Of a stretch of DNA of 64,000 nt, positions 1-64,000 are shown in pieces (positions within the stretch are counted from its first letter, which is position 1; each line of letters opens with the position of its first letter). The position numbers and the translations under genes are program-made. The stretch is from Halomarina rubra (lineage in GTDB: Archaea > Halobacteriota > Halobacteria > Halobacteriales > Haloarculaceae), in NCBI RefSeq assembly GCF_023699475.1, contig NZ_JALXFV010000007.1, forward strand, positions 327,537 through 391,536, read 5' to 3'. Under the pieces are notes generated by a model that saw only the letters and a program-made list of their open reading frames with translations, made no database searches and had not been told where the DNA came from.

Positions 1-193
1 CAGCGATGATCGTGACTGCCCACGTGGTCGTCTGGTCAAGCCGTTGTCGCCATGTGGTCGCTTGGTCTAGTTCGCCTCGATACGCATGTGCCATGACGGA
101 CCCGAGCCCTGTACTTTCATCCACCATCTCTCGTCCGATTTCGCGCTGATCGGGGGCTTCGGGGTCGATATCGTGTTCATCGTTATCTCCCAT
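1..193 (-). CDS. DUF2270 membrane protein, N-terminal part (runs off the left edge)
   Basis: The minus strand is open from an ATG at 191-193 to the window edge, about 64 codons. The N-terminus contains REIGREMVDESTGLGSVMAH followed by YRGE and TTWRQRLDQTTTWAVT, the conserved opening of haloarchaeal DUF2270 proteins just before their first membrane segment. The family is predicted to be integral membrane and has no established function. The rest of the protein, including the membrane helices, lies outside the window. The next gene on the same strand ends at 388, leaving about 195 nt, so it probably has its own promoter. Confidence 0.75.
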   Translation of the reverse strand, partial: MGDNDEHDIDPEAPDQREIGREMVDESTGLGSVMAHAYRGELDQATTWRQRLDQTTTWAVTIIA

Positions 194-387
194 CAATAAT
201 TCACCACCCAGAAGATGTCCGATAGAGACTAAAATTTGAGCGCTGCACCGATCAGTTCCCGGACGGTAGTGGTGGGATATCTGGGAGATTGGTTCTGATG
301 AATCACCATACAACGCTTGGGTCCACTAGAGCCGTTGTGTTGTACTGGACCAGTTCGGCCAATCACCCCTCGTTGTTCGTTGTCGAG

Positions 388-873
388 CTATTTCGGGCCG
401 GTTCCACTGGCGTGGGCCTTCTGTCGTGCATCACATTCGTCGCCGATGGTGCCGAGGGCTGAACAGATAGCGTCAGTATTCTGCCCCTTCGTCACAATAG
501 CCTCGTCTTCAAGGTGATAGTCGAGGGCACCGAGAGCAGCGAGTTTCGGCAAATGGTGAAAATACAGTTCGATCTGGGCCGGATTCCGCTCAGTGTCGGT
601 GACGTCAGAGCGTGGTTTGTTGGTCTCCCATGCGACGAGATCGGTCGTGATATCTTGTAGTGACCGGTCCTCTTCTGAGCCTCCGATCGCATACATCAGA
701 TACCGGCGGCGCGAGTCACCAAGTACCTCGAACACGTCGACGATGGCAAGGTCGTTCTGTGTGGGTGTCGGGCTGTCACCGGCGACAGAGGTAGATGGTC
801 CGCTTCGCGCGTCATCCACATTGTTGCCCCTACTCCATGCGTCGTCCGTCATATCTGAGCCAACAGAACCCAT
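388..873 (-). CDS. DUF7344 winged-helix-like protein
   Basis: A 161-residue soluble protein. After a polar, low-complexity first 40 residues comes DVFEVLGDSRRRYLMYAI, then the YFHHLPKLAALGALDYH stretch typical of haloarchaeal DUF7344 proteins, which are thought to be winged-helix DNA-binding proteins. The family is abundant in Halobacteria and the regulated genes are unknown. No other domain is visible. An internal ATG at codon 8 (852) is an alternative start, and the N-terminal tail before about residue 40 is not conserved in kind. It appears monocistronic. Confidence 0.7.
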   Translation of the reverse strand: MGSVGSDMTDDAWSRGNNVDDARSGPSTSVAGDSPTPTQNDLAIVDVFEVLGDSRRRYLMYAIGGSEEDRSLQDITTDLVAWETNKPRSDVTDTERNPAQIELYFHHLPKLAALGALDYHLEDEAIVTKGQNTDAICSALGTIGDECDARQKAHASGTGPK

Positions 874-1132
874 CGATTAAAAGGTAATGAAGACGACAAT
901 CGTCGTTGAGTACATACAACGTGTCTGATCAGCCTCTTCGCCGCAATCCTGGCCCGTTCAGGCTCACAAATCGAGATCCATGTCTCATCGGGTGTGAAAA
1001 TTATACACAATACGACATGAGTATGCAGGCCGCGCAGATACCCGCGGCGACGACCTACTGGTAATGCCGACGGTGGGAACGCTCTTCACCCTACGTTGAA
1101 GGGTAGTCGAGTGACCCACACTACGTGATACA

Positions 1133-1306
1133 ATGTCCCAGAGATCACCACCAATGACCTCAGAAGAACAGTTCAAGGGCCAACTTGACGATATTGTCGC
1201 ATTGGCACGAGACAACGGTGTCAACGTCGAAGGTGCGTGGTCGTGCAAACTCGAGAGCGATCGGTACGACTACGAAGTCCTTATCTCGGCGGTCAATCCG
1301 GCGTAA
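1133..1306 (+). CDS. Small conserved-looking acidic protein (57 aa)
   Basis: An open frame of 57 codons begins with ATG at 1133; a second ATG is at codon 8. The product has a helix-like half (EEQFKGQLDDIVALARDNG) and a strand-like half (VEGAWSCKLESDRYDYEVLI), suggesting a small alpha/beta fold. I do not recognise a named family. It converges on the HTH gene at 1293-1991, and the two coding ends overlap by 14 nt. Balanced acidic composition and haloarchaeal codon use argue for a real gene despite its size. Confidence 0.5.
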   Translation: MSQRSPPMTSEEQFKGQLDDIVALARDNGVNVEGAWSCKLESDRYDYEVLISAVNPA

Positions 1307-1991
1307 GTGACTGTTGAACCCCATCAGGTTCAGAATCGTCACCGTCTCGGCCCTGGGCAATCGTATGTTCGATGAGAAGGTCCATCGCCCGACGGATTCG
1401 TTCGGACGCCGCTTGATGAGAGATGTCCATCTCTTCACTGATAGTTTCTAAGTCGACGGCTTGAGGGACCTCAAAATACCCATATTCGGCAGCGTGTAAG
1501 AGCGCATCACGCTGTTTGGTTGTCAGTCCGAAGTGATTCAGCGCGTCACCATCGGGGGTGGGTTCATACTTCTTGATGAGGTCGAACTGGAGATCGTGTT
1601 CCTCACAGGTCGCATAGAAATGCTGAAGAGCATCGTTGTCGGGGAACTCGGCTTCCATCGTCCACCCACGGTGGGTGGCGAAGCACTCACGGATGATTCC
1701 CCCGACAGCGACGATGGTGTCGTAGATGGACTTCGCACGGCCTTCTTCGACTTGTTCTAACTGATATAAGCGACGATCGGCGACCTCCGTCAGGCAGTTC
1801 GGTGCAGTCACTGTCGGATCGTCGTGCAGGGCCGCGTCGAATGCCTCGAAATCGTCTGTTTCAACCCAGACGAGTAGCAACATCTCGTCGTTCGGTGTTG
1901 TACTCGAGACTTCCCACTCGACACGTGCATCGGGGAATTGCTGTAACGCTTCCAGCAGTGTCGGTTGTTGGTACGTGAATCTGACAATCAT
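1293..1991 (-). CDS. Bacterio-opsin-activator (Bat)-type HTH_10 regulator
   Basis: A 232-residue regulator. The N-terminal three quarters resemble the Bat sensor region (MIVRFTYQQPTLLEALQQFP; later an effector-like alpha/beta part). The C-terminus has the HTH_10 signature LTTKQRDALLHAAEYGYFEVP, then ISEEMDISHQAASERIRRAM, with the recognition helix near residues 195-215. The ATG at 1991 is preferred to an upstream in-frame ATG at 2078 because homology-like sequence begins with MIVRF; the extra 29 residues look non-coding. Such proteins are transcription factors of varied targets; no PAS or GAF domain is seen. A second HTH_10 protein lies at 52311-52940. Confidence 0.85.
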   Translation of the reverse strand: MIVRFTYQQPTLLEALQQFPDARVEWEVSSTTPNDEMLLLVWVETDDFEAFDAALHDDPTVTAPNCLTEVADRRLYQLEQVEEGRAKSIYDTIVAVGGIIRECFATHRGWTMEAEFPDNDALQHFYATCEEHDLQFDLIKKYEPTPDGDALNHFGLTTKQRDALLHAAEYGYFEVPQAVDLETISEEMDISHQAASERIRRAMDLLIEHTIAQGRDGDDSEPDGVQQSLTPD

Positions 1992-2550
1992 AATGATATC
2001 AGTGCCCTGTCCGGCGACATCGGTACGACGATTTGCTGTGTTCTGTATAAGGATATTGTTCGGTTGGACCTCGGCCAAATCAGGTGCAAGTGACCCTCTG
2101 TTGGCGACCCCGTTCTCGCCTGTACACCAGTACGGTAGAGAGACGAAAACTTCCGCAAGAATCAGACGTGTAAAGCCATCATTTTCATTTTATTTGATGG
2201 ATTCGACCCATGCCAAGGACCAGTCGTGGAGGACGACCAGTACGTTCGCTGCGGCTCAAACGCGACTGGCAGGTACCGGCTTTCCCGGAGGCTGGCGAGA
2301 CAGTCGTAAATTGGCTCTGTCGACCCCACAGTGATTTGCCTTTCAGAACTCGTCACAGCGGGGCTTGAGACGCGTTGAAACTTCCCAGATGTGCATCGCC
2401 ACCATCCACAGCCTTCTACTCCTCTCAAGATGACCCGCTTTCAGCGACATGACTCCGAATCAAGGTGGAGTCAACCGACAATTCGGTCGCCAGTGTTGCT
2501 AGAGCCGTTGCCACTGGATTATTGAGAACCGTCCAGAGACGAGGGGGTTG
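1992..2550. other. Intergenic region, no supported gene
   Basis: About 560 nt between two leftward genes. Several open frames cross it but none has a recognisable motif, a good start context or haloarchaeal codon bias. The minus-strand promoter of the HTH_10 gene should lie in its left part. I see no repeats or IS ends. Confidence 0.4.
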
Positions 2551-2907
2551 CTAGAGAACCTCAGCCCCCTTTACGGACCCCAGTTCAGCGTACGACTCCG
2601 TTTCATTGTTCCAGACCTGAAGCACGGGGGTTTCCCACGTTCCATTGTCGAGTTTACACGCTGAGATCTCCAGAGTCCCATCCCACTCATCGGGGATCTC
2701 GAAGTCGTTTCTCAGATACGGGGGAAGGGGTGTACTGGTGCTGACCTCCACAATCAACAACCCAGCATCGATGCTCCCAGGGGGATCTAACGGTGTGTAC
2801 TCCATTCCGGTAACCTCGACGGCCCCCATTGCATCTTCCCAATCAGCAACCTCGAGCCGCAAACGCTCGCTGAGAGCACACGATTGTAGCTTCTCTGCAA
2901 CTCTCAT
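2551..2907 (-). CDS. Hypothetical acidic protein (118 aa)
   Basis: An unrecognised soluble protein. It has a helical N-terminus (RVAEKLQSCALSERLRLEV) followed by strand-like segments such as GLLIVEVSTSTPLPPYL and WETPVLQVWNNETESYAEL. There is no signal peptide or membrane helix. The start could be GTG at 2910 or ATG at 2907. A TATA-like TTAATTA at 2931-2937 lies 24-30 nt upstream on the minus strand, the right place for a leaderless archaeal transcript, which supports this start and the reality of the gene. No operon partner is adjacent. Confidence 0.55.
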   Translation of the reverse strand: MRVAEKLQSCALSERLRLEVADWEDAMGAVEVTGMEYTPLDPPGSIDAGLLIVEVSTSTPLPPYLRNDFEIPDEWDGTLEISACKLDNGTWETPVLQVWNNETESYAELGSVKGAEVL

Positions 2908-2910
2908 CAC

Positions 2911-3315
2911 CCATCACTACTATTGTAGGCTAATTAAGCTTGCATCCAAATTTCATGTGGTTCAATCGACTAGACAATGTCGTGCCTGTGGAACCCTTTC
3001 AGTGGCTATTTGGTCAACATTACACAAAGGGCCCTAGGTAGAAACGTGACTGTCATCGAGGTACAATCCCTCAAACGAACTATTGGACTTGTCCGATGGC
3101 TCCAATAGAAGCGCCCTTCAATTTTCACTGAGTTACAGGTACCAAACTCCACCCTCAACACGTGTCCCGTAGTGAGTGAGTAGGGTGTCGGAGTTTGCGT
3201 GTACGCCCGGCTGCAAATACAGAGACACGTACCACCGCTGAACGTAGCGAGATTGCAATCTATTGCCGACTGCCTCAACCCTGTCCGTTAGGTGGCTGGG
3301 TGCAGACAGGCCGCT
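2911..3315. other. Intergenic region between divergent genes
   Basis: About 400 nt holding the divergent promoters of the 118-residue protein (TATA-like box at 2931-2937) and, further right, of the BrkB-type gene. No gene, strong hairpin or repeat is visible; short open frames here lack motifs. Confidence 0.4.
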
Positions 3316-4152
3316 ATGACTCTCGACACGGCAATATCGCGGGCGAAGACGACCAAGGCCGTCTTCAGCGAGAAGAACGTCACCTTTCTCGCCGGCAGCA
3401 TCGCCTACAGCGCGTTCGTCTCGTTGGTGCCACTGGTGATGTTCTTCTTCCTCGCGGTCGCTCTCGCGGGCGCGCCCGAACTTCAAGACCGTATTGTCAC
3501 GGTCGCCACCGAGAACGTCTCGCCGTCCGTCGGTGAGGTTATCCAGGTGATGATCGATTCCCAGAGTGACTCCGGGACCGGTTCAGCTGTCGGGGCATCT
3601 ATTATCGGGGTACTCACGCTGGTCTGGGGGGCGATCAAAGTGTTCAGAGGACTGGATACCGCGTTTTCGGCGATTTACGAGACGACCGCTCAGGAGTCGT
3701 TCGTCGGCCAGCTCAAGAAGAGCCTGCTGATACTCGTCGTCATCACCGTCGGTGTCGTGGCGATGGTCGGGGCAACCACCGCGGTCGCGTACATTTCGTT
3801 CGTCCCGTTCATCGGGCTCATCGTTCCACTGATGCTCGTCGTCGGCCTCGCAGTCGCGTTTTTCCCCATGTACTATCTCTTCCCGGACGTCGACCACGAG
3901 CCACGGGACGTACTCCCGGGAACTATCTTCGCAGCGGTGGGCTGGACGGTGTTGCAGGTGCTGTTTCAGGTGTACGTCTCGCTCAGTGGTGGCGATGGAA
4001 ACCTCATCGCCAGCATCCTTCTGTTCGTCACGTGGCTCTACTTCACCGGCGTCGTCCTCTTATTGGGGGCGACAGTCAATGCAGTCGTGCTGGGGCGTGC
4101 CGATGCCATCGTCGAACAACCGTCTCCGAACACAGGAGACGTTCAAACTTGA
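3316..4152 (+). CDS. YihY/virulence factor BrkB family membrane protein
   Basis: A 278-residue integral membrane protein of the YihY/BrkB family, whose transported substrate is not established. The start MTLDTAISRA is followed by the family hallmark FLAGSIAYSAFVSLVPL (first helix), then five further hydrophobic segments, including the WGAIKVFRGLDTAFSAIYE loop and the C-terminal WLYFTGVVLLLGATVNAVV helix with the family-typical LYFTG. Length matches the family. An in-frame ATG 24 nt upstream would add eight unlikely residues. Transcribed alone; the next 500 nt contain no gene. Confidence 0.88.
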   Translation: MTLDTAISRAKTTKAVFSEKNVTFLAGSIAYSAFVSLVPLVMFFFLAVALAGAPELQDRIVTVATENVSPSVGEVIQVMIDSQSDSGTGSAVGASIIGVLTLVWGAIKVFRGLDTAFSAIYETTAQESFVGQLKKSLLILVVITVGVVAMVGATTAVAYISFVPFIGLIVPLMLVVGLAVAFFPMYYLFPDVDHEPRDVLPGTIFAAVGWTVLQVLFQVYVSLSGGDGNLIASILLFVTWLYFTGVVLLLGATVNAVVLGRADAIVEQPSPNTGDVQT

Positions 4153-4663
4153 TTACTGGTCAGGGCTCATCGACCAGTGGGCCCACTCAGATAACCGACG
4201 TGACAGCATCCCGCTACGCACTGGCTGACATTGGTCCAGAGCGATAATCGGGTGATCTATGTTCTCGAGAGAACGAGAGCGTAACTCTCTGCTCACCATG
4301 TTCGGACTCGATCAAGATGCAGGGGGTCCAATGCGGTCTATTTTGGATACTACCCCCTCGTGATTCGCCTTGTCAATCCCCATGCAGTAAATAGCAACGA
4401 AAAGACATATGCGTTTGATGAGTGTCAGTGGATTTGCGGGTCAGGGTATGTCAGAGGCCGTTCTACCACCCCACTGCCTTTCGCGCTCCGGTTTTGATGG
4501 TTCCTGTTTTGTGCGAACAGACGGGTGAACCAGTCCTTGAAACGCTGGGGAGCGAGTACCGAATCGGATTGATGAACCATCAGTAGTCGCTATGGCTCAA
4601 GAGTCACCGGTGAACAGTTGGGTAGAGTGTTGCTATCCAGGTAGGGATCTCCAGCGTCTCGTT
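4153..4663. other. Intergenic region, no supported gene
   Basis: About 510 nt between the BrkB gene and the MscS remnant. Open frames on the plus strand near 4592-4861 are antisense shadows of the MscS remnant. I see no recognisable motif, tRNA or IS end. Confidence 0.35.
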
Positions 4664-5143
4664 TCAGTGGCCGGTCGCGCGTTCGCGGTCCCCATTGGTC
4701 GGGAACTCGATACCGCCGGACAGTTTGGCGTTGGGAGAGGGCATATCGATACCCTCGGCATCAAAGCGTTCCTTGGCCACCTCGAGGAACTGTGCACGGA
4801 CGATACCATAGCCACTCTCGGTCGGGTCGATTTAGAGACGGCCTTGGAGGAGGATCGCTGAATCCCTCAGTCCCGTGTCGGGGGCTGTCGGCTCGGGGTG
4901 GTCGAAAGTACCGTCGACACGCGAAGCCTCGTCGATGATGGCTGCCCGTGCCTGTTCGATATCGTCGTCGTAGCTGATACCGAACCCGACCGCGACCCGG
5001 CGGGTCTCGTTTGCCACGTTGTTGATCACCGCTGCACTCACTAAGTAACTGTTCGATACCGTGACCAATGCCGTGTGCCACCCACACACAATATTGTCCG
5101 TATTGAACATCTTTATTTTGCGTTCGTTCAATTCTGCGTACAC
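4664..5143 (-). pseudogene. Remnant of an MscS-type mechanosensitive channel, truncated and with a nonsense codon
   Basis: Read on the minus strand, the region encodes the cytoplasmic beta and alpha/beta domains of an MscS channel: FNTDNIV, VSNSYLVSAAVINNVANETRR, VAVGFGISYDDDIEQARAAI, DSAILLQ, then after a TAA at 4832-4834 the same frame continues AQFLEVAKERFDAEGIDMPSPN and stops at 4664. The membrane helices and most of the beta-domain start are missing. The in-frame TAA and lost N-terminus mark it as a decayed gene. An intact but different MscS-related protein follows upstream at 5433-6473. Confidence 0.8.
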
Positions 5144-5242
5144 CCTTGGCCATCCGTTTGCGCCCAGTCCCCTGGACTCAGGCGAGCTGCCGAACCGAAC
5201 GACGGTCGGTGGTCGGTATGGGTGAGGGTATATCCGTGCTAG

Positions 5243-5287
5243 ACACCCAGATGCGCGTTGTCACACTGGCAACGCGCATGAGGGTGT
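5243..5287. repeat. Strong inverted repeat (16/18-bp stem, 9-nt loop)
   Basis: The arms at 5243-5260 and 5270-5287 are complementary at 16 of 18 positions. The inner ten (ATGCGCGTTG / CAACGCGCAT) are perfect, a two-base mismatch follows, and the outer six (ACACCC / GGGTGT) pair again. It lies between the MscS remnant and the start-distal end of the channel gene at 5433-6473, so it could be a transcription end structure for the latter or a leftover of the deletion that truncated MscS. No T-run follows on either strand. Confidence 0.6.
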
Positions 5288-5432
5288 AGAAGAACCAGAG
5301 ACGATTGGACAGCGGTCTCTCCCCAAGCAGTGCTGACAGTGCAGCAGTGTGCGAAACTCACTATGACTGACCACCAGCTGTCACTCCGTGCTTCTCACTG
5401 TGTCCCAACAAAAAGTCGACAGCCAGCGAGCG

Positions 5433-6473
5433 TCAGTCGTCGCTGGAACCGATGGTGTCGTCGTTGTCGTAGCGTCCCGAGTTGCCTTCGTCCATTCGTT
5501 CGGCGCGCCGCTGAGCGCGATTGGCCCAGTCATCGATATTCTCGGCGACATAGTCCTTACTGCCCAGACCGACGCCGAGACCGATTCCGATAGCGAGCGC
5601 AAGGGCGAATGCACCGAGGAACGCCGCGACGACCCCGGTGAACAGGGTCGTCAGCACCGTCGTGTCGAACCCGATGGTGTCGAGTGCGATGGTGATAGTG
5701 ATGTAGTAGACGAATAGCTTGACAGCAACACCAGCCATCGACGTGAGTCGACTCGTATCGACGCCAGCGACGATGTCTTCAGCGAACTCGGCGACCAGAA
5801 TTCCGATGACGAGGATGATCAACCCACCAACGAGTGCTGGGATGTACCCCGCGAACGTCGCCAGTAACGCTGACAGGGCGGGAATCTGGAGTGCTTCAGC
5901 GGCAGCGAGAAGCGTTAGCAGGTAAACGTAGTACTCGACGACCTTTCCAACGATACGCCCGAAGCCACCGGCGTTGGCCGCCGGTTCGGCTAGCGGTGTA
6001 CCACGAACGTAACCACCGAGGCCAAATCCACCGACGATATCGGCGATGATTCGACCGGCCACGCGTCCGATGATGAACCCGATGACCAAGATGACAACAG
6101 CGCCGAGCACCACGGGAAGATAGATCCCGATATCGGACAGGAGCTGAGAGAGCACCTGGATACCGAGGATATTGGCTGCGGCGAGGAACGCGAGGAAGTA
6201 GACGTAGAACTTGACTAGCTTTCCGACTGCTTGCGCGGTATCACCACCACTCTCGAGTGGTGTCCCACGAGTGTGCTTCGAGAGGCCGATATCCCTGACG
6301 ATGCGGGTGACAACACCGCCGAGGACGCGCCCGATAATCCACCCCACGAGCAACACGAGAATCGCGCCGACGATCGCAGGGAGATACGCGACGATTCCAG
6401 CGACGGTCTCTTCGAGATACGGTGGGACGGTTTGCAACACGGTACGCCCGCCTGCAATGGATGTCAGGTACAT
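5433..6473 (-). CDS. MscS-related membrane protein with repeated TM-helix (PF05552-type) units
   Basis: A 346-residue polytopic protein of the CmpX/mechanosensitive-channel-like group. Three repeats of a glycine-rich helix (IVAYLPAIVGAILVLLVGWIIGRVLG, near 28; IYLPVVLGAVVILVIGFIIGR, near 117; YIPALVGGLIILVIGILVAEF, near 205) alternate with second helices, and two copies of YVRGTPL/HTRGTPL-like loops follow. The MscS cytoplasmic domain is absent. The C-terminal 40 residues are charged and disordered. Known members are predicted conserved TM proteins; osmotic-stress involvement is only inferred. An AT-rich AAATAAGATAA stretch near 6515-6530 may hold the promoter. Confidence 0.82.
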   Translation of the reverse strand: MYLTSIAGGRTVLQTVPPYLEETVAGIVAYLPAIVGAILVLLVGWIIGRVLGGVVTRIVRDIGLSKHTRGTPLESGGDTAQAVGKLVKFYVYFLAFLAAANILGIQVLSQLLSDIGIYLPVVLGAVVILVIGFIIGRVAGRIIADIVGGFGLGGYVRGTPLAEPAANAGGFGRIVGKVVEYYVYLLTLLAAAEALQIPALSALLATFAGYIPALVGGLIILVIGILVAEFAEDIVAGVDTSRLTSMAGVAVKLFVYYITITIALDTIGFDTTVLTTLFTGVVAAFLGAFALALAIGIGLGVGLGSKDYVAENIDDWANRAQRRAERMDEGNSGRYDNDDTIGSSDD

Positions 6474-7038
6474 AGTTCAGTGATAGTGGCAGTCAGTGGG
6501 AGTGCCATACTATCGGATTATCTTATTTCGCGTGAGTGTAATGAAACGTTTGTGCAATACCAAACAATATCATAAACTATGATATAAGACTGGTTCACAT
6601 TTCAACCAGATAGTAGGTGGTGACGAGGCGAGTCCCGATATAAGGGGCAATTAGAAGATGGTATGATTGCAGTCCGGTCAGTGGTCCAGCGTGGCAGTGG
6701 CACGGTCTGCTCTGATATGCGCTGAGACTCCCATAGCAATCACCAGAAGTCCACAAAATGAGCCAATCTGATACTATCGGTCACTCGTCCTCTAACGTGG
6801 GTTGTCCTTCCTGCTGTTCCAGAACACCAGTACACATTACGGCAGGCCCTTCGATGACTCCATAACCACAGTCGGGGGTTTCAAGTTCTTACACCGGACT
6901 CAGTTCGGTCAGCCACTTGGAGGTACTGAGTACCGGTCATTCTGTGTGCTCTCCCGAGGACAATCTCTGGAAAGAGATGATTTTCACACATCCTCCTGTT
7001 CGTAACTATATCTCGGGCCAGGGATTGCGAGGGCGGAC
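6474..7038. other. Divergent intergenic region
   Basis: About 565 nt between divergent genes. The left end has an AT-rich segment likely to contain the promoter of the channel gene, and a further AT-rich segment (about 6560-6600) follows. No gene with motif support is visible on either strand. Confidence 0.35.
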
Positions 7039-8706
7039 ATGTCTATCCGTACCCCACTTGTTGCGTGCGTGTTCGTCCTTGTCGTTGCGACTGGGAGCGT
7101 CGTCGGCACGATTTCGACACCAATCGGCTACAGTTCGTCATCTACTCAGACCGAGGCGACGTTACTTACTGAGTGCACCACAATCACTACCTCGGGAACG
7201 TACACTCTGACACAGGACATCGGCCCGGTGACTGGGAACGGCCCATGTCTTCGGGTCGACGCCAACGAGGTGACCCTTGATGGGAATGGGTACACCATCG
7301 ATGGCGATATCCGTGTCGGAGATACCGATAGAACCGAGTTCTATCGAGGGCTCGCGCTCCGGAACGTGAGTGCTGGTATCGTTGCTGGGGAGGCACTGTA
7401 CGATCTTACCGTTAGCTCAAGTGACCTCAACGGCGGCATCGGAGCACTGTTCTTCGAGAACGTCACTGTGACCGATAGCCGTCTCGGTGGGAGTGGTATC
7501 ATCTTCGACGAACAAGGGACTGATATCGTCGTGGAGAACTCCACGTTCGACGGTGAGGAGGGCATCGCCCTGTTCGAACGTGTCCAGAACGCACGGCTCG
7601 TGAACAACGTGTTCGAACTCACCGGCCACACCGAGCGAGCGGAGAGCTACGCCGTCTTCCTGAGTTCGACCAGCGGCACTACCCGTGATGTCCTCGTCAC
7701 CGACAATCGAATTGATGGGGCAGGTGGAGCGGGAATCGTCGTGTCTGAAGGTGGGGTCGATATCGACGTTCTGAGGAACAACATCACGAACGCCTCGGTG
7801 GGCATCGAATACCTAGCCGCAGGTGGGACGGTCGCGGAGAACGATATCAGCTATAACGACGTCGGTATCGGGCTCTACGCCGTCGAACCCGTCGATAGTG
7901 TAATCGACGTCCTCGTTCGGAACAACCGCATCATCGACAACCGGGTTGGGGTTTTCTCGGAGTCGATCGTCGAGACCGATGGTCTCCAAGTGCACGATAA
8001 CCTCATCGCTGGAAATAGCGAATTCGGTGTGAACAACATCGGTCAGAGTCTCATTGATGCACGGAACAACGACTGGGGTAACGCCTCCGGACCGTCGAGC
8101 GCACCCGCAAACGATTCTGAAGCTCCCTTCGCTGATCCGGTGACAGGCACGCTCGCTAACGGCTCTGGGGACGCTGTATCGGAAGGTGACACACCCGGCG
8201 TCTCGAACGTCCGCTTCGACCCCGTCACTGGTGCCGACACACCGATAGTACCCGAACCAGAACCGAAGCCAGAACCGGAACCCGAGTCGACATTCTATCA
8301 GGTCGACTTCGTCACTGGGCCAGTCATCGAGACGTTCGGGGCCGCCGACAGTGACGAGTTCTACAGCGACCAGTCACGACTCGTCGGGTTCCTCCACGGG
8401 AGCGACGGAGACATCGATCGGACCGGGCGCCCCTCGACACTTGACGAGAAGGTAGCCGCTTGTGTTGCCATAAACGGGTACGACCTGTCGAATGACACAG
8501 TGACCGTTCGGTTCACCGTCACAGAGGACTGTAATCTCAATTTGACGCTAGTGAGCTACGAGAAGCCCGGAGCCGGGTGGAGTCGAGCCAGCGCGAGTGA
8601 CCAGCAACTTGTCGATGCCTCAGGCGGGTCGTTCGGAACTGGAACCCACGAGCTGGCCGTCTCTCTTCCGACCGCGAACGGAACAAAGGTGACAGTGGAG
8701 CGGTAG
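7039..8706 (+). CDS. Secreted right-handed beta-helix (NosD/parallel-beta-helix type) protein
   Basis: A 555-residue exported protein. A Sec-type signal peptide spans about residues 1-26 (MSIRTPLVACVFVLVVATGS). Residues about 45-350 form short repeating strand-turn units (VTLDGNGYTIDG, ILRNNITNASVGIEY-like, VRNNRIIDNRVGV, VHDNLIAGNSEFGV), the parallel beta-helix pattern of NosD-like and carbohydrate-processing folds. This ends in NNDWGNASGPSS, a common cap in archaeal beta-helix surface proteins. A PEPEPKPEPEPE linker (about 410-422) precedes a C-terminal beta domain of about 130 residues. No anchor helix is seen. The ligand is unknown. It stands alone. Confidence 0.8.
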   Translation: MSIRTPLVACVFVLVVATGSVVGTISTPIGYSSSSTQTEATLLTECTTITTSGTYTLTQDIGPVTGNGPCLRVDANEVTLDGNGYTIDGDIRVGDTDRTEFYRGLALRNVSAGIVAGEALYDLTVSSSDLNGGIGALFFENVTVTDSRLGGSGIIFDEQGTDIVVENSTFDGEEGIALFERVQNARLVNNVFELTGHTERAESYAVFLSSTSGTTRDVLVTDNRIDGAGGAGIVVSEGGVDIDVLRNNITNASVGIEYLAAGGTVAENDISYNDVGIGLYAVEPVDSVIDVLVRNNRIIDNRVGVFSESIVETDGLQVHDNLIAGNSEFGVNNIGQSLIDARNNDWGNASGPSSAPANDSEAPFADPVTGTLANGSGDAVSEGDTPGVSNVRFDPVTGADTPIVPEPEPKPEPEPESTFYQVDFVTGPVIETFGAADSDEFYSDQSRLVGFLHGSDGDIDRTGRPSTLDEKVAACVAINGYDLSNDTVTVRFTVTEDCNLNLTLVSYEKPGAGWSRASASDQQLVDASGGSFGTGTHELAVSLPTANGTKVTVER

Positions 8707-9832
8707 TCTTTCGCCTTAGTCGTACTGTCGAAGGGCCCTTCCGTGAAAATTCCAGAGTAGTCGTATGGGGCCACTGCCACCGGAGACCGATTCGCACTGA
8801 ATGGGGTCACCTCGCACTTAGACAATGGTTGACAATGAATTCCGCCAGTACCTAATCCCGTACCTACTGAAGTTGCAGTAACATGCTTGGATGAGCGTGC
8901 TAATCGGCGCTTCTTACCTTTGAGTCTGATCGTTCGACGCGACCACTCAGCAGGTAAAGCCCAATGGCTATCATATCTAATTGATGACTGACAGACCGGG
9001 CGAACAGTCGGCGATACAAATAAGTGTCCTACATTCCATCACGAACCGGGAACATGGTCGGTAGAACGGACGAAAGGTGGGTTCGTGGGGGAGTCCCCTG
9101 TTCTCCGACGGCCTGTTCCTGACGATGACCACCCCTCGAGAGGGCCTCTGACATTCCTTCACCGATGGGGTGTCACATCGTATTCCACAGACTGTACCAA
9201 TGAGGTCTTGGTTTACGTAGCGGGGACTCGAAGTAGCCGGTATCGGCGGTATCGTTCCTCGTAGTGCAGCGATTCAGTACTTTCCGGCCCTCTCGAATCA
9301 CCCTTATGGGATGAAGGAGTGCTCACAGTACTGGCTCACAATGTAGAAACTGGCCAGATGCTCAAGGACGTGTCGGGCCCCCTGACAGCGCACGAATGCA
9401 GTCGGTTGAGGCCAAGGCGACCAGTGTCACCACCTGTGCCGACCACCCTGTGGCGTCAGGGGACAGGGGGGTGGTCAGGAGTGCAGTGTCTTTACTATAG
9501 TGGTAGAGTATCAAATGGGGGTTGACCGGTAGCCTAATTTTGAACCGTCGAAACAGTATACATCATCACAATTGAAAAACCAAGATATAAATGAAACCCG
9601 GTTAGTTAAACCCTGAATTGAACACAACAACGAGAGATGTTGGATATAGTAATTTATTCATTCGCGAGGTGGATGCGGTTCAATATCACACCTATCTCGT
9701 CAGATAATCCGCACCAGTTGATTGAAAGCCTACTCAAAAAGTCCCTAACCCCGGGCTTCTGTACCTTCTACTAGCTGTTCGAATCCGATGGAGTCGGAAA
9801 TTCCATCCACTGCTAATCAAAGATGCATCAAA
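8707..9832. other. Long region without a supported gene
   Basis: About 1.1 kb. Short open frames occur but none has a motif or length to support it. The right third (about 9520-9770) is clearly more AT-rich than its surroundings. It holds a TATA-like GATATAAAT near 9580 upstream of a 45-codon open frame (9637-9774) that I cannot support as a gene. No tRNA or IS end was recognised. Confidence 0.4.
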
Positions 9833-10918
9833 TTATCGTTGGGAATCGCGCAAAATGAACGGGCCAATTGCCAAGGTCCGCTTGGCGATAGTCGCGATAC
9901 GTGCAATATACGAGATGAGCAGCAAAAATGGGAGCGACGTTATCGCGAACGCTGCTGCGGTCACCCAGATCAGTACGGGCACTCCGAGGACGACACCAGA
10001 AAGTGAACTTCCTCCCAAGTACGTCGTGACGAATCCTGCAGTGACCAGTGCTGGAACCGAGAGATAGAGGATGTTCTGTGAGAGACTAATCAACTCCCAC
10101 TCGAAATAGAGTGTCTTGATGTGCTCTCTGGCGGGGCCGTACATCGAGAGAGCGGTTTTTAATTCTTCGAGTATGTCCTTCGTTTCTCGACTAATCACTT
10201 CTTGGTGGTCATTCGCGATTCGTTCGACTTGAAAAATCTTCCACCCATAGTTGAAGTCCAGTGCCGCTGAAAGTACGGTATATGAGCCAAACTTCCGCCC
10301 CTCAAGCTTGTCTCCAGCAGCGTTTGCATTCCCGATGAGACTGTTAGTGAATTCATCAACCTCACCACGGAGTTCGTCACTGTCACTATCTTCAACGGAC
10401 TTGCGCAGGTCCTCGGCGTAGGCTTTTGTCTCCAGAATAAGAGCTCGCAAAAACGCAGAGGGATCTGCAGGTGTTGGCGAGCCGATAATCTCACGTGTGT
10501 ACTCGCGAAAGTCCATCGTGTTGCTCATCCGAGTTCGTTGGTCACCGAGTGGACCGTTTTCCTGAGAGATGATGATTTGGGAGATCGTCAGTGTCAGCGT
10601 GACGCCCGTGATGATAGCACTGATCATCGTCGAAAAGACGGTTTCGACCGTGTCTGCGGTCTGGGCATCGGTGAGATAGTACTGATAGTAGAACATACCA
10701 CCGAATACGAAGACGCCGAAGATCAACATCCCAAGCATCGCCGTGATGAGAAGCCGGCTTCCGTCGAGGACGAGCCACGTTTTGATCCGCGTCTCGCCGC
10801 TCCGCTCACGCATCGTGTTCGCGGTGCCGATGTCCTCGACGTCCGACTGGTCGAGGTTCGGGTCCTCTTCACGGGTGTCGATTGTCGATGAGTCGCTAGT
10901 CGATGAATCGCTACTCAT
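9833..10918 (-). CDS. Four-TM membrane protein, paralogue of 22303-23394 (module copy A)
   Basis: A 361-residue membrane protein of unknown function. After a polar Ser/Asp-rich tail comes MRERSGETRIKTWLVLDGSR, two helices (about 56-80 and 92-118), a conserved loop SQENGPLGDQRTRMSN, a long helical cytoplasmic-like middle (about 130-270) ending in YGPAREHIKTLYFEWELI, two more helices (about 280-345) and a terminal AKRTLAIGPFILRD. All of these blocks recur in the product of 22303-23394. The divergent neighbour is a lipoprotein whose paralogue also sits beside the second copy, so the two probably work together. No catalytic motif is seen. Confidence 0.75.
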   Translation of the reverse strand: MSSDSSTSDSSTIDTREEDPNLDQSDVEDIGTANTMRERSGETRIKTWLVLDGSRLLITAMLGMLIFGVFVFGGMFYYQYYLTDAQTADTVETVFSTMISAIITGVTLTLTISQIIISQENGPLGDQRTRMSNTMDFREYTREIIGSPTPADPSAFLRALILETKAYAEDLRKSVEDSDSDELRGEVDEFTNSLIGNANAAGDKLEGRKFGSYTVLSAALDFNYGWKIFQVERIANDHQEVISRETKDILEELKTALSMYGPAREHIKTLYFEWELISLSQNILYLSVPALVTAGFVTTYLGGSSLSGVVLGVPVLIWVTAAAFAITSLPFLLLISYIARIATIAKRTLAIGPFILRDSQR

Positions 10919-11162
10919 TGCACCCCTGTTCCACCACTTGCCCTACTCGGTGAATTAGCCAGTGGCCACTACTGCAATCAATCGAAGGTTCGTTCAAGTA
11001 CAGAGTGATTGCTTTCACAATTGGTCTGTTCATCTGGTCGCTTGTCTCGTACTTCGGTGTTTGCCCGGCACCCCTGTCTGCTAATAGAGAAGAAATCCAA
11101 CCCCAGAGAAGTATAGCTGGCTGGCAGAGGAGTGATAAGGTCGTCAGGAGAACCGCTAGTGG

Positions 11163-11555
11163 ATGAAGAAAAAGCGGCGACTTGGTGGTGTCGTTCTCAC
11201 GACGCTACTGGTCATCTCAGCTGGCTGTGTCACTGTCAACCCAGCTATTGAATCATCATCTAATGGTTCTAATGTTTTCAAGAACGTGACGACCAGTAAC
11301 GAGTGGGGGACCTCATCAATTCACGCATCCATCACGCTAAGCCCAAACGCGACGACAGAAATGGGCGTCTCACGGCTCAATGTCATCACGAGTAGTGGAA
11401 GCTCGTTCTACTCAACTACCGTTGATAGTGGTCAAACCAGCGTTTCGATGCCACTTCCATCTGGGGGTTCTGCTCAAATCATCGCAGTCAACACAATCAA
11501 CGGATCCGTTGTCGACACCTACAACATCACTGTCACTGGCTCATCCTATCCGTAG
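11163..11555 (+). CDS. Small secreted lipoprotein, paralogue of 23459-23854 (module copy A)
   Basis: A 130-residue protein with a basic N-terminus (MKKKRRL), a hydrophobic segment and a lipobox-like VISAGC with Cys near residue 21, so it is likely lipid-anchored outside the cell. The mature part starts VTVNPAI and is a single beta-rich domain with SSFYSTTVDSGQTSVSMPLPS and a DTYNITVTG end. The paralogue at 23459-23854 has the same lipobox position, the same CLTLNPSI start and VNVSPGQTSVTLTLPA. It is divergent from the four-TM gene at 9833-10918 with a 244-nt shared control region. No enzyme motif is recognised. Confidence 0.72.
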   Translation: MKKKRRLGGVVLTTLLVISAGCVTVNPAIESSSNGSNVFKNVTTSNEWGTSSIHASITLSPNATTEMGVSRLNVITSSGSSFYSTTVDSGQTSVSMPLPSGGSAQIIAVNTINGSVVDTYNITVTGSSYP

Positions 11556-11765
11556 CTCGATTTTTGTCATTAGAACTATTATCGGCGGCCGTTGTCCAAG
11601 CATATCGTCGACACTGCCCTGATCTGTGGCGAATGCCTTCAGGGTCGCCTTGATCTCCTGATCGTAGTTAAAGCGGCGGCCTTTCAGCACGTAGAAAATC
11701 CGAATCGACATAAGCACTGTCCGCTTGTTGCCATCGACGAATGAATGACCGACCGCAATGAGTCA
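11541..11765 (-). pseudogene. Fragment of a Doc/Fic-type toxin gene
   Basis: The minus strand encodes AVGHSFVDGNKRTVLMS followed by IRIFYVLKGRRFNYDQEI and a short helical tail, ending at a TGA (11541-11543). HxFxDGNKR is the catalytic motif of Fic/Doc proteins (here HSFVDGNKRT, typical of Doc kinases). Only about 70 codons remain; an in-frame TGA lies just upstream of this block and no antitoxin is present. The fragment overlaps the 3' end of the lipoprotein gene. It is a relic of a toxin-antitoxin locus and cannot make a full enzyme. Confidence 0.65.
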
Positions 11766-11937
11766 CAGTAGCTGATATGCTTCCCCGTGAGGCTACTCGG
11801 AAATCTGATGAAAATGGCCCTCTTTATATGTTCGATATCACCTGGTGAAGGGATGCCTACCGCTGGTGGCAGCAGCCTCATCCTTCCGATACGACAGCAA
11901 CCAAATGCGCTGCGTCCGAATACAGGGTATCTCCAAG

Positions 11938-12771
11938 ATGGAGGCAATATCTGGTGACGCAATCGTCGGGTCCGTTACGATAGTCTTCGTCCTTTCGACG
12001 ATGTTCTCGATGGGGCTGAAGCTCTCCGTTACGCAGCTCCTCAACGCGCTTCGAGACCGGCACCTGCTGACTAAATCCCTCGGAGTGAATCTCGTGGCCG
12101 TACCGTTGATCGCGTACCTCCTCGTTCGAACGGTCTCAGTCGGGCCGGCGTATGCGACCGGGTTCCTGTTGCTTGCTGTCTCTCCCGGTGCGCCGTTCGG
12201 CCCGAAGTTTGCCGAAGTCTCGGATAGCGATATCGCGTTCGCAAGCGGCCTAATGGCGATTCTCTGTCTCCTGTCGGTTGTAACCATCCCCGTTTCGCTG
12301 GTAGTGCTCGCCCCTGGCGATGTCGCCGTTGACCCCGTCGCAATTGGACGGATGGTGCTGCGGATTCAGCTCGTTCCGCTCCTGGCGGGGCTGGTGCTCT
12401 CGGCCGTGTACACGTCGCTCGGTGACCGTCTGCATACGCCGATTCAGCGACTATCGGATGTCTCATTCATTGGTTTGATCGTTCTGCTGCTGGTCGTGTA
12501 TCACGGTGAGCTGTGGTCACTCGTCGGAACGGGATTGCTTGGACTCTCGGCAGCCGCTGTCGTGATATCGTTAGCGCTGGGGTATGTCTTCGGGGGCCCA
12601 ATCCGGACCCAACGGGAAGTGTTGGCGACGACGACGGCCGCTCGAAACGCTGCGATCGCGCTGTTCATCGCTACCGCCGGGTTTTCGAACCCCAACGTGC
12701 TCGCGGTCGTACTCGGGTTTTCGTTCGTCAGTGTTGTCGGTGCCGGAATCCTCGCGGGCCTGTGGCGCTAA
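11938..12771 (+). CDS. Bile acid:sodium symporter (BASS/SBF)-family transporter
   Basis: A 277-residue polytopic protein with about nine hydrophobic segments. Family features include TMFSMGLKLSVTQL (second helix region), GFLLLAVSPGAPFGPKFAEVS (a characteristic Pro/Gly re-entrant segment) and ATTTAARNAAIALFIATAGF, the C-terminal half repeat. BASS members move organic anions with sodium; the substrate here is unknown. The ATG at 11938 (MEAISGDAIVGS) is preferred to an ATG 93 nt upstream that would add a non-homologous Cys-rich tail. It stands alone, rightward, after the Doc remnant. Confidence 0.78.
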   Translation: MEAISGDAIVGSVTIVFVLSTMFSMGLKLSVTQLLNALRDRHLLTKSLGVNLVAVPLIAYLLVRTVSVGPAYATGFLLLAVSPGAPFGPKFAEVSDSDIAFASGLMAILCLLSVVTIPVSLVVLAPGDVAVDPVAIGRMVLRIQLVPLLAGLVLSAVYTSLGDRLHTPIQRLSDVSFIGLIVLLLVVYHGELWSLVGTGLLGLSAAAVVISLALGYVFGGPIRTQREVLATTTAARNAAIALFIATAGFSNPNVLAVVLGFSFVSVVGAGILAGLWR

Positions 12772-12842
12772 TCCGCCCTGCTGACTGCGACTACCAGCAG
12801 GATACCGATGTAGTGTGGTGTCTATCCGGACTACAGAGCGGA

Positions 12843-13700
12843 TTATTCGACCCGAATTCGGACCTCGATCTCGTCGGGGTCGTGGATGGTGAGACCGCTT
12901 TCCGTCTCGGTCACTGGAATCGCACTGCTTTCCAGTCGCGATTGCACAGCGGTGAGCGCATTTTGGTCAGGGACAACTACCTCGAACCACGACAGCCCAC
13001 GCCCGCTCACTGGGTTTGTCCGATGATGCCACGTGTTCGCCCCGATGTGATGGTGATAGCCACCGGCGGACACGAAGGACGCGGCGGGCACGGTCGTTTG
13101 CATCTCGAACCCGAGGGTGTCAATGTAGACGTCCCTGAACGTGTTCAGCGACGAGACCTCGAGATGGATGTGTCCGATATCCGTTCTAGGAGGTGCCTGG
13201 GCGTCACCTGTGGCCGCGGCTTCGATAGCCTCGAGATCGAGTGGCTCCGTGCTGATCCGAACGCGACCGTCGTCACTGTGGGGCCAGTCGTCACGTGGGA
13301 AGTCGCGATAGATCTCGATTCCATTCCCTTCCGGGTCAGTGAGGTACAGCGCCTCGCTCACCCAGTGGTCGGATGCGCCGCTAAGCTGCCAGTGGTCCCG
13401 TATCCGAGCCAGCGCGTCCCCGAGCGCCGCTCGCGAAGGCACTCTGAAGGCCGTGTGGTAGAGTCCGGCGCCTGAGCGATGCCTCAAGGGTGCGTCTGTA
13501 TCGCCCTCCAAGACGAGCAGTGGGGTGTCAGCAACACCGAGCACCGACCGGGTCTCGGATTCGTTGAGCACACTGAGGCCAACAACGTCCCGATAGAACT
13601 CGGTTAGTTCGTCGAGGTCGTTGATGCGGAGTGCAGTTCGACCGATACGTGTCCCCTGCGGGAGCGTGTCTGTATTCGATGGTGTGGGCATGGTGGTCAT
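12843..13700 (-). CDS. VOC-family ring-cleavage dioxygenase/glyoxalase-like protein (CatE-like)
   Basis: A 285-residue protein with two tandem VOC (glyoxalase/extradiol dioxygenase) modules. The first (about 18-130) contains GRTALRINDLDELTEFYRDV, GAGLYHTAFRVPSR and LTDPEGNGIEIYRD; the second (about 170-285) contains IGHIHLEVSSLNTFRDVYID, GYHHHIGANTW and a C-terminal DPDEIEVRIRV. Metal ligands would be His in LYHTAF/IHLEV and Glu in GIEIY. This architecture matches catechol 2,3-dioxygenase-type CatE proteins; the substrate is not known. ATG 13700 begins one base after the TAA of the upstream chimeric ORF, so the two are co-transcribed. An ATG at 13691 is possible. Confidence 0.82.
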   Translation of the reverse strand: MTTMPTPSNTDTLPQGTRIGRTALRINDLDELTEFYRDVVGLSVLNESETRSVLGVADTPLLVLEGDTDAPLRHRSGAGLYHTAFRVPSRAALGDALARIRDHWQLSGASDHWVSEALYLTDPEGNGIEIYRDFPRDDWPHSDDGRVRISTEPLDLEAIEAAATGDAQAPPRTDIGHIHLEVSSLNTFRDVYIDTLGFEMQTTVPAASFVSAGGYHHHIGANTWHHRTNPVSGRGLSWFEVVVPDQNALTAVQSRLESSAIPVTETESGLTIHDPDEIEVRIRVE

Positions 13701-13701
13701 C

Positions 13702-13914
13702 TTAGAGACCGATGTTGAGCGCGTAGGGCCAGGCGGTTCCACAGAACGCGACGAGTACGAGCGCTGCGCCAAAGAGTGTCGCGTTCTTCAGGAAGTCCGT
13801 CATCTCGGATTGGCGCTGTTCGGGGTCCTCGACCGTCCATAAGTCGTCCGTCATGTACGGGCCCATATTGCCGGACGAACCGGTTACGAGTACTGTCGAG
13901 TTCTGTACTTCCAT
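13702..13914 (-). pseudogene. Chimeric ORF: SDR-like N-terminus fused to DoxX C-terminus
   Basis: A 70-codon frame. Residues 1-18 (MEVQNSTVLVTGSSGNMG) look like the start of a Rossmann short-chain dehydrogenase, including the TVLVTG strand and glycine turn. From about residue 21 the sequence switches to the C-terminal part of a DoxX membrane protein: DLWTVEDPEQRQSEMTDFLKN and ATLFGAALVLVAF. HxlR regulators in haloarchaea commonly control SDR, DoxX and VOC genes, so an internal deletion that removed most of SDR and DoxX would explain the join. The frame, promoter and stop are intact, so a short one-helix peptide may still be made. Confidence 0.65.
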
Positions 13915-13925
13915 TACATTACTTA

Positions 13926-13950
13926 GTTTGATGCCAAACCAATATATAAC
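13926..13950. promoter_or_regulatory. Shared divergent promoter with small palindrome
   Basis: AATATATAAC (13941-13950) lies 27 nt from the ATG at 13914 (minus) and 27 nt from the ATG at 13977 (plus), so one AT box could serve both leaderless transcripts. Next to it, GTTTG-ATGC-CAAAC (13926-13939) is a 5-bp palindrome inside the leftward promoter and a candidate operator for the HxlR protein encoded next door. Confidence 0.5.
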
Positions 13951-13976
13951 TCAGGCAATAATAGTGTGACCAAGTA

Positions 13977-14330
13977 ATGGCGACCCAACCACCATCGGCT
14001 GATACTAACGACGACACCGAGGTCGAACAACGGAATGCGGACGTCTGCAACGTCGTTGGGGCTGTCGAGGAGATGGGGGCGAAGTGGAAGCTCATCGTCC
14101 TCAACGACCTGCGTGACGGCGAAAAGCGATTCAACGAACTCAAGCGCTCGACGGGAGCGAGTTCCTACACACTCTCGCGTGTGCTCAATGACCTGGAGGA
14201 GCAGGGATTCATCAACAACCGCAAGGAGTTCGAATCACCGGTTGCGAGTTACTACACATTGACCGAGAAGGGGGATGCCCTCTGTCCCGTGTTCGAGTCG
14301 CTCGACGCCTGGGGCGAGGACTGGCTGTGA
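13977..14330 (+). CDS. HxlR-family winged-helix transcriptional regulator
   Basis: A 117-residue regulator with the HxlR signature: CNVVGAVEEMGAKWKLIVLNDL (a Cys and the GxKW motif), then RFNELKRSTGASSYTLSRVLNDLEEQGFI (recognition helix near 55-70) and the wing YYTLTEKGDAL. The family uses a near-N-terminal Cys as a redox or electrophile sensor; Cys20 here is in the expected place. It is divergent from the DoxX-remnant/VOC genes, which are its likely targets. The start at 13977 fits the AT box 27 nt upstream. Confidence 0.9.
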   Translation: MATQPPSADTNDDTEVEQRNADVCNVVGAVEEMGAKWKLIVLNDLRDGEKRFNELKRSTGASSYTLSRVLNDLEEQGFINNRKEFESPVASYYTLTEKGDALCPVFESLDAWGEDWL

Positions 14331-14441
14331 GACATGAGCACTCCACGATAGCCCGTCGATGATAATCGACCCACTCGGGTTGACTCAACCGCCGTAAGAC
14401 TCAGGTGCTACCTGTCTTCCCCTCCGTGGCCATCGCCTCTC

Positions 14442-15098
14442 TTATTCGCGTGTCAATCCCAGTACCTGTGCTGTTGGGAGCGACCAGCCGTAGATCAGTG
14501 CCGCAATTCGTGATCCAACGACTATTATCGCACACACCGCTGCAGCGGTTCCGTTCGATCCCCCGACAGTGACGACTACCCAGTAGGTACTGCCACCTAG
14601 GACCGCACAGCTAGCGTAGAAGTCGTTGAGCAGGATAAACGGAGAGCGATCTAGTAGGATGTCCGCGACGGCACCCCCGCCGACGGCATTGATCGTCGCG
14701 ACCGCGACGACGCCGAAGGCAGGGATATCGGCCTGTGTCGCAACGATGGCACCAGTCGTAGTGAACGCAGCGAGCCCGATTGCATCAAAGAATAGTGTCA
14801 GTGGATGCGTGTCGGCCGACTCGAGGATAACACTCACCCCAACCGCTAGTCCGACACCGAACAAGCCAAGGCCAATCTCGATGGGTGAGCTGAGTGCGAG
14901 CGGAACTCGATTGACGAGGAGGTCACGAGTCATCCCGCCCGCGAATGCCGTGGCGAGGCCGACCACGGTGACACCGAACATGTCGAACTCCTCGCGGATT
15001 GCCTTGGTGGCGCCGACGAGCGCAAACGCGACGAGTCCAATCGTGTTCATTACGGCGAATGGATCTACGAACAGTGCGTCGACGAACTCCTGAGTCAC
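14442..15098 (-). CDS. TRIC/UPF0126-type trimeric cation channel family protein
   Basis: A membrane protein of 218 residues if it starts at GTG 15098. Two homologous halves of three helices each are visible: NTIGLVAFALVGATKAIREEFDMFGVTVVGLATAFAGGMTRD and FDAIGLAAFTTTGAIVATQ followed by VVAVATINAVGGGAVADIL. The GGMTRDLL and GGAVADILL repeats are the family hallmark. Bacterial and archaeal TRIC proteins form potassium-permeable channels. The GTG gives VTQEFVDALFVDPFAV; an ATG at 15050 is an alternative, since TTTTAAA at about 15101-15107 is too close to the GTG to serve a leaderless message. No partner gene is adjacent. Confidence 0.8.
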   Translation of the reverse strand: MTQEFVDALFVDPFAVMNTIGLVAFALVGATKAIREEFDMFGVTVVGLATAFAGGMTRDLLVNRVPLALSSPIEIGLGLFGVGLAVGVSVILESADTHPLTLFFDAIGLAAFTTTGAIVATQADIPAFGVVAVATINAVGGGAVADILLDRSPFILLNDFYASCAVLGGSTYWVVVTVGGSNGTAAAVCAIIVVGSRIAALIYGWSLPTAQVLGLTRE

Positions 15099-15270
15099 TA
15101 GTTTAAAACAGGATAACGTGTCTGATGAGCGCTTCGCCTCCGGTATCTCCCGCCTCGATACCACGTTACACATTACAGGAGGGCTTTGCGACGACAGGAC
15201 TACTCTATTGTCGACTGATCACGTCAGGCCCGCGCCCCAAAACTGACAAAATTCTTTGAGTACGATGATA

Positions 15271-15420
15271 TCAAGTGGCCAACTCGCGCAGTACGTCTTG
15301 CTGAGATCGGATGGTAGGTGTGGCGACGGTGGCTACTTCCGCGACTTCCGTCTGCGTCAACCACCGACCCTCTTCGCGACCCACCGTGTAGAGACACGCG
15401 GTCGCGAACCCTGATGGCTT
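15271..15420 (-). pseudogene. C-terminal fragment of a TFB (transcription factor IIB) gene
   Basis: The last 45 or so codons before the stop at 15271 read GFATACLYTVGREEGRWLT then QTEVAEVATVATPTIRS and QQDVLRELA. This is the end of the second cyclin repeat of haloarchaeal TFB proteins (compare the intact TFB at 47962-48951: AAGALYAAARLTNTDTTQA, then VSEVTIRDRYQEILE). No zinc ribbon, B-finger or first repeat remains. It is a relic left at the junction that also truncated the upstream membrane-protein gene. Confidence 0.6.
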
Positions 15421-15427
15421 GACGAGA

Positions 15428-15913
15428 CTACTTGCGGCGTATTCGAGGCACTTGACGCCGCTTCTGGCCGGAGCGTTCGTTACCGTTCGCATCGGTTTTG
15501 CGACTCGTCCAGGTTGGCATATCCTGGTCGTGGAGTACCACGGTGAGTGGTGCACCCGTTCGTTCGACTGCGGTCGCCCACGCCCACCGGAGTCGCTGGC
15601 GCACGCCATACCACGACAGGGCCGTAACCGCGATTCCCGTCGAGATGATGAACACGGCGGTCGCGACGTGCAGGTGACTGATGTAGTACGCCACCGTCGG
15701 ATTCAGGTCGGCCTTCGTCATTCCGTCGAGCGTGCTGACCCCGAGTTCGAACCCGCTCCCCACGAAATTCAACACGAGGAAGACGACTCCGTAGCCGATG
15801 AACGCGACACCTGCGAGCGCCATTAGCAGGGACCCGTTCCGGAGCGATGCCTCGAGGTCGGCCTGTTCTTGCCGTTCGTCTGTGATGGTTTGTTCGGGTG
15901 CCATATTGATCAC
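15428..15913 (-). CDS. Membrane protein with replaced C-terminus (probably truncated)
   Basis: Up to about residue 116 this is a plausible membrane protein: a polar N-terminus, helix GSLLMALAGVAFIGYGVVFLVL, an exposed loop with STLDGMTKADLNPTVAYYI, helix HVATAVFIISTGIAVTALSW, and LRWAWATAV as the start of another helix. After that the sequence becomes a hydrophilic, Arg/Lys-rich tail (residues 117-161), unlike a membrane protein, overlapping the area that leads into the TFB fragment. I infer a deletion join near 15568. GTG at 15913 overlaps the stop of the methyltransferase gene; ATG at 15904 is the alternative. I do not recognise the family. Confidence 0.5.
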   Translation of the reverse strand: MINMAPEQTITDERQEQADLEASLRNGSLLMALAGVAFIGYGVVFLVLNFVGSGFELGVSTLDGMTKADLNPTVAYYISHLHVATAVFIISTGIAVTALSWYGVRQRLRWAWATAVERTGAPLTVVLHDQDMPTWTSRKTDANGNERSGQKRRQVPRIRRK

Positions 15914-16677
15914 ATGTGGGCGCCGAGCGAGATGCTCTTCACGCCGTACTTCTGGCAGGCGTTCGCCGCTTGCTCCGAGACGAACTCGTACTGGGTGTTG
16001 TCCCGGACATCACCCACCTCGAATCCGGTCGCTTCGATGAGCGTCGTGTAGCGGTCGACCTGTTCGGCACCGCCGATACAGGCCGCCCAGAGGTCCTCGT
16101 TGGTCTTGATGCTCTCGGGCATCAGTTTCTCGCTGATGATATCCGAGATGGCGAGTCGTCCCCCAGTGGTGAGGACGCGAGTTGCCTCCGTGAACACCTG
16201 TTCCTTGTCAGGCGAGAGATTGATGACCCCATTCGAGAGGACGACATCGAACGTCCCGTCCTCGAACGGAAGATTCTCGATGTATCCTCGTTCGAAGGAG
16301 ACATTCTCCATCCCCGCCTCGTCGCGTAACTGCCTGGCCTTCGCGAGCTGTTCGTCGGTCATGTCCAACCCGGTCACGCTCCCGGTTTCGCCGACGTGTA
16401 TCGCCGCGACGAACACGTCCGTGCCCGACCCGCTGCCGAGGTCGAGGACATCGTCCCCCTCGTCGAGAGCGGCGAGGTCGAAGTGGTATCCGACGCCGGC
16501 GAAGGACTCTAGTGCTTCCTGGGGAATCGTGTCTAGATCTTGGTCCCGGTAGCCAAGCCGTTTAGCCAAGTCTCGCCCCATCTCGAAGTGATATTCCTGG
16601 GTCGGCTCCTCTGCGACGTCTCGATAGACGCTCTTGACGGCCCGTTCGAGGCGGTCGACGTCGAGTGATTCTTGCAT
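15910..16677 (-). CDS. Class I SAM-dependent methyltransferase, ArsM-like, lacking one conserved Cys
   Basis: A 255-residue enzyme. SAM motif I is DDVLDLGSGSGTDVFVAA (near residues 73-90), followed by GLDMTDEQLAKAR and GYIENLPFEDGTFDVVLSN. The layout, the ISDIISEKLMPESI segment and WAACIGGAEQ match arsenite methyltransferases. ArsM proteins normally carry a catalytic Cys in an N-C-V-I-N-L motif; here it reads NGVINLSPDK, so that Cys is Gly, while the Cys in ACIGGA is kept. Arsenite methylation is therefore doubtful and another substrate is likely. It is the third gene of a DUF1059-OsmC-methyltransferase-membrane protein operon, 14 nt after OsmC. ATG 16677 gives MQESLDVDRLERAV. Confidence 0.78.
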   Translation of the reverse strand: MQESLDVDRLERAVKSVYRDVAEEPTQEYHFEMGRDLAKRLGYRDQDLDTIPQEALESFAGVGYHFDLAALDEGDDVLDLGSGSGTDVFVAAIHVGETGSVTGLDMTDEQLAKARQLRDEAGMENVSFERGYIENLPFEDGTFDVVLSNGVINLSPDKEQVFTEATRVLTTGGRLAISDIISEKLMPESIKTNEDLWAACIGGAEQVDRYTTLIEATGFEVGDVRDNTQYEFVSEQAANACQKYGVKSISLGAHM

Positions 16678-16691
16678 ATCCCTCACCTCGA

Positions 16692-17297
16692 TTAATCGTC
16701 GGCCGCCACCTCGGCCGGGGTGTTCACCGTGAGCTGGACGTCCTGGTCGAGCGAGACGAGCGTATACACTGGTGCTCGCCGCGCCCACTCGTCGACCTGG
16801 TCCTTATCGAGGTCCGGGCTCTCGACTTCGACTTCGACGGTCAGGTTCTCGAAGACGGCATCTGCTTCTCCGAGGTCCTTGAGGCTGAAGAGGACTCTTG
16901 GGTCGAACTCGGTTCGGACGCGAGTCTGGAGGTACTCGATGTCGACGCCGCTCGCGACAGCGTTGATGGTGATGCCGACGTTGATACACGAGGCGAGCGC
17001 GGAGAGCGCTGCTTCGATCGGTTCCAGTCGGTCGGTTCCGCCGACCCAACCACCCGCGTCCAGGACTTCCTTCCACGCGCCGTACGGAATCGTGTACTCT
17101 CGGGTCTCGCGTGCGATTGTCTCGCCGCCGAGCGTGTAGCTGTCTACCGTTGCGAGGCTGTGCGCGCACGTCCCTTCGTAAGTCTACCGGGCACCGAGCC
17201 CGAGCTGTACCTCGTCGGGATTGTCGGCTACGTACTCGGCAAACCCTTCGAGCGTGTCGATGTTTACCCCGTGGAATTCCTGCTGGTTAGCCGCCAT
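16692..17297 (-). pseudogene. OsmC-family protein interrupted by one in-frame TAG
   Basis: The frame starts at ATG 17297 (MAANQQEFHGVNIDTLEGFA), meets TAG at codon 38 (17184-17186), and continues without another stop to 16692: TYEGTCAHSLATVDSYTLGG, WVGGTDRLEPIEAALSALAS with CINVGIT following (peroxidatic-Cys region), and VYTLVSLDQDVQLTVNTP. Apart from the TAG the 201 codons form a full OsmC/Ohr-like protein with normal codon use. It may be a fresh nonsense mutation, a sequence error or readthrough. OsmC proteins reduce organic hydroperoxides through two Cys; the first is in GTCAHS and the second in ASCINVG. It starts 2 nt after DUF1059. Confidence 0.82.
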
Positions 17298-17299
17298 CG

Positions 17300-17473
17300 T
17301 TACACGACCTGCAGGTGTTCGGATCGGAGTTCGTCGTCCGTGTAGTCTGTCCCGTGCACCTCTTTCATGTGGTTCCTGGCCAGTTCGACCGCTTCGTCTT
17401 CGTTTTCGGACTGGATGATGAACCGGCAATCGGCTGCTGCCGATTCGCAATCGAGTTTATGTGCTTGTCCCAT
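17300..17473 (-). CDS. DUF1059 small protein
   Basis: A 57-residue protein from ATG 17473: MGQAHKLDCESAAADCRFII, then SENEDEAVELARNHMKEVHG and a tail ending LRSEHLQVV. This is the whole DUF1059 fold, with its two Cys spaced C-x6-C and the H-M-K-E-V-H-G helix. The function is unknown, but the family is commonly encoded beside OsmC and methyltransferase genes in haloarchaea, as here. It is the first gene of the operon; its TAA ends 2 nt before the OsmC ATG. Confidence 0.8.
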   Translation of the reverse strand: MGQAHKLDCESAAADCRFIIQSENEDEAVELARNHMKEVHGTDYTDDELRSEHLQVV

Positions 17474-17713
17474 GGTAGTTCAGTTGCCTTCCGGCGAGAA
17501 ACAGTACGATGTCGAAGGTTAGGTAGCTAACTTGTGGCACACCCACGCTCGCTGCCGATGTGCCCACGTTGTGACGATCCTGCACCGAGTGACGCCTGTG
17601 CAGACGGTGCTCGCCGTCATCGGCCGGAAAAGGAGTCTCATAGGTGGGCAGTGATGTAGCGATAGTGTGGCACCGACTGGGTATGGTCGATCGCCTTCGA
17701 TACGGCTGTCTCG

Positions 17714-18520
17714 TCACTCCACGACGGTTTCGAGTGGGACGGTGGGCGTCTTGCGGCGGTAGAACTCGTACTGTGACTCAGCCCACTCACGAGCGTCCTC
17801 CGAGTCGGTGTCGAGCAACACGCGGACCGTGACGCTATCGGGGTCGTGGCCGCAGATTGCGACCCGGTGATCGAAGATTCCGATTCCATACGACGGGAGA
17901 TCGTCGTGCAACCAGACGGTGAGATTACCGCTCGCCAGGGTCTCCGCAGACAAGTCCGGGTACGTCGAGCGGATATACGTGGCGACGTTTGGTGGGTCAA
18001 TGATCTCCGTCTCCATGCCGTCGATAACGCGCTGACAGAACTCGTCTCGACACGGCTCAAGGAGCGCGATATCGGACCCAACGAACCGGAATCGGTCGGT
18101 GTCCTCGATAAGTGTGAGAAACCGGTTGACGGGGCCGTACGGGCTTTCCGCTTCGGCGACCGTGACGACCGCATCGGCGCACATCTTGATCGTGAACCCG
18201 CTTTCCTCGTCCGGGAGCCACTGCCAGACGTCGCGGACCGTCGGCTCGATTTCGACCCGCTCGATCAACTCCGCAATGGCGGACGCGATATACGCACCCA
18301 GCGGTGTCGCCTCGTACTGGTACTCGGTCCGGCGAATCCAGTTACGGTCTTCGAACTCGCTTAGCGTCCGTCGAATCGTCGACGATGAAACGCCGGTCAT
18401 CTCCCAGAGCTCGGATCGGCTACGGGGACGAACCGTTAGCGCGACAAGCGTCGGGGCACGGTGTTCTGACCGTGCGAGGAACCCGATGTCGTCGATTGGT
18501 GATCCCGTGGTCGATACCAT
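17714..18520 (-). CDS. Winged-helix regulator with FilR1-type C-terminal domain
   Basis: A 268-residue regulator. Residues about 10-75 form a winged helix: RAPTLVALTVRPRSRSELWE, then GVSSSTIRRTLSEFEDRNWI and the wing RRTEYQYEATPLG. The rest (about 110-260) matches the FilR1 middle domain seen in archaeal regulators: YGPVNRFLTLIEDTDRFRFV, SGNLTVWLHDDLPSYGIGIFD, RVLLDTDSEDAREWAESQYE. Ligand and targets are unknown. ATG 18520 is chosen over one five codons upstream because the homology-like sequence starts at MVSTTGSPIDD. The gene is not overlapped by neighbours. Confidence 0.8.
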   Translation of the reverse strand: MVSTTGSPIDDIGFLARSEHRAPTLVALTVRPRSRSELWEMTGVSSSTIRRTLSEFEDRNWIRRTEYQYEATPLGAYIASAIAELIERVEIEPTVRDVWQWLPDEESGFTIKMCADAVVTVAEAESPYGPVNRFLTLIEDTDRFRFVGSDIALLEPCRDEFCQRVIDGMETEIIDPPNVATYIRSTYPDLSAETLASGNLTVWLHDDLPSYGIGIFDHRVAICGHDPDSVTVRVLLDTDSEDAREWAESQYEFYRRKTPTVPLETVVE

Positions 18521-18614
18521 GTGACACGTACACACGAATCGCTAATAACCATTCACCATCTCCACCCAACTTACTCTCCGGGATTCGACAACTACTGGCC
18601 GTTCCATCCTTGAA

Positions 18615-18794
18615 ATGGGTTATATCGAAGGCTCGTCCCGGTCTTCGAACGCAATTGTGGATGAAATCCTCGATATCGACAAGACCGTCGTCGGCGGGAT
18701 GTTCGGGATTGCGATTGAACACGCGAATCTGGGGCGTGCGGAAGGAATCACCGGGTGTGGCGTTGGAACCCTTCATCTGTTGGCTTCTCCTTGA
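18615..18794 (+). CDS. Small ORF of unknown status (59 aa)
   Basis: ATG 18615 opens 59 codons: MGYIEGSSRSSNAIVDEILD, IDKTVVGGMFGIAIEHANLG, ending GVGTLHLLASP. The middle looks like a natural protein segment, but I recognise no family and it may be a fragment of a longer lost gene. It fills the gap between the FilR1-type regulator and UspA (about 320 nt), which otherwise holds only their promoters. Confidence 0.3.
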   Translation: MGYIEGSSRSSNAIVDEILDIDKTVVGGMFGIAIEHANLGRAEGITGCGVGTLHLLASP

Positions 18795-18839
18795 CCGTGA
18801 CCTGCATGCTTAACCGGACCGAATCAGAGAGTCCACCGT

Positions 18840-19268
18840 ATGAATCGACGGTTCGTCGTACCGACTGATGGCTCCGATCGAGCGCGACACGCATTCAGTT
18901 ACGTAGTCGAGATGTTCCCGAACCCCGACGTCACGGCACTTCACGTGGTCGACCCCGTTGAGGCAGGCTACGGTGGACAGACCGACGACCCCGGTCACGC
19001 TTCCGACTGGCGTGATACGGAGGGAACCAATGCCGACGGTACGTTTGAAGTCATCCGCGATTTGGCCGCGGAGGCTGAGGTGACTCTTTCGACGAGGGTT
19101 GTCGAGGGACAACCCGCGGAGGCAATCGTTGCGTTCGCCGAAGAGGGCGAGTTCGACGGAATCGTGATGGGGAGTCAGGGTCGCTCCGGTGTTTCACGGG
19201 TGCTGCTCGGGAGTGTGGCCGAATCCGTGGTGGGTAACTCGTCGATTCCCGTTACGGTCGTCAGGTAA
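18840..19268 (+). CDS. Universal stress protein (UspA family)
   Basis: A 142-residue single-domain Usp. The first strand and Asp are MNRRFVVPTDGSDRARHAF; the ATP-binding signature G-x2-G-x9-G-S/T is present as MGSQGRSGVSRVLLGSVAES near 118-137; the last strand is SSIPVTVVR. The ATP-binding type is therefore likely. In haloarchaea Usp proteins often accompany transporters, and here HPP, DUF389 and FNT genes follow. The start at 18840 gives the expected strand immediately after the initiator. Confidence 0.92.
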   Translation: MNRRFVVPTDGSDRARHAFSYVVEMFPNPDVTALHVVDPVEAGYGGQTDDPGHASDWRDTEGTNADGTFEVIRDLAAEAEVTLSTRVVEGQPAEAIVAFAEEGEFDGIVMGSQGRSGVSRVLLGSVAESVVGNSSIPVTVVR

Positions 19269-19372
19269 TAGCAGAGCGCCCGTCGCCGACCACGAAACGA
19301 CTGGGGTTCCGGTACACGGCCGCCGGTAGACAGTATCGTCGGGGTTATGGCCACGCGTTGGCGAAGAGAAGT

Positions 19373-19888
19373 ATGGACGACCGACTCGGGACGAGTCTTC
19401 ACACGGGGCTTCTCGTTACCGTAGTCGGGGCGTTCGCGTGGGCAAGTGGCCTTCCAGCACTGTTTCCTAGCCTCGGTCCCTCGGCGTTCGTCCTCGCGAT
19501 GTTCCCCGAGAGCGAAGCGAGCAACCCCCGGCGTGTACTCGGTAGCCACATCATTGGGGTGGTTGCAGGACTGGCCGCCTACCACATGTTCGGAGCAGGT
19601 CTCGTAGCAACCCAAGAGACGGTTCCGTTTTCGCTCGCCAGCGCACGCCTCGTCGTCAGCAGTGTGGTCGCTATCGTACTGACTGTCGTCGGAATGCTCT
19701 CGTTACAGGTCCGTCACCCTCCAGCGTGTGCGACGACGTTAATCGTCTCACTGGGGCTGCTCTCTGGATTAATCGAGGGAATCGTAATCATTGTCGCAGT
19801 AGCGCTACTGGTGGGGGTGCAGACGGCAATCGTCCTTGGCCCCGAGTTGACAGCGCGACTCAAGACGATTGTCACCAACAACTTCTGA
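19373..19888 (+). CDS. HPP-family membrane protein
   Basis: A 171-residue protein with about five hydrophobic helices. The first part has ALFPSLGPSAFVLAMFP, and the motif naming the family, His-Pro-Pro, is present in LQVRHPPACATTLIVSLGLL. HPP proteins in cyanobacteria and chloroplasts transport nitrite; a role in nitrite movement here is only inferred, though a formate/nitrite-type transporter lies 2 kb away. ATG 19373 (MDDRLGTSLHTG) is preferred to a TTG five codons upstream. A paralogue with a changed motif is at 51569-52090. Confidence 0.82.
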   Translation: MDDRLGTSLHTGLLVTVVGAFAWASGLPALFPSLGPSAFVLAMFPESEASNPRRVLGSHIIGVVAGLAAYHMFGAGLVATQETVPFSLASARLVVSSVVAIVLTVVGMLSLQVRHPPACATTLIVSLGLLSGLIEGIVIIVAVALLVGVQTAIVLGPELTARLKTIVTNNF

Positions 19889-19978
19889 CCCTCTTTGACA
19901 GTCGTCGAACAGACCGCGTTCGTTCTCGACTGATTATGATTCGTCTTTGATGTTGTGTCTATCCGTATCGCATCTTGC

Positions 19979-21274
19979 TTATTCTGGTGTTGCCCGCCGA
20001 TTCTCGACGACCCGCACGTGGACCGTGACTGACCGGTCGGTTCCTGCGGCGATTCGTTGGCGGAGCGCTTCGGGGAGTTGTGGGTACTCTGCCGACGCTG
20101 GTCGACTCACGACCACAGTAACAGATCCCTCTTGACCGAACAGGGCCGCGCCACTATAGTCGGTTTGGACTCCTACGAGTTCGAGATCAGAGTACTGTGG
20201 TTCCGTGAGAACGTCGTTGACGTTCCGGTTGACCGTCTGACCGAACAGGAAGAACTGGTAGGTGCTGAAAAGCACCGCAACGACGAGTGCGACGAGCGCG
20301 ACAGTCGCAAGGGCAGAGATGATTGTCTGCGGCGAGAGTGAGAGAGTCTCCGAAAATCCACCGAGGTTCGAGGGACGGTAGCCGAAGCCGAAAAGCGAGA
20401 CGAGGGCGCTGATATTGATGAACACGACGTTGACGAGGAGTAACGCGAGTCCACCAAGGGCCGACAGTGGTTCAACCCAGACGAGTCCGATTCCTACTGC
20501 GGCGGCGGCCGGAACGACCGCCGCAGCGACGGCGACACCGGCAATCGCTACTGGAAGGTCGGTTGAGAGAGCGAGTGCCCCCGCGGCTCCAGCGACGACC
20601 GCGATAGTGAGCGTAGGAATCGTCGGCGTCGTGAAGGCGGCGACCTGTCCGATTTCACTGATTGCGAGCGACGGTGGAACAAGAAACCCCCACCGAAAAA
20701 CGGCAGCCGCAAAGGTAGCACTGATCATAGCGACTGCGAGTCCGAGGAGCTGTGAGCGAACACTCGTGGCCACCGACTGCACGTTGCCACTTACGATACC
20801 GACACTTGCCGACAACGAGGACCCGGCGAACGGTGCGACCACCATCGCACCGACGATTACGATGGCAGAGTCGAGCAGGAGACCCGCTGTCGCGAGAATT
20901 GCACTCAGTGCGGCGAACACCACGAACATCGGCGTCTCAGGGGTAAGCTCTTGAGCTTTCGTTCGGAGTTCGGCATGCGAGAGGCCGATTTCATCTTCGG
21001 GCCCTTGCGTGTAGCGGCCTTCCAGCTCGTCGAAATGGGGCGTAGTCGCGGTTTCAATCTCGGTGACAATAGTGAATGCATCGTCGGCGAGGCCCGCATC
21101 GGAGAGGTCGTCAAGCATCTCTTTGACCGCACCAGCAGGCGTTGGAAAGTACACGATTGAAGCGTCATTGCCCGCCGCCTCGTCGGCAATGACGTAGTCC
21201 GCGTTTGCGTTATCGAGGACGTCAAGCACACTCTCTCGGGACTCGTCGGTAACGCGAACCTGTATCAGGCGCAT
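19979..21274 (-). CDS. TIGR00341/DUF389 membrane protein
   Basis: A 431-residue protein. The N-terminal 120 residues are a soluble alpha/beta domain (MRLIQVRVTDESRESVLDVL). Then come about eight helices with the DUF389 pattern: LLDSAIVIVGAMVVAPFAGS (an internal G-AM-APF motif), DLPVAIAGVAVAAAVVPAAA and ALLLVNVVFINISALVSLF. A soluble C-terminal domain (about 345-431) follows. The function is unknown. It ends convergently with HPP and is followed upstream by the FNT gene, same strand, 45 nt away. A second copy, frameshifted, is at 43742-45087. Confidence 0.88.
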   Translation of the reverse strand: MRLIQVRVTDESRESVLDVLDNANADYVIADEAAGNDASIVYFPTPAGAVKEMLDDLSDAGLADDAFTIVTEIETATTPHFDELEGRYTQGPEDEIGLSHAELRTKAQELTPETPMFVVFAALSAILATAGLLLDSAIVIVGAMVVAPFAGSSLSASVGIVSGNVQSVATSVRSQLLGLAVAMISATFAAAVFRWGFLVPPSLAISEIGQVAAFTTPTIPTLTIAVVAGAAGALALSTDLPVAIAGVAVAAAVVPAAAAVGIGLVWVEPLSALGGLALLLVNVVFINISALVSLFGFGYRPSNLGGFSETLSLSPQTIISALATVALVALVVAVLFSTYQFFLFGQTVNRNVNDVLTEPQYSDLELVGVQTDYSGAALFGQEGSVTVVVSRPASAEYPQLPEALRQRIAAGTDRSVTVHVRVVENRRATPE

Positions 21275-21319
21275 CCAAGTGGTCGACGGTGGAGGGCCAG
21301 ATAAGTCTGCAGATACGGC

Positions 21320-22189
21320 TCAGGAGTCACCGAGGGTTTCGGGGTCGACGTCGACCTCCCCGGGATCGCCAGCCTCGATTGCCTGTCCGTAATTGATCAA
21401 CGCTACGAAGACCGTCCCGCCTACGGCGTTGCCGATTGTCGTCCAGAGCAGGAAGCGGCCGAACCCTCCGACGGTGACGCCCGTACCGAGGAACAACGCC
21501 GAGAGTACTTCGGTGGTACCGAGCAAAGCGTGATGAAACGGACCAAACCCGATTACGCCGGTAATCATCCAGATCAGTAGTACCTGGCCGACTGTGTCAC
21601 GGCCGGCCGCCACGAGCCACGTTGTAAGGCCCATCAGCCAGCCCGCGATGGTAGCGCTCATGAGGATCTCCCACCACGAGAGAGGAATCAACGCGCTGGC
21701 GAGGGTATCGACGGCCTCTGGCGTTGCGATGTCGAGGGGTGGTCCGGCGACGGCGATCAATCCGGCGAACACTGCACAGCCGAGCAGGTTACCGATGTAC
21801 ACGATTCCCCAGAGTCGACCGAGATCCCGAAGGGATGCCCGCCGGTCGATGACCGGGAGTACTCCGAGGGTCGTGTGGGCAGTGAACAGTTCCGTCTGTC
21901 CGATGATGACGATGACGAATCCTATGGTAGAAACGTTCGCCAACACGAACCGCTGAACGAGCGACGATTCGAATCCCCCGGAGAAAGTGAGCACCATTGC
22001 CATGAGCAGCGCGCCGAAGCTCACGTTGAGACCAGCTGCGAGTGCTGAGAGAAACAGTCCATCCGCAGGTCGTCTAATCTGTTTGAGTGCGTTTTCGAGT
22101 TCTCGGCCAAGTATCTGCCGGGCGGCGAGCGTCGGTTCAGGGGTACTCTCACCCTCAGAGGTATCCGATTCCTCGGTCACGTCAGACAT
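21320..22189 (-). CDS. Formate/nitrite transporter (FNT/FocA) family protein
   Basis: A 289-residue channel-type transporter. Six helices are visible; family loops include DGLFLSALAAGLNVSFGALL, GQTELFTAHTTLGVLPV (the E-L-F-T block at helix 2-3) and IGFGPFHHALLGTTEVLSAL (the pore H-H region of helix 5), then GNAVGGTVFVALINYGQ at the end. FNT proteins pass formate, nitrite or hydrosulfide as pentamers; which ion applies here cannot be read from the sequence. The N-terminal 30 residues are acidic and disordered. It is likely co-transcribed with the DUF389 gene. Confidence 0.88.
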   Translation of the reverse strand: MSDVTEESDTSEGESTPEPTLAARQILGRELENALKQIRRPADGLFLSALAAGLNVSFGALLMAMVLTFSGGFESSLVQRFVLANVSTIGFVIVIIGQTELFTAHTTLGVLPVIDRRASLRDLGRLWGIVYIGNLLGCAVFAGLIAVAGPPLDIATPEAVDTLASALIPLSWWEILMSATIAGWLMGLTTWLVAAGRDTVGQVLLIWMITGVIGFGPFHHALLGTTEVLSALFLGTGVTVGGFGRFLLWTTIGNAVGGTVFVALINYGQAIEAGDPGEVDVDPETLGDS

Positions 22190-22302
22190 CCTCCCTGGTC
22201 TGTCGACCAGTTGTTGTTCGAACAGCCGGAACGGTCATTTCAGCCCTAATTCGGCCTCTCGACCATTGGTTTGGGGTTGGAAATTGGCCTCGAGCCATGG
22301 AC

Positions 22303-23394
22303 TTACTCTGACTCACCCTGGAGATCGGCCAACTCTTCGTAGCGTGCCGATTCGAAGTACTCTGTCTCCCGGAGGACGAACGGGCCGATTGCGAGCGTGC
22401 GCTTCATCATTGTGAGCACTCGAAGGATGTAGGCGAGTACCACTGCGAATGGGGCGAGGGTGAGCACGTACAGCCCACTGATGACGAGAAATGCGACATC
22501 GATACCGAATAGCTGTGTCCCGAACAGTTGTGAGGCATCGAATGTGAGCATCACGTAGGCGGCTATCGCCAACGACGGCATCGCGCCGTAGAGTACCCCC
22601 CGCGAAATGTTGATAATCTCCCACTGGACGTAGAGCGTCTTGAAGTGCTCGCGCGCTGGCCCGAAAAATCGGAGTGCCTCGATCAACTCGTCGAACGACT
22701 GCTTTGCATCCGAAGAGAGCGACTCGGCATACTTCGCCTTGAGGTTGCGCGCTGCGTATATCTTCCACGAGTAGTTGTAGTTGAGGACAGGGAGCAACAC
22801 ACCGAACGACCCGAAGTCCGTGTCGGTCAGGTCGTCGCTCACGACCTGGCTGTGTTCGATGAGGCCGTCGGTGAAGCTCTCGATTTCCTTCAGTTCGTCA
22901 GCGTTCGGTCCCTCGGTGACGGTGTCCCTAAGCGCCCTCGTGCGCTCGTCGGCCGCTTCGATGAGCGTTCGGAGAAATCGGGAGGGTTCGGCCGGTGCGA
23001 CGTCTATCCCTGCAGTGTCCTCGACTTGCTCACGGAACTCGGTTTCATTCGACATTCGCTCTCGCTGTTCGCCAAGCGGACCGATCTCCTGTGAGAGGAC
23101 GAACTGAGCAATCGACAGAACGAGTGTGATACTCGTGACGAGCGCGATTACGACCGAGCCAAAAAGCGACGTTGTTGCGGCCGTCGTGACGAGCCTCCGT
23201 ATCGAACTGGGACCGAACACCTGTAACAATAAGAGCGGGATGTACGCCAAAAGGAGGAACACCGTGGTGACGAACAGACGGTTCGCGGTGATCAGGAACC
23301 AGATCTTCAGCCGACTCTCTCCAACCCGCTCGCGCATCGTGTCGGCCGGTCGTGTGACACTCTTAGAATCAGTCGATGTTTCTGTGTTACTCAT
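22303..23394 (-). CDS. Four-TM membrane protein, paralogue of 9833-10918 (module copy B)
   Basis: A 363-residue protein sharing the layout of its paralogue: MRERVGESRLKIWFLITANR, two helices, SQEIGPLGEQRERMSNETEF, a long helical middle ending FGPAREHFKTLYVQWEIINI, two helices, and MMKRTLAIGPFVLRETEYFE at the C-terminus. The invariant SQExGPLGxQRxRMSN and KRTLAIGPFxLR blocks are probably functional. The lipoprotein paralogue lies upstream on the same strand, its stop 64 nt from this start, so in this copy the two genes are in one operon; in copy A they are divergent. Confidence 0.75.
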   Translation of the reverse strand: MSNTETSTDSKSVTRPADTMRERVGESRLKIWFLITANRLFVTTVFLLLAYIPLLLLQVFGPSSIRRLVTTAATTSLFGSVVIALVTSITLVLSIAQFVLSQEIGPLGEQRERMSNETEFREQVEDTAGIDVAPAEPSRFLRTLIEAADERTRALRDTVTEGPNADELKEIESFTDGLIEHSQVVSDDLTDTDFGSFGVLLPVLNYNYSWKIYAARNLKAKYAESLSSDAKQSFDELIEALRFFGPAREHFKTLYVQWEIINISRGVLYGAMPSLAIAAYVMLTFDASQLFGTQLFGIDVAFLVISGLYVLTLAPFAVVLAYILRVLTMMKRTLAIGPFVLRETEYFESARYEELADLQGESE

Positions 23395-23458
23395 CGCCGA
23401 GCACTCCGTTCACGTAGTCTAGATCTGTGAAAGATTGGGGTTCGTCGTTAGCCATTAT

Positions 23459-23854
23459 TCAGGGTATCCTGTCGCCATCGGTAGTAACGTTGAGTGTTTC
23501 AATCGTGGTCCCGTTAGCGGTATCGCTGGCAACGATTGTTGCGTCCGCGTTCGCTGGCAGCGTCAAGGTGACGCTCGTCTGTCCGGGTGAGACGTTCACG
23601 GTTGAGAAGACACTTCCATCGACACTGATTACGGTGAGTTGAGTGGTGTTCGCTGCCTCCGGACTGGACGCGAGCGTGGCGCTCGCTCGGACCCGTTGAC
23701 TGGACCACGGCTCGTCCACCGAAATATCTTCAAACACGCTTGAATCCGCCGTGTTCACTGTAATGGAAGGGTTCAGTGTAAGACACCCTCCGAATACCAT
23801 ACTGACAACCACCAATACGGCGAGAAACACCTGCTGCCGAGAAGTCTTACTCAT
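23459..23854 (-). CDS. Small secreted lipoprotein, paralogue of 11163-11555 (module copy B)
   Basis: A 131-residue protein from ATG 23854 (MSKTSRQQVFLAVLVVVSMV); the lipobox-like VFGGC places the lipidated Cys near residue 23. The mature chain begins LTLNPSITV and has DEPWSSQRVRASATL and VNVSPGQTSVTLTLPA, matching the copy A lipoprotein in length and order. It is beta-rich with no catalytic motif. A TATA-like AGATATAGC lies upstream near 23970. An in-frame ATG 63 nt further upstream adds an Arg/Ser-rich stretch and is unlikely. Encoded just before the four-TM partner. Confidence 0.72.
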   Translation of the reverse strand: MSKTSRQQVFLAVLVVVSMVFGGCLTLNPSITVNTADSSVFEDISVDEPWSSQRVRASATLASSPEAANTTQLTVISVDGSVFSTVNVSPGQTSVTLTLPANADATIVASDTANGTTIETLNVTTDGDRIP

Positions 23855-24599
23855 GTGTTCAGACCTCAACCGCGACAAGTGATTCGACGGTGACCGTCGG
23901 GGGAGTTCCCAGTTCAAATATCGGCTCTAGCGGCAGGTCAACCGCTATTCGTGGTTTCTCCATTTTTAGCTATATCTTAGTCCAGCGGGTGGGATAAGTT
24001 CGTTTCCCGCGAGGTAGCCCTCCGACGTAGTGAGGATGCTTTCCTGTGCCGGTGAGATCGTTTGGTAACTCCCTGAGTAAGTCGCACCTAGATGATGTGG
24101 TGATCGGTTGCGGTTGTGTTATGCGAAAGATCCTTCTCTGAAGGTAGGTGAATATGGAGAACTATTTCTCGTTCGACCAAATGAGCACAATAGTTGATAT
24201 ACGTCGCTATTCCACGGCCTCCATATCACATCCACCCCTCTCTGTCTAACAAAACCGGTAAACGATGCACGACTTGTCTCAAACCGATTCGGCGCGACTC
24301 AGCTGGTAGATGCGTGCCGAGAGTCTAACAGGGGTGGTCCCATTGGTCGTACTTGTTGCAGCGGCTACGTAGAGCGATTTTAACGAGGGACAGGTGGGAC
24401 GATGCAGGTACCTCTGACAAACCCTGCAACAATCAAACCTCCCGCAAATATTGTAAATTTGCTGTTATAGTAAAAACATTGACTAGTTGATATCCCTGAG
24501 TGATTGGAGCAAATTTGAGGAAAGCTGGGGTGAACCCACTTATTGTGTTCACCACTACCGGGACTCGATAGAACACCAGATAGGAGTGCTTGGTCCGAC
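23855..24599. other. Intergenic region with the left end of the IR-bounded element
   Basis: About 745 nt. The left part has the promoter of the lipoprotein gene; the 33-bp left inverted repeat is at 24238-24270; the right part is AT-rich (for example around 24440-24490). Short open frames (20 codons or fewer) occur near 24140 and 24311 but have no support as genes. The sequence GTCTAACA near 24322 partly repeats the IR motif, possibly by chance. Confidence 0.5.
24238..24270 (+). repeat. Left 33-bp inverted repeat (IR-L)
   Basis: This segment matches the reverse complement of 43270-43302 at 30 of 33 positions. The first 15 bases, CTCTCTGTCTAACAA, are identical, mismatches fall only at positions 16, 22 and 25, and CGATGCAC ends both. 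The conserved outer part points away from the enclosed genes. No target duplication is seen immediately outside the two copies. Confidence 0.85.
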
Positions 24600-26207
24600 T
24601 CAATCGAGAAAGTAATCGAACACCACCAGCGGCGCGACGGCGACGAGAGCGACTAGAAGTAGGACGGCCATTGCGATGACAGAGAGGACTGCAACTCCGG
24701 CCCCGAACGCGGGGGTCCCGACTCCACTCACCGTCCCAGTGGCCCCAATGACCTGCGCTGGTGCAGGGACGCCATTTTGCTTCGCGAGCAACGCAGTTGC
24801 GAAGGGAGGGGGTTGGTTACCACTGACCTCCACGGAGCCGCTGCCCTTGGCATTGGGCATCGACACCGTGAGATTCGATCCTACCACTTGCCGATTGGCG
24901 ACGATTGCTTCGCCACTCCCCTCACCGGTGAGCGTGACGTTTTGGAGGTAGGCTGGGTGTGGGCGATTCGGGGTCTCGAAGTCGTTCATGAAGCTACTCC
25001 CCGGGGCGTCGACGGTGATGCTCGTGTATCGGGTGTCATTCCTGATCGTCGTGTTCCGAACGACGATGCCACCGTGTGAGCCATCGACGGTGATTCCGCC
25101 CCGACAGCCGTTTTCGATATCGAGCATCTCGATTCGACAGCCGTCAACGAGTCCGCCGGCTTCGTTCCGACCTCCGGGTACTACCGCGCTCGCTGACTCC
25201 CACACAATTGGGTTCATCCCTGGTGCTTTCCCACCTCCGAGCAGGTCGTTGACGCGTCGGCTGCGCTCGTAGTTACACTGGATCGTACAGCGACGGGCCC
25301 ACGACCGCCCCCCACCGAGTCGGAGTGCAGTCGCGTGGTTATCGACGAACACGCAGTTCGTGAACCGCCAGCCACCGGGTGTGCGCGAGACGTAAGTCGC
25401 ACCGTCGCCCCCCGCGTTGTGCACTCGCGAGTTCCGAACGTACACCAGCCCGCGATGCTGTGCCCAGGAGGCGAACGCCGAGTCGTTCTCGGCGTGACCG
25501 GACACCTCTGTGGGAGATGTCTTGACAAAGCCGTCGACGACGCCGACGCCCTGTGGGTCGCGCACCTGCAGTGTCAACGAGCACTCCTGATGGTTGAACT
25601 CCTCCATGTCACCGGAGACTCCCTCCCGTGGCGAGAGGCCGACGTGATGGACGTTTCGGACGGTGAGTCCCCGATCGACGGTAAGGCTCATGCCGACGCC
25701 ACGGCCGTCGCCGTTGACCATCGTGAAGTTCTCGAAGCGGACGTCCTGCCCGCCGTTCTGGTCGACAAGGAGCATCCTGCCAGTACCGTGAAGTCGGACA
25801 GCTCGGGGGGAATCACCGAGGCCACGAATCCCCCATCCGTCGCTTTCGGTCGTGACGGGCGCACCGAGGCGGTAGTCTCCCGGCGGAAGTTCGACGACTT
25901 CGCCACGGTCGGCAGCGGCCTGCAGTTGTGCGTCCACTGCCTGCTGCCCAGTCGTATCAAGTTCGAGGTCAGAGACCCCGTTTACAACCTGCGTGTCGGA
26001 GCGGGCGCTCCAGCGCTGGTCAATCGCTCGAACATCGCGTGCCTCGAGGTGGTCGAGTTCGGTCGGACCTGGAACCTCCGGGGGGTCCACCGAGTACTGA
26101 GACTGCGGACTAGCAGCTACTGACTGAGCGCCAAGGGTGGCGGTTCCCATTGCGACCCCACCTGCTGTGAGAAACCGTCTCCGGGTGAGTGTGGAAGGCT
26201 CGGTCAT
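24600..26207 (-). CDS. Tat-exported beta-helix surface protein with C-terminal membrane anchor
   Basis: A 535-residue protein. A twin-arginine signal (LTRRRFLTAGGVAMGTATLG) ends near residue 32. Residues about 90-430 show parallel beta-helix repeats: VELPPGDYRLGAPVTTESDG, DVRFENFTMVNGDGRGVGM, VDGCRIEMLDIENGCRGGI, GIVVRNTTIRNDTRYTSI. The extreme C-terminus is one long hydrophobic segment (AVLSVIAMAVLLLVALVAVA), so the folded domain would sit outside the cell, anchored at the C-terminus. ATG 26207 overlaps the upstream gene's TGA (ATGA), implying translational coupling. Being divergent from the transfer operon inside the element, it may act at the cell surface in contact or recognition; that is inference. 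Confidence 0.8.
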   Translation of the reverse strand: MTEPSTLTRRRFLTAGGVAMGTATLGAQSVAASPQSQYSVDPPEVPGPTELDHLEARDVRAIDQRWSARSDTQVVNGVSDLELDTTGQQAVDAQLQAAADRGEVVELPPGDYRLGAPVTTESDGWGIRGLGDSPRAVRLHGTGRMLLVDQNGGQDVRFENFTMVNGDGRGVGMSLTVDRGLTVRNVHHVGLSPREGVSGDMEEFNHQECSLTLQVRDPQGVGVVDGFVKTSPTEVSGHAENDSAFASWAQHRGLVYVRNSRVHNAGGDGATYVSRTPGGWRFTNCVFVDNHATALRLGGGRSWARRCTIQCNYERSRRVNDLLGGGKAPGMNPIVWESASAVVPGGRNEAGGLVDGCRIEMLDIENGCRGGITVDGSHGGIVVRNTTIRNDTRYTSITVDAPGSSFMNDFETPNRPHPAYLQNVTLTGEGSGEAIVANRQVVGSNLTVSMPNAKGSGSVEVSGNQPPPFATALLAKQNGVPAPAQVIGATGTVSGVGTPAFGAGVAVLSVIAMAVLLLVALVAVAPLVVFDYFLD

Positions 26208-26857
26208 CGGGTGCCTCCACGACGGCCAGTGACGAGCACGAGAACAGCTGCAACAGCGAACGCTCCGCCAAGAAACAGCCCGACGAGTTGAAGCGGTCTG
26301 AGAGATGTCCAATTCTCTGTTTCGGGTGGTGCAGGCGACGACCACTCTGTCGTCGTCGCTGTCGCGCTCGGCGTTCGGGGTTCGGTCGACTCCGGAACCC
26401 GTTCAATGGTGGCTGTCTCTTCGACCGGTTCGTCGCCGACCGTGTACGGTCGATCGACGGCTCCTCCCTCGTCGAATCGTGTGAACTGTTCGTCGCCGCC
26501 ATCATGGTAGAGCACCGCCGCAATGCGCCCTGTCGCTCCTGGCGAGAAACGGCCTGGAGAAAGTTGGACCGTGACGTTCCGATGCGTACCGGCGTCGAGA
26601 TACCCCGAAACACCGAGTGGGTCCGGACGACCGTCGAACACGTATCGTCCGCCATGGACAACGATATACCCACCATCGGGCAGGGTGACGCTGTCCACCG
26701 TGACCGTGCGGTTGGTGAGCGTCTGATCATCGAGTTCGACATCCGCTCGCGCTTGGGAGACGCTCGGCGCGCCGACCACCGTTGGTATCGACCCGCCGAG
26801 GAGTGAGAGACAGAGAACCGCTCTAAGAACTGTTCGACGCTTATTCTTCTTCGCCGT
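26204..26857 (-). CDS. DUF7282-like secreted protein without a canonical start codon
   Basis: About 218 residues: a signal-peptide-like N-terminus (KKNKRRTVLRAVLCLSLLGG), a DUF7282-type domain (RTVTVDSVTLPDGGYIVVHG, VSGYLDAGTHRNVTVQLSPG), a Thr/Glu/Pro-rich stalk (about 155-185) and a C-terminal helix (LVGLFLGGAFAVAAVLVLVT) followed by Arg. There is no ATG, GTG or TTG in this frame between the signal peptide and an unlikely ATG at 27073. The frame opens inside the end of the HTH gene, where GAA-GAA-GAA-TAA could permit a +1 shift joining the two, or ACG at 26855-26857 may initiate. Its stop overlaps the next gene's ATG. Confidence 0.6.
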   Translation of the reverse strand, partial: TAKKNKRRTVLRAVLCLSLLGGSIPTVVGAPSVSQARADVELDDQTLTNRTVTVDSVTLPDGGYIVVHGGRYVFDGRPDPLGVSGYLDAGTHRNVTVQLSPGRFSPGATGRIAAVLYHDGGDEQFTRFDEGGAVDRPYTVGDEPVEETATIERVPESTEPRTPSATATTTEWSSPAPPETENWTSLRPLQLVGLFLGGAFAVAAVLVLVTGRRGGTR

Positions 26858-27077
26858 CGACCTCGTCGGGGTCGGTTCGGAGTTCCCACAGCGCCGATTG
26901 ACGATGCAGGTTCTCGACCCACCCTCTCGCCTCCATGAGCTGGAGCCGGTTTCGAACGTGCGTGCGCGAGAAGCCCGTCTCGTCGACGAGATACGCCTGC
27001 GTTCGCGCACCTTCTCTGAGAAGGTCGAGGATTTGCTCGTCGGCGTCCGTCCGGTCTGCCATCTTGCCGACATTCAT
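26841..27077 (-). CDS. Small winged-helix (MarR-like) DNA-binding protein
   Basis: A protein of 78 residues from ATG 27077, or 73 from ATG 27062. ADEQILDLLREGARTQAYLV, then DETGFSRTHVRNRLQLMEAR and GWVENLHRQSALWEL form a complete winged helix with its recognition helix near residues 35-50. There is no effector domain. It is the first gene of the leftward surface operon and divergent from the transfer operon (start 27249), so it is well placed to control both. It may be joined to the DUF7282-like protein by frameshifting (see that entry), which would make a membrane-linked regulator. Confidence 0.72.
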   Translation of the reverse strand: MNVGKMADRTDADEQILDLLREGARTQAYLVDETGFSRTHVRNRLQLMEARGWVENLHRQSALWELRTDPDEVDGEEE

Positions 27078-27248
27078 CTGCCTCGATAATAGGTCTGTTC
27101 GTCTTCCGGCCACACGCTCTCGCTTCGCAATGCGTCTACATCCGCACCGTTCGCACACCTGTTGTGGATATCTATGTCGCACACTGTGTGTGCATACTCG
27201 GTTGCCGCACCGAAAACTTTTCGTCTACGAGGTGCATTCGTCGAGCGT

Positions 27249-27767
27249 ATGGTGAAGAAACCCACCTCGGTGGCGGCGACCACCCCTGGGCTGAACACAG
27301 TGACAGCGCTCAAGAGCAGAATCCGACGGTTCGACCACCGACTCGAGGTGTGGATTACGGACCTCTCACGATGCGGACTCGTCGCGTACGCGGGGGCGAT
27401 GTGTGCGCTGATGGTCGGCGTCGGGAGCCATCTCATCGCCCTCGTCGTCCCTGCAGTAATCGGACGGGTGTCCGCACAAGGGGCCAGTCAGGCCGAGGAG
27501 ATCATGTGCCAGACGGGAGCTGGAGACGCGGTGACGCTGCTGTTCGGTGGGCTTGCACTGCTCCTCCTGTTGGTCGCTGGGATACGACTCACCTCGGGGT
27601 TGAATAAGAAGGGAAGCCAGCGCTCGGATAAGAAACGCGAAGGCGACGAGCAGCTCAAAGGAGCCGCCTACTCGGTCGGTGGGGTCTTCGCACTGACGGC
27701 CTTCCCGCTCATTCTGGAGCAGATTGGACTCTCGACCATCTCCTGCGTGCAGTTCGCACCATTTTGA
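27249..27767 (+). CDS. Small membrane protein opening the transfer operon
   Basis: A 172-residue protein with a basic cytosolic N-terminus and three hydrophobic segments: GLVAYAGAMCALMVGVGSHL, VTLLFGGLALLLLLVAGIRL and a weaker AAYSVGGVFALTAFPLILEQ. Between the last two is a Lys/Arg-rich loop (NKKGSQRSDKKREGDEQ). Cys are at CQTGAGD and near the C-terminus. VirB2/VirB3-type subunits are small membrane proteins encoded before VirB4, but I see no sequence signature to assign it. The stop lies 4 nt before the next start, a tight operon. ATG 27249 gives MVKKPTSVAA; an in-frame ATG 87 nt earlier is unlikely. Confidence 0.7.
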   Translation: MVKKPTSVAATTPGLNTVTALKSRIRRFDHRLEVWITDLSRCGLVAYAGAMCALMVGVGSHLIALVVPAVIGRVSAQGASQAEEIMCQTGAGDAVTLLFGGLALLLLLVAGIRLTSGLNKKGSQRSDKKREGDEQLKGAAYSVGGVFALTAFPLILEQIGLSTISCVQFAPF

Positions 27768-27771
27768 GTCC

Positions 27772-29160
27772 ATGACTGCACGGGTGGGAGGCGTCCGTCC
27801 GGCACTCGTCATCGCTGTCTTCGTTCTTCTCTCGTGTCTCGTCGGACCTGCTGCAGCGACCGTGAATGAAGAACGAGTTGGTGTGGCCAACCAGTTCGAC
27901 CAGCAGGCACCCCCGAACGGAACGAACACGACGCAGAACGGGTCCAGCCCGGTTGGCGTGTCACCGACGGCTACGAACACGACCAACACGTCTGGCAGCA
28001 GTGCTGGCGGTGGGTTCGGTATCGGCATCCCAGATCCGGTCGACCTGCTCTCGGAGATGGTGGGGGCACTCGCCGACGGCCTCATCGGCCTCGGTGAGGG
28101 TCTCATCAACACGTTCAACGGCTTCGTGTTCAATCTCCCAGCGCCCGGCGAACCAGACGACCCCAGTACGTGGGCGACCCCCACCGACGGGACGTGGTCG
28201 GGGGTACAGGGGGCGATGGGATTCACCACCGCACTCGGCATCTCGGTGTGGGCGCTCGCTGGTGGCCGGGCATTTCTCGAGAGTGATGAGCGCTCGCGTC
28301 GGGCCGCGTTTCTCCGGTGTGGCTACTCGGGGGTGATGATTCTTCTTGGGATTGCGATCACGGCGCTGACGCTGCACCTCGCCAACGGCATCATCCAGGG
28401 CCTCGCCCCCGACGCGGAGGCGTTCTTCCAGACCCCCGAGGACGCCTCTAAACTCGTTGTCGGGGGTATCGTTGCCTTCATTCTGGGGATCGTCCAGACG
28501 GCGACGGTGATCGGCGCGCTGGTCGTCCTCGCACTCGAACGGATGCTGGTCTACCTGACGGTGTACCTGTGGCCGCTCGCGTGGGCCTGCCGGGCACACG
28601 ACGGCTTCGTCAAATCGCTCGGCGAGACTGTGACGTACCTGTTCGGCGCGGTGGTCGCGCTGAAACTCGTCCAGGCGCTCATCGTTCGCTTGCTGTTCGA
28701 ACTCCCACTGTGGGGGGAGGGCGCCGGCACCACGCTCGTTTCGATGTTGATGACCGTCGCCGGACTGGCGTTCGCGTTCATCATCTTCCCGAAGAACATG
28801 ATCGACCACGCCAACAACGCTGCGTCGGTCTCGCTCGGGATGGGTGCGGCGACGTCCCGTGCCGGGGAATACGGAGAGCGGTCGGTCGAGCGTGTGTACG
28901 ACCGCGTCCACGGCGCCTACCAATCGTATGACCGGGGTGGGGGTGAGAGTGCGGCGAGCAAGCCGTCGGTTGGCTCGGTCGGCAGCGACGGACCGTCAGA
29001 TCAGAGACGACCAGCGACGGGAGCAGCCCCGTCCCCTGGTACACAGCGCGTCTACGTCCGAGACTCGCCGAGTGACGACGCTGACGACGGGCTCGACGCC
29101 AACGAGTGGGAGCGCCATCGCGAACGCATCGACTACGACCGAGACAGAGGGTTCCAGTAA
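27772..29160 (+). CDS. VirB6/TrbL-like multi-TM protein
   Basis: A 462-residue protein. A cleavable-looking signal (ALVIAVFVLLSCLVGPAAAT) is followed by a Thr/Asn-rich external segment (about 30-80). Then come about six helices, such as GAMGFTTALGISVWALAGGR, YSGVMILLGIAITALTLHLA and TTLVSMLMTVAGLAFAFIIF, and a polar tail of about 110 residues with PSPGTQRVYVRDS. This shape, placed just upstream of a VirB4-type ATPase, fits the polytopic channel component of type IV secretion systems; assignment rests on topology and context. Its TAA overlaps the next ATG (TAATG). Confidence 0.65.
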   Translation: MTARVGGVRPALVIAVFVLLSCLVGPAAATVNEERVGVANQFDQQAPPNGTNTTQNGSSPVGVSPTATNTTNTSGSSAGGGFGIGIPDPVDLLSEMVGALADGLIGLGEGLINTFNGFVFNLPAPGEPDDPSTWATPTDGTWSGVQGAMGFTTALGISVWALAGGRAFLESDERSRRAAFLRCGYSGVMILLGIAITALTLHLANGIIQGLAPDAEAFFQTPEDASKLVVGGIVAFILGIVQTATVIGALVVLALERMLVYLTVYLWPLAWACRAHDGFVKSLGETVTYLFGAVVALKLVQALIVRLLFELPLWGEGAGTTLVSMLMTVAGLAFAFIIFPKNMIDHANNAASVSLGMGAATSRAGEYGERSVERVYDRVHGAYQSYDRGGGESAASKPSVGSVGSDGPSDQRRPATGAAPSPGTQRVYVRDSPSDDADDGLDANEWERHRERIDYDRDRGFQ

Positions 29161-32100
29161 TGACACGACAGCAGACGACGATCGACCGCGCACAGGCCGA
29201 GACGACGAACCGCGACCCGACCCAACTCGTCCCCCAATGGGTCGACACCGGGATGCGGGTGCGCATCCCATTCGGCGACGAGGTTCCAGTCCGGAACTTC
29301 CTGTACGCCAGTCCCGGTGGGGCGTGTCTCATCGCGGGCATCTACATCCTCCTATTCGGCGGCAGCATCGCTCTTGCTGCTCCCCTCCTCGGGTTTGGGG
29401 CACTCCTCGCCGCTATCGGGTACCGGATTGCCCGTAGCACGGACTACGCTGTGACAACAGCCGCAGACCGTGTTCTCGGCCCGCTTCGGTTTCGTCGGTT
29501 GCAACGTCGACTCCCGTTCACCCAGGAGGAAGCCGCCGAACCAGCGCCTACGGTGAGCTGGTGGCGTCGCATCCTGCCGTTCACGCCAGACCACCAGACG
29601 CGGGCACACGACGTCGCTCGGATCCTTGAGGGCGGTCTCGCCGAGATGAACGACGGCCGACTCGTCGGGATGGTCCGGCTTGAGGGACGAAACACCGACC
29701 TGCAGACTGACGAGGAGGCCCGACCGATGATCGGCCGCCTTCGGACGGCGCTTGACGAGGACGTGACCGACATCCCGTTCCGGCTCTACTCGACGAGCCT
29801 CGATACGAATCCTGAGGACGTGACTGCGGCCTATCGCCGCGCGTGGCACGCGACGTACACTGGCGATGCGTGGCGGTGGATGCGGGAGTACCTCCGGTCA
29901 CTCGTCGGCTGGGAGAGTGCTGCGACGACCGACCTCTGGGAGAGTCGGGAGTGGCGCCACTACATCGTGATCTCGGTCGCTCCGGACGATGTTGACCTCC
30001 CGACGTTCGATGAATCACAGGCGGTCGACGAGGAGCGCCTCGCGGCTCGCCGACGCCGACAGCAGCGTGCCGAGGTGCGCGACCGTCTCGACACTGTTGG
30101 GGGAGCCTTTCGACAGACGCCGGGTGTCAAGACGACCACCGTTGGCCCGGCCGAACTCGCGACCATCGTTGCGCGACGGTGGACAGGGACGACCCACGAG
30201 TTCGACGACACGGCAGTAACGAGTGCAGTGGACGCCGCAGTGTGGCCACACGCTAGCGAGCCTGCCTCGAAAGACGATGTGGCGACAGACGCCCCCCACA
30301 GACCGGGAGCAGTGACTGTCCACGATGGCAACCAGGGGGCGACCGTGGCTGTGACGACCGTTGCACCAGGGTCGGTGCCTCCCGGCGGAGACACGTCCCT
30401 CGGGCGTCGGGCGACCCCTGACGGTGGGACCAAGACGTCGGCCACGAGTCGTGACCGCCCAGTCGCCTCCAGTACGCAGGCGTATGATAACCCCGATGAC
30501 GACCCCGAACTCGACAGCGACGAGTCGGCTGACGCGTCGCTCTTCGCTCGCGTGCGCGATGGGCTGTTCGAGACCACTGACCTCGACAACGAATCCCCAA
30601 ACCGGATAGCTGACCTTCTGGCGGGGGTGTACGATGTCGGTGACGGCTACGTCCGCGCTGGCGAGCAGTACGCCCGGACCTACTGGATCGCTGGCTGGCC
30701 GACCGAACCGCGCGAGAAATTCCTCCGAGAACTCTACACGCTTCGAGGGGTCGACGTCGAGGTCAACCTTCGGTGTGAGCCCTGCTCGAAAGACGCGGCG
30801 ATGGCGCGGGTTAAAGACCGTATCGGTGAGGTAGATGCTGACATCGCCGAGCGAAAGGAGGCCAGCGACGTCACGGCGATGCTTGAAGAGCGGGACATGG
30901 ACCCCTACACCAAGATGTTCATCCTCCTGCACGAGACACCCGCGCAAGCGTGGCACCTCACGGGCTATGTCACGGTTCGAGCCGGGACGCGACAGGCGCT
31001 CGACCGGGCAGAGGAGTACCTGGAGGATGGCCTCGTCAACCAGAGTGACCTCTCGCTCGACGTCACGAAACGGCAGGCGCTTGAGGACGCGAGCAGTCGG
31101 GTACAAAAGATTCTCGAGCGCTCCCCTGCACAGTTGACGCCCGTCTCATCGCCCCACCGGCAGGACGAGTTGTTCACTGCGGCTGGCCCGCTTGGGCGCG
31201 ACGCCTACGCCGAGGGCTCTCACCGTGAGCGGTCGGCGTTCACGCTCTCGGGGACCATCGCAGCGGCGTTTCCGCCGGTCGCCCCGACAGTCCAGCAAGA
31301 CGACGGCGTGCTTGTCGGTCGACTCTCGAGTAACGGGTCGGCCGTCACGCCGGACCCATTCGCCCCAGGGCCTGCTCACCAGTTGGTGGCTGGTGACTCG
31401 GGGAGCGGCAAGACGACGTTCGTTGAGAAGAAGGCGCTCCGCTGGTGGGCGCAGGGTGAAGATCGAACGCTGATTCTCTGCGATACGATGGGTGAGTTCG
31501 CTGGAATCACACAGCTGTGTAACGGCGAGCGCATCACCCTGGACGGCACCCAGACGATCAATCCGCTCCACATCGAGGCGACGCCGGACGAGGTGCTCCA
31601 GCAACTCGACGTGGCACCGTTCGAGATGAAGTTCCAGGAGGCGGTCAACTTCATCCTCGACGTCATCGCGAACGACCCCGCTACCGCCGACCGATTCGCA
31701 CCGCTGGTGAAAGACGCCGTTCGGGAGACCTACCGTGACGCAGGCGTCCGCCCACGAGACCCCTCGACCCATCGTGGTGAGAACAGCCCGACGATGGCCG
31801 ACCTGCGAGCAACCGTCGACGACATGGGCGAACACCCGAGCGAGTACGTCACCTCGACACTGGAGGAAGAAGAGATTCGGAATAATGCCGGTCCACTGCT
31901 TCGACGGCTCTCCGGGTTCAAGCAGGACGGCGACCTGAGTGCACTGACTGGCGAGACCGAGACGCGCATCAAACCCGGTGGCGTGTCCTATCTGGACCTC
32001 CAGCAGATCGAGGGCCTCGGTGCGGCGGCCGACAAGAGCACGATGCTCATGCTGATGCTCGGGCAGGTGTACCAGGCCGTCAAACGCTCGAAAGGCCCTG

Positions 32101-32594
32101 CCGTGTTCGTCATCGACGAGGCGCACTACCTGCTACAGAGCCCGGAGATGCTGGCGTGGCTCCAGCAGGCTGCCCGGCACTGGCGGCACTACGATGCTGG
32201 GCTGTGGTTCGTCTCGCAGCACCCCGACGACTTTGCCGTCGGCAAAACCGACGAGATTCAGGAGTATCTCGACGCGATTCGCGGTCAAACGACGGCGACG
32301 ACGTTCTTCGCGACCGAAGACCTCACTGATGCGACCGCCGCGAAGTACGGACTCAACGCACCACAGGCTGAGTTCATTCGTGGGCGAGCGACACGCGGTG
32401 AGGCTGATGTTGGCTACACCGACTGCTTGATGGCGTTCGAAGAACGCGAGGGGTGGCATCACGTCGAAGTGCGCCTCCCGCCACTGGAGTTGCTTCTTGT
32501 CGAATATGACCCCGAAACGCACGGCGAATTTGAGGAGTACTTGGAAGCACGTTGGTCCGCTCGTCAACGAACGAACGGAGGTGACCACCCATGA
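29160..32594 (+). CDS. VirB4/TraC-like conjugation ATPase
   Basis: A 1,144-residue protein. Two helices lie near the N-terminus (NFLYASPGGACLIAGIYILL and LGFGALLAAIGYRIA, about 40-80), like the PrgI-VirB4 fusions of other archaea. A long middle region precedes a RecA-like ATPase: Walker A AGDSGSGKTTF near 744-754 and Walker B AVFVIDEAHYLLQ near 980-992, followed by ARHWRHYDAGLWFVSQHPDD (arginine/sensor region). VirB4 powers pilus or channel assembly at the inner face of the membrane. It overlaps its neighbours at both ends (TAATG upstream, ATGA downstream), so the operon is strongly coupled. An Asp/Thr-rich linker occupies about 370-450. Confidence 0.85.
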   Translation: MTRQQTTIDRAQAETTNRDPTQLVPQWVDTGMRVRIPFGDEVPVRNFLYASPGGACLIAGIYILLFGGSIALAAPLLGFGALLAAIGYRIARSTDYAVTTAADRVLGPLRFRRLQRRLPFTQEEAAEPAPTVSWWRRILPFTPDHQTRAHDVARILEGGLAEMNDGRLVGMVRLEGRNTDLQTDEEARPMIGRLRTALDEDVTDIPFRLYSTSLDTNPEDVTAAYRRAWHATYTGDAWRWMREYLRSLVGWESAATTDLWESREWRHYIVISVAPDDVDLPTFDESQAVDEERLAARRRRQQRAEVRDRLDTVGGAFRQTPGVKTTTVGPAELATIVARRWTGTTHEFDDTAVTSAVDAAVWPHASEPASKDDVATDAPHRPGAVTVHDGNQGATVAVTTVAPGSVPPGGDTSLGRRATPDGGTKTSATSRDRPVASSTQAYDNPDDDPELDSDESADASLFARVRDGLFETTDLDNESPNRIADLLAGVYDVGDGYVRAGEQYARTYWIAGWPTEPREKFLRELYTLRGVDVEVNLRCEPCSKDAAMARVKDRIGEVDADIAERKEASDVTAMLEERDMDPYTKMFILLHETPAQAWHLTGYVTVRAGTRQALDRAEEYLEDGLVNQSDLSLDVTKRQALEDASSRVQKILERSPAQLTPVSSPHRQDELFTAAGPLGRDAYAEGSHRERSAFTLSGTIAAAFPPVAPTVQQDDGVLVGRLSSNGSAVTPDPFAPGPAHQLVAGDSGSGKTTFVEKKALRWWAQGEDRTLILCDTMGEFAGITQLCNGERITLDGTQTINPLHIEATPDEVLQQLDVAPFEMKFQEAVNFILDVIANDPATADRFAPLVKDAVRETYRDAGVRPRDPSTHRGENSPTMADLRATVDDMGEHPSEYVTSTLEEEEIRNNAGPLLRRLSGFKQDGDLSALTGETETRIKPGGVSYLDLQQIEGLGAAADKSTMLMLMLGQVYQAVKRSKGPAVFVIDEAHYLLQSPEMLAWLQQAARHWRHYDAGLWFVSQHPDDFAVGKTDEIQEYLDAIRGQTTATTFFATEDLTDATAAKYGLNAPQAEFIRGRATRGEADVGYTDCLMAFEEREGWHHVEVRLPPLELLLVEYDPETHGEFEEYLEARWSARQRTNGGDHP

Positions 32595-35500
32595 GTGTGT
32601 TCGACCGCGTCCGTGACCAGCACACCGAGGAGTCGACCGGCTATGAGGCCACGTCGATTGGTGGTGACCTCGCTGACGTGCTCGCTGGTTCAGTGCAGCG
32701 ACCAGCTGTGACGGTGCGGCCGAACAAGGACAATAGTGGTATCGAGGCGATGGACGATGTCCTCGAAGCATTGCATACGGTCGAGACCGACTCCCCACGG
32801 TTCCGGGGCAAATCCAAGAACGTGAGTCCGGCCCACGCCTTCGAGATGCGCTATGCCGCGCCGACACCGCAGAGCGAACGGGTGGTCACACTCCAGTACA
32901 TCGCTGGCTCCGATGGCCTCGCGGGGACACTTCGCCGGCAGCTGCAGACGCAGTACCCGGACTCGCATGTCGACGAGACTGAGGCGACGTTCCTACCGGG
33001 GGCAGGGGCCAATGGAACTGACCAATACGTCGCCGGTGCGCGGCTCGCCCTTCGCCGATACTGCCTCTATCCATTGAAGAACGTCGACCTGCCAGGCTTT
33101 CGGACCGACCCCACCGGGAGTATTCTCGAGGAGATGGTGGGCACCCAAGAAGAGGGCGCGGCGGACGCGGACGTCGCCGTCCAGATTATGTTCAAACCAG
33201 CCGCCCGCGACTGGACGCAAGGCATCACCGGTGGCTACGGTGTGGCAAACGACGGCGCCGCCGCCGCCGCCCCGAGCATCGGAACGCTCTCGCACAATCT
33301 CAAGCAACCAGGATACGAGAAACACCGGCTCCCCATCGGCAATCTCCCGATCCTCGGGGCCGTCACCCGGTTCATTCCCGGTGTCGGCCACGAGGTGATC
33401 GAGCGTGACCCATCCACGGTCGATCGACAGGTTGCGAAACTACTCGAAGAACAGCAGGGTGAGAAGGGCTGGCGACTCTGCCTTCGGGTTGTCGCCGTCT
33501 CAGACGACCCTGAGGAGGCTGTCACCCGCGCGTCGAAGACGGCCGGCATGTTCCGGAACTTCTACGAGTCGAGTTCGGAGCAGACGTTCGTCCCACAGCC
33601 GCTTGCTGGTGAGGCACTCACGGAGATGCTTCGCCGGGCAGGCCACCGGGAGTTCAGCGATTCGGGCATGGTGAAGGCCCAGCGAGAAGTCGCCGGACTG
33701 GTCAACGTTCCGGAGGCCGACCACGTCAGCACGAACAAGATGCGGTGGTCGCTCTCACGGCCGGGGGAGGGAGTTCCTCCGAACACGCCACGATTCGACT
33801 TCGACGCCCACGATGTCGCGGGAGCCACGAGGGCCGAAAAACAACTCGCGATGCTCGATACCGATGACCCCAACGCTCCGTTCTGGTTCGGGTTCGGTCG
33901 CAAACACGGCATCGAGGCCGGTCTCGCGGCCGCGATACTGAACACGCACATCTTCGTCGGCGGTGGCACGGGCAAGGGCAAGACGACGTTCCTCACGAAT
34001 CTCGTCTCCCAGATCCTGCGGCGTGGGCACGGCGCGCTCGTGTTCGACCCGAAGGGCGTCGATGCCGACGAATTCATTCGGGAGTGGCCCGCCGACCGTG
34101 ACCCCGAGGAGTTCATCTTCGTGGACTTGAGCGACGACTTCGACAAGCAGGTGCGATTCAACTTCCTCGAGGTGCCGACCGACGCACCGCCGGACTCGCG
34201 GGCATTTTCGTCGGCTGTCGAGGCACTGTGTGACGATTTGGTCGCGATGATGGCGCAGGCCGGTGGCGACGACCAGTACTGGGGGGCGCTGATGAACCGC
34301 GTCGCTCGCACGCTCATCCGTGGGATGGCCAAGTCCGAGCGGACCTGTACGCTACTCGACCTCGCGTGTTGTTGTGCGGCCCCGGAGAACCGCGCACAGT
34401 TTCACGAGTGGATGAGTGAGGAGCGAATCCACTTCATCGAGGAGGCAGCCCGGCGGATTCGGATGAAAGAAGAAGACGACCTCGAACCGCTCGCGGGGCG
34501 TCTGGACCAGTGGATTCAGAACGACGCCATTCGGAATCTCATCAGCGCCACCGAGTCGACAGTCTCGCTCCAGGAGGTCGTGGAAGAGGGTAAGGTGGTC
34601 GTCGTCCGGAACGCACCAACGTCTGGCGAGACCGAGAAGCGCCTGTTCGCCACGGCGTTGATTCGGCGAGCGTGGGTGGCGGCCCGCGAATCGACCGACG
34701 CGCCGCCATTCTATGTCGTCTGTGATGAGTTCGACTCCATCGTCACGAAGCAGTCGAACATCCACTCGATTCTCTCGGAGGCACGGGCGTTCGATTTCTG
34801 TCTCACGCTGGCCTGTCAGAACCCGTCGAATCAACTCCCGGACCGGGTCGCCCAAGCCATCGCCAACCAGTGTGAGACGTTCATCACCTACAATCCCGGC
34901 GGACGACGCGACGCGAAGCTGATTCAGGCCCAGCACTCTCCGGATGTCGACTGGGAGGACCTCACCAATCTCTCGAAGTACCGCTTCTACATGCGGACGC
35001 ACGACAGCAACGACGAACTCACCCACTCGTACACGGTCGATGCGTTCCCGCCGACGGCCGACGTCCGCCGGGAGGTCACCGGTGAGTCTGGAATGTCTGA
35101 CGAGGATCTCCAGTGGTTCAAACGCCGCAGCATCGCTCGCAACGGGACGGAGCGACCGACCGCACTGCAGCAGAAAGGCGAGTCGCACTTCTACGATATC
35201 GACTATGAGCAAGGTCCCTCGACTGGTCTCGCTGCAGAGTCTGCCGATGAGGCAGCCGATAGGCCACGCATTCCTGCCACAGCAGAGCGCCGTCAGCAGG
35301 TCTGCAAGGCCCTCTACGATGAAGCGTTACAGACTGGAAGTGCGGACGGATACGTGTCGGCCAACGACTCAGCTGACCGCATCAGCGAGTATCTCGACAC
35401 CACTGTGGAGCACCGAAGTCAGCTCTGGTCACTCATCGACGACATTCCCGAAGAATATGTCGAGATAGAGCCCCGCGATGATGGGGTGTCCCTCCGGTGT

Positions 35501-36535
35501 ACGAGGGCTGGTGCGACAGCGATCTTCCAGACCGGTTCTGGCACCACTAGTGGTGGTCTCGGTCACAGAGCGTTGCTGAAAGACGCGTACGACCCACTTT
35601 CGACACTCGGGCTCCGTCTCGAGTTGCCTGAGCAAACCGGTGCCGATCAACCGGATGGGACCGGGACGGCGGCCCACATAGTCCCGTCAGTGGAGACGGA
35701 TTCCACGATGTCCCTCCGTGAGCGCCAGCGGTTGACCACCCGCGCTGCCGAGGAGTTCGCAGCGAGCCATCCACGCCTTGCTTACCTCACCGACGGTGGA
35801 GCAGTCACCATCGAGGCGGAAGCATCGACTGGTGAGACGAAGCCCGCGCAGACGCTGTTCAATCTCGCACAGGCTGTGAACAGCGGTCGGCGATGTCTCT
35901 TCGTCTGTCGCGAGGACGCAGCGTCGTCGATCTGGAAGACGCTCACCGACCCACCGTACCGCACGACACATGGCGTGGCCGATGGGACACGGTTCTACAA
36001 CCACCTCCCGCTTCGCATCGACGGGAACGAGCTACTCCGTCCAGGGAACGGTGAGCGAGCTGTGTGGACGCGTGACGATGACGGTGCGTATCGGCTCGCC
36101 GACCGAACAGGAACAGAGCACGCTCGATTCCCAACCGCGAGTGCGGTGTTCGACGACCCGAGTCGATACCCGGCAACCAGCGCGACCGTCGATGCCGATG
36201 ACGACGCATGGATGTCTGTTCCGAGGCCGTTCATCCCCGAACACGCGTTCGAAGGTAACCTCCCCGCTCGCGATGACTGGCACATTCTCGTCGTTCCGCC
36301 GGATGCGACTGCTCCGGACGACCTGCGTCTGTTCGTCGATGGCGAGATGGTATCGTTCGGTGAGACGCAGTGGTTCCGTAACGAGTCGCTGACTGGTGAC
36401 CTCGAATGGAGTGAATCGCTCGATAGTGACGATGATAACAGCGGAGAGACTGACCGCTCCCAGGACAGACCTGATGGAGACGACGAAGATGACCCGGACG
36501 AGACAAGCGACGGGACGCGCTTCCGGAGGTTCTAA
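32591..36535 (+). CDS. VirD4/TraD-like coupling ATPase
   Basis: A 1,314-residue protein, long for the family. The central ATPase has Walker A VGGGTGKGKTTFLTN near 455-468, the coupling-protein-typical FDPKGVDADEF near 485, and Walker B FYVVCDEFDSIV near 706-717. LACQNPSNQLPDRVAQAIAN is the conserved sensor block, and YNPGGRRDAKLIQAQHSPD follows. The first 400 residues have no clear domain; residues about 900-1,314 are an extra region of mixed folds with an acidic end. No membrane helix is visible, unlike classical VirD4, so it may be a soluble TraD/HerA-type DNA pump recruited by VirB4. The start overlaps the upstream stop (ATGA). Confidence 0.82.
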   Translation: MSVFDRVRDQHTEESTGYEATSIGGDLADVLAGSVQRPAVTVRPNKDNSGIEAMDDVLEALHTVETDSPRFRGKSKNVSPAHAFEMRYAAPTPQSERVVTLQYIAGSDGLAGTLRRQLQTQYPDSHVDETEATFLPGAGANGTDQYVAGARLALRRYCLYPLKNVDLPGFRTDPTGSILEEMVGTQEEGAADADVAVQIMFKPAARDWTQGITGGYGVANDGAAAAAPSIGTLSHNLKQPGYEKHRLPIGNLPILGAVTRFIPGVGHEVIERDPSTVDRQVAKLLEEQQGEKGWRLCLRVVAVSDDPEEAVTRASKTAGMFRNFYESSSEQTFVPQPLAGEALTEMLRRAGHREFSDSGMVKAQREVAGLVNVPEADHVSTNKMRWSLSRPGEGVPPNTPRFDFDAHDVAGATRAEKQLAMLDTDDPNAPFWFGFGRKHGIEAGLAAAILNTHIFVGGGTGKGKTTFLTNLVSQILRRGHGALVFDPKGVDADEFIREWPADRDPEEFIFVDLSDDFDKQVRFNFLEVPTDAPPDSRAFSSAVEALCDDLVAMMAQAGGDDQYWGALMNRVARTLIRGMAKSERTCTLLDLACCCAAPENRAQFHEWMSEERIHFIEEAARRIRMKEEDDLEPLAGRLDQWIQNDAIRNLISATESTVSLQEVVEEGKVVVVRNAPTSGETEKRLFATALIRRAWVAARESTDAPPFYVVCDEFDSIVTKQSNIHSILSEARAFDFCLTLACQNPSNQLPDRVAQAIANQCETFITYNPGGRRDAKLIQAQHSPDVDWEDLTNLSKYRFYMRTHDSNDELTHSYTVDAFPPTADVRREVTGESGMSDEDLQWFKRRSIARNGTERPTALQQKGESHFYDIDYEQGPSTGLAAESADEAADRPRIPATAERRQQVCKALYDEALQTGSADGYVSANDSADRISEYLDTTVEHRSQLWSLIDDIPEEYVEIEPRDDGVSLRCTRAGATAIFQTGSGTTSGGLGHRALLKDAYDPLSTLGLRLELPEQTGADQPDGTGTAAHIVPSVETDSTMSLRERQRLTTRAAEEFAASHPRLAYLTDGGAVTIEAEASTGETKPAQTLFNLAQAVNSGRRCLFVCREDAASSIWKTLTDPPYRTTHGVADGTRFYNHLPLRIDGNELLRPGNGERAVWTRDDDGAYRLADRTGTEHARFPTASAVFDDPSRYPATSATVDADDDAWMSVPRPFIPEHAFEGNLPARDDWHILVVPPDATAPDDLRLFVDGEMVSFGETQWFRNESLTGDLEWSESLDSDDDNSGETDRSQDRPDGDDEDDPDETSDGTRFRRF

Positions 36536-36993
36536 TCGTGGAGTTGGTTTTCGACGGCCGAGGCGAGCGTATTATAGGCGCTTTTCAGGTCCGTGATATC
36601 GGTTTCCATCGCCTTGATGCGCTCCTCACGCCGATCGAGGTCCCGTTCGAGGTCCTCGATATGGTTCACGAGGTCCTGAAACGTTGTTGGGGCAGTTGGC
36701 CCTGGGCGTTCGAGATATCTGCCACCGCGGTCGGTGGTGTCCCAGCATTTCGAGGGCGACCCGCCACCCTCCGCCTGACGACCGACTACGTCGACGAGTT
36801 CCCATTCTTCGAGGCGGCCGAGGTGGTAGTGCATACTCCCGGAGGGAACCGAGACCGCCTCCCGCAATCGGCCAGTCAGGATACCCTCGTCTGCGGCGTG
36901 AATGGTCGCGAGCAGTTTCGCCTGATCCTCGGAGATCTCCTCGTCGATTCGGTCGAAATCGAGCGCGTTTGTATCGGAGTCATCGGGGGTCAT
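36532..36993 (-). CDS. Winged-helix protein with C-terminal coiled coil
   Basis: A 153-residue protein. Residues about 18-85 form an archaeal winged helix (QAKLLATIHAADEGILTGRL, GSMHYHLGRLEEWELVDVV), and residues about 108-150 a coiled coil (LVNHIEDLERDLDRREERIK, AMETDITDLKSAYNTLASAV), suggesting a dimeric or higher-order DNA-binding protein. Its stop overlaps that of the VirD4-like gene on the other strand by 4 nt. The gene points against the transfer operon and could regulate it or the primase operon that begins 235 nt to its right. Confidence 0.75.
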   Translation of the reverse strand: MTPDDSDTNALDFDRIDEEISEDQAKLLATIHAADEGILTGRLREAVSVPSGSMHYHLGRLEEWELVDVVGRQAEGGGSPSKCWDTTDRGGRYLERPGPTAPTTFQDLVNHIEDLERDLDRREERIKAMETDITDLKSAYNTLASAVENQLHD

Positions 36994-37227
36994 CGGGACA
37001 TCTCGACGAGTTATAATCGAATTACGGCCTTAGAAATTACGGCTCTAGTACAGCCTGTCTCAGATTTTCCGAATACTATACTCCTCATGGAAGCCCTAAT
37101 CGTCGAGAGCGCTGGTGACAGTCAGACTCCGGTCGACTCCTGGTTGAGCAGGGTCGGCCTGGCGAGGGTCCAACGAGTCTATCGAGCGGCCCGATGGAGC
37201 GGGCCGCTTCCAGTTGCCCCGCGAACT

Positions 37228-37317
37228 ATGAGTGAAACACAGACTGAACGATCGACTCACCAAGGCATGGACAGTCTGGTCGATAGCGCGATTACTCTAG
37301 CTGAGGTGGGTGCATAG
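37228..37317 (+). CDS. Possible 29-residue leader peptide of the primase-polymerase gene
   Basis: ATG 37228 begins MSETQTERSTHQGMDSLVDS, then AITLAEVGA and TAG (37315-37317). The last base of the stop is the first base of the GTG that starts the primase-polymerase, an arrangement typical of translational coupling. The product is acidic with a helical C-terminal half. No family can be assigned to so short a chain. Its main support is the precise overlap. Confidence 0.4.
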   Translation: MSETQTERSTHQGMDSLVDSAITLAEVGA

Positions 37318-38672
37318 TGAGCCGAGACGTCCCGGACCGTAGTACCCTGCCGGACGTACTTGTTGATAAACAGCAATGGGTCGGATGGCGCTCGGAAGAA
37401 CGCGATGGGAAGCAGACGAAGATTCCAATCGATCCTGCAACGGGGCAGTACGCCTCGTCGACGGACTCGACGACATGGGGAACGTTCGAAGATGCGGTCG
37501 ACGTTGTGGTGAGTGGCGACGGTGCCGGTGTCGGGTTCGTTTTCACAGAGGAGGACCCGTTCGTGGGGGTCGACCTCGATGACTGTCGCGACCCTGAGTC
37601 GGGCGAACCGGAGCAGTGGGCCGCTGAGATTATCGAGACGCTCAACTCCTACACGGAGGTGAGTCCATCCGGAACGGGCTACCACGTCCTGGTCCGTGGG
37701 ACGCTACCAGAAGGTCGGAATCGCCACGGCGACGTCGAACTGTACGAGACGGCGCGGTACTTCACCGTCACGGGGGCGTATCTGGGCCGCCAGCGAACAA
37801 TCCACGAGCGGACGGCTGAACTGGCGACAGTCCACGCCGAGTACGTTGCCCAGCAGACGATGCCAGCCAACGAGGCACCTACTCTGGGCGACGGAGCGGA
37901 CCTTAGTGATTCGGTCTCATCTGAGCACCGCGATGGTGCGGCTGAGCCGACGAGGCTCTCGGACGAGGAACTACTGGACCGAGCCCGGAATGCGACGAAC
38001 GGTGAGAAGTTCGAGCGCCTGTGGTCAGGGACTATTGCTGGCTATGACAGCCAGTCGGAGGCGGACATGGCGCTGTGTTGCCTGCTCGCGTTCTGGACCG
38101 GTGGTGACTGTCGACAGATGGACCGCCTGTTTCGGGAGTCGGGGTTGCTTCGCGAGAAGTGGGATGAGATTCACTTCGCCGATGGATCGACGTACGGTGA
38201 GAAAACGATCGAACGAGCCATTGGAGCAACGAGTGAGTTCTACAATCCCGAGGGCAGAGAGCAGGCATCAGTCGACAAGCAAGGGAAGAGTTCGCTGTCA
38301 GATTCGGCGCAGTCGGCATCGACTCGGAAACTACGAGAGCTCGTCGAGGAGCACCACCAGCTCACGGGCCGCGTCGAGAGGCTGGCCAAGACCGTCGACC
38401 AGCAGGCTGACCGGATCGACACCCTCGAGCGGCAACTCGCTATCCTTGAAGGAGAGTTCGACTCAGCGCCGATGGAACCACACAGCCAGAGTGTGGCGGA
38501 CGAAGACGCTGACGACGAACGCGACTCTCCTACAGAACGGACAGAAGCATCTCACAACAGTAACCACACGGTGGAAGCAGAGCGCGGTGACGACGCTGCG
38601 AGTACCGACTCGGACGACTCGTTTGTCTCGCGGACACGTCGTTTCCTCGGGCATCAGTCGGACGATGCCTAG
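37317..38672 (+). CDS. NrS-1-type primase-polymerase-like protein
   Basis: A 451-residue protein. The N-terminal PrimPol-like domain (about 15-165) contains KQQWVGWRSEERDGKQTKIP, the metal-binding FVGVDLDDC (Asp86, Asp88), SPSGTGYHVLVRG (His123) and ARYFTVTG. The middle (about 205-310) matches the helix-bundle domain of NrS-1-like polymerases (LLDRARNATNGEKFERLWSG, QSEADMALCCLLAFWTGGD, DRLFRESGLLREKW). Residues about 330-385 are coiled coil and the tail is acidic. It lacks a helicase domain. Such enzymes prime and extend DNA on plasmids and phages; here it is the only candidate replication initiator-like enzyme in the element. The start is GTG. Confidence 0.8.
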   Translation: MSRDVPDRSTLPDVLVDKQQWVGWRSEERDGKQTKIPIDPATGQYASSTDSTTWGTFEDAVDVVVSGDGAGVGFVFTEEDPFVGVDLDDCRDPESGEPEQWAAEIIETLNSYTEVSPSGTGYHVLVRGTLPEGRNRHGDVELYETARYFTVTGAYLGRQRTIHERTAELATVHAEYVAQQTMPANEAPTLGDGADLSDSVSSEHRDGAAEPTRLSDEELLDRARNATNGEKFERLWSGTIAGYDSQSEADMALCCLLAFWTGGDCRQMDRLFRESGLLREKWDEIHFADGSTYGEKTIERAIGATSEFYNPEGREQASVDKQGKSSLSDSAQSASTRKLRELVEEHHQLTGRVERLAKTVDQQADRIDTLERQLAILEGEFDSAPMEPHSQSVADEDADDERDSPTERTEASHNSNHTVEAERGDDAASTDSDDSFVSRTRRFLGHQSDDA

Positions 38673-38862
38673 TCCAGATCGTGAACGCCGACGACTCGCG
38701 CACCTATTGCAGACGATTGGAATTCGATCTTGCCATGTCTCTTCTGCTGGTAGAGCCGATTGCTGGCGATTTTCGGACGGTCGCTTCACATGGCGACGTG
38801 CCTATTTGACTATGCCCGGATGTTACCCCACAGCGTTAGAGCGTGGTACCAACGTGGGGTAA
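38665..38862 (+). CDS. Small basic protein overlapping the primase-polymerase end (65 aa)
   Basis: ATG 38665 overlaps the end of the primase-polymerase gene by 8 nt and opens 65 codons: MPSPDRERRRLAHLLQTIGI, RSCHVSSAGRADCWRFSDGR, FTWRRAYLTMPG and a tail. The middle alternates Cys, His and Trp with strand-like residues, which looks like a folded mini-protein, but I know no family. The last 14 codons overlap the palindromic site at 38822-38863, so the true end may differ. Confidence 0.4.
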   Translation: MPSPDRERRRLAHLLQTIGIRSCHVSSAGRADCWRFSDGRFTWRRAYLTMPGCYPTALERGTNVG

Positions 38863-38863
38863 C
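38822..38863. repeat. 42-bp palindromic site, copy 1
   Basis: GTTACCCCAC (38822-38831) and its exact complement GTGGGGTAAC (38854-38863) enclose 22 nt. Copy 2 at 40784-40825 has the same arms and the same arm-to-arm offset of 32 bp, about three helical turns, so one protein dimer could bind both arms on one face. Both copies are followed 36 and 32 bp later by GGTGTTTCT (38899-38907; 40857-40865), showing that a longer unit was duplicated. The site is about 270 bp before the DUF3800 gene. Confidence 0.75.
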
Positions 38864-39132
38864 ACGTCGTAAATCAACGGGTGCAGTCGAGTGCCGAGGT
38901 GTTTCTGTTGGGCGAGTGGAATGCACGTCTCGATGAGAGGCACCACACGGCGACGTACGCTTCTCCACGGGTTTCGCTGCTCAACGCCCGCTACGGTCCT
39001 ACTGTGACCTGGACGGTCTTCCCAGAGACGTAACGCCTGTCGACCCGAGAGTTCAGCCCCCTCCGGACATCCCTATGATTCGTTTTCAGCCTGCTTATTG
39101 CCGATGCGTTAGTACCGACATGCACCATCTGA

Positions 39133-39831
39133 ATGGCTCGTATCCTCTATCTCTTCGTCGACGAAAGTGGGAACCCTGACGACGGGAACGTGTTCTCGCT
39201 TGTCGGGTGCTGGTGCGTCTCAGAGCGAGATACCGAGAACGATGTACTGAGTTCGACTCGGGCGAAGCTGATGAACCACGTCCGTGAGAATCACAACCCC
39301 GATGTCTCCGAACTCAAGGGGTCGAAATTGCCACCCTCGCTCATCGATACACTCATGGCCGTCCTGCAGCAGACCATCTACTCCGATTCCACAATCGAAG
39401 CCACCGCCGTCTGGGACCACGAGTCCCCGATTCGCTATTCTGTGTACAGTACGACCCCGGCAATCGTCAGCGAGTTCCTTTCTGGCAGAATCTCTGCAGC
39501 GCTCTCGACGGGTCAGATGCTTCGGGTGATGAGCCTCATCTCGATTATCGACCCGGTGTTCCGTCGGGGCCTCATCGACCTCACCGATATCGACGCGTTC
39601 AGAGTGGTGCTTGACGACACCGTGTGGTCAGGCCCAGCGGACATCGTCGAGGAGTGCTTTCGAGCCTACTCGCAGGACGCGCCCCTCGATGCCACCGAGT
39701 TCGTTATCGGCAACAGCCGAGCAGTGCCCGGGCTTCAGATCGCTGATCTCGCGGTCTACTCGTGGACGCGAAATCGACACCAAGGGGACTGTGAACACGC
39801 AAGTCAGGTTGTCCGTGACTATCGGGTATGA
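39133..39831 (+). CDS. DUF3800 protein (RNase H-like fold family)
   Basis: A 232-residue protein. DUF3800 hallmarks are the N-terminal LYLFVDESGN (Asp10, Glu11) and the C-terminal VPGLQIADLAVYSWTRNR (Asp205), which together form the acidic cluster expected for an RNase H-like nuclease fold. ALSTGQMLRVMSLISIIDP is central. Members are common on plasmids, phages and defence islands; their activity is not established. It has no coupled gene: the start is 270 bp after palindrome copy 1, and the stop lies 8 nt before the first of two unusual hairpins, which are therefore in its 3' untranslated region. Confidence 0.82.
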   Translation: MARILYLFVDESGNPDDGNVFSLVGCWCVSERDTENDVLSSTRAKLMNHVRENHNPDVSELKGSKLPPSLIDTLMAVLQQTIYSDSTIEATAVWDHESPIRYSVYSTTPAIVSEFLSGRISAALSTGQMLRVMSLISIIDPVFRRGLIDLTDIDAFRVVLDDTVWSGPADIVEECFRAYSQDAPLDATEFVIGNSRAVPGLQIADLAVYSWTRNRHQGDCEHASQVVRDYRV

Positions 39832-39839
39832 AACGTAGA

Positions 39840-39958
39840 CCATCGCCGCCAGAGAGCTCAGCCCCTGCAGAGAGGGATCATCGTCTCTCCGCGGCGATGG
39901 AAGGGCCGTCAGGGACTCAGCCCCTGCAGAGAGGGATCATCGATCCCCGACGGCCCTT
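39840..39958 (+). ncRNA. Two abutting hairpins with an identical 27-nt loop and different stems
   Basis: Hairpin 1 pairs 39840-39849 with 39891-39900 (10 bp, CCATCGCCGC) and 39852-39856 with 39885-39889. Hairpin 2 starts at the next base: 39901-39910 with 39949-39958 (10 bp, AAGGGCCGTC) and 39912-39915 with 39944-39947. An internal mismatch lies at the same place in both. Loop bases 39857-39883 and 39916-39942 are identical (27 nt, starting CTCAGCCCCTGCAGAGAG and ending GATCATCG), and each can form a short CCCT/AGGG inner stem. Different stems that both pair, around an invariant loop, argue for selection on RNA or DNA structure. The strand is assumed from the upstream DUF3800 gene. Confidence 0.65.
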
Positions 39959-40418
39959 CTCACCTGCACATTACCCTTCGACCAACTAAAGCATTGCTCC
40001 CGGCTACGCGTGTATCGCGTTGCAGGCAGCCGAGATGATGCTGTCACACGACGGTGGCAACACTTCGCCATGCTTTGCTCCACATTCTGGAAGTGGACGG
40101 GTACGCATTCTCCATCCCTGAAGTGCCCTGAGTCCGGTGAGACCGGTTCGGGACAACCAACGCGAACAGTAGTGGTTTCGAGCGGGACACCGCAGTGAGC
40201 ACGGGCAGTGGACCGACGGCCGAGACTTTGTGAGCAATGGGGTAATGCCGATAGCTACTGAGCTGAACGGGAAGGTGGGTGTGTCTGCTGGGGGGTCCAG
40301 CGTGGTTCGTCAATAGAGCCGACATCGGGGGCGTCGCGGAGCAGGTATGTCGTTTTCACGTAGCCACGAGATGAACAGCTGCAGAAACTGGTTTGGCCGT
40401 CTCCCTGCTCGGTGCTGT
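39959..40418. other. Intergenic region after the twin hairpins
   Basis: About 460 nt with no supported gene. Open frames near 40010-40198 (plus) and 40004-40325 (minus) lack motifs. An in-frame ATG at 40347 upstream of the TRAM-like gene adds a Cys/Arg-rich stretch that does not look coding. No palindrome or repeat like those nearby is present. Confidence 0.35.
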
Positions 40419-40670
40419 ATGGACGAAGATGTCGTTCAGGTCACGCTCGACAGGATGAGCGAGGACGGTGAGCCTGTCGGCGTTGACGATGCCGGACGAG
40501 CGATTCGTGTTCGCGATGGCGAGGTGGGAGGCACCTACCGAGTGGTCGTCATCAAGACGGTCAATGGCCAGTATCGAGGGCGTATACGGGCCATGAAGGA
40601 CCCAGAGACTGGCTGGGGGCCAGTGCACAGTCGTCGAGGCCTCTCCGACAACTCGCCCACCACCTATTGA
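40419..40670 (+). CDS. Small TRAM-like (OB-fold) protein
   Basis: An 83-residue protein from ATG 40419. MDEDVVQVTLDRMSEDGEPV, then GVDDAGRAIRVRDGEVGGTY and RVVVIKTVNGQYRGRI follow the strand order of TRAM domains, which bind RNA; stand-alone TRAM proteins act as RNA chaperones in archaea. The usual G-x-G-V loop is degenerate, so the assignment is moderate. The C-terminal 25 residues are polar and possibly unstructured. It lies between the DUF3800 gene with its hairpins and palindrome copy 2. Confidence 0.55.
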   Translation: MDEDVVQVTLDRMSEDGEPVGVDDAGRAIRVRDGEVGGTYRVVVIKTVNGQYRGRIRAMKDPETGWGPVHSRRGLSDNSPTTY

Positions 40671-40783
40671 ACGATAGTTTCTAGACGCGCGTCACCGGGT
40701 CTCTCGACGAGTCTGTTGTTTCACAGCCGTGAGCGCGCGTTCTCTCTATTCGGATAGCGCATCACCTCCTCGTCCGAATTTCT

Positions 40784-40825
40784 GTTACCCCACGAATACC
40801 AATAGAGTAGGCGACGTGGGGTAAC
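40784..40825. repeat. 42-bp palindromic site, copy 2
   Basis: GTTACCCCACG (40784-40794) and CGTGGGGTAAC (40815-40825) are exact complements with a 20-nt spacer. The arm spacing equals that of copy 1. It lies 100 bp before the ArdC-like ATG, so it may be an operator or part of that gene's control region, or a binding site for a replication or transfer protein. Confidence 0.75.
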
Positions 40826-40925
40826 GACTCGCTGAACGACTGGTGCGTCCGCCGGTGGTGTTTCTCGGCCCCCGAGGGGTGCAGGGCGCACGGCAGCGCG
40901 TTCGATCGTGAGCCTGATTTCAGTG

Positions 40926-41891
40926 ATGACCCGACAGCATTCGACAGCCGACAGCACCGCCCGTGTTTCGTTTACCGACACTGAGGACCGCGCCGACCGG
41001 ATGAGTGGCGCCATCGACGACTGGCTCGACCAGTTGTGCGAGGGCGTTGCAGATGCAGCTACGAACGAGCAGTTCCAGCAGTGGCTGGACGTGATGAGTC
41101 GGTTTCACGAATACTCGACGCAGAACCAGTTGCTCATCGCGCTCCAGAACCCCGATGCAACCCGCGTGGCGGGGTTCAACACGTGGCGTGAGGAGTTCGA
41201 CCGCACCGTCCAAAAGGGCGAGCAGGCCATCTGGATCTGGGCGCCGATCATGGCGAAGCAGTGTCCCGCGTGTGGGAACAGCCCCTCGTACTGCGAACGC
41301 TCGGCGTGTGAAGGGACAGACGTTCCAACTGACGAGTGGGAACGCGGTGTGGTCGCGTTCAAACCCGTCCCCGTGTTCGACGTCTCTCAGACCGAGGGCG
41401 AGCCACTTCCCGAGGTGGACATGGCCGCGTCTGGAGACGCCTCGACATTCGCTCCCGCGTTAGAAGCCGTCGCGCAGGGGCGGGGGTACGACTACTCGCT
41501 CGTTCCCGAGGCCGAGTGGATGCATGGGTCGGCCAAGGGCGTCTGTGCCCCGATGTCTAATCCGCCGGTCATCGAAATCCTCGAATGCGGAAACACTGCC
41601 GACCAGACCCGGACGGCCATCCACGAATTCGCGCATGCCGAACTCCACGCTGAGCGCTCGGACGACGAGCTCTCGACGACGGAGGTCGAAGCCGAGGCTG
41701 TCGCGTACGTCGTCGCCCAGCACTTCGGGCTCGACGCGAGCAACTCAGCGTTGTACGTCGCCGCGTGGAGTGGCGAGGCCGTCGACACTATCGACGAGCG
41801 ACTCGGGCGGATTCGACGGACCGCTCGTGAGCTCATCGAGGCGGTCCGATCGCACGTGACTCTCGAGGAGGAGCCGGCCAGCAGTCGGTAA
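40926..41891 (+). CDS. ArdC-like antirestriction protein with zinc-peptidase motif and an inserted Cys4 ribbon
   Basis: A 321-residue protein. The N-terminus (about 28-108) resembles the ArdC ssDNA-binding domain: FHEYSTQNQLLIALQNPDAT, RVAGFNTWREEFDRTVQKGE, QAIWIWAPI. An unusual insert with CPAC (113, 116) and Cys at 123 and 128 looks like a zinc ribbon. The C-terminal metallopeptidase-like part has HEFAHAELH (His233, Glu234, His237) and a downstream VEAEAVAYVVAQHFG Glu. ArdC proteins protect incoming plasmid DNA from restriction, which fits a conjugative element. ATG 40926 is preferred; GTG at 40908 is possible. Palindrome copy 2 lies just upstream. Confidence 0.8.
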   Translation: MTRQHSTADSTARVSFTDTEDRADRMSGAIDDWLDQLCEGVADAATNEQFQQWLDVMSRFHEYSTQNQLLIALQNPDATRVAGFNTWREEFDRTVQKGEQAIWIWAPIMAKQCPACGNSPSYCERSACEGTDVPTDEWERGVVAFKPVPVFDVSQTEGEPLPEVDMAASGDASTFAPALEAVAQGRGYDYSLVPEAEWMHGSAKGVCAPMSNPPVIEILECGNTADQTRTAIHEFAHAELHAERSDDELSTTEVEAEAVAYVVAQHFGLDASNSALYVAAWSGEAVDTIDERLGRIRRTARELIEAVRSHVTLEEEPASSR

Positions 41892-42164
41892 CTGGTGGTG
41901 TCGGTGTGTCGTTCTGGCCCGCCCCGCTCGGCGCGTGCCGCCCTCCGCTGCGGCCCTCGTTACACTCGGCCCGCGATTCGCTCGCGACCGACCAGTCCGG
42001 GCATGTGGCTCACTCCTGTCGTCACTCACCATTCCGGGCGTGTGCCCTCGACGCCAGCGGGTATCCGTCGGGGGGTCACTGCGCTCCCCCCACGACGCAT
42101 ACTCCGCTGGCCGCTCGCTCCCGGCGGACGCCGCGCGGGGCTCTGTGGTGCCGGTCGCCTCGGG

Positions 42165-42214
42165 GCGCGCTCGCTCGCGCCCAGGGGCGCTCGCGAAGGC
42201 GCGAGCGAGCGCGC
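42165..42214. repeat. Perfect 17-bp inverted repeat, 16-nt loop
   Basis: GCGCGCTCGCTCGCGCC (42165-42181) and GGCGCGAGCGAGCGCGC (42198-42214) are exact complements. Such a stem would extrude readily in single-stranded or supercoiled DNA. It lies 92 bp before the OB-fold gene. Confidence 0.85.
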
Positions 42215-42247
42215 AGTCGTGACTGGTCGGGTCGTCGTGTGTGGAAA

Positions 42248-42271
42248 ACTGCGGTGTTAGAGCACCGCAGT
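42248..42271. repeat. Perfect 9-bp hairpin, 6-nt loop, before the OB-fold gene
   Basis: ACTGCGGTG (42248-42256) pairs with CACCGCAGT (42263-42271) around TTAGAG. It ends 34 nt before the ATG of the OB-fold gene, so it may sit in the leader of that mRNA or overlap its promoter, as an operator or attenuating structure. Confidence 0.75.
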
Positions 42272-42305
42272 GTCGGACGCTCGGTGTACGTCTTCAGAGT
42301 ACGCA

Positions 42306-43160
42306 ATGGCAACTAGGAACGTATTCGGTAATGAGGTTTCGGTCGATGAACAGCGCGTCGAACAGGCGGATGAAGCAGCGGTTGACGAGGACGGCTTCGA
42401 AGTGGTCGATGAGACCCCGGAGTTCCGGGCGAGCGTGCAGCAGGAGATCCAGGCGAAGGTGGACGCGAACCACCCGGACGGGATGGTCGTGGCTGGCGAG
42501 GAACGAATCTACGGCGTGACCCTCGAACAAGAGGAGTGCATTCGCGCGCGAGAGGAGGAGTTGGCGCACATCAGTGCCCAGGCGACGTTCGGTAGCCAGG
42601 AGGGACGGGCGGAGCGGACGCGAGCGGTGGCCGAGGAAACGTGTGGACGCCAAGAAGAGCAGCGCGTTGACCCCAGAGAAAATCTGACGAGCGCGGAGCT
42701 CGGCGCGGTCAACCGGCAGGCGAGTCGAGTCCATCAACGAGTGCGTGGCGGTGAGAGTCGAGCGGTCGTAGCGCGGCGGATTGCAGAGCGAGTCGTCAGT
42801 GGCGAGGACGTGGGCAGTGCGGTGCTGAAGACGGTCGAGGACGAGAAGCGCATCTCGGGGGTCATCGTGCCCATCGCGGAGGTCCCGGACGTGCCGGTGG
42901 GCGAGGTGACGGTGGAAGGCGAGATCATCGAACTGTGGAAGCCCTCGACCCCGAACATCCAGCAGGTCGGACTGATCGCCGATGAGAGTGCGGTGACTAA
43001 GTTCACGGTGTGGGAGCGCTCGAATCAGCCCGTCGTGGCAGAGGGTGAGGTGGTGCGATTCTGTAACGTGAAAAAGAGCTGGCACCGTGGTCGGTGTTCG
43101 CTCGTCGCGACGGGGTGGAGTCGAGTCGTCTTCCCCGAGCGCGGGCGCTGGTGGGCGTAG
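42306..43160 (+). CDS. OB-fold (RPA-like) single-stranded-DNA-binding-like protein
   Basis: A 284-residue protein. The N-terminal 170 residues are charged and helical (SVQQEIQAKVDANHPDGMVV, LEQEECIRAREEELAHISAQ, VHQRVRGGESRAVVARRIAE). The C-terminal part (about 195-284) is an OB fold of the RPA type: VPVGEVTVEGEIIELWKPST, QQVGLIADESAVTKFTVWER, GEVVRFCNVKKSW and RCSLVATGWSRVVF. Similar proteins are frequent on haloarchaeal plasmids. It probably coats ssDNA during transfer or replication; that role is inferred. ATG 42306 gives MATRNVFGNEV; an upstream in-frame ATG falls in the hairpin region. Confidence 0.72.
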   Translation: MATRNVFGNEVSVDEQRVEQADEAAVDEDGFEVVDETPEFRASVQQEIQAKVDANHPDGMVVAGEERIYGVTLEQEECIRAREEELAHISAQATFGSQEGRAERTRAVAEETCGRQEEQRVDPRENLTSAELGAVNRQASRVHQRVRGGESRAVVARRIAERVVSGEDVGSAVLKTVEDEKRISGVIVPIAEVPDVPVGEVTVEGEIIELWKPSTPNIQQVGLIADESAVTKFTVWERSNQPVVAEGEVVRFCNVKKSWHRGRCSLVATGWSRVVFPERGRWWA

Positions 43161-43180
43161 GCCGGTCGCGGTCTTTTTTC
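43161..43180 (+). terminator. Possible T-rich terminator after the OB-fold gene
   Basis: A run of six T (43174-43179) follows a GC-rich segment right after the OB-fold stop. Archaeal terminators are T-rich stretches, so this is a reasonable end for the rightward transcript. A CCGGGC-TGC-GCCCGG hairpin lies 35 nt further on. Confidence 0.45.
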
Positions 43181-43269
43181 GCGAGCCACCGCCCCACCCA
43201 CCTCCACGGTCCGGGCTGCGCCCGGCGAAGCCGGTGCGCGGCCGGGCTTTCGCACTGGCCAGTACCGGT

Positions 43270-43302
43270 GTGCATCGGTTGCCGGTATTGTTAGACAGAG
43301 AG
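43270..43302 (-). repeat. Right 33-bp inverted repeat (IR-R)
   Basis: The complement of this segment matches IR-L (24238-24270) at 30 of 33 positions. The outermost 15 bases, TTGTTAGACAGAGAG on this strand, are an exact complement of the left end. It lies 110 bp after the OB-fold gene and 142 bp before the first gene outside. Confidence 0.85.
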
Positions 43303-43443
43303 CGTGGGTCTATCACCACCGATTTCAGAATGGAAGGCCCCGTCTGTAGATCAGCCAATATGAGACAGGGAGTGCCACAAGCAAAATGATTGGAGTGGTT
43401 CGTACCTGCGTGTAGGGGTCTGGGGCCGAGTAAAGTCTTCACC

Positions 43444-43638
43444 ATGGGAAGTACCGATTTCATCGTGCCCGCCGGGCTCCCAGACAGCAACAGTGTCGAA
43501 CGTTTAGTGTCTGATTTCGAGGCGCTGGAAGAGGTCGCCCAAACAGACTCGACGTTCGTCATCGGCAGAACACTTGATACTTACCACCCATTTCAACAGT
43601 ATGACATCGAGTCGTTGCTTGAAGGATTGACTGACTGA
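43444..43638 (+). CDS. Hypothetical acidic protein (64 aa)
   Basis: ATG 43444 opens 64 codons: MGSTDFIVPAGLPDSNSVER, LVSDFEALEEVAQTDSTFVI, then GRTLDTYHPFQQYDIESLLE and GLTD. It is acidic, soluble and haloarchaeal in composition; I recognise no family. An in-frame ATG 54 nt earlier adds residues of unlikely type. It lies just outside the right inverted repeat, convergent with the DUF389 gene. Confidence 0.5.
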   Translation: MGSTDFIVPAGLPDSNSVERLVSDFEALEEVAQTDSTFVIGRTLDTYHPFQQYDIESLLEGLTD

Positions 43639-43741
43639 AAAAGAGTGCGACGTCACAGCACACGCACCATCCAGCAGAGGTAGGCCCCGTCGCGATGAAG
43701 ACCAGCAGTCGGTATTGTCTCGACATCCGCCTGAGCGCGCA

Positions 43742-45087
43742 CTATCCGGTAGCCACGACGTTGGCAGTTCGATCAGCATCGACGTATCGAACTTCGACGC
43801 TCACGTCACGACCGGTCTGCTGGGTGAGCCGTTGGTCGAGTTCGGTTGCGAATTCAGGAAACTCGGTTCCAGCAGGTCGGTCGATGGTCACGACCACCTG
43901 AATCGGCCCGCCAGCAGCAAACCCTGCCTCGTCGAAGGCGATTGTGGTCTCACTCGTTCCCACGGCAGTGTCCAGAAGCGATAACTCCCGGTATGGTTCC
44001 TCGTCGAGTAGCTCGGTGAGTTCGGACTCGGCTTGATCTTCGAACTGCGTCGCCTGATACGAAAGATACGTAACTCCACCCAGGAATATCGAAAGAACGA
44101 GCAGTGCAAGTACGAGTAGGCGGACTCGTTGACGGATTCGTGTTCGGACGGCCTCCAAGCGAATGTTGTCCTGTGGCCGGTAGCCGAGCGCCCAGATGAT
44201 CACGAGCGCGACGAGGTTGATCGAGAGGACGTTGACGAGCACGAGTACTCCTGCCCCGAGGCTCACCAGCGGCTGGGCCCACGCGAGGCCGAGGCCGACG
44301 GTCGCCGCCGGCGGAATGAGCACGACAGCGATCATGACGCCGACGAGTGCCGCCCCTGCTCCGGTGGTGAGGCTTATCGCACCGGCGACACCCCCGCCCC
44401 GATAGCAACGGCGAGCGAGAGAAAATCCGGGGCAAGTCGACTCTGAATCTCCGGTATGCTCGTGATAGACGTTGCAGGTGGGACGATACCGATAGCTCGG
44501 AGTGCAGCAGCGAATACGGCCGCGCTGAGGACGGCGAGAAGGAGACCGCCGACCTGAAGCGCCACCCCGCGAGCGGCGAGTTTGCGGTCGTCGACGACCG
44601 TTCCGACGGCGGTCGCCATCGCCGGGCCGATGAGCGGTGCGATGACCATAGACCCGACGACGACGGCTGCGGAGTTCTGGAGTAGACCGACCGTGGCGAC
44701 GACTGCGCTGACGACCGTCATTGCAACGTACGACCAGCGTTCCGAACGCTGCGGTGCGAGATCGATCGCTGCGGTCCGCAACTCCTCGCGAGCGATTCGA
44801 CCCGGAAGGCCGCAATCGGTCCCGTCAGTGGTCTCTCGTTCGATGCGGTCGGACAACACCGTCTGTGCGCTGAGGACGACCGTCCATGCCTCACGGGTAA
44901 TACCGACCGCTCGCAGTCGCTCGAGGGTCGGCTCAACGTCCTCCGGAGCGAGCGGAAACGAGACAACGGCTGAAATCGACTCGGACCTCGATTCTTCCGA
45001 GACGACGTAGTCGATGGCCTCGTCGTCGAGGATCTCGAAGATTGCCGATTGCTTCCCAGTCGGAACTGAAATGTGAACGAACCGCAT
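43742..45087 (-). pseudogene. DUF389 membrane protein gene with a single frameshift
   Basis: The N-terminal part reads from ATG 45087 (MRFVHISVPTGKQSAIFEIL) through NSAAVVVGSMVIAPLIGPAM to FLSLAVAIGAGV, then runs into a stop at about 44374. In the next frame the protein continues at once: VAGAISLTTGAGAALVGVMI, LVNVLSINLVALVIIWALGY, and a C-terminal domain ending at 43742. The join falls in a run of five G near 44393; one more G restores a full DUF389 protein of about 448 residues like that at 19979-21274. It is either a recent mutation or a homopolymer error. A TATA-like CTGTATAGG lies about 26 nt before the ATG. Confidence 0.85.
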
Positions 45088-45120
45088 GAGTGGTCGCTGG
45101 ACCGCCACCTATACAGTAGT

Positions 45121-45135
45121 TGTCACGATGTGACA
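45121..45135. promoter_or_regulatory. Palindrome upstream of the DUF389 promoter
   Basis: TGTCAC-GAT-GTGACA has perfect 6-bp arms. It lies just upstream of the TATA-like box (about 45110-45118, minus strand) and between the divergent DUF389 and P19-type genes, a suitable place for a regulator of either. No matching regulator can be named. Confidence 0.45.
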
Positions 45136-45321
45136 GGCGACCGTGTCGACTCTACGGCCCCCCGAGTAGTCTTTACACATGACCGGTGAACCAGGCGCAG
45201 ATGAGCAGCCTCTGGTCTGTCGCTGGGACTTCTCGCGGATGGTCGGCGGGTACCGAGACGAACGATAGAGAGTTGGAATGGAACCGGGGAGGGTATTCCT
45301 TCGGGTTGGTAAGCTTCGGTG

Positions 45322-46365
45322 ATGAATCGCCGTGATGTGCTTCGGAGTGGCTGTCTCGGGCTTGGAGTGGCACTCGCTGGGTGTCTCGGCGGGTTCGAGC
45401 AAACCTCTGCGTGGCGGGACCCACCGCTCGTCGAGAACCGACCGCAAGCAGTGTACGTTCCGGCGATCACCGAGGGGATGCGACTCGTCGACGAGACGAC
45501 TATCGGCCCCTATGGTGTGTCCCTCAGCTACTCGTACCCGCATCGGTTCTGGAACGTCGCGTCGACAGCCCGTGAGAAGGTCGTCGTGACGGCGGAAGAC
45601 GCGATTCACCTCATGGTAACCGTCTGGGACCGAGAGACGAACCACGTCATTCCGTCGAGTGGTGTCTCGCTTGAGATTCGCCAGGATGAGGCGCTCGTCT
45701 CACAGGAGGTAATCTATCCGATGCTCTCCCAACAGATGGGCTTTCACTACGGTGCGAACTTCGAACTCGAGGGAGAGGGGATGTACGAAGCGCGGGTTAG
45801 CGTCGGGGGGCTCTCGACGACACAGACTGGCGAGTTCGAGGGGCGATTCGATGAGCCTCTGTCTGTCGAAGTACCGTTTGGATTCGATACGGATCGATTG
45901 TACGAACTCTCGAACCGCAGACTCGGTGAGCGGAAGGGTCGTCGCGATGCCATCGCCCCAATGGACATGGGTATTCCGACCGGGAAGATACCGGACGCCA
46001 CGACCGGAACACTCCTCGGGACAGGGACCAGTGGTGATGCTCAGTTCGCCGCTCGGCTGATTTCCGATGAACCGCGATTCGGAGACGACCCCTACCTCGC
46101 AGTAATCGCGTGTACGCCGTACAATCGGACAGTTCTCCCAATGATGCACCTAGAGGCGTCGATCACCACACCAGACGGTCAGCAGACGGTCCCGCTTCAG
46201 GAGACCTTGGATCCCGACATCGGGTATCACTACGGAACTGGTCTATCAGGAGACGCTTCCATCGACCGCGTGGAACTCACGACGGTGCTTCCCCCGCAAG
46301 TTGCTCGCCACGACGGGTACGAGACGGCATTCTTCGAGATGCCGCCGGTCGTCATCGACGAATAA
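45322..46365 (+). CDS. P19/DUF7350-type periplasmic metal-binding lipoprotein
   Basis: A 347-residue exported protein. The Tat/lipoprotein leader MNRRDVLRSGCLGLGVALAG ends in a lipobox-like ALAGC, so it is anchored outside. Two similar beta domains follow. The first has MGFHYGANFELEGEGMYEA, the second PMMHLEASI and DIGYHYGTGLSGD; the GxHYG repeats with Met/His neighbours resemble P19/Tp34 iron- or copper-binding proteins, annotated in haloarchaea as iron transport proteins. ATG 45322 is used; a GTG immediately before it is in frame. The convergent neighbour is a polytopic membrane protein that could be its partner. Confidence 0.72.
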   Translation: MNRRDVLRSGCLGLGVALAGCLGGFEQTSAWRDPPLVENRPQAVYVPAITEGMRLVDETTIGPYGVSLSYSYPHRFWNVASTAREKVVVTAEDAIHLMVTVWDRETNHVIPSSGVSLEIRQDEALVSQEVIYPMLSQQMGFHYGANFELEGEGMYEARVSVGGLSTTQTGEFEGRFDEPLSVEVPFGFDTDRLYELSNRRLGERKGRRDAIAPMDMGIPTGKIPDATTGTLLGTGTSGDAQFAARLISDEPRFGDDPYLAVIACTPYNRTVLPMMHLEASITTPDGQQTVPLQETLDPDIGYHYGTGLSGDASIDRVELTTVLPPQVARHDGYETAFFEMPPVVIDE

Positions 46366-46393
46366 CTAATCGACGATTGTGGGACGAACAGGT

Positions 46394-47809
46394 CTACAAG
46401 AATGCTGGTGACGTCGTCGGGAGCGAGATGAGCCAGAGACTGATGACGGTGTACCCAATCATGACGACGATGAACGGATACTGACTGCGAATCGCGACGA
46501 GTCGTGAGGCGAACGTTTCGTAGGCGATTGCGTGGGCCAGCCAAATCGCCAGTAGATGGCCGACGAGGACGAACACGATGTTGAGCCCCTCGAACCACCC
46601 AGGGAGAGTCAAGACGACGGGATTCGCAGGTGGCGTGAACGGACTGGTAACGACCTCCAAGAGAGAAGGAAACAGTGAGACGAGGAACCCGAAGTAATGA
46701 GCAAGGTGATAGCCCGCTGCAATCGCGAGCAACGGCGGGGCGAACCGACGGGCCAGCGACCGACTCGTGAGATACGTCTCGACGAGCGCACGGGACTGCC
46801 TCGCCGCGACCAGGTACGCACCAACGAAAGCTACGTAGCCACCGACGAAAATCGTCAGATACACCGCGAGCGGTGGGAGGCCGACACCGACGATCGTCTC
46901 GACTAGACGGGCCCCCTGTGTCGTCGTGACGAACCCAGTAAACGTCAACTCCCAGACCAGAGCAATCAGAAACGCGATGTCGTCAAGTCCGTCGACCAGC
47001 CGACTCGTCGGCAACCCGAATCCGGGGGGCCGGAGTGCGAGTCCACGTTCGGTTCGCTGGAGCGGGGCGACTGAACCGTAGTACCGGAACGTGACCGACA
47101 CAGGGTCGGCCTTCGAGAACCAGTCGTCGGAGCCGAAGACCACACCACCGGCCACAGTCACCACAGAGTACGCGAGTATACCACCTGCGAGCAGTGCCGG
47201 ACGGTCGTTGATCGCCGTCGTCGTTTCGAACCAGACCAGTCCCAAGAAACCAACAACGGCAGGCCACTTACCGATTCGTGCCGGATAGTGACGACCGTGT
47301 GATGGAAGCATCTCGCAGATGGTTCGCCACGGGTTGAGTATTGGCCACGGGTTACCAACCGTGTAGGCGACGATCGTCAGGCCAGCTCTCGCTCCGGCGA
47401 ACACGAGGATGACGGCTCCGCTGACAGTTGGGATTTGAGGTCCCATCAATCCACTGACGACGATATAACAGAGCGTACCGACGCCGAGGAGGCGAGCACC
47501 GAGAACCGTTCCAGTCCGAACGACCGACCGGAGGGTAATGTCGTAGGTTCGTTCGTGAAGATAGGTGATGTACTGACGGTCCGTCACGAAGCTAGCCAGC
47601 ATCGCTGACGCACCGATGGCAGCACCCCCCGTCCCGAGATACAACCATCGAGGGACACTCAAGTTGTCACGGTTCGCCGCGTTGTTGAGACTCACCGCGG
47701 CATTGCTCGCGGCGACCGTGTCGAACGAGAGGAGCACGGCGATACCAACAACCCAGAGAACCGCAAACCGCCGACAGAGCTTCACTGTCGGCCATTCGTG
47801 ATCAGTCAT
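46394..47809 (-). CDS. Polytopic membrane protein of unknown function (471 aa)
   Basis: About ten to eleven hydrophobic helices spread over the whole length, for example FAVLWVVGIAVLLSFDTVAA, GAVILVFAGARAGLTIVAYT, PPLAVYLTIFVGGYVAFVGA and FIVVMIGYTVISLWLISLP. A conserved-looking loop has GNPWPILNPWRTICEMLPSH, and another helix has AGYHLAHYFGFLVSLF with two His. I know no named family, though similar proteins are annotated only as membrane proteins in haloarchaea. The His/Trp-rich loops and the neighbouring P19-type lipoprotein suggest metal or heme handling; that is an inference. Confidence 0.65.
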   Translation of the reverse strand: MTDHEWPTVKLCRRFAVLWVVGIAVLLSFDTVAASNAAVSLNNAANRDNLSVPRWLYLGTGGAAIGASAMLASFVTDRQYITYLHERTYDITLRSVVRTGTVLGARLLGVGTLCYIVVSGLMGPQIPTVSGAVILVFAGARAGLTIVAYTVGNPWPILNPWRTICEMLPSHGRHYPARIGKWPAVVGFLGLVWFETTTAINDRPALLAGGILAYSVVTVAGGVVFGSDDWFSKADPVSVTFRYYGSVAPLQRTERGLALRPPGFGLPTSRLVDGLDDIAFLIALVWELTFTGFVTTTQGARLVETIVGVGLPPLAVYLTIFVGGYVAFVGAYLVAARQSRALVETYLTSRSLARRFAPPLLAIAAGYHLAHYFGFLVSLFPSLLEVVTSPFTPPANPVVLTLPGWFEGLNIVFVLVGHLLAIWLAHAIAYETFASRLVAIRSQYPFIVVMIGYTVISLWLISLPTTSPAFL

Positions 47810-47961
47810 GTATTTGACTCGCCTTGAGGATGGTTTGCCTCATGCGTGGCTCCACGTTGTGTGCATACTGAGTATCGAGAAGTGTTCTGACGGGACGATG
47901 CTCACGCTCATCACTCTGCTGCACGCCGACGGATGGGCGAATTCGCTCACTGCTCACTCCC

Positions 47962-48951
47962 CTACCGATGGACCTCCAGTATCTCCTGATATCGGTCGCG
48001 GATGGTGACCTCACTCACGGTACTCGCTTCGCTCACTGCCGCCTGAGTCGTGTCCGTATTCGTCAGCCGAGCTGCAGCGTACAGCGCACCCGCCGCAATG
48101 GAGAGTGGACTTCGGCCGCTGTGGACGTTGTGCTCGACAGCACTCTCAATGAGCTCACGTGCCACGTACTCGACCTCCTCGTCGAACTCGAGTTTCGAGC
48201 GGAACCGTGTGACGTAGGTTTCAGGGTCGGCAAGTTGTACACCGAGTCCGAGTTCGCGAGCCACGTAGCGATAGGCACGTTGAATCCGAAGTCGCTCCAC
48301 ACGGCTGACCGTGGCGATCTCGTCGAGGCTTCGCGGGGCGTCTGTATTCCGGGCAGCTGCATACAGACAGCCGGATGCGACACTTTCGATACATCGGCCT
48401 GGGAGAAGACCTTCCGTAATCGCGCTTCGATAGAGCCGGGCAGCGAGTTCGCGAGTCATCTGGGGAAGCCCGAGTGCACTCGCCATACGGTCGATTTCAC
48501 CGAATGCTTGTTTGAGATTTCGGTCTTGGGAGTCGCGTGAACGGAATCGTTCGTCCCAGGTACGGAGCCGTTTCATCTTCGCCCGCTGGTTCGGTTCTAG
48601 CGCCTGGCCGTACGCGTCTTTGTTCTGCCACCCGATTTTCGTCGAAAGCCCTCTGTCGTGTTGGAGTTCGGTGATTGGAGCGCCGGTTCGCTCTCGATTG
48701 GTTTCAGGGTCTCCCTCGTGGTTGCGCCATTCTGGCCCGTGGTCGAGTTGTCCGGCCTCGATTACAAGCCCACACTCTCGACACGCCCGGTCGGCGTGCT
48801 GGTTGTCATCAACGATTCGACCGCCACACTCCGGGCACGTAGCTTGCTGTGTCCGGGATACATCACCCCGCGAACGACCAGTGTCCGTACTGACGTCTGC
48901 TGTGGAAGCTACTCGACGACTTCGGCGTGAGAGGGTGTTGTTCGATGTCAT
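47962..48951 (-). CDS. tfb: Transcription initiation factor IIB (TFB)
   Basis: A 329-residue TFB, one of the several paralogues usual in haloarchaea. The N-terminal zinc ribbon has Cys39, Cys42, Cys57 and Cys60 (CPECGG, CRECG). The B-reader/finger region follows (GAPITELQHDRGLSTKIGWQ). Two cyclin repeats occupy about 130-225 (FGEIDRMASALGLPQMTREL) and 230-325 (VARELGLGVQLADPETYVTR, GRSPLSIAAGALYAAARL). It recruits RNA polymerase to TATA/TBP. ATG 48951 is chosen; an ATG 42 nt earlier is less likely. It stands alone; a relic of another TFB is at 15271-15420. Confidence 0.93.
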   Translation of the reverse strand: MTSNNTLSRRSRRVASTADVSTDTGRSRGDVSRTQQATCPECGGRIVDDNQHADRACRECGLVIEAGQLDHGPEWRNHEGDPETNRERTGAPITELQHDRGLSTKIGWQNKDAYGQALEPNQRAKMKRLRTWDERFRSRDSQDRNLKQAFGEIDRMASALGLPQMTRELAARLYRSAITEGLLPGRCIESVASGCLYAAARNTDAPRSLDEIATVSRVERLRIQRAYRYVARELGLGVQLADPETYVTRFRSKLEFDEEVEYVARELIESAVEHNVHSGRSPLSIAAGALYAAARLTNTDTTQAAVSEASTVSEVTIRDRYQEILEVHR

Positions 48952-49238
48952 GGCCAGCACTGACGTTGTATACTCTGCGTCCACCCCGTTCATGGCTCTG
49001 TACCCGATTCCCAGAGGGCGGGAATCGTCCCCACGCTCTGTATCAATGAGCCGGGTATCTACACGGATAGCCCAAGATGCGCTACAGGGCGGTGATTACG
49101 ACGGGCCATCGGTTCGAGCAGTAGCTGCTGGTCCATCAGACCAGCGAACGAGCGTTGTCTGAGTCAGTCCCCTGTGAAGACTACTCCGCTACAGAGATGC
49201 ATGGAAAATATCTGCGGCGTCCGTCGGGCACGGGAAAC

Positions 49239-49544
49239 TCACGTGACGACACCGTACACCATCAGAAACGTGAAGTAGAGAATCACCAGCGCAAACAGTG
49301 CCTTCAGTCTGAACAGACTCAGTGTCTCATCTTCGGCAGCACGGGCTTGCTCGTACGCTGCTTGTTCATCCGCATCGAGTCGGTCCTCGTGAGCCACCCC
49401 GCGATGTAACACCAGCTGTTGTTCGGTCGGGAACGGATAGTCACAGTACTGACAGCGAGCGAAAGGCGTCTCTCCCGCTCGTATTTCGAACTCAGTCTCG
49501 AGCGGAGCCATCGACCCTCGGCCACCAGTACGGTGTTCGCTCAT
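49239..49544 (-). CDS. DUF7410-type small protein: zinc-finger-like domain plus one TM helix
   Basis: A 101-residue protein. FARCQYCDYPFPTEQQLVLH followed by RGVAHEDRL is a C2H2-like finger (Cys-x2-Cys, His-x4-His). A helical linker (ADEQAAYEQARAAEDETLSL) and a C-terminal membrane helix (ALFALVILYFTFLMVYGVVT) follow, so the finger faces the cytoplasm or the outside depending on topology. DUF7410 proteins are commonly found beside haloarchaeal terminal oxidase or copper genes; the function is unknown. ATG 49544 is preferred to the TTG just upstream. It precedes the DoxX-like gene region but in reverse orientation order, with no overlap. Confidence 0.7.
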   Translation of the reverse strand: MSEHRTGGRGSMAPLETEFEIRAGETPFARCQYCDYPFPTEQQLVLHRGVAHEDRLDADEQAAYEQARAAEDETLSLFRLKALFALVILYFTFLMVYGVVT

Positions 49545-49649
49545 CAAACGCGCTTCGCGAGGCAGTCATCAATACTTTTCGAGAGCGAGACCGCCCTGTG
49601 TGGACCAGCGCCGAACACCTCTAGCGCGTAATGGGGATTGTCGACCGTG

Positions 49650-50744
49650 CTACGTCGATGTTTCCTCCGCCGCTCGCTGCTGTCGCTTCATCTCCATCGT
49701 TTGGAGCCGAGTATCGAGAGCGAACGGGCCAGCTCCGGTGACCAGTAGAACGGAGACGAGTCCGAACAGCGAGATATGAGCCAAGACCGGATCGTTGGGC
49801 AATCCGAACAGCGTCAGCGTGAACATGATGAACGCAACCCCAGCAGACGCTCGGGTGAAGACACCGACGAAGAGTGCTGCCCCAACTGCCATTTCGACGA
49901 GTCCAGCACCCACTACCCACAGTTCTGGAGAGACAGGGACGACCGCTGTCAAATCGTACTGTGCAACGACCGCGAGTGCATCGCCGGGGTTCATCAGCTT
50001 TTGCGTGAACCCGAGGTAGAAGAACGTGAACCCCAGTCCGACCCGGAGTATCGTCGGAACGAACTGCGTGTACGACTCGATTCTCGTGGCAAAGGGTACC
50101 GAAACCTGTCTGTATATCGGATCGAATCGGCCATAGAGCGTTCCGTCGCTGGCTGCGATGCGGGCGAGGACGTGGTCAGCACTCGGTCGGCCCCCACCAA
50201 GGAGGATTATCGCGATGAACCCAGGGACGTACTCTGCGGCGAGGAGGAGTTCGGGACGGAATGCGAGGCCAACGAGGTACCCTGCCAGTCCAACACCAGC
50301 GGTAAACCGGGTCGCCAGTCCGAAGAGGAGCAGAAAGCCGACAGCGACCTCGAACAGTCGAGTCGGGGCAGGCACGAGTGGGCTAAAGTAGTACCCAGCG
50401 AACCCCGCTCCGACGAGTGGAAGACCGATACTCAATCGAAGCAACCACGGGAGGAGATCTTCGTACTCCGAGAGCGTCGCTCTCAGGAGGGCGATATCAG
50501 AAGCGATAGGCCGATACCGAAGGTAGAGACCAATCCCGACGATTACGACGAGAGTGCCAACGCCGAGGACAGCGACGTTAGTGGGATTCGAGGCAGTTTC
50601 TGAGAGGAACCGAATCGCATCGACCGGATCTCCTCCGTCGCTCACGTACTTGACGTGGGCGGCGACGGGCGACGTGGTGGCCACCAACCCACATAGCGTC
50701 AGTACGAACGCGGCGACGAGTCTACTCAGGGGCAGTTCGTCCAT
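49650..50744 (-). CDS. DoxX-family membrane protein
   Basis: A 364-residue protein from ATG 50744. A signal-like helix (LVAAFVLTLCGLVATTSPVA) is followed by an exported AHVKYVSD segment, then two four-helix DoxX-type units: LLRLSIGLPLVGAGFAGYYF with FEVAVGFLLLFGLATRFTAG, and TILRVGLGFTFFYLGFTQKL with VEMAVGAALFVGVFTRASAG. DoxX proteins are linked to quinone-dependent thiosulfate oxidation or to membrane redox stress complexes; the reaction here is not known. The C-terminal tail is short and basic. Upstream and divergent is the cyclodeaminase-like gene. Confidence 0.8.
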   Translation of the reverse strand: MDELPLSRLVAAFVLTLCGLVATTSPVAAHVKYVSDGGDPVDAIRFLSETASNPTNVAVLGVGTLVVIVGIGLYLRYRPIASDIALLRATLSEYEDLLPWLLRLSIGLPLVGAGFAGYYFSPLVPAPTRLFEVAVGFLLLFGLATRFTAGVGLAGYLVGLAFRPELLLAAEYVPGFIAIILLGGGRPSADHVLARIAASDGTLYGRFDPIYRQVSVPFATRIESYTQFVPTILRVGLGFTFFYLGFTQKLMNPGDALAVVAQYDLTAVVPVSPELWVVGAGLVEMAVGAALFVGVFTRASAGVAFIMFTLTLFGLPNDPVLAHISLFGLVSVLLVTGAGPFALDTRLQTMEMKRQQRAAEETST

Positions 50745-50862
50745 ACTCGAAGGTACGTCCCTCGAAGGGAGATATCGTCGCTTGATTCTCAGTTGGCGGG
50801 AATCGGGATTCCTGATTACCCATGGAGAACACACACGTAGACTCAGAGTTAACCCCACAGGG

Positions 50863-51450
50863 ATGGAATACAACCACCAAACCCTCGACGAATTTCTCTC
50901 CGGGATTGCCTCACCGCGTGTCACTCCTGCCGGTGGTTCCGCGGCCGCGGTCGTCGGTGCAGTCGGAACGTCACTGTGCGAGATGGCGTGCATCCATACC
51001 ATTGGGAAAGAGGGGTACGAGGACGTCGAGCCCCAACTCTCCGAGATCCAGACGAATCTACAGCACCAGCGACGGGCGCTGATGGGTCTGGCAGGGGCAG
51101 ACGCTGAGGCGGTTTCTGAACTACTCAGTGCCTCAGAAGAAACATCGAGAGAGATAGCCGCGATGAAGGCAGTTGGCGTCCCGATAACGATCGCCAAGGC
51201 CTGTTCGACCGTACTCGATGATGCAGTCGTCGTTACCGCGACAGCGAACGAGAATGCGGTTCCGGACGCTGGTACCGGTTCGTACTTCGTTCATTCGACG
51301 CTCGAATCCTCGTTGTTCACCGCTCGAACGAATCTCCAGTCGATAGAAGAAACACCGACCGTCCGCAAGATGCAGAACCAGACAGCAGCTATCGAACGTG
51401 CTGCAGAGGCGGCCTTTGGGGAAATTATCGAGAACATCCAACCGAGGTAG
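50863..51450 (+). CDS. Cyclodeaminase/cyclohydrolase-like protein (FTCD C-terminal domain family)
   Basis: A 195-residue all-helical protein. TLDEFLSGIASPRVTPAGGS then AAAVVGAVGTSLCEMACIHT is the family start (the S-x-x-P-x-P-G-G-G/S-S loop that binds folate). LMGLAGADAEAVSELLSAS, VGVPITIAKACSTVLDDAVV and VHSTLESSLFTARTNLQSI match formiminotetrahydrofolate cyclodeaminase and methenyl-THF cyclohydrolase enzymes. In haloarchaea it would act in one-carbon folate interconversion. ATG 50863 is at the conserved start; longer in-frame starts overlap the divergent DoxX gene. Confidence 0.82.
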   Translation: MEYNHQTLDEFLSGIASPRVTPAGGSAAAVVGAVGTSLCEMACIHTIGKEGYEDVEPQLSEIQTNLQHQRRALMGLAGADAEAVSELLSASEETSREIAAMKAVGVPITIAKACSTVLDDAVVVTATANENAVPDAGTGSYFVHSTLESSLFTARTNLQSIEETPTVRKMQNQTAAIERAAEAAFGEIIENIQPR

Positions 51451-51568
51451 CTGAAGATAGGTGTGAAGCCCCGACTCTCAAAGAACGACCATCGAGGGCA
51501 AGCAGGGTGGGGACATTCAGCTCATACCAAGTCGTGATGCATATCCTGCGGAGGACCGTTGGCCAGGT

Positions 51569-52090
51569 ATGGGGGTGCTAGAATCGGCGAATGACCGTCC
51601 AACGACCGTCGAGGTCATCTTCTCGACTGGACGAACGCTCAGCCTCCTCGCTGTCCTTGTGGGTTTGGCGTGGGGGACAGGACAACCGTTCGTGTTTCCG
51701 AGTCTGGGACCGTCTGCGTACGCACTCGCCATAACGCCTTCAGCAGCGACGAGCCAGTGGCAGCGGACGATCGGTGGCCACTTCTTCGGTGTTCTCTCTG
51801 GGATGGTCGCCTACCACGCACTTGCGCCAGGACTGACTATCGTCAGTACGCCATCCGCATTTTCTCCGGGGGGATTCCGCCTCGTCCTTTCTGGGTTCGT
51901 GGCCGTCGGGCTCACGACAATCGCGATGCTCAGAACCGATTATCGCCACGCTCCAGCGTGTGCAACGACGCTGATAATCAGTCTTGGATTACTGACGACG
52001 GTCGTAGATGCAGCGATCATCATGGTCTCGGTCTGTCTACTCGTACTGGTCGACTCCCTGTTGCCAGCTGGTGGGGTAGCTGGACGATAG
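51569..52090 (+). CDS. HPP-family membrane protein with altered motif
   Basis: A 173-residue protein with about five helices, colinear with the HPP protein at 19373-19888: QPFVFPSLGPSAYALAITPS, FFGVLSGMVAYHALAPGLTI and the motif block RTDYRHAPACATTLIISLGL. The name-giving His-Pro-Pro is His-Ala-Pro here, the only clear departure. Nitrite transport is known for some relatives elsewhere; for this protein it is only inferred. It lies between the cyclodeaminase-like and HTH genes, all rightward with gaps of 120-220 nt. Confidence 0.78.
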   Translation: MGVLESANDRPTTVEVIFSTGRTLSLLAVLVGLAWGTGQPFVFPSLGPSAYALAITPSAATSQWQRTIGGHFFGVLSGMVAYHALAPGLTIVSTPSAFSPGGFRLVLSGFVAVGLTTIAMLRTDYRHAPACATTLIISLGLLTTVVDAAIIMVSVCLLVLVDSLLPAGGVAGR

Positions 52091-52310
52091 TGACTCTCTT
52101 AGGGGTCAAACACGGAGAATCCCGTCTGAGTTCTCGGTAACTATCTTGTTCCACGATTATTCATTGACACAACATCGATAGAAACGGCTCGTGACCGGTA
52201 GTGTGTTTTTTTGCACCCAGAAGCATCTGACTCGGTTCCTGTCGGCTGTGGTTGAGCCCACCTCGTGTCGTATCAGTCAGGACTTACATGGGTGGCCCGA
52301 ACCTCCAGTG

Positions 52311-52940
52311 ATGGCCACAGGGGTTCACGTAGAGATGGTCGTCGAAGGCACCGACGTGTGTCCAGTCACCTCCATCAGCGAGGACTGTGAGGTCGAATCG
52401 ATCCGTACAGCAGGTGGCGACGATGGTGTCATCGGCGAACTGACCGTCGATCGCACCGTTCAGAACGAACTCGAGTCGCCCGATACCGATGTCGTGTTCG
52501 CTGACGGCACTCAGGAGGTGCACCGATTTACCACCGACTCTGCCGACTGTCCGTGCGGACGGATTCCCGACCACGGCTGTCTCGTGCGAAACCTTCGTGC
52601 GGAATCAGGTGCACTTCACCTCTCGTTCATCGCGGCAGATACTCCAACGGTTCGTGACATCGTCACCGACGTCAAATCGCGCGCTGAGTCGGTACGAATC
52701 CGTCGGCTCACTCGCTCCGAACCGGATGAGGAAGAGAGGCTGCTGTTCGTCAATCGGGACACCTTCACCGACCGCCAGTACGAAACACTCGAAACGGCCC
52801 ACGAGATGGGATACTTCGAGACCCCCAGGCGTTCGAGCAGAAACGACGTCGCAGACGAACTCGACAACACTGGTGCGACGTTCACCGAACACCTGGCTCG
52901 TGCTCAGCGCAAACTGCTGGATCAGATCCTTTCGGTGTAG
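52311..52940 (+). CDS. HTH_10 (Bat-type) transcriptional regulator
   Basis: A 209-residue regulator from ATG 52311 (MATGVHVEMVVEGTDVCPVT). The N-terminal 135 residues are an alpha/beta sensor-like region with three Cys near CPCGRIPDHGC that could bind a metal or sense redox state. The C-terminus has FTDRQYETLETAHEMGYFET, then RNDVADELDNTGATFTEHLA and RAQRKLLDQIL, the HTH_10 DNA-binding domain. A second such protein is at 1293-1991. The longer frame starting at 52191 has an unlikely first 40 residues. It is next to a truncated hemoglobin, which it may regulate. Confidence 0.82.
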   Translation: MATGVHVEMVVEGTDVCPVTSISEDCEVESIRTAGGDDGVIGELTVDRTVQNELESPDTDVVFADGTQEVHRFTTDSADCPCGRIPDHGCLVRNLRAESGALHLSFIAADTPTVRDIVTDVKSRAESVRIRRLTRSEPDEEERLLFVNRDTFTDRQYETLETAHEMGYFETPRRSSRNDVADELDNTGATFTEHLARAQRKLLDQILSV

Positions 52941-53036
52941 ACCGACTGCGCAGAACGGCCGGAATATCTCGATTGGTACATAAAGCCCCTACGACGGTAG
53001 CAAGAGGCGTTTTCGGATGAGAGACCGGACGTTCAG

Positions 53037-53402
53037 ATGTCGATGCCCGAAACCCTCTACCGTCAAATCGGTGGTCGAGAAGCGATCGAACACGTCGTCG
53101 ACGACTTCTACGATCGAGTACTGGCCGACGACGACCTCGTCGAATACTTCGAAGGGATGGACATGGCCGAACTCCGTGCCCATCAGGTTCAGTTCGTGAG
53201 TGCAGTTGCAGGTGGTCCAGTCGATTACTCAGGGGCAAATATGCGTGAAGCCCACAGTCACCTCGATATCAGTGAGGCCGACTTCGATGCCGTTGGGCGA
53301 TATCTCGAAGCGGCGCTGGTCGACGCTGGCGTGAACGAGGAGAACGTCGAGGCGATCATGTCCGAGGTGGTCGCTCTAAAGGAACCGATCGTCGGGCACT
53401 GA
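53037..53402 (+). CDS. Group 1 truncated hemoglobin
   Basis: A 121-residue globin. MPETLYRQIGGREAIEHVVD is the family start; FYDRVLADDDLVEYFEGMDM carries the B-helix Tyr and CD-region Phe; MREAHSHLDISEADFDAVG contains the proximal His of the F helix. Length and order fit group 1 (2-on-2) globins, which bind oxygen and detoxify nitric oxide. With the multicopper oxidase, halocyanin and HTH genes around it, a role in nitrosative or oxygen stress is plausible. Confidence 0.9.
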   Translation: MSMPETLYRQIGGREAIEHVVDDFYDRVLADDDLVEYFEGMDMAELRAHQVQFVSAVAGGPVDYSGANMREAHSHLDISEADFDAVGRYLEAALVDAGVNEENVEAIMSEVVALKEPIVGH

Positions 53403-53702
53403 CCCCCAACGATCGAACGGCAAGCCCATCGAAGCTAGGCGCGAGGTACTCGGACGCGCATTACGACTGCAAGCAGTCGCCTATCCATCGTCACCGAATC
53501 CCGACGACCGAGCACCGACGACTAATCAATAGTTTCAGGACACTGATGGCCCAACTGAGGAGACGACAGACACGTGAGATGGTCCGGAGCGAGCTTCCAG
53601 AACCGGTACACCGTCGGGACGAGCACGCACTCAGTGTGGAGTCCCGTTGGCAGTATGTCGGCCTCTCTATTCAGACGACACCCGCTCCAAACCGAATGTA
53701 CA

Positions 53703-54077
53703 ATGGGTCGTAAGCCAGGGACAGAGGGAGCCCCAAACCTCCAACAGGTTCTTGACGCACTCGACGACCCTGCGTGCAGAGAGATCGTAGAGTGTCTCGA
53801 GGACCCGATGACTGCCAGCGAGCTCTCGGAGCGATGTGAGATTCCGCAGTCGACGACGTATCGGAAACTCGACCTCCTCAGTGACGCCTCACTCGTCGAG
53901 GAACGTGTCGAGGTTCGAACTGACGGCCATCACACAACCCGCTATGTCCTCGCGTTCAACGAGGTCCGTCTCTCGCTGGATGAGAACCGTGCCCTCGATG
54001 TAGAGATTGACCGTCCCGCCCGGACTCCCGAGCAGCGGTTGTCCGAGATGTGGTCGGAGGTGCGAAAAGAAACATGA
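53703..54077 (+). CDS. ArsR-like winged-helix regulator paired with DUF7521 (copy A)
   Basis: A 124-residue regulator from ATG 53703. LQQVLDALDDPACREIVECL, then MTASELSERCEIPQSTTYRK and LDLLSDASLVEERVEVRTDG form a complete winged helix, followed by a strand segment (HTTRYVLAFNEVRLSL) and a polar end. It has no metal-site Cys pair. The stop overlaps the ATG of the DUF7521 gene (ATGA), and a paralogous pair is at 58600-59327. The partners suggest a membrane protein that sequesters or signals to its DNA-binding neighbour. Confidence 0.82.
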   Translation: MGRKPGTEGAPNLQQVLDALDDPACREIVECLEDPMTASELSERCEIPQSTTYRKLDLLSDASLVEERVEVRTDGHHTTRYVLAFNEVRLSLDENRALDVEIDRPARTPEQRLSEMWSEVRKET

Positions 54078-54352
54078 ATACGAACATCACAACCACAGTA
54101 ATCGTCCTCAAGACACTCACACTCCTCTTGGGGGGATCAATCACGTTCTTCGCGTTCAAGGCATATCGACGAACGGCTGCTCCAGCGCTCCGTGCACTCG
54201 CACTCGGATTTGGAGCAGTGACGATCGGTGCGTTGCTCGCCGGAATCGCCGATCAATTCCTTCCTGTCGACCCGAGTATCGCACTGATCCTCGAAAGTCT
54301 GTTTACGACCGTCGGGTTCGGCGTCATCCTGTACTCACTCTATGTGGATTGA
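54074..54352 (+). CDS. DUF7521 small membrane protein (copy A)
   Basis: A 92-residue protein with three helices: ITTTVIVLKTLTLLLGGSIT, ALRALALGFGAVTIGALLAG and ALILESLFTTVGFGVILYSL, separated by a basic loop FKAYRRTAAPA and an acidic one. The family is haloarchaeal, of unknown function, and usually encoded right after a winged-helix gene as here. The start overlaps the upstream stop. Confidence 0.82.
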   Translation: MNTNITTTVIVLKTLTLLLGGSITFFAFKAYRRTAAPALRALALGFGAVTIGALLAGIADQFLPVDPSIALILESLFTTVGFGVILYSLYVD

Positions 54353-54425
54353 GAAGACGGTAGAGAGTAGAGAGCCTGCCAAATCGAGACACAGCTCATT
54401 GATTTCGACCGACTGAGAGGGGGTT

Positions 54426-55394
54426 TCAGCGGGTCGAACGAACGTGCTCGCGAAGTCCGTAGAGGAAGGGTGCACCGAGCACAAGCGCACCACCACCAGT
54501 GACCGCGTAGCTGAGTGTCGAGAGTTGACGGGTGGGCCCCTCGCCGACGAGGATGACACCACGCATGCCCTCATCGCTGTACTCGGAACACTCGTACGTG
54601 CTCAGTCCGTCACCGTCGAACTCGACGGCGAATCGGTGACCCGCTCCGGCAACCTGGTCGCTGTGGTAGCCGAGTTCAGCGTCGACCACGTTGTACGGTT
54701 CGTTTCCCACCCACTCCCAGACGACGGTCGTTCCGGGGTCGATACGCATCGCTGGTGGGGCAAACGCGTAGGGACCACCGTTGCCCTCCGCACCGACCTC
54801 AACGACTACCTCGGACTCGCCACGACGGTCGACGAGCTCGTGGTAGTTCCCGGTGTTCGACAGCCAGCCGTTATAGGTCTCCTCGGGCTGTTCGGGTGTC
54901 TGCTCTCCCCCACTGGTCCCGCTCAGCGTGACCCCCACATCACCGACGACGACAGCGCCTTTCATGCCCATTGCTTCGTGGGGTGCACAGGCGTAGCGTG
55001 TGACACCAGGAGTGTCGAGCGTCGTCTCGAACGTATCGCCGCTGGATCCGTAGTACTCCGACTCGAACGAGCCGTCTTTCGCGACGACGTTGTGCGTCCC
55101 GCCGTTGCCGGTCCATGTCCAGACGATAGTCGTTCCAGGGTCGATTCGAACCGCGGCAGGAGCGAACGCGAATGCGCCGCCGTTGCCCCCCGCACCCACG
55201 GTGACCTCGACACGGGACTGGCCGCGGACGTCGGTGACCTTCGAGACGCCCTCGGTGTTCGCGAACCACTTCGAGAGGTCAACCGCTGAATCCCCCGTCT
55301 GTGCGGTGGCTGGCCCAACGAACAGACCGGCACCGAGCGTCGCACCGGCCGTCGCCGCGAGGAACCGTCGGCGAGTCGTTCCCGTCATCGCCAT
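54426..55394 (-). CDS. Two-domain halocyanin, second copper site degenerate
   Basis: A 322-residue blue-copper protein. A Tat leader (TTRRRFLAATAGATLGAGLF) is followed by two halocyanin domains (about 40-152 and 175-285) and a C-terminal membrane helix (LSYAVTGGGALVLGAPFLYG). Domain 1 has the full type 1 site: His101, Cys136, His139, Met144 (GTHNVV; YACAPHEAMGM). Domain 2 keeps Cys269 and Met277 but has Tyr234 and Tyr272 where both His should be (EPYNVV; YECSEYSDEGM). So one electron-carrying copper is expected. ATG 55394 overlaps the stop of the multicopper oxidase gene (TGATG), so both are made together. Confidence 0.88.
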   Translation of the reverse strand: MAMTGTTRRRFLAATAGATLGAGLFVGPATAQTGDSAVDLSKWFANTEGVSKVTDVRGQSRVEVTVGAGGNGGAFAFAPAAVRIDPGTTIVWTWTGNGGTHNVVAKDGSFESEYYGSSGDTFETTLDTPGVTRYACAPHEAMGMKGAVVVGDVGVTLSGTSGGEQTPEQPEETYNGWLSNTGNYHELVDRRGESEVVVEVGAEGNGGPYAFAPPAMRIDPGTTVVWEWVGNEPYNVVDAELGYHSDQVAGAGHRFAVEFDGDGLSTYECSEYSDEGMRGVILVGEGPTRQLSTLSYAVTGGGALVLGAPFLYGLREHVRSTR

Positions 55395-56539
55395 CAGGCC
55401 TCGTACCCCGCGTAGTCCATCAGCGTCCGGAAGATGTCGGTGTCCATCGCGTCCTCGTAGACGATGGCGTTGAGCATCCCGCCCGGATACGACGAGCCGT
55501 TACGGATGTGGTCGACCTTGTGACAGTGCATGAGGTAGATACCCGGGTCGGCATCCGCTTCGAACTCAACCGTGTAGCGTTCGGCAGGGGCGATGTTCAA
55601 CACGTCCTGTTTGAACTGGAGTACCTCAGGCATCGGACTGCCGTCTTTCTCGACGACGTGGAAGCGATGGTTGTGGGTGTGCAAGGGATGGCTCATGAAC
55701 CCCGCGTTGACCCAGTGGATACGGACGGTGTCGCCCGATTCGACGATGATGGGCGAGCCGGTCTCTGGGTGAAGTGTCGCGGGCGCGGACTTCCCGTTGA
55801 GCGTGAACGCGTCGGCCATGCGGTTGGTGAGGTCGTAGCTGACGTTTTCCCCACCGTGCTGGCGCGAGAGCCGTGTGTCCCACTCCTTAGCCGTCATGAA
55901 GTACTCCTTGTCGGCCTCCTCGTATCCATCTGGGTCGACGCGAAGGATGCCGTACATCCCCATGTCCATGTGCATCGGCGTCTGGTAGTGACAGTGGTAC
56001 AGATGCGTCCCCGGAACGTTCGCGGGGATATCGTAAGTTTGACTCTCACCAGGCATCACCGTGACGCCGGTCGTCGTCGGCACGCCGTCGTTCTCCCACG
56101 TTTTGCGAACGCCGTGGAAGTGCAGCGTGTGGGGAACCTGCATCTCCGTGTTGTCGAGGGTGATCTTCAGGTCGTTGCCCTCGGTCGTTCGGAGGATGGG
56201 ACCGGGCACGCTCGGGGTGCCATCGTCTGCCTGGAAGGCCCAGACGACGGGGAGGTTGACCGGCCCACCCATCGACTCGCCGGGGTGAATCGCGTGGCGG
56301 GCCATCACCGACTTGATAGTCACCTCGTGGTTTCGCTCGTCGAGGTCGACCACCTCCGGGCGACCGGTCGGGGGAAGGTCGGAGGGAGCCGCCGAATTGT
56401 TCGGGGCCGAGTCAACGACGCGTGCGGACGGTGACGACGTCGTGGTGCAACCCGCCAACGCGACCAGTCCGGTCGAGCCGGTCGCGGCGAGGAACTGTCG
56501 TCGGGAGATGCCCCGTCCAGGAGCGCCAATCTCGGACAT
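55394..56539 (-). CDS. Two-domain multicopper oxidase (laccase/nitrite reductase-like)
   Basis: A 381-residue exported protein with a Tat/lipoprotein leader (ISRRQFLAATGSTGLVALAG followed by C). Copper motifs appear in order: LHFHGV, YHCHYQTPMHMDMGM, HPLHTHNHRFHVV and LMHCHKVDH, that is, the HxH and HCH pairs of the trinuclear type 2/3 site and Cys-His-Met type 1 residues. Length and motif order suit a two-domain multicopper oxidase acting at the outer face of the membrane, with the co-translated halocyanin as its likely electron partner. The physiological substrate is not known. An overlapped stop/start joins them. Confidence 0.88.
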   Translation of the reverse strand: MSEIGAPGRGISRRQFLAATGSTGLVALAGCTTTSSPSARVVDSAPNNSAAPSDLPPTGRPEVVDLDERNHEVTIKSVMARHAIHPGESMGGPVNLPVVWAFQADDGTPSVPGPILRTTEGNDLKITLDNTEMQVPHTLHFHGVRKTWENDGVPTTTGVTVMPGESQTYDIPANVPGTHLYHCHYQTPMHMDMGMYGILRVDPDGYEEADKEYFMTAKEWDTRLSRQHGGENVSYDLTNRMADAFTLNGKSAPATLHPETGSPIIVESGDTVRIHWVNAGFMSHPLHTHNHRFHVVEKDGSPMPEVLQFKQDVLNIAPAERYTVEFEADADPGIYLMHCHKVDHIRNGSSYPGGMLNAIVYEDAMDTDIFRTLMDYAGYEA

Positions 56540-56729
56540 ACATGTAGTCGTTGGAAAGTACGGGAGATAAGCAGGTTATCCGATTCTCAGGTCGTAGGAA
56601 TCGACACCTACTGGGAATATCTAGAGCTACCAATTCAAAGGAAACGTGTCGTACCGCCTGTGGAGAGACCCCGCTTCTTCTGCGGCGGTTCTCTGACTGA
56701 CCGGATAGCTTCAGTTCGAGACGAGAGCG

Positions 56730-57176
56730 TCAGAGCAGACCGGCGACTACCAGTAACAGTAGCGACACGACACTCGCAGCAAGAAACCACGGTCTAGCCT
56801 CAGCAGCGACAGGTTCGAGGGACTGTTCCGATGAGAGACCCGATAGTCGGCGAAACCCACCGTAGAGGGAGATTGCGAGAAGGGCCCACAGGCCGACCAT
56901 CGACAAGACGAGTTGGCCACGGTAACTCGTTTGAAGTGAGTCAGCAGTGTACAGTGTCCCCGCCAGGTGACCACCGGTAACCAGCAGTACCAACACCGAT
57001 ACGCCAGTGAGGTACGCGAACCGTCGTCTGACGAATAAGAGCGCCTCTCCGCTCAGTAGTCCAGCACGCGTCGCCGGGACAACAATTCCGGTCACGATAA
57101 GCGTACCACCGGTCCACAGAGCAGCGAAGAGCGTGTGAACGATCATGACGACGTCAAGCGTCGTGGTCATCGACAT
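56730..57176 (-). CDS. CopD-like membrane protein
   Basis: A 148-residue protein with four helices: VVMIVHTLFAALWTGGTLIV, FAYLTGVSVLVLLVTGGHLA, LVLSMVGLWALLAISLYGGF and WFLAASVVSLLLLVVAGLL. The H-x-x-x-A-x-x-W-x-G-G motif of helix 1 and G-x-H in helix 2 are typical of CopD-type proteins, linked to copper uptake or heme-like binding. It lies near the multicopper oxidase and halocyanin genes, same strand, 190 nt upstream. ATG 57170 is an alternative start. Confidence 0.72.
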   Translation of the reverse strand: MSMTTTLDVVMIVHTLFAALWTGGTLIVTGIVVPATRAGLLSGEALLFVRRRFAYLTGVSVLVLLVTGGHLAGTLYTADSLQTSYRGQLVLSMVGLWALLAISLYGGFRRLSGLSSEQSLEPVAAEARPWFLAASVVSLLLLVVAGLL

Positions 57177-57473
57177 CCCTCAGAGCGTGGCCGACGTCGT
57201 GTTGTTTCGTCGGGGTTCATCCGCAGGGACAGGTCAAAAGTAGCGAGACCATCCCATTCTTGTGACTCGATTCGGTTCAGACGTTCAGATTTCATCGATA
57301 CGGTGAGAGGTCGTCGGCGGAAGATAAACAACAAAGGTGGTCTCCCAGAAAGTGGGAGTAGAGCCGTGAACACCCGACACCGACCAGGAGGGACCCGCGA
57401 GTGAGCCATGCTCGACCAGCAGCTTCGGCCCTACAGATTGGGTACACAGTTACTGAAATCGGAGGAGATACCG

Positions 57474-58427
57474 ATGAGCGACGATAACACACTCGGCGCG
57501 ATTGGCGACACACCGATGGTCGATCTTCCGTCGATGCGCCCCGACGGTGGGGCATCGATTGCGATTAAGTGGGAGGGAGCGAACCCGACCGGGAGCCTGA
57601 AAGACCGGATGGCCTTGGCGATGATTACCGAGGCACGACAGCGTGGAGCACTTCAGCCAGAGGAACCGGTCGTGGAGTTCACTGGTGGTAGTACGGGGTC
57701 GAGCCTAGCGTTCGTCTGTGCAGTGCTCGACCATCCACTCCACATCGTGACCGCCGACTGTGTCGCCGAAGAGAAGATCGCCTCGATGCGAGCCCTCGGC
57801 GCGCGCCTCCACGTCGTCGAAACGCCGGACGGTACGTCGTACGACGGACTGTTCGAAGATCTTCGAGACAGAACCGAAGCGGTACAAGCAGAGACGGGGG
57901 CGTACTTCACGGACCAGTTCACCAACGCCGACCAACTCGGCGGATACGAAGCACTGGGCAAAGAGATTCTCGACCAGCGCCCGAATGTCGACGAGTTCGT
58001 GATGATCGTCGGCACAGGAGGCTGTGCGATGGGCGTCGCTCGGTCGCTTCGAAACCACAGTGCTGACGTGGACGTAACGGTCGTCGAACCCGAGGAGTCA
58101 CCCGTCGTTTCTGAGGGAACGACAGGGTCACACACCGTACAGGGAACGGCCATCGTCGCCTCACCACCGCTCGTCGAGGACGACCTCTACGACCACGTCC
58201 GGACACTCCCCACGGAGGAGGGTGTCGACTGTGTACAACGACTCGCGCGAGACGATGGACTGCTCGTCGGGACGAGCACGGGAATGAACCTCGCGGCGGC
58301 ACAGCAGGTCGCCGCAGAGCGACACCCCGACGAGACGATAGTCACAGTCGCGTGCGACACTGGCTTGAAGTACCTCTCGGAGGGCCTCTACGAAGGACTG
58401 GCGGGCTCTGAGTTCTGCCTCTCTTGA
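57474..58427 (+). CDS. PLP-dependent cysteine synthase-like enzyme
   Basis: A 317-residue fold type II PLP enzyme. The Schiff-base Lys43 is in EGANPTGSLKDRMALAM; the substrate loop is EFTGGSTGSSLAFVCA; the phosphate-binding loop is IVGTGGCAMGVA (an unusual Cys); GTSTGMNLAAAQQVA comes near the C-terminus. It resembles cysteine synthase/O-acetylserine sulfhydrylase and related beta-synthases; the true substrate is not proven. ATG 57474 (MSDDNTLGAIGDTPM) is chosen; an in-frame ATG 66 nt upstream has an unlikely leader. It stands alone and rightward. Confidence 0.88.
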   Translation: MSDDNTLGAIGDTPMVDLPSMRPDGGASIAIKWEGANPTGSLKDRMALAMITEARQRGALQPEEPVVEFTGGSTGSSLAFVCAVLDHPLHIVTADCVAEEKIASMRALGARLHVVETPDGTSYDGLFEDLRDRTEAVQAETGAYFTDQFTNADQLGGYEALGKEILDQRPNVDEFVMIVGTGGCAMGVARSLRNHSADVDVTVVEPEESPVVSEGTTGSHTVQGTAIVASPPLVEDDLYDHVRTLPTEEGVDCVQRLARDDGLLVGTSTGMNLAAAQQVAAERHPDETIVTVACDTGLKYLSEGLYEGLAGSEFCLS

Positions 58428-58599
58428 ACGAGTGGGGCACCTGCCAGATTCCCAGGGGTATCTCTACGGCATGTGATTGAGACACACTATTCCGAAACTC
58501 TGGGACTGTTCGAGACCACTATATACGATTCCACCGAGAGTACCAGTACCGAAGAGCGACCGACTCGACACGCTGTAGAGAAGGAGCCCTCGACCACCG

Positions 58600-59055
58600 A
58601 TGACCGAAGATCACGTCGATTGGAACCCGCTGTGCCTGATCCCGTCGAAGCGGGCGGCTTCCGAGTCGACGCTCCGCTCGAATCGAGTGTCGTCGGTCGA
58701 CGATGACAGTCCACCAGTCGATATCGTGTTGCAATCACTCGACGACAGTAAATGCCGGACGATTCTCGGGCTGCTAACCGACCCGAAATCAGCCAGTGAC
58801 CTCTGTGACGAGTGCGAGTTGCCGAGTTCGACCGTGTATCGAAAACTCGAGTTGCTCCGCGAAGCAGCACTCGTCAAGGAGTACACTGAAGTCCGGCGTG
58901 ACGGTCCAAACGCGACTCTCTACGAACGTGACTTCACAGATATTTCGATCAGCGTCACCGACGAGGAGTTCACCGTCGACATATCGCGCCCAGAGACAGA
59001 TGCAGAGGACAGTATGGCCACGTTCTGGGCGGCGATGAAGGAGGAGTCAAAATGA
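58600..59055 (+). CDS. ArsR-like winged-helix regulator paired with DUF7521 (copy B)
   Basis: A 151-residue regulator. After an N-terminal extension of about 38 residues comes VDIVLQSLDDSKCRTILGLL, TDPKSASDLCDECELPSSTV, YRKLELLREAALVKEYTEVR and NATLYERDFTDISISVTDEE, colinear with copy A at 53703-54077. The extension has no recognisable motif, so the true start could be further in. Its TGA overlaps the ATG of DUF7521 copy B. Confidence 0.8.
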   Translation: MTEDHVDWNPLCLIPSKRAASESTLRSNRVSSVDDDSPPVDIVLQSLDDSKCRTILGLLTDPKSASDLCDECELPSSTVYRKLELLREAALVKEYTEVRRDGPNATLYERDFTDISISVTDEEFTVDISRPETDAEDSMATFWAAMKEESK

Positions 59056-59327
59056 ACCTCCCTATCGTGCTGCTCGTCGTCGTCAAAATCGCCGCGCTCG
59101 TTCTCGGAGGAATCGTGTCTCTGATGGCATACAGGTCCTATAAGCGAACCCGAATCCCCGGTCTCCAGTTCTTCGCGGTGGGATTGGCGGTCATCACGCT
59201 TGGAACGCTTCTTGTCGGGGTGTTCCACCACATCGGTGGCGCATCAGTCACCGTCGGAATGCTCCTCGAAAGCGTCATCATCTGTCTCGGGTTCGTCGTC
59301 ATGATTTACGGGCTCAAGCAGACTTGA
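59052..59327 (+). CDS. DUF7521 small membrane protein (copy B)
   Basis: A 91-residue protein with three helices (VLLVVVKIAALVLGGIVSLM, FFAVGLAVITLGTLLVGVFH, GMLLESVIICLGFVVMIYGL) and a basic loop AYRSYKRTRIPG, alignable to copy A along its whole length. It is coupled to the upstream regulator by a 4-nt overlap. Function unknown. Confidence 0.82.
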   Translation: MNLPIVLLVVVKIAALVLGGIVSLMAYRSYKRTRIPGLQFFAVGLAVITLGTLLVGVFHHIGGASVTVGMLLESVIICLGFVVMIYGLKQT

Positions 59328-59630
59328 GTTTCTCGTTTGCACACCAGAACACGAAGCGTTCCAAAGATGGTCGAATACCCCTGGTCGGCTTCGTCCCCTC
59401 CCCCTGAACGGCGAGGTTTTCGCCCCGATATTCCGTAACCCCACTCGAATCGGCTGGACAACATCTCCAGGGGTGGTGCCATCGTTACGGTAGTTGGCTC
59501 TCCCACGTCTTGGGAACGTTCCATCGCTCCATAGTAACACTCATCTCAATAAGCGTATGGACAGGCCCAATGCAGCGATCTGCCAGTCGGACTACGTAGT
59601 GTCTCGTCTCACGGAGGGTACTGAGGTTCG
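59328..59630. other. Intergenic region before the MMPL gene
   Basis: About 300 nt. It holds the likely promoter of the MMPL gene near its right end (an AATAAGC stretch near 59553). No gene or repeat is supported; GTAACCCCAC near 59436 resembles the palindrome arm in the mobile element but lacks the partner arm. Confidence 0.35.
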
Positions 59631-62228
59631 ATGAAACGGGACCTTTCGTCACGATACGCGAACTTCGTCGTCTCACGGAGCAGGTTACTCATCGTGGTTC
59701 TACTCGTCGTCAGTGCCATTGTCGGCGCTGGTGCGCTCATCGGGACTACCGGAGACCAGCAAATCGGTGAGGCAGGTATCGACTCGCCCGAGCAGGCGGC
59801 GCTCGACCGTATCGAAGCGACGTACGATACGAACGATGCAGTCGTTACACAGGTCGTCGTCAGGGACGGAGGGAGCGATGTTCTCACCCGCGAGTCGTTA
59901 CTCGAGAGTCTCCGGCTTCAGCAGGCCCTCCGAGCGAACGAGTCCGTCAACACGACACTTCGTGCTGGCACAGGGATTGTCGGTCTCGAGAACATCGTCG
60001 CAAACGTCGCGTTCGCACACGAGCGGAGTGACCGTAGCGGTTCGTCGAACGGGGTCAACTCTCCCGAGAACCGCACGGTGGTTACGGAACGAGGCCAGCC
60101 GTTACGACCGACGCTCGACCAGCAGATAACGGCACTCGAATCGAGCACCGACGAGGACGTCGAAATGTATCTCAGCCGCATTCTCGACCCAGAGACGTCT
60201 GTTCCCGGCGACGACCCAACTCAATTTCTGTCGACGGATTACGAACCGGGAGCGACGAGTGCGGATGCAAGAACAACCCTCGTCTTTCAACAAAGTCCGA
60301 GCAGTTCGGCGACTACCACCGAGTCGGTGAACGATGCACAGCTGGTCATCAGCTCTCTCGTCGAGGAGCGCTTCGACGACGCGTTCGTGTTCGGGCAGGG
60401 TCTCATCGATGCGGAATCCTCGCAGGCCATCGGTGACACGTTCATCATCATCACGCCCGTCGCGATTGTCTTCCTGCTTGCTGCCCTCGCAGTTGCCTAC
60501 CGGGACCTCGTCGACGTTCTCGTGAGCCTCTTCGGCGTGGCCGTCGTGTTGGTCTGGTATGCAGGCATTCAGGGGTGGCTTGGAATTCCATCGAACTCGA
60601 CCCTTATCGCCGTCCCGTTCTTGCTCATCGGTCTTAGTATCGATTACTCCCTCCACGTTGTCATGCGCTACCGCGAAGCCCGAGAGGGAACACTCGACAC
60701 CGACGATAAGAACGTCGGTTCACGAGACCCCACGACGGCGATGCGTCTCGGAATCGGCGGTGTCGTTCTCGCCCTGGCGACCGCCGCGTTCTCGACGGCT
60801 GTCGGGTTCTTTTCGAACTACGTTAGTCCGCTGGGCTCGATACGGGATTTCGCCATCCTGAGTGGTGTGGGAATCGTCGCCATCTTCGTCGTCTTCGCCG
60901 CGCTTGTCCCAGCCGTCAAACTCGAAGTGGAACGGTTCTTCGACCGCCGTGGCCGCGACCGGCACACTCGCGCCGTCGGCGTCGATTCCGGGCGGCTAAA
61001 TCGTGTTCTCTCGGGCACCGCGACACTTACCCGACGAGTCCCCATCGTCGTCATCGTTCTCTCGTTGCTCCTCGCCTCCGCAGGAGCGTACGGTGCGACG
61101 AGTATCGACACGGAGTTCAATCGGGCCGACTTCATCCCGCAGGATGCGCCGTCGTGGATGGACACACTTCCGGAACCGTTCGCGCCCGGCGAGTACGAGG
61201 TGAGTGAGAATCTCGAGTACCTGAGTGACAATTTCCGACAACGTGGAGAGGGATCGGAAGCGCAAATACTCATACGTGGGAACGTGACCACGCCAGCACT
61301 CCTTACCGCAACCGACGACGTGGTCCGCAGTACGAACAGCAGCGGTACAGTCATCGTCGGTTCCGATGGAAGAGCAGCTATCGAAAGCCCAACGTCTGTC
61401 CTTCGTGCTGTCGCCTCGGACAATCAAACGGTTGCAGATGCAATCGCAGCCCGTGACACGGATGATGATGGCCTCCCAGACAGAGACGTCGCGGCGGTCT
61501 ATGACCTGCTATTCGGTGCTGATTCCGAACAAGCATCGTCGGTCCTGCATCGCGCCGAGAACGGGTCGTACGAATCTGCACGCCTGACTGTCGCCGTGCA
61601 GGGAGACGCCTCGGCTCAGTCGGTCGCAGGTGACGTGCGAGACATCGCCACGGCCATCGAAGAAGACGTCCCAGTTCGAGCGATTGCAACGGGCAGTCCG
61701 GTCATCACTGCCGGTGTCCAAAGTGCGCTCTTCGAGACGCTCGTCGAAGGATTCGCTATCACGCTGGGAGTCATTCTCGCCCTCCTTATCGGTATGTACT
61801 GGTGGCGGTATCGCGCACCGGGGCTGGGTGTCGTGACGCTTACGCCCGTCCTCGTCGCGCTCGCGTGGCTGCTCGGCACCATGTCCGTGCTCGAAATCCC
61901 ATTCAACAGCGAGACCGTCGTGATTACGAGCCTAGCAATTGGTCTCGGCGTGGACTACAGTATTCACGTCAGTGAGCGGTTCGTCGACGAGCGCGTTCGC
62001 CACGACTCGCTCGCTAAAACGCTGTCGACGACACTCGAGGGAACTGGTGGCGCGTTGCTTGGAAGTGCGGTGACGACCGCAGCGGGCTTCGGGGTGCTCG
62101 CATTGGCGCTGTCGCCCCCGCTCCAGCGCTTCGGAATCGTGACTGGATTGAGCATCGTCTATGCGTTCATTGCGTGCGTGACGGTGCTTCCGTCTCTGCT
62201 CGTGGTTTGGGAGCGCTTGCCCACGTGA
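59631..62228 (+). CDS. RND-superfamily MMPL-type exporter
   Basis: An 865-residue transporter with about twelve helices in two homologous halves. Each half has one helix, a large external domain and five helices. The conserved helix-4 motif G-x-x-x-D-Y-S is present twice: GLSIDYSLHVVMRYRE (near 340) and GLGVDYSIHVSERFVDE (near 770), giving the proton-relay Asp. The second external domain has DTDDDGLPDRD, a calcium-loop-like segment. MMPL proteins export lipids or hydrophobic compounds; the substrate here is unknown. It has its own promoter and no coupled gene. Confidence 0.88.
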   Translation: MKRDLSSRYANFVVSRSRLLIVVLLVVSAIVGAGALIGTTGDQQIGEAGIDSPEQAALDRIEATYDTNDAVVTQVVVRDGGSDVLTRESLLESLRLQQALRANESVNTTLRAGTGIVGLENIVANVAFAHERSDRSGSSNGVNSPENRTVVTERGQPLRPTLDQQITALESSTDEDVEMYLSRILDPETSVPGDDPTQFLSTDYEPGATSADARTTLVFQQSPSSSATTTESVNDAQLVISSLVEERFDDAFVFGQGLIDAESSQAIGDTFIIITPVAIVFLLAALAVAYRDLVDVLVSLFGVAVVLVWYAGIQGWLGIPSNSTLIAVPFLLIGLSIDYSLHVVMRYREAREGTLDTDDKNVGSRDPTTAMRLGIGGVVLALATAAFSTAVGFFSNYVSPLGSIRDFAILSGVGIVAIFVVFAALVPAVKLEVERFFDRRGRDRHTRAVGVDSGRLNRVLSGTATLTRRVPIVVIVLSLLLASAGAYGATSIDTEFNRADFIPQDAPSWMDTLPEPFAPGEYEVSENLEYLSDNFRQRGEGSEAQILIRGNVTTPALLTATDDVVRSTNSSGTVIVGSDGRAAIESPTSVLRAVASDNQTVADAIAARDTDDDGLPDRDVAAVYDLLFGADSEQASSVLHRAENGSYESARLTVAVQGDASAQSVAGDVRDIATAIEEDVPVRAIATGSPVITAGVQSALFETLVEGFAITLGVILALLIGMYWWRYRAPGLGVVTLTPVLVALAWLLGTMSVLEIPFNSETVVITSLAIGLGVDYSIHVSERFVDERVRHDSLAKTLSTTLEGTGGALLGSAVTTAAGFGVLALALSPPLQRFGIVTGLSIVYAFIACVTVLPSLLVVWERLPT

Positions 62229-62455
62229 TTGTCCAGTATTTGATCATAAAGCCGTTAGCTTCTCGAACAAAATGGGTTCGAAAAGAGCAACGAACAAAAT
62301 CGGGGGGTTCACGAGACCTGTCCTGCGCTAAAATGTATAGAGCGACGATTCGTTCGAGCTGAGTCGAAGTGCTATCGCCGATGCAACGCTTACTTTTCAA
62401 CTAATCGCAATCAGATCGGCCCAAGGCGTTCTCGCGAAATATTCCGCGTGACACG

Positions 62456-63691
62456 TCACCCGGCAGGTTCTGGTGCCAGCCAGCCGAGACCTACTCCAAC
62501 GACAGCGATCACTCCTGCGAGAAGAAACGCGGTCTCGAACCCAGCGGAGTCGACGACCGCTCCACCGACGATTGGTGCGAGAAACGCCCCGGCCAGTCCA
62601 ACACTCGTCTGAAACGCCACTGCAGTCGCAGCTACTCGTGTGTTGACGAGTTCGCGAACGTACGTGAACGAGAGTCCCAGTGTCAGTTGAATCGCGAACC
62701 CAGTGACGAGTAACACGGCCACCAAGACTGGAATCGATCGGAGCCGCGTGAACCCGAAGACAAGCGGTGTCGCGACGACGAAGGATCCGAACACGATTGG
62801 CTGTCGTCGGCCGCTGAACACGCGATCAGAGAGTAGCCCGCTACTGGTACGAGACAGGACACCGACGGCAGGAAACACAGAAAGCAAGAGGCCACTCGCC
62901 GCTACAGAGAGACCCATCTTTTGAGAGAGGTACGGCCCACCCCAACTGTTGACGAAGAGATACAGGGAGTACCCGAGAAAGCCGAGTCCTCCGACGAGCC
63001 AGACGTGCCGATTCCGGAGGACGGCCCCGAACTCAGCGACAGATGGGGCAGCTCCAGAGGTGCGGCCGAGTCCTCGGCTCGTCGGCCAGAACAACACGAG
63101 ACCGAGCAGGGCGATACCGTTGAACGCGAGGAAGATAGCGGGCCAGCCGAATCGGGCTGCGATGAGCGGGCCAGTTGCCTGGCCGAGGGCAAACCCAATC
63201 GGCCCGCTCGCGGTGAAGATTCCGACCGCCGTTGCCCGGCGGTCAGCATCGACCGCTCGACTGACGATGTCGATACCAGCGTTCCAGACGGCAACGTACG
63301 CGACACCGCCCACTGCACGGGATGCGACGACGGACCAGAAGTCGCCGCGACGGCCTGCCATCCAGCCCCACGTCCCAGCGACGAACAGGGTGAGAACCGC
63401 AACGGCCATGGCAGTTCGTGTGTTCGCTCTGTCGAGACCGATACCGATTGGAATACTCGCGATGACAGCCGTCCCGAACATCGTCCCGACAAGCAGCCCT
63501 GCCGCAGTTGCATTGACGCCCAGCGACTCCTGAACGAGTGGCGTTACGCTTGCAGGGACGATTTCGTACGCGGCGAGACCAGCCGATATGAGACTCGCTC
63601 CGATGACGAGGCCCCAGAGTTGTCGTGGACTTCGGTCGGAGGCTCCCCCGTCTGTCTGAGGGTCGTTCACCACTGTCGATGGTTCGGTCAT
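62456..63691 (-). CDS. Major facilitator superfamily transporter
   Basis: A 411-residue protein with twelve helices. Typical MFS loops are IGIGLDRANTRTAMAVAVLT (the A-like motif between helices 2 and 3), GIFTASGPIGFALGQATGPL (helix 5 motif C-like) and SGLLSDRVFSGRRQPIVFGS (motif A in the second half). The substrate is unknown. The N-terminal 30 residues are polar with a short Asp/Gly/Ser tract. ATG 63691 (MTEPSTVVNDPQ) is used; an ATG five codons upstream is possible. It is the last gene on the minus strand in the window. Confidence 0.88.
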   Translation of the reverse strand: MTEPSTVVNDPQTDGGASDRSPRQLWGLVIGASLISAGLAAYEIVPASVTPLVQESLGVNATAAGLLVGTMFGTAVIASIPIGIGLDRANTRTAMAVAVLTLFVAGTWGWMAGRRGDFWSVVASRAVGGVAYVAVWNAGIDIVSRAVDADRRATAVGIFTASGPIGFALGQATGPLIAARFGWPAIFLAFNGIALLGLVLFWPTSRGLGRTSGAAPSVAEFGAVLRNRHVWLVGGLGFLGYSLYLFVNSWGGPYLSQKMGLSVAASGLLLSVFPAVGVLSRTSSGLLSDRVFSGRRQPIVFGSFVVATPLVFGFTRLRSIPVLVAVLLVTGFAIQLTLGLSFTYVRELVNTRVAATAVAFQTSVGLAGAFLAPIVGGAVVDSAGFETAFLLAGVIAVVGVGLGWLAPEPAG

Positions 63692-64000
63692 CTGCCACGG
63701 CTCCATAGCATCCGAACGAGTTCACAATCGCTCTGACAACTGCACAGGAACTGCGGGCCCTCGCCGGGAACTGAACTTAGCAACACTCGCACAGATATCT
63801 TCCTCCGCTGCGTGGGAGCGTCACCGAGACGTGGACGCTCCCTACTGGACACGTCGTCCGCAGCGATTGAATCTCGTGTACTGAAAGGACGACCAGTATA
63901 CAGTGAAAGAGACCACGGGACCATTGTGGTTGTACTGCTGTTCCTCGTCAGTTGTCCTCTGCTCACTGAGCAATGCTTGATTCGTTTTGGACTTATTGGT
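63692..64000. other. Right edge, no supported gene
   Basis: About 310 nt upstream of the MFS gene, with its promoter expected in the left part. Open frames on both strands are short and lack motifs, and no gene clearly enters from the right edge. Confidence 0.35.

Follow-up and report, generated by a model that had tools for sequence, protein, structure and literature searches.

The window, by which we mean the whole 64,000-nucleotide stretch of Halomarina rubra DNA that was analysed, contains a gene of the DUF3800 family followed by a pair of hairpins (Table 1). The first hairpin lies 8 nt 3' of the stop codon, as the original prediction had noted, and its description of the pair as sharing one exact 27-nt loop within unlike outer stems is likewise confirmed by the sequence: the two 27-nt cores are identical, while the outer stems differ in sequence but are each paired, with an A.C mismatch at the equivalent position in both. 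No third copy was found in the H. rubra genome in a search within three mismatches, both copies lying at the DUF3800 locus, and the exact 25-nt core has no copy across a collection of 84,980 species. On folding, the hairpin region beats 200 of 200 shuffles on both strands (z -4.28 for plus, z -3.96 for minus), with a minus-strand fold of -74.9 kcal/mol. The region from 32591 to 43160 also encodes a TrwB/VirD4-like ATPase, a protein with an NrS-1 polymerase HBD domain, an ArdC/M78-like protein and a replication factor A-like protein, and is probably a plasmid or integrative element; PADLOC gave no match.

Table 1. Features of the DUF3800 locus, in window coordinates.
Feature	Coordinates	Strand	Basis or remark
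DUF3800 gene, 232 aa	39133-39831	+	PF12686 match, family alignment, RNase HII-like model
Predicted small RNA, ~130 nt, two hairpins	39831-39961	-	Ends inferred from TATA position and T-run
Putative BRE/TATA-like promoter element, minus strand AATGCTTTAGT, TATA-like CTTTAGTT at 39991-39984	39984-39995	-	~25 nt ahead of first hairpin; motif equally placed in DUF3800-linked units
Promoter-proximal hairpin, arms 39900-39915 and 39944-39959, one mismatch	39900-39959	-	Fold; match to covariance model R2
Conserved core of promoter-proximal hairpin, minus strand CGATGATCCCTCTCTGCAGGGGCTGAG	39916-39942	-	
Second hairpin, beside DUF3800 stop codon	39840-39899	-	Fold; match to covariance model R2
Conserved core of second hairpin	39857-39883	-	
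Short T-run GTTTC, likely RNA 3' end	39831-39833	-	Weaker than T4-T5 runs of many relatives

The gene product belongs to PF12686 (E=1e-6, 29.9 bits against a Pfam cut-off of 21) and models as an RNase HII-like fold, in keeping with the RNase H-like fold and intact acidic residues that had been predicted for it. The predicted structure is of middling confidence (pLDDT 71.5, pTM 0.74), and its best structural match is RNase HII 1eke, with a Z of 12.6 over 166 residues, Argonaute and RNase HI ranking below. As the alignment to 1eke begins at residue 4 of the model and residue 1 of the chain, D10-E11 of the DUF3800 protein would fall at D7-E8 of RNase HII, provided no gap intervenes, and D161 and D205 may correspond to the other two acidic residues of that enzyme. 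All four are among the positions invariant in a 13-row alignment of the subfamily (A5), namely D10, E11, S12, G13, E60, K62, G63, D161, W165, S195, G200, Q202 and D205. The protein is under purifying selection, with dN/dS of 0.05-0.17 between close pairs, and across RNA-bearing loci its members are just 25-39% identical. Relatives of the protein were found neither in viral contigs nor in the phage collection nor, by sequence, in the PDB.

Structure and strand of the hairpin RNA

The structure of the hairpins was assessed by means of a covariance model, R1, of the 40-nt inner part. Across its 36 distinct rows, 92.8% of cells are paired, as against 76.1% in shuffles, and two-sided changes occur in 53 cells, as against 13.5, neither value being attained by any of 500 shuffles. 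The whole-hairpin alignment, of 68 columns, behaves similarly, with pairing of 83.2% versus 70.6% and 87 two-sided changes versus 30.5; in the upper stem, compensated changes include CCCT/AGGG, CCCG/CGGG and CTCT/AGAG. In one MAFFT alignment (A8), the two window hairpins are misplaced by a few columns, so that pairing is understated in their rows. Such strong covariation in the stems indicates that the RNA structure is under selection, which bears out a claim first made from the two window copies only. The conserved unpaired part is an internal loop, reading CRAUGAU and GNAUGAG on the minus strand, around which the stems vary yet stay paired. Two hairpins, spaced 59-72 nt apart, are present at nine or more of the linked loci, and the remainder have a single one.

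Three independent signs indicate that the RNA is read from the opposite strand to DUF3800. On the minus strand of 20 linked units, a BRE/TATA motif precedes the RNA by a constant interval, with a mean best score of 7.0 out of 8, compared with 5.14 +/- 0.21 (maximum 5.9) in 2000 shuffles; the same scan of the plus strand of linked units gives no peak. Of the 20 units, 9 have a run of four Ts no more than 30 nt downstream, compared with 0-3 for other bands. Finally, wobble pairs in the stems, read on the minus strand, comprise 18 G.U to 7 A.C (p 0.043), and an earlier count on loosely aligned stems, read on the plus strand, agrees in direction, with 45 A.C to 14 G.U. Most likely, the hairpin RNA is thus a separate minus-strand small-RNA gene with its own promoter, converging on DUF3800, and in the window the transcript is predicted to run from about 39961 to about 39831, with its 3' end at the stop codon of DUF3800. 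Transcription of the hairpins on the DUF3800 strand, which the original prediction had implied, is unlikely, as the minus-strand promoter, T-run and wobbles all point the opposite way.

Distribution of the RNA and its linkage to DUF3800

The hairpin is not confined to H. rubra. A distant DNA search located the core, at 90% identity, just 3' of a DUF3800 gene on a plasmid of Halobacterium salinarum, whose protein is 34% identical (this gene, at L010 2260-2968, is absent from the gene table), and the hairpin also lies 3' of DUF3800 genes in further haloarchaea. In the species collection, nine of nine haloarchaeal loci retrieved by way of the protein carry the RNA. A covariance-model search for linked copies, proposed at the outset as a check, was run across 391 genomes of the class, where R1 detects the RNA in 22 and a profile search of the same set detects the DUF3800 subfamily in 17. 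The two occur together in 16 genomes by full match, and in the 17th (G054) the RNA core is cut by a contig end; none of the 17 genomes with the subfamily is without the RNA, and the co-occurrence has a Fisher p of 1.2e-22. The RNA adjoins DUF3800 in all loci but one. One genome, G339, has an intact DUF3800 with no adjoining RNA, and its RNA lies elsewhere in the genome beside a broken DUF3800 copy.

The unit formed by gene and RNA is present in some species and absent from close relatives at the same site. In Haloferax mucosum it is an insert of about 1.0 kb between two conserved genes, and in another genus the insert is about 0.9 kb. In H. mucosum and Halorussus (L172, L174) it is located at the 3' end of an apparent adenosylhomocysteinase gene, recognised by eye; this neighbour is common to these two and is not general. 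When filled sites were compared with empty ones in Haloferax, Halorussus and a third genus, neither a target duplication nor a common boundary was seen, and the end of a mobile element was rejected as an explanation. The idea that the variable site in Haloferax is a defence hot spot was also set aside, its other contents not being defence genes by Pfam or PADLOC.

Linkage runs in one direction only. Six of the 22 genomes with the RNA (G085, G166, G282, G284, G322 and G440) have no match to PF12686, and several of these DUF3800-less genomes retain perfect or near-perfect stems; in the lone RNA of G282, a change on one side of the upper stem is matched by one on the other. In Halorussus, G286, G275 and G453 have the full unit, G454 and G282 the RNA only, and others are empty at the same site; G454 has an additional DUF3800 with RNA elsewhere. 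Broken DUF3800 genes stand beside a kept RNA in G207, G339, G442 and Halovenus salina, the last (L203) having DUF3800 interrupted by an insertion with the RNA beyond it, and some of these breaks could be errors of draft assembly. In about half of the solo RNA copies, a clear promoter is missing at the expected place. Two loci of G440 that lie 72 kb apart (L164 and L165) agree in ORF map and in their lone RNA, and represent a duplicated region.

Lone copies also occur outside chromosomes. A 560-kb plasmid of Salinibaculum KK48 bears one just 5' of a tRNA-Ala gene with the same orientation. This plasmid is an unusual giant extrachromosomal element, with long one-directional runs of unknown genes as well as TFIIB-like factors, several DNA methyltransferases, RNase HI, a primase and tRNAs (L314-L316). 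A tailed-virus contig of 34,980 bases in IMG/VR carries another (L145 2954-3021, 66.6 bits), 1.1 kb from the gene for the terminase large subunit, with no DUF3800 in the 7 kb examined, and a second viral contig gives a weaker match of 23.8 bits (L216 3845-3910). An initial pattern scan of viral sequences was discarded, as the pattern was too loose and, among the matches listed, most were due to chance.

Copies scattered without DUF3800, in the manner of a REP-like repeat, had been named as an outcome that would count against a protein-RNA system. Solo copies do occur, though in small numbers and mostly with the structure preserved, and a dispersed repeat is excluded by the copy number in H. 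rubra, where the only two copies are both at the DUF3800 locus.

Possible roles of the RNA and comparison with known systems

With the structure, strand, linkage, fold and purifying selection of the unit established by computation, an antitoxin-like role for the RNA is the leading inference as to its function, and is not itself a result. The proposal is of a convergent two-gene unit, consisting of DUF3800 and an opposite-strand small RNA with its own promoter and one or two hairpins, in which the DUF3800 protein would bind the conserved internal loop and the RNA would restrain the nuclease as an antitoxin or inhibitor. Loss of the RNA, for instance when infection halts transcription, would free the nuclease, and the lone RNAs in genomes, on the large extrachromosomal element and in the virus would be leftover or decoy antidotes, the viral copy being a possible decoy. 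We give this reading a probability of roughly 0.45. It is favoured by the asymmetry of the distribution, in which the RNA occurs without DUF3800 and the reverse was not seen. Against it, an activating partner RNA would likewise be needed by every DUF3800 gene, and the lone copies could be recent remnants.

A wider proposal, put forward tentatively, is that these units are a new archaeal class of RNA-antitoxin or defence system, with an RNase HII-fold nuclease checked by a convergent structured RNA and lone viral and element copies serving as decoy antidotes. The pair may be a poison-and-antidote or an antivirus system, and the occurrence of the RNA alone on a contig from a tailed virus suggests involvement in the conflict between viruses and cells. 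Whatever its role, the haloarchaeal class supplies an anatomy for the puzzle of DUF3800-associated RNAs, in the form of strand, promoter, ends, partner gene, fold and invariant residues, while the asymmetry between RNA and DUF3800 points to a mechanism in relatives of the genetically tractable Haloferax volcanii.

A possible but rather doubtful alternative is that DUF3800 is activated or targeted by the RNA, as a scaffold without which the protein would not cut foreign or cellular nucleic acid. The linkage, covariation and fold data fit this too, certain type V and VI CRISPR loci include DUF3800 proteins as accessories (PMC10910872, PMC12669027), and G339 is the only genome with a DUF3800 apart from the RNA, which the genome still holds. 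Structurally intact lone RNAs in DUF3800-less genomes and in a virus would, however, be unexpected of a scaffold deprived of its protein, and no variable guide segment is seen in the RNA, whose variable parts are the paired stems.

An unlikely reading is that the RNA acts as a convergent antisense or cis regulator at the 3' end of the DUF3800 mRNA, with no direct partnership between protein and RNA. The RNA gene does abut or overlap the end of DUF3800, with 8-46 nt between the stop codon and the inner RNA core across loci, and some type I toxin-antitoxin pairs are convergent in the same way. A conserved loop would not be required for antisense pairing, though, and this one is maintained between loci despite the divergence of their DUF3800 proteins described above; the RNA is also kept at loci that have no DUF3800 to regulate.

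It is improbable that the hairpins function as DNA, as ends, attachment sites or processing sites of a small mobile DUF3800 cassette. The unit does come and go like a cassette of about 0.9-1.0 kb at the same site in close relatives, but its filled and empty sites lack both a target-site duplication and a shared boundary, a promoter and T-run flank the hairpins, the wobble pairs favour one strand, the genome holds two copies only and DUF3800 is under purifying selection. Very improbable indeed is an ordinary plus-strand 3' UTR or terminator of the DUF3800 transcript, which the placing of the hairpins directly 3' of the stop codon would suit, but which was rejected on the position of the promoter and which sits poorly with a conserved loop sequence, a minus-strand T-run and copies that have no upstream gene.

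Returning to the antitoxin or inhibitor reading, a known parallel would be the type III toxin-antitoxin systems such as ToxIN, where a nuclease gene likewise stands beside an RNA of one or more structured units, and with which lone antidotes and viral decoys would fit. A nuclease with a cognate structured RNA of this kind had been suggested for the window: the idea of a partnership gains from the linkage in 17 of 17 genomes and from the selected structure, while the type III layout fails. In type III systems the RNA repeats are upstream of the toxin, in one operon with a shared promoter, whereas the haloarchaeal hairpins, one or two copies only, follow the protein gene and are read towards it from a promoter of their own. 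The protein appears RNase HII-like, going by its best structural match, and Pfam finds only PF12686 in it; the toxin of type III systems has the ToxN fold. From RNase HII itself the DUF3800 protein differs in sequence (7-17% identity in the RNase H2/H3 matches listed), in its separate Pfam family and in its linkage to a structured RNA.

DUF3800-linked RNAs were reportedly introduced in a 2017 catalogue, and we found no function in the literature for those that Rfam lists. Rfam 15 and two CRISPR papers mention such RNAs or the DUF3800 protein (PMC10910872, PMC12669027). The haloarchaeal RNA fits this kind, in that it adjoins DUF3800 and has a conserved, covarying structure. Against Rfam, the window stretch and six haloarchaeal loci gave chance matches only, at E up to 5-10, with no DUF3800 family among them; the other Rfam motifs (DUF3800-I, DUF3800-IX and others) resemble the haloarchaeal RNA as structured RNAs near a DUF3800 gene, but none matches it beyond chance.

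The closest counterpart in form is DUF3800-X (RF02984). A scan of 197 genomes of the phylum found it in 29, every one of them labelled as falling outside the order to which the window belongs. Both RNAs are archaeal, convergent to DUF3800 and often without a DUF3800 neighbour, and both have a lower stem, an AUGA-bearing internal loop and a short upper hairpin, with a TATA-like box upstream and a T-run, seen by eye for DUF3800-X and quantified for the haloarchaeal RNA. At locus L208, DUF3800-X lies on the strand opposite DUF3800 and converges on it, and a convergent DUF3800 stands directly behind the RNA in five of 11 other loci in which the RNA was inside the stretch read. DUF3800-X RNAs in other archaea (L302-L313) often have no DUF3800 within 1.5 kb, although the TATA-like box and T-run are still visible by eye. 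Downstream of the distant DUF3800 genes at L291 and L208 are hairpins with a similar CTC...TCATCG core, that of L208 being DUF3800-X and that of L291 having no Rfam match. The haloarchaeal RNA differs in being often doubled, and the models do not cross-match: RF02984 has no match to the haloarchaeal RNA in the window or the scanned loci at E up to 5-10, nor has the haloarchaeal model R2 any in L208 or its genome. As neither model finds the RNA of the other, we place the haloarchaeal RNA in a new class of DUF3800-linked RNAs, one that may share ancestry with DUF3800-X.
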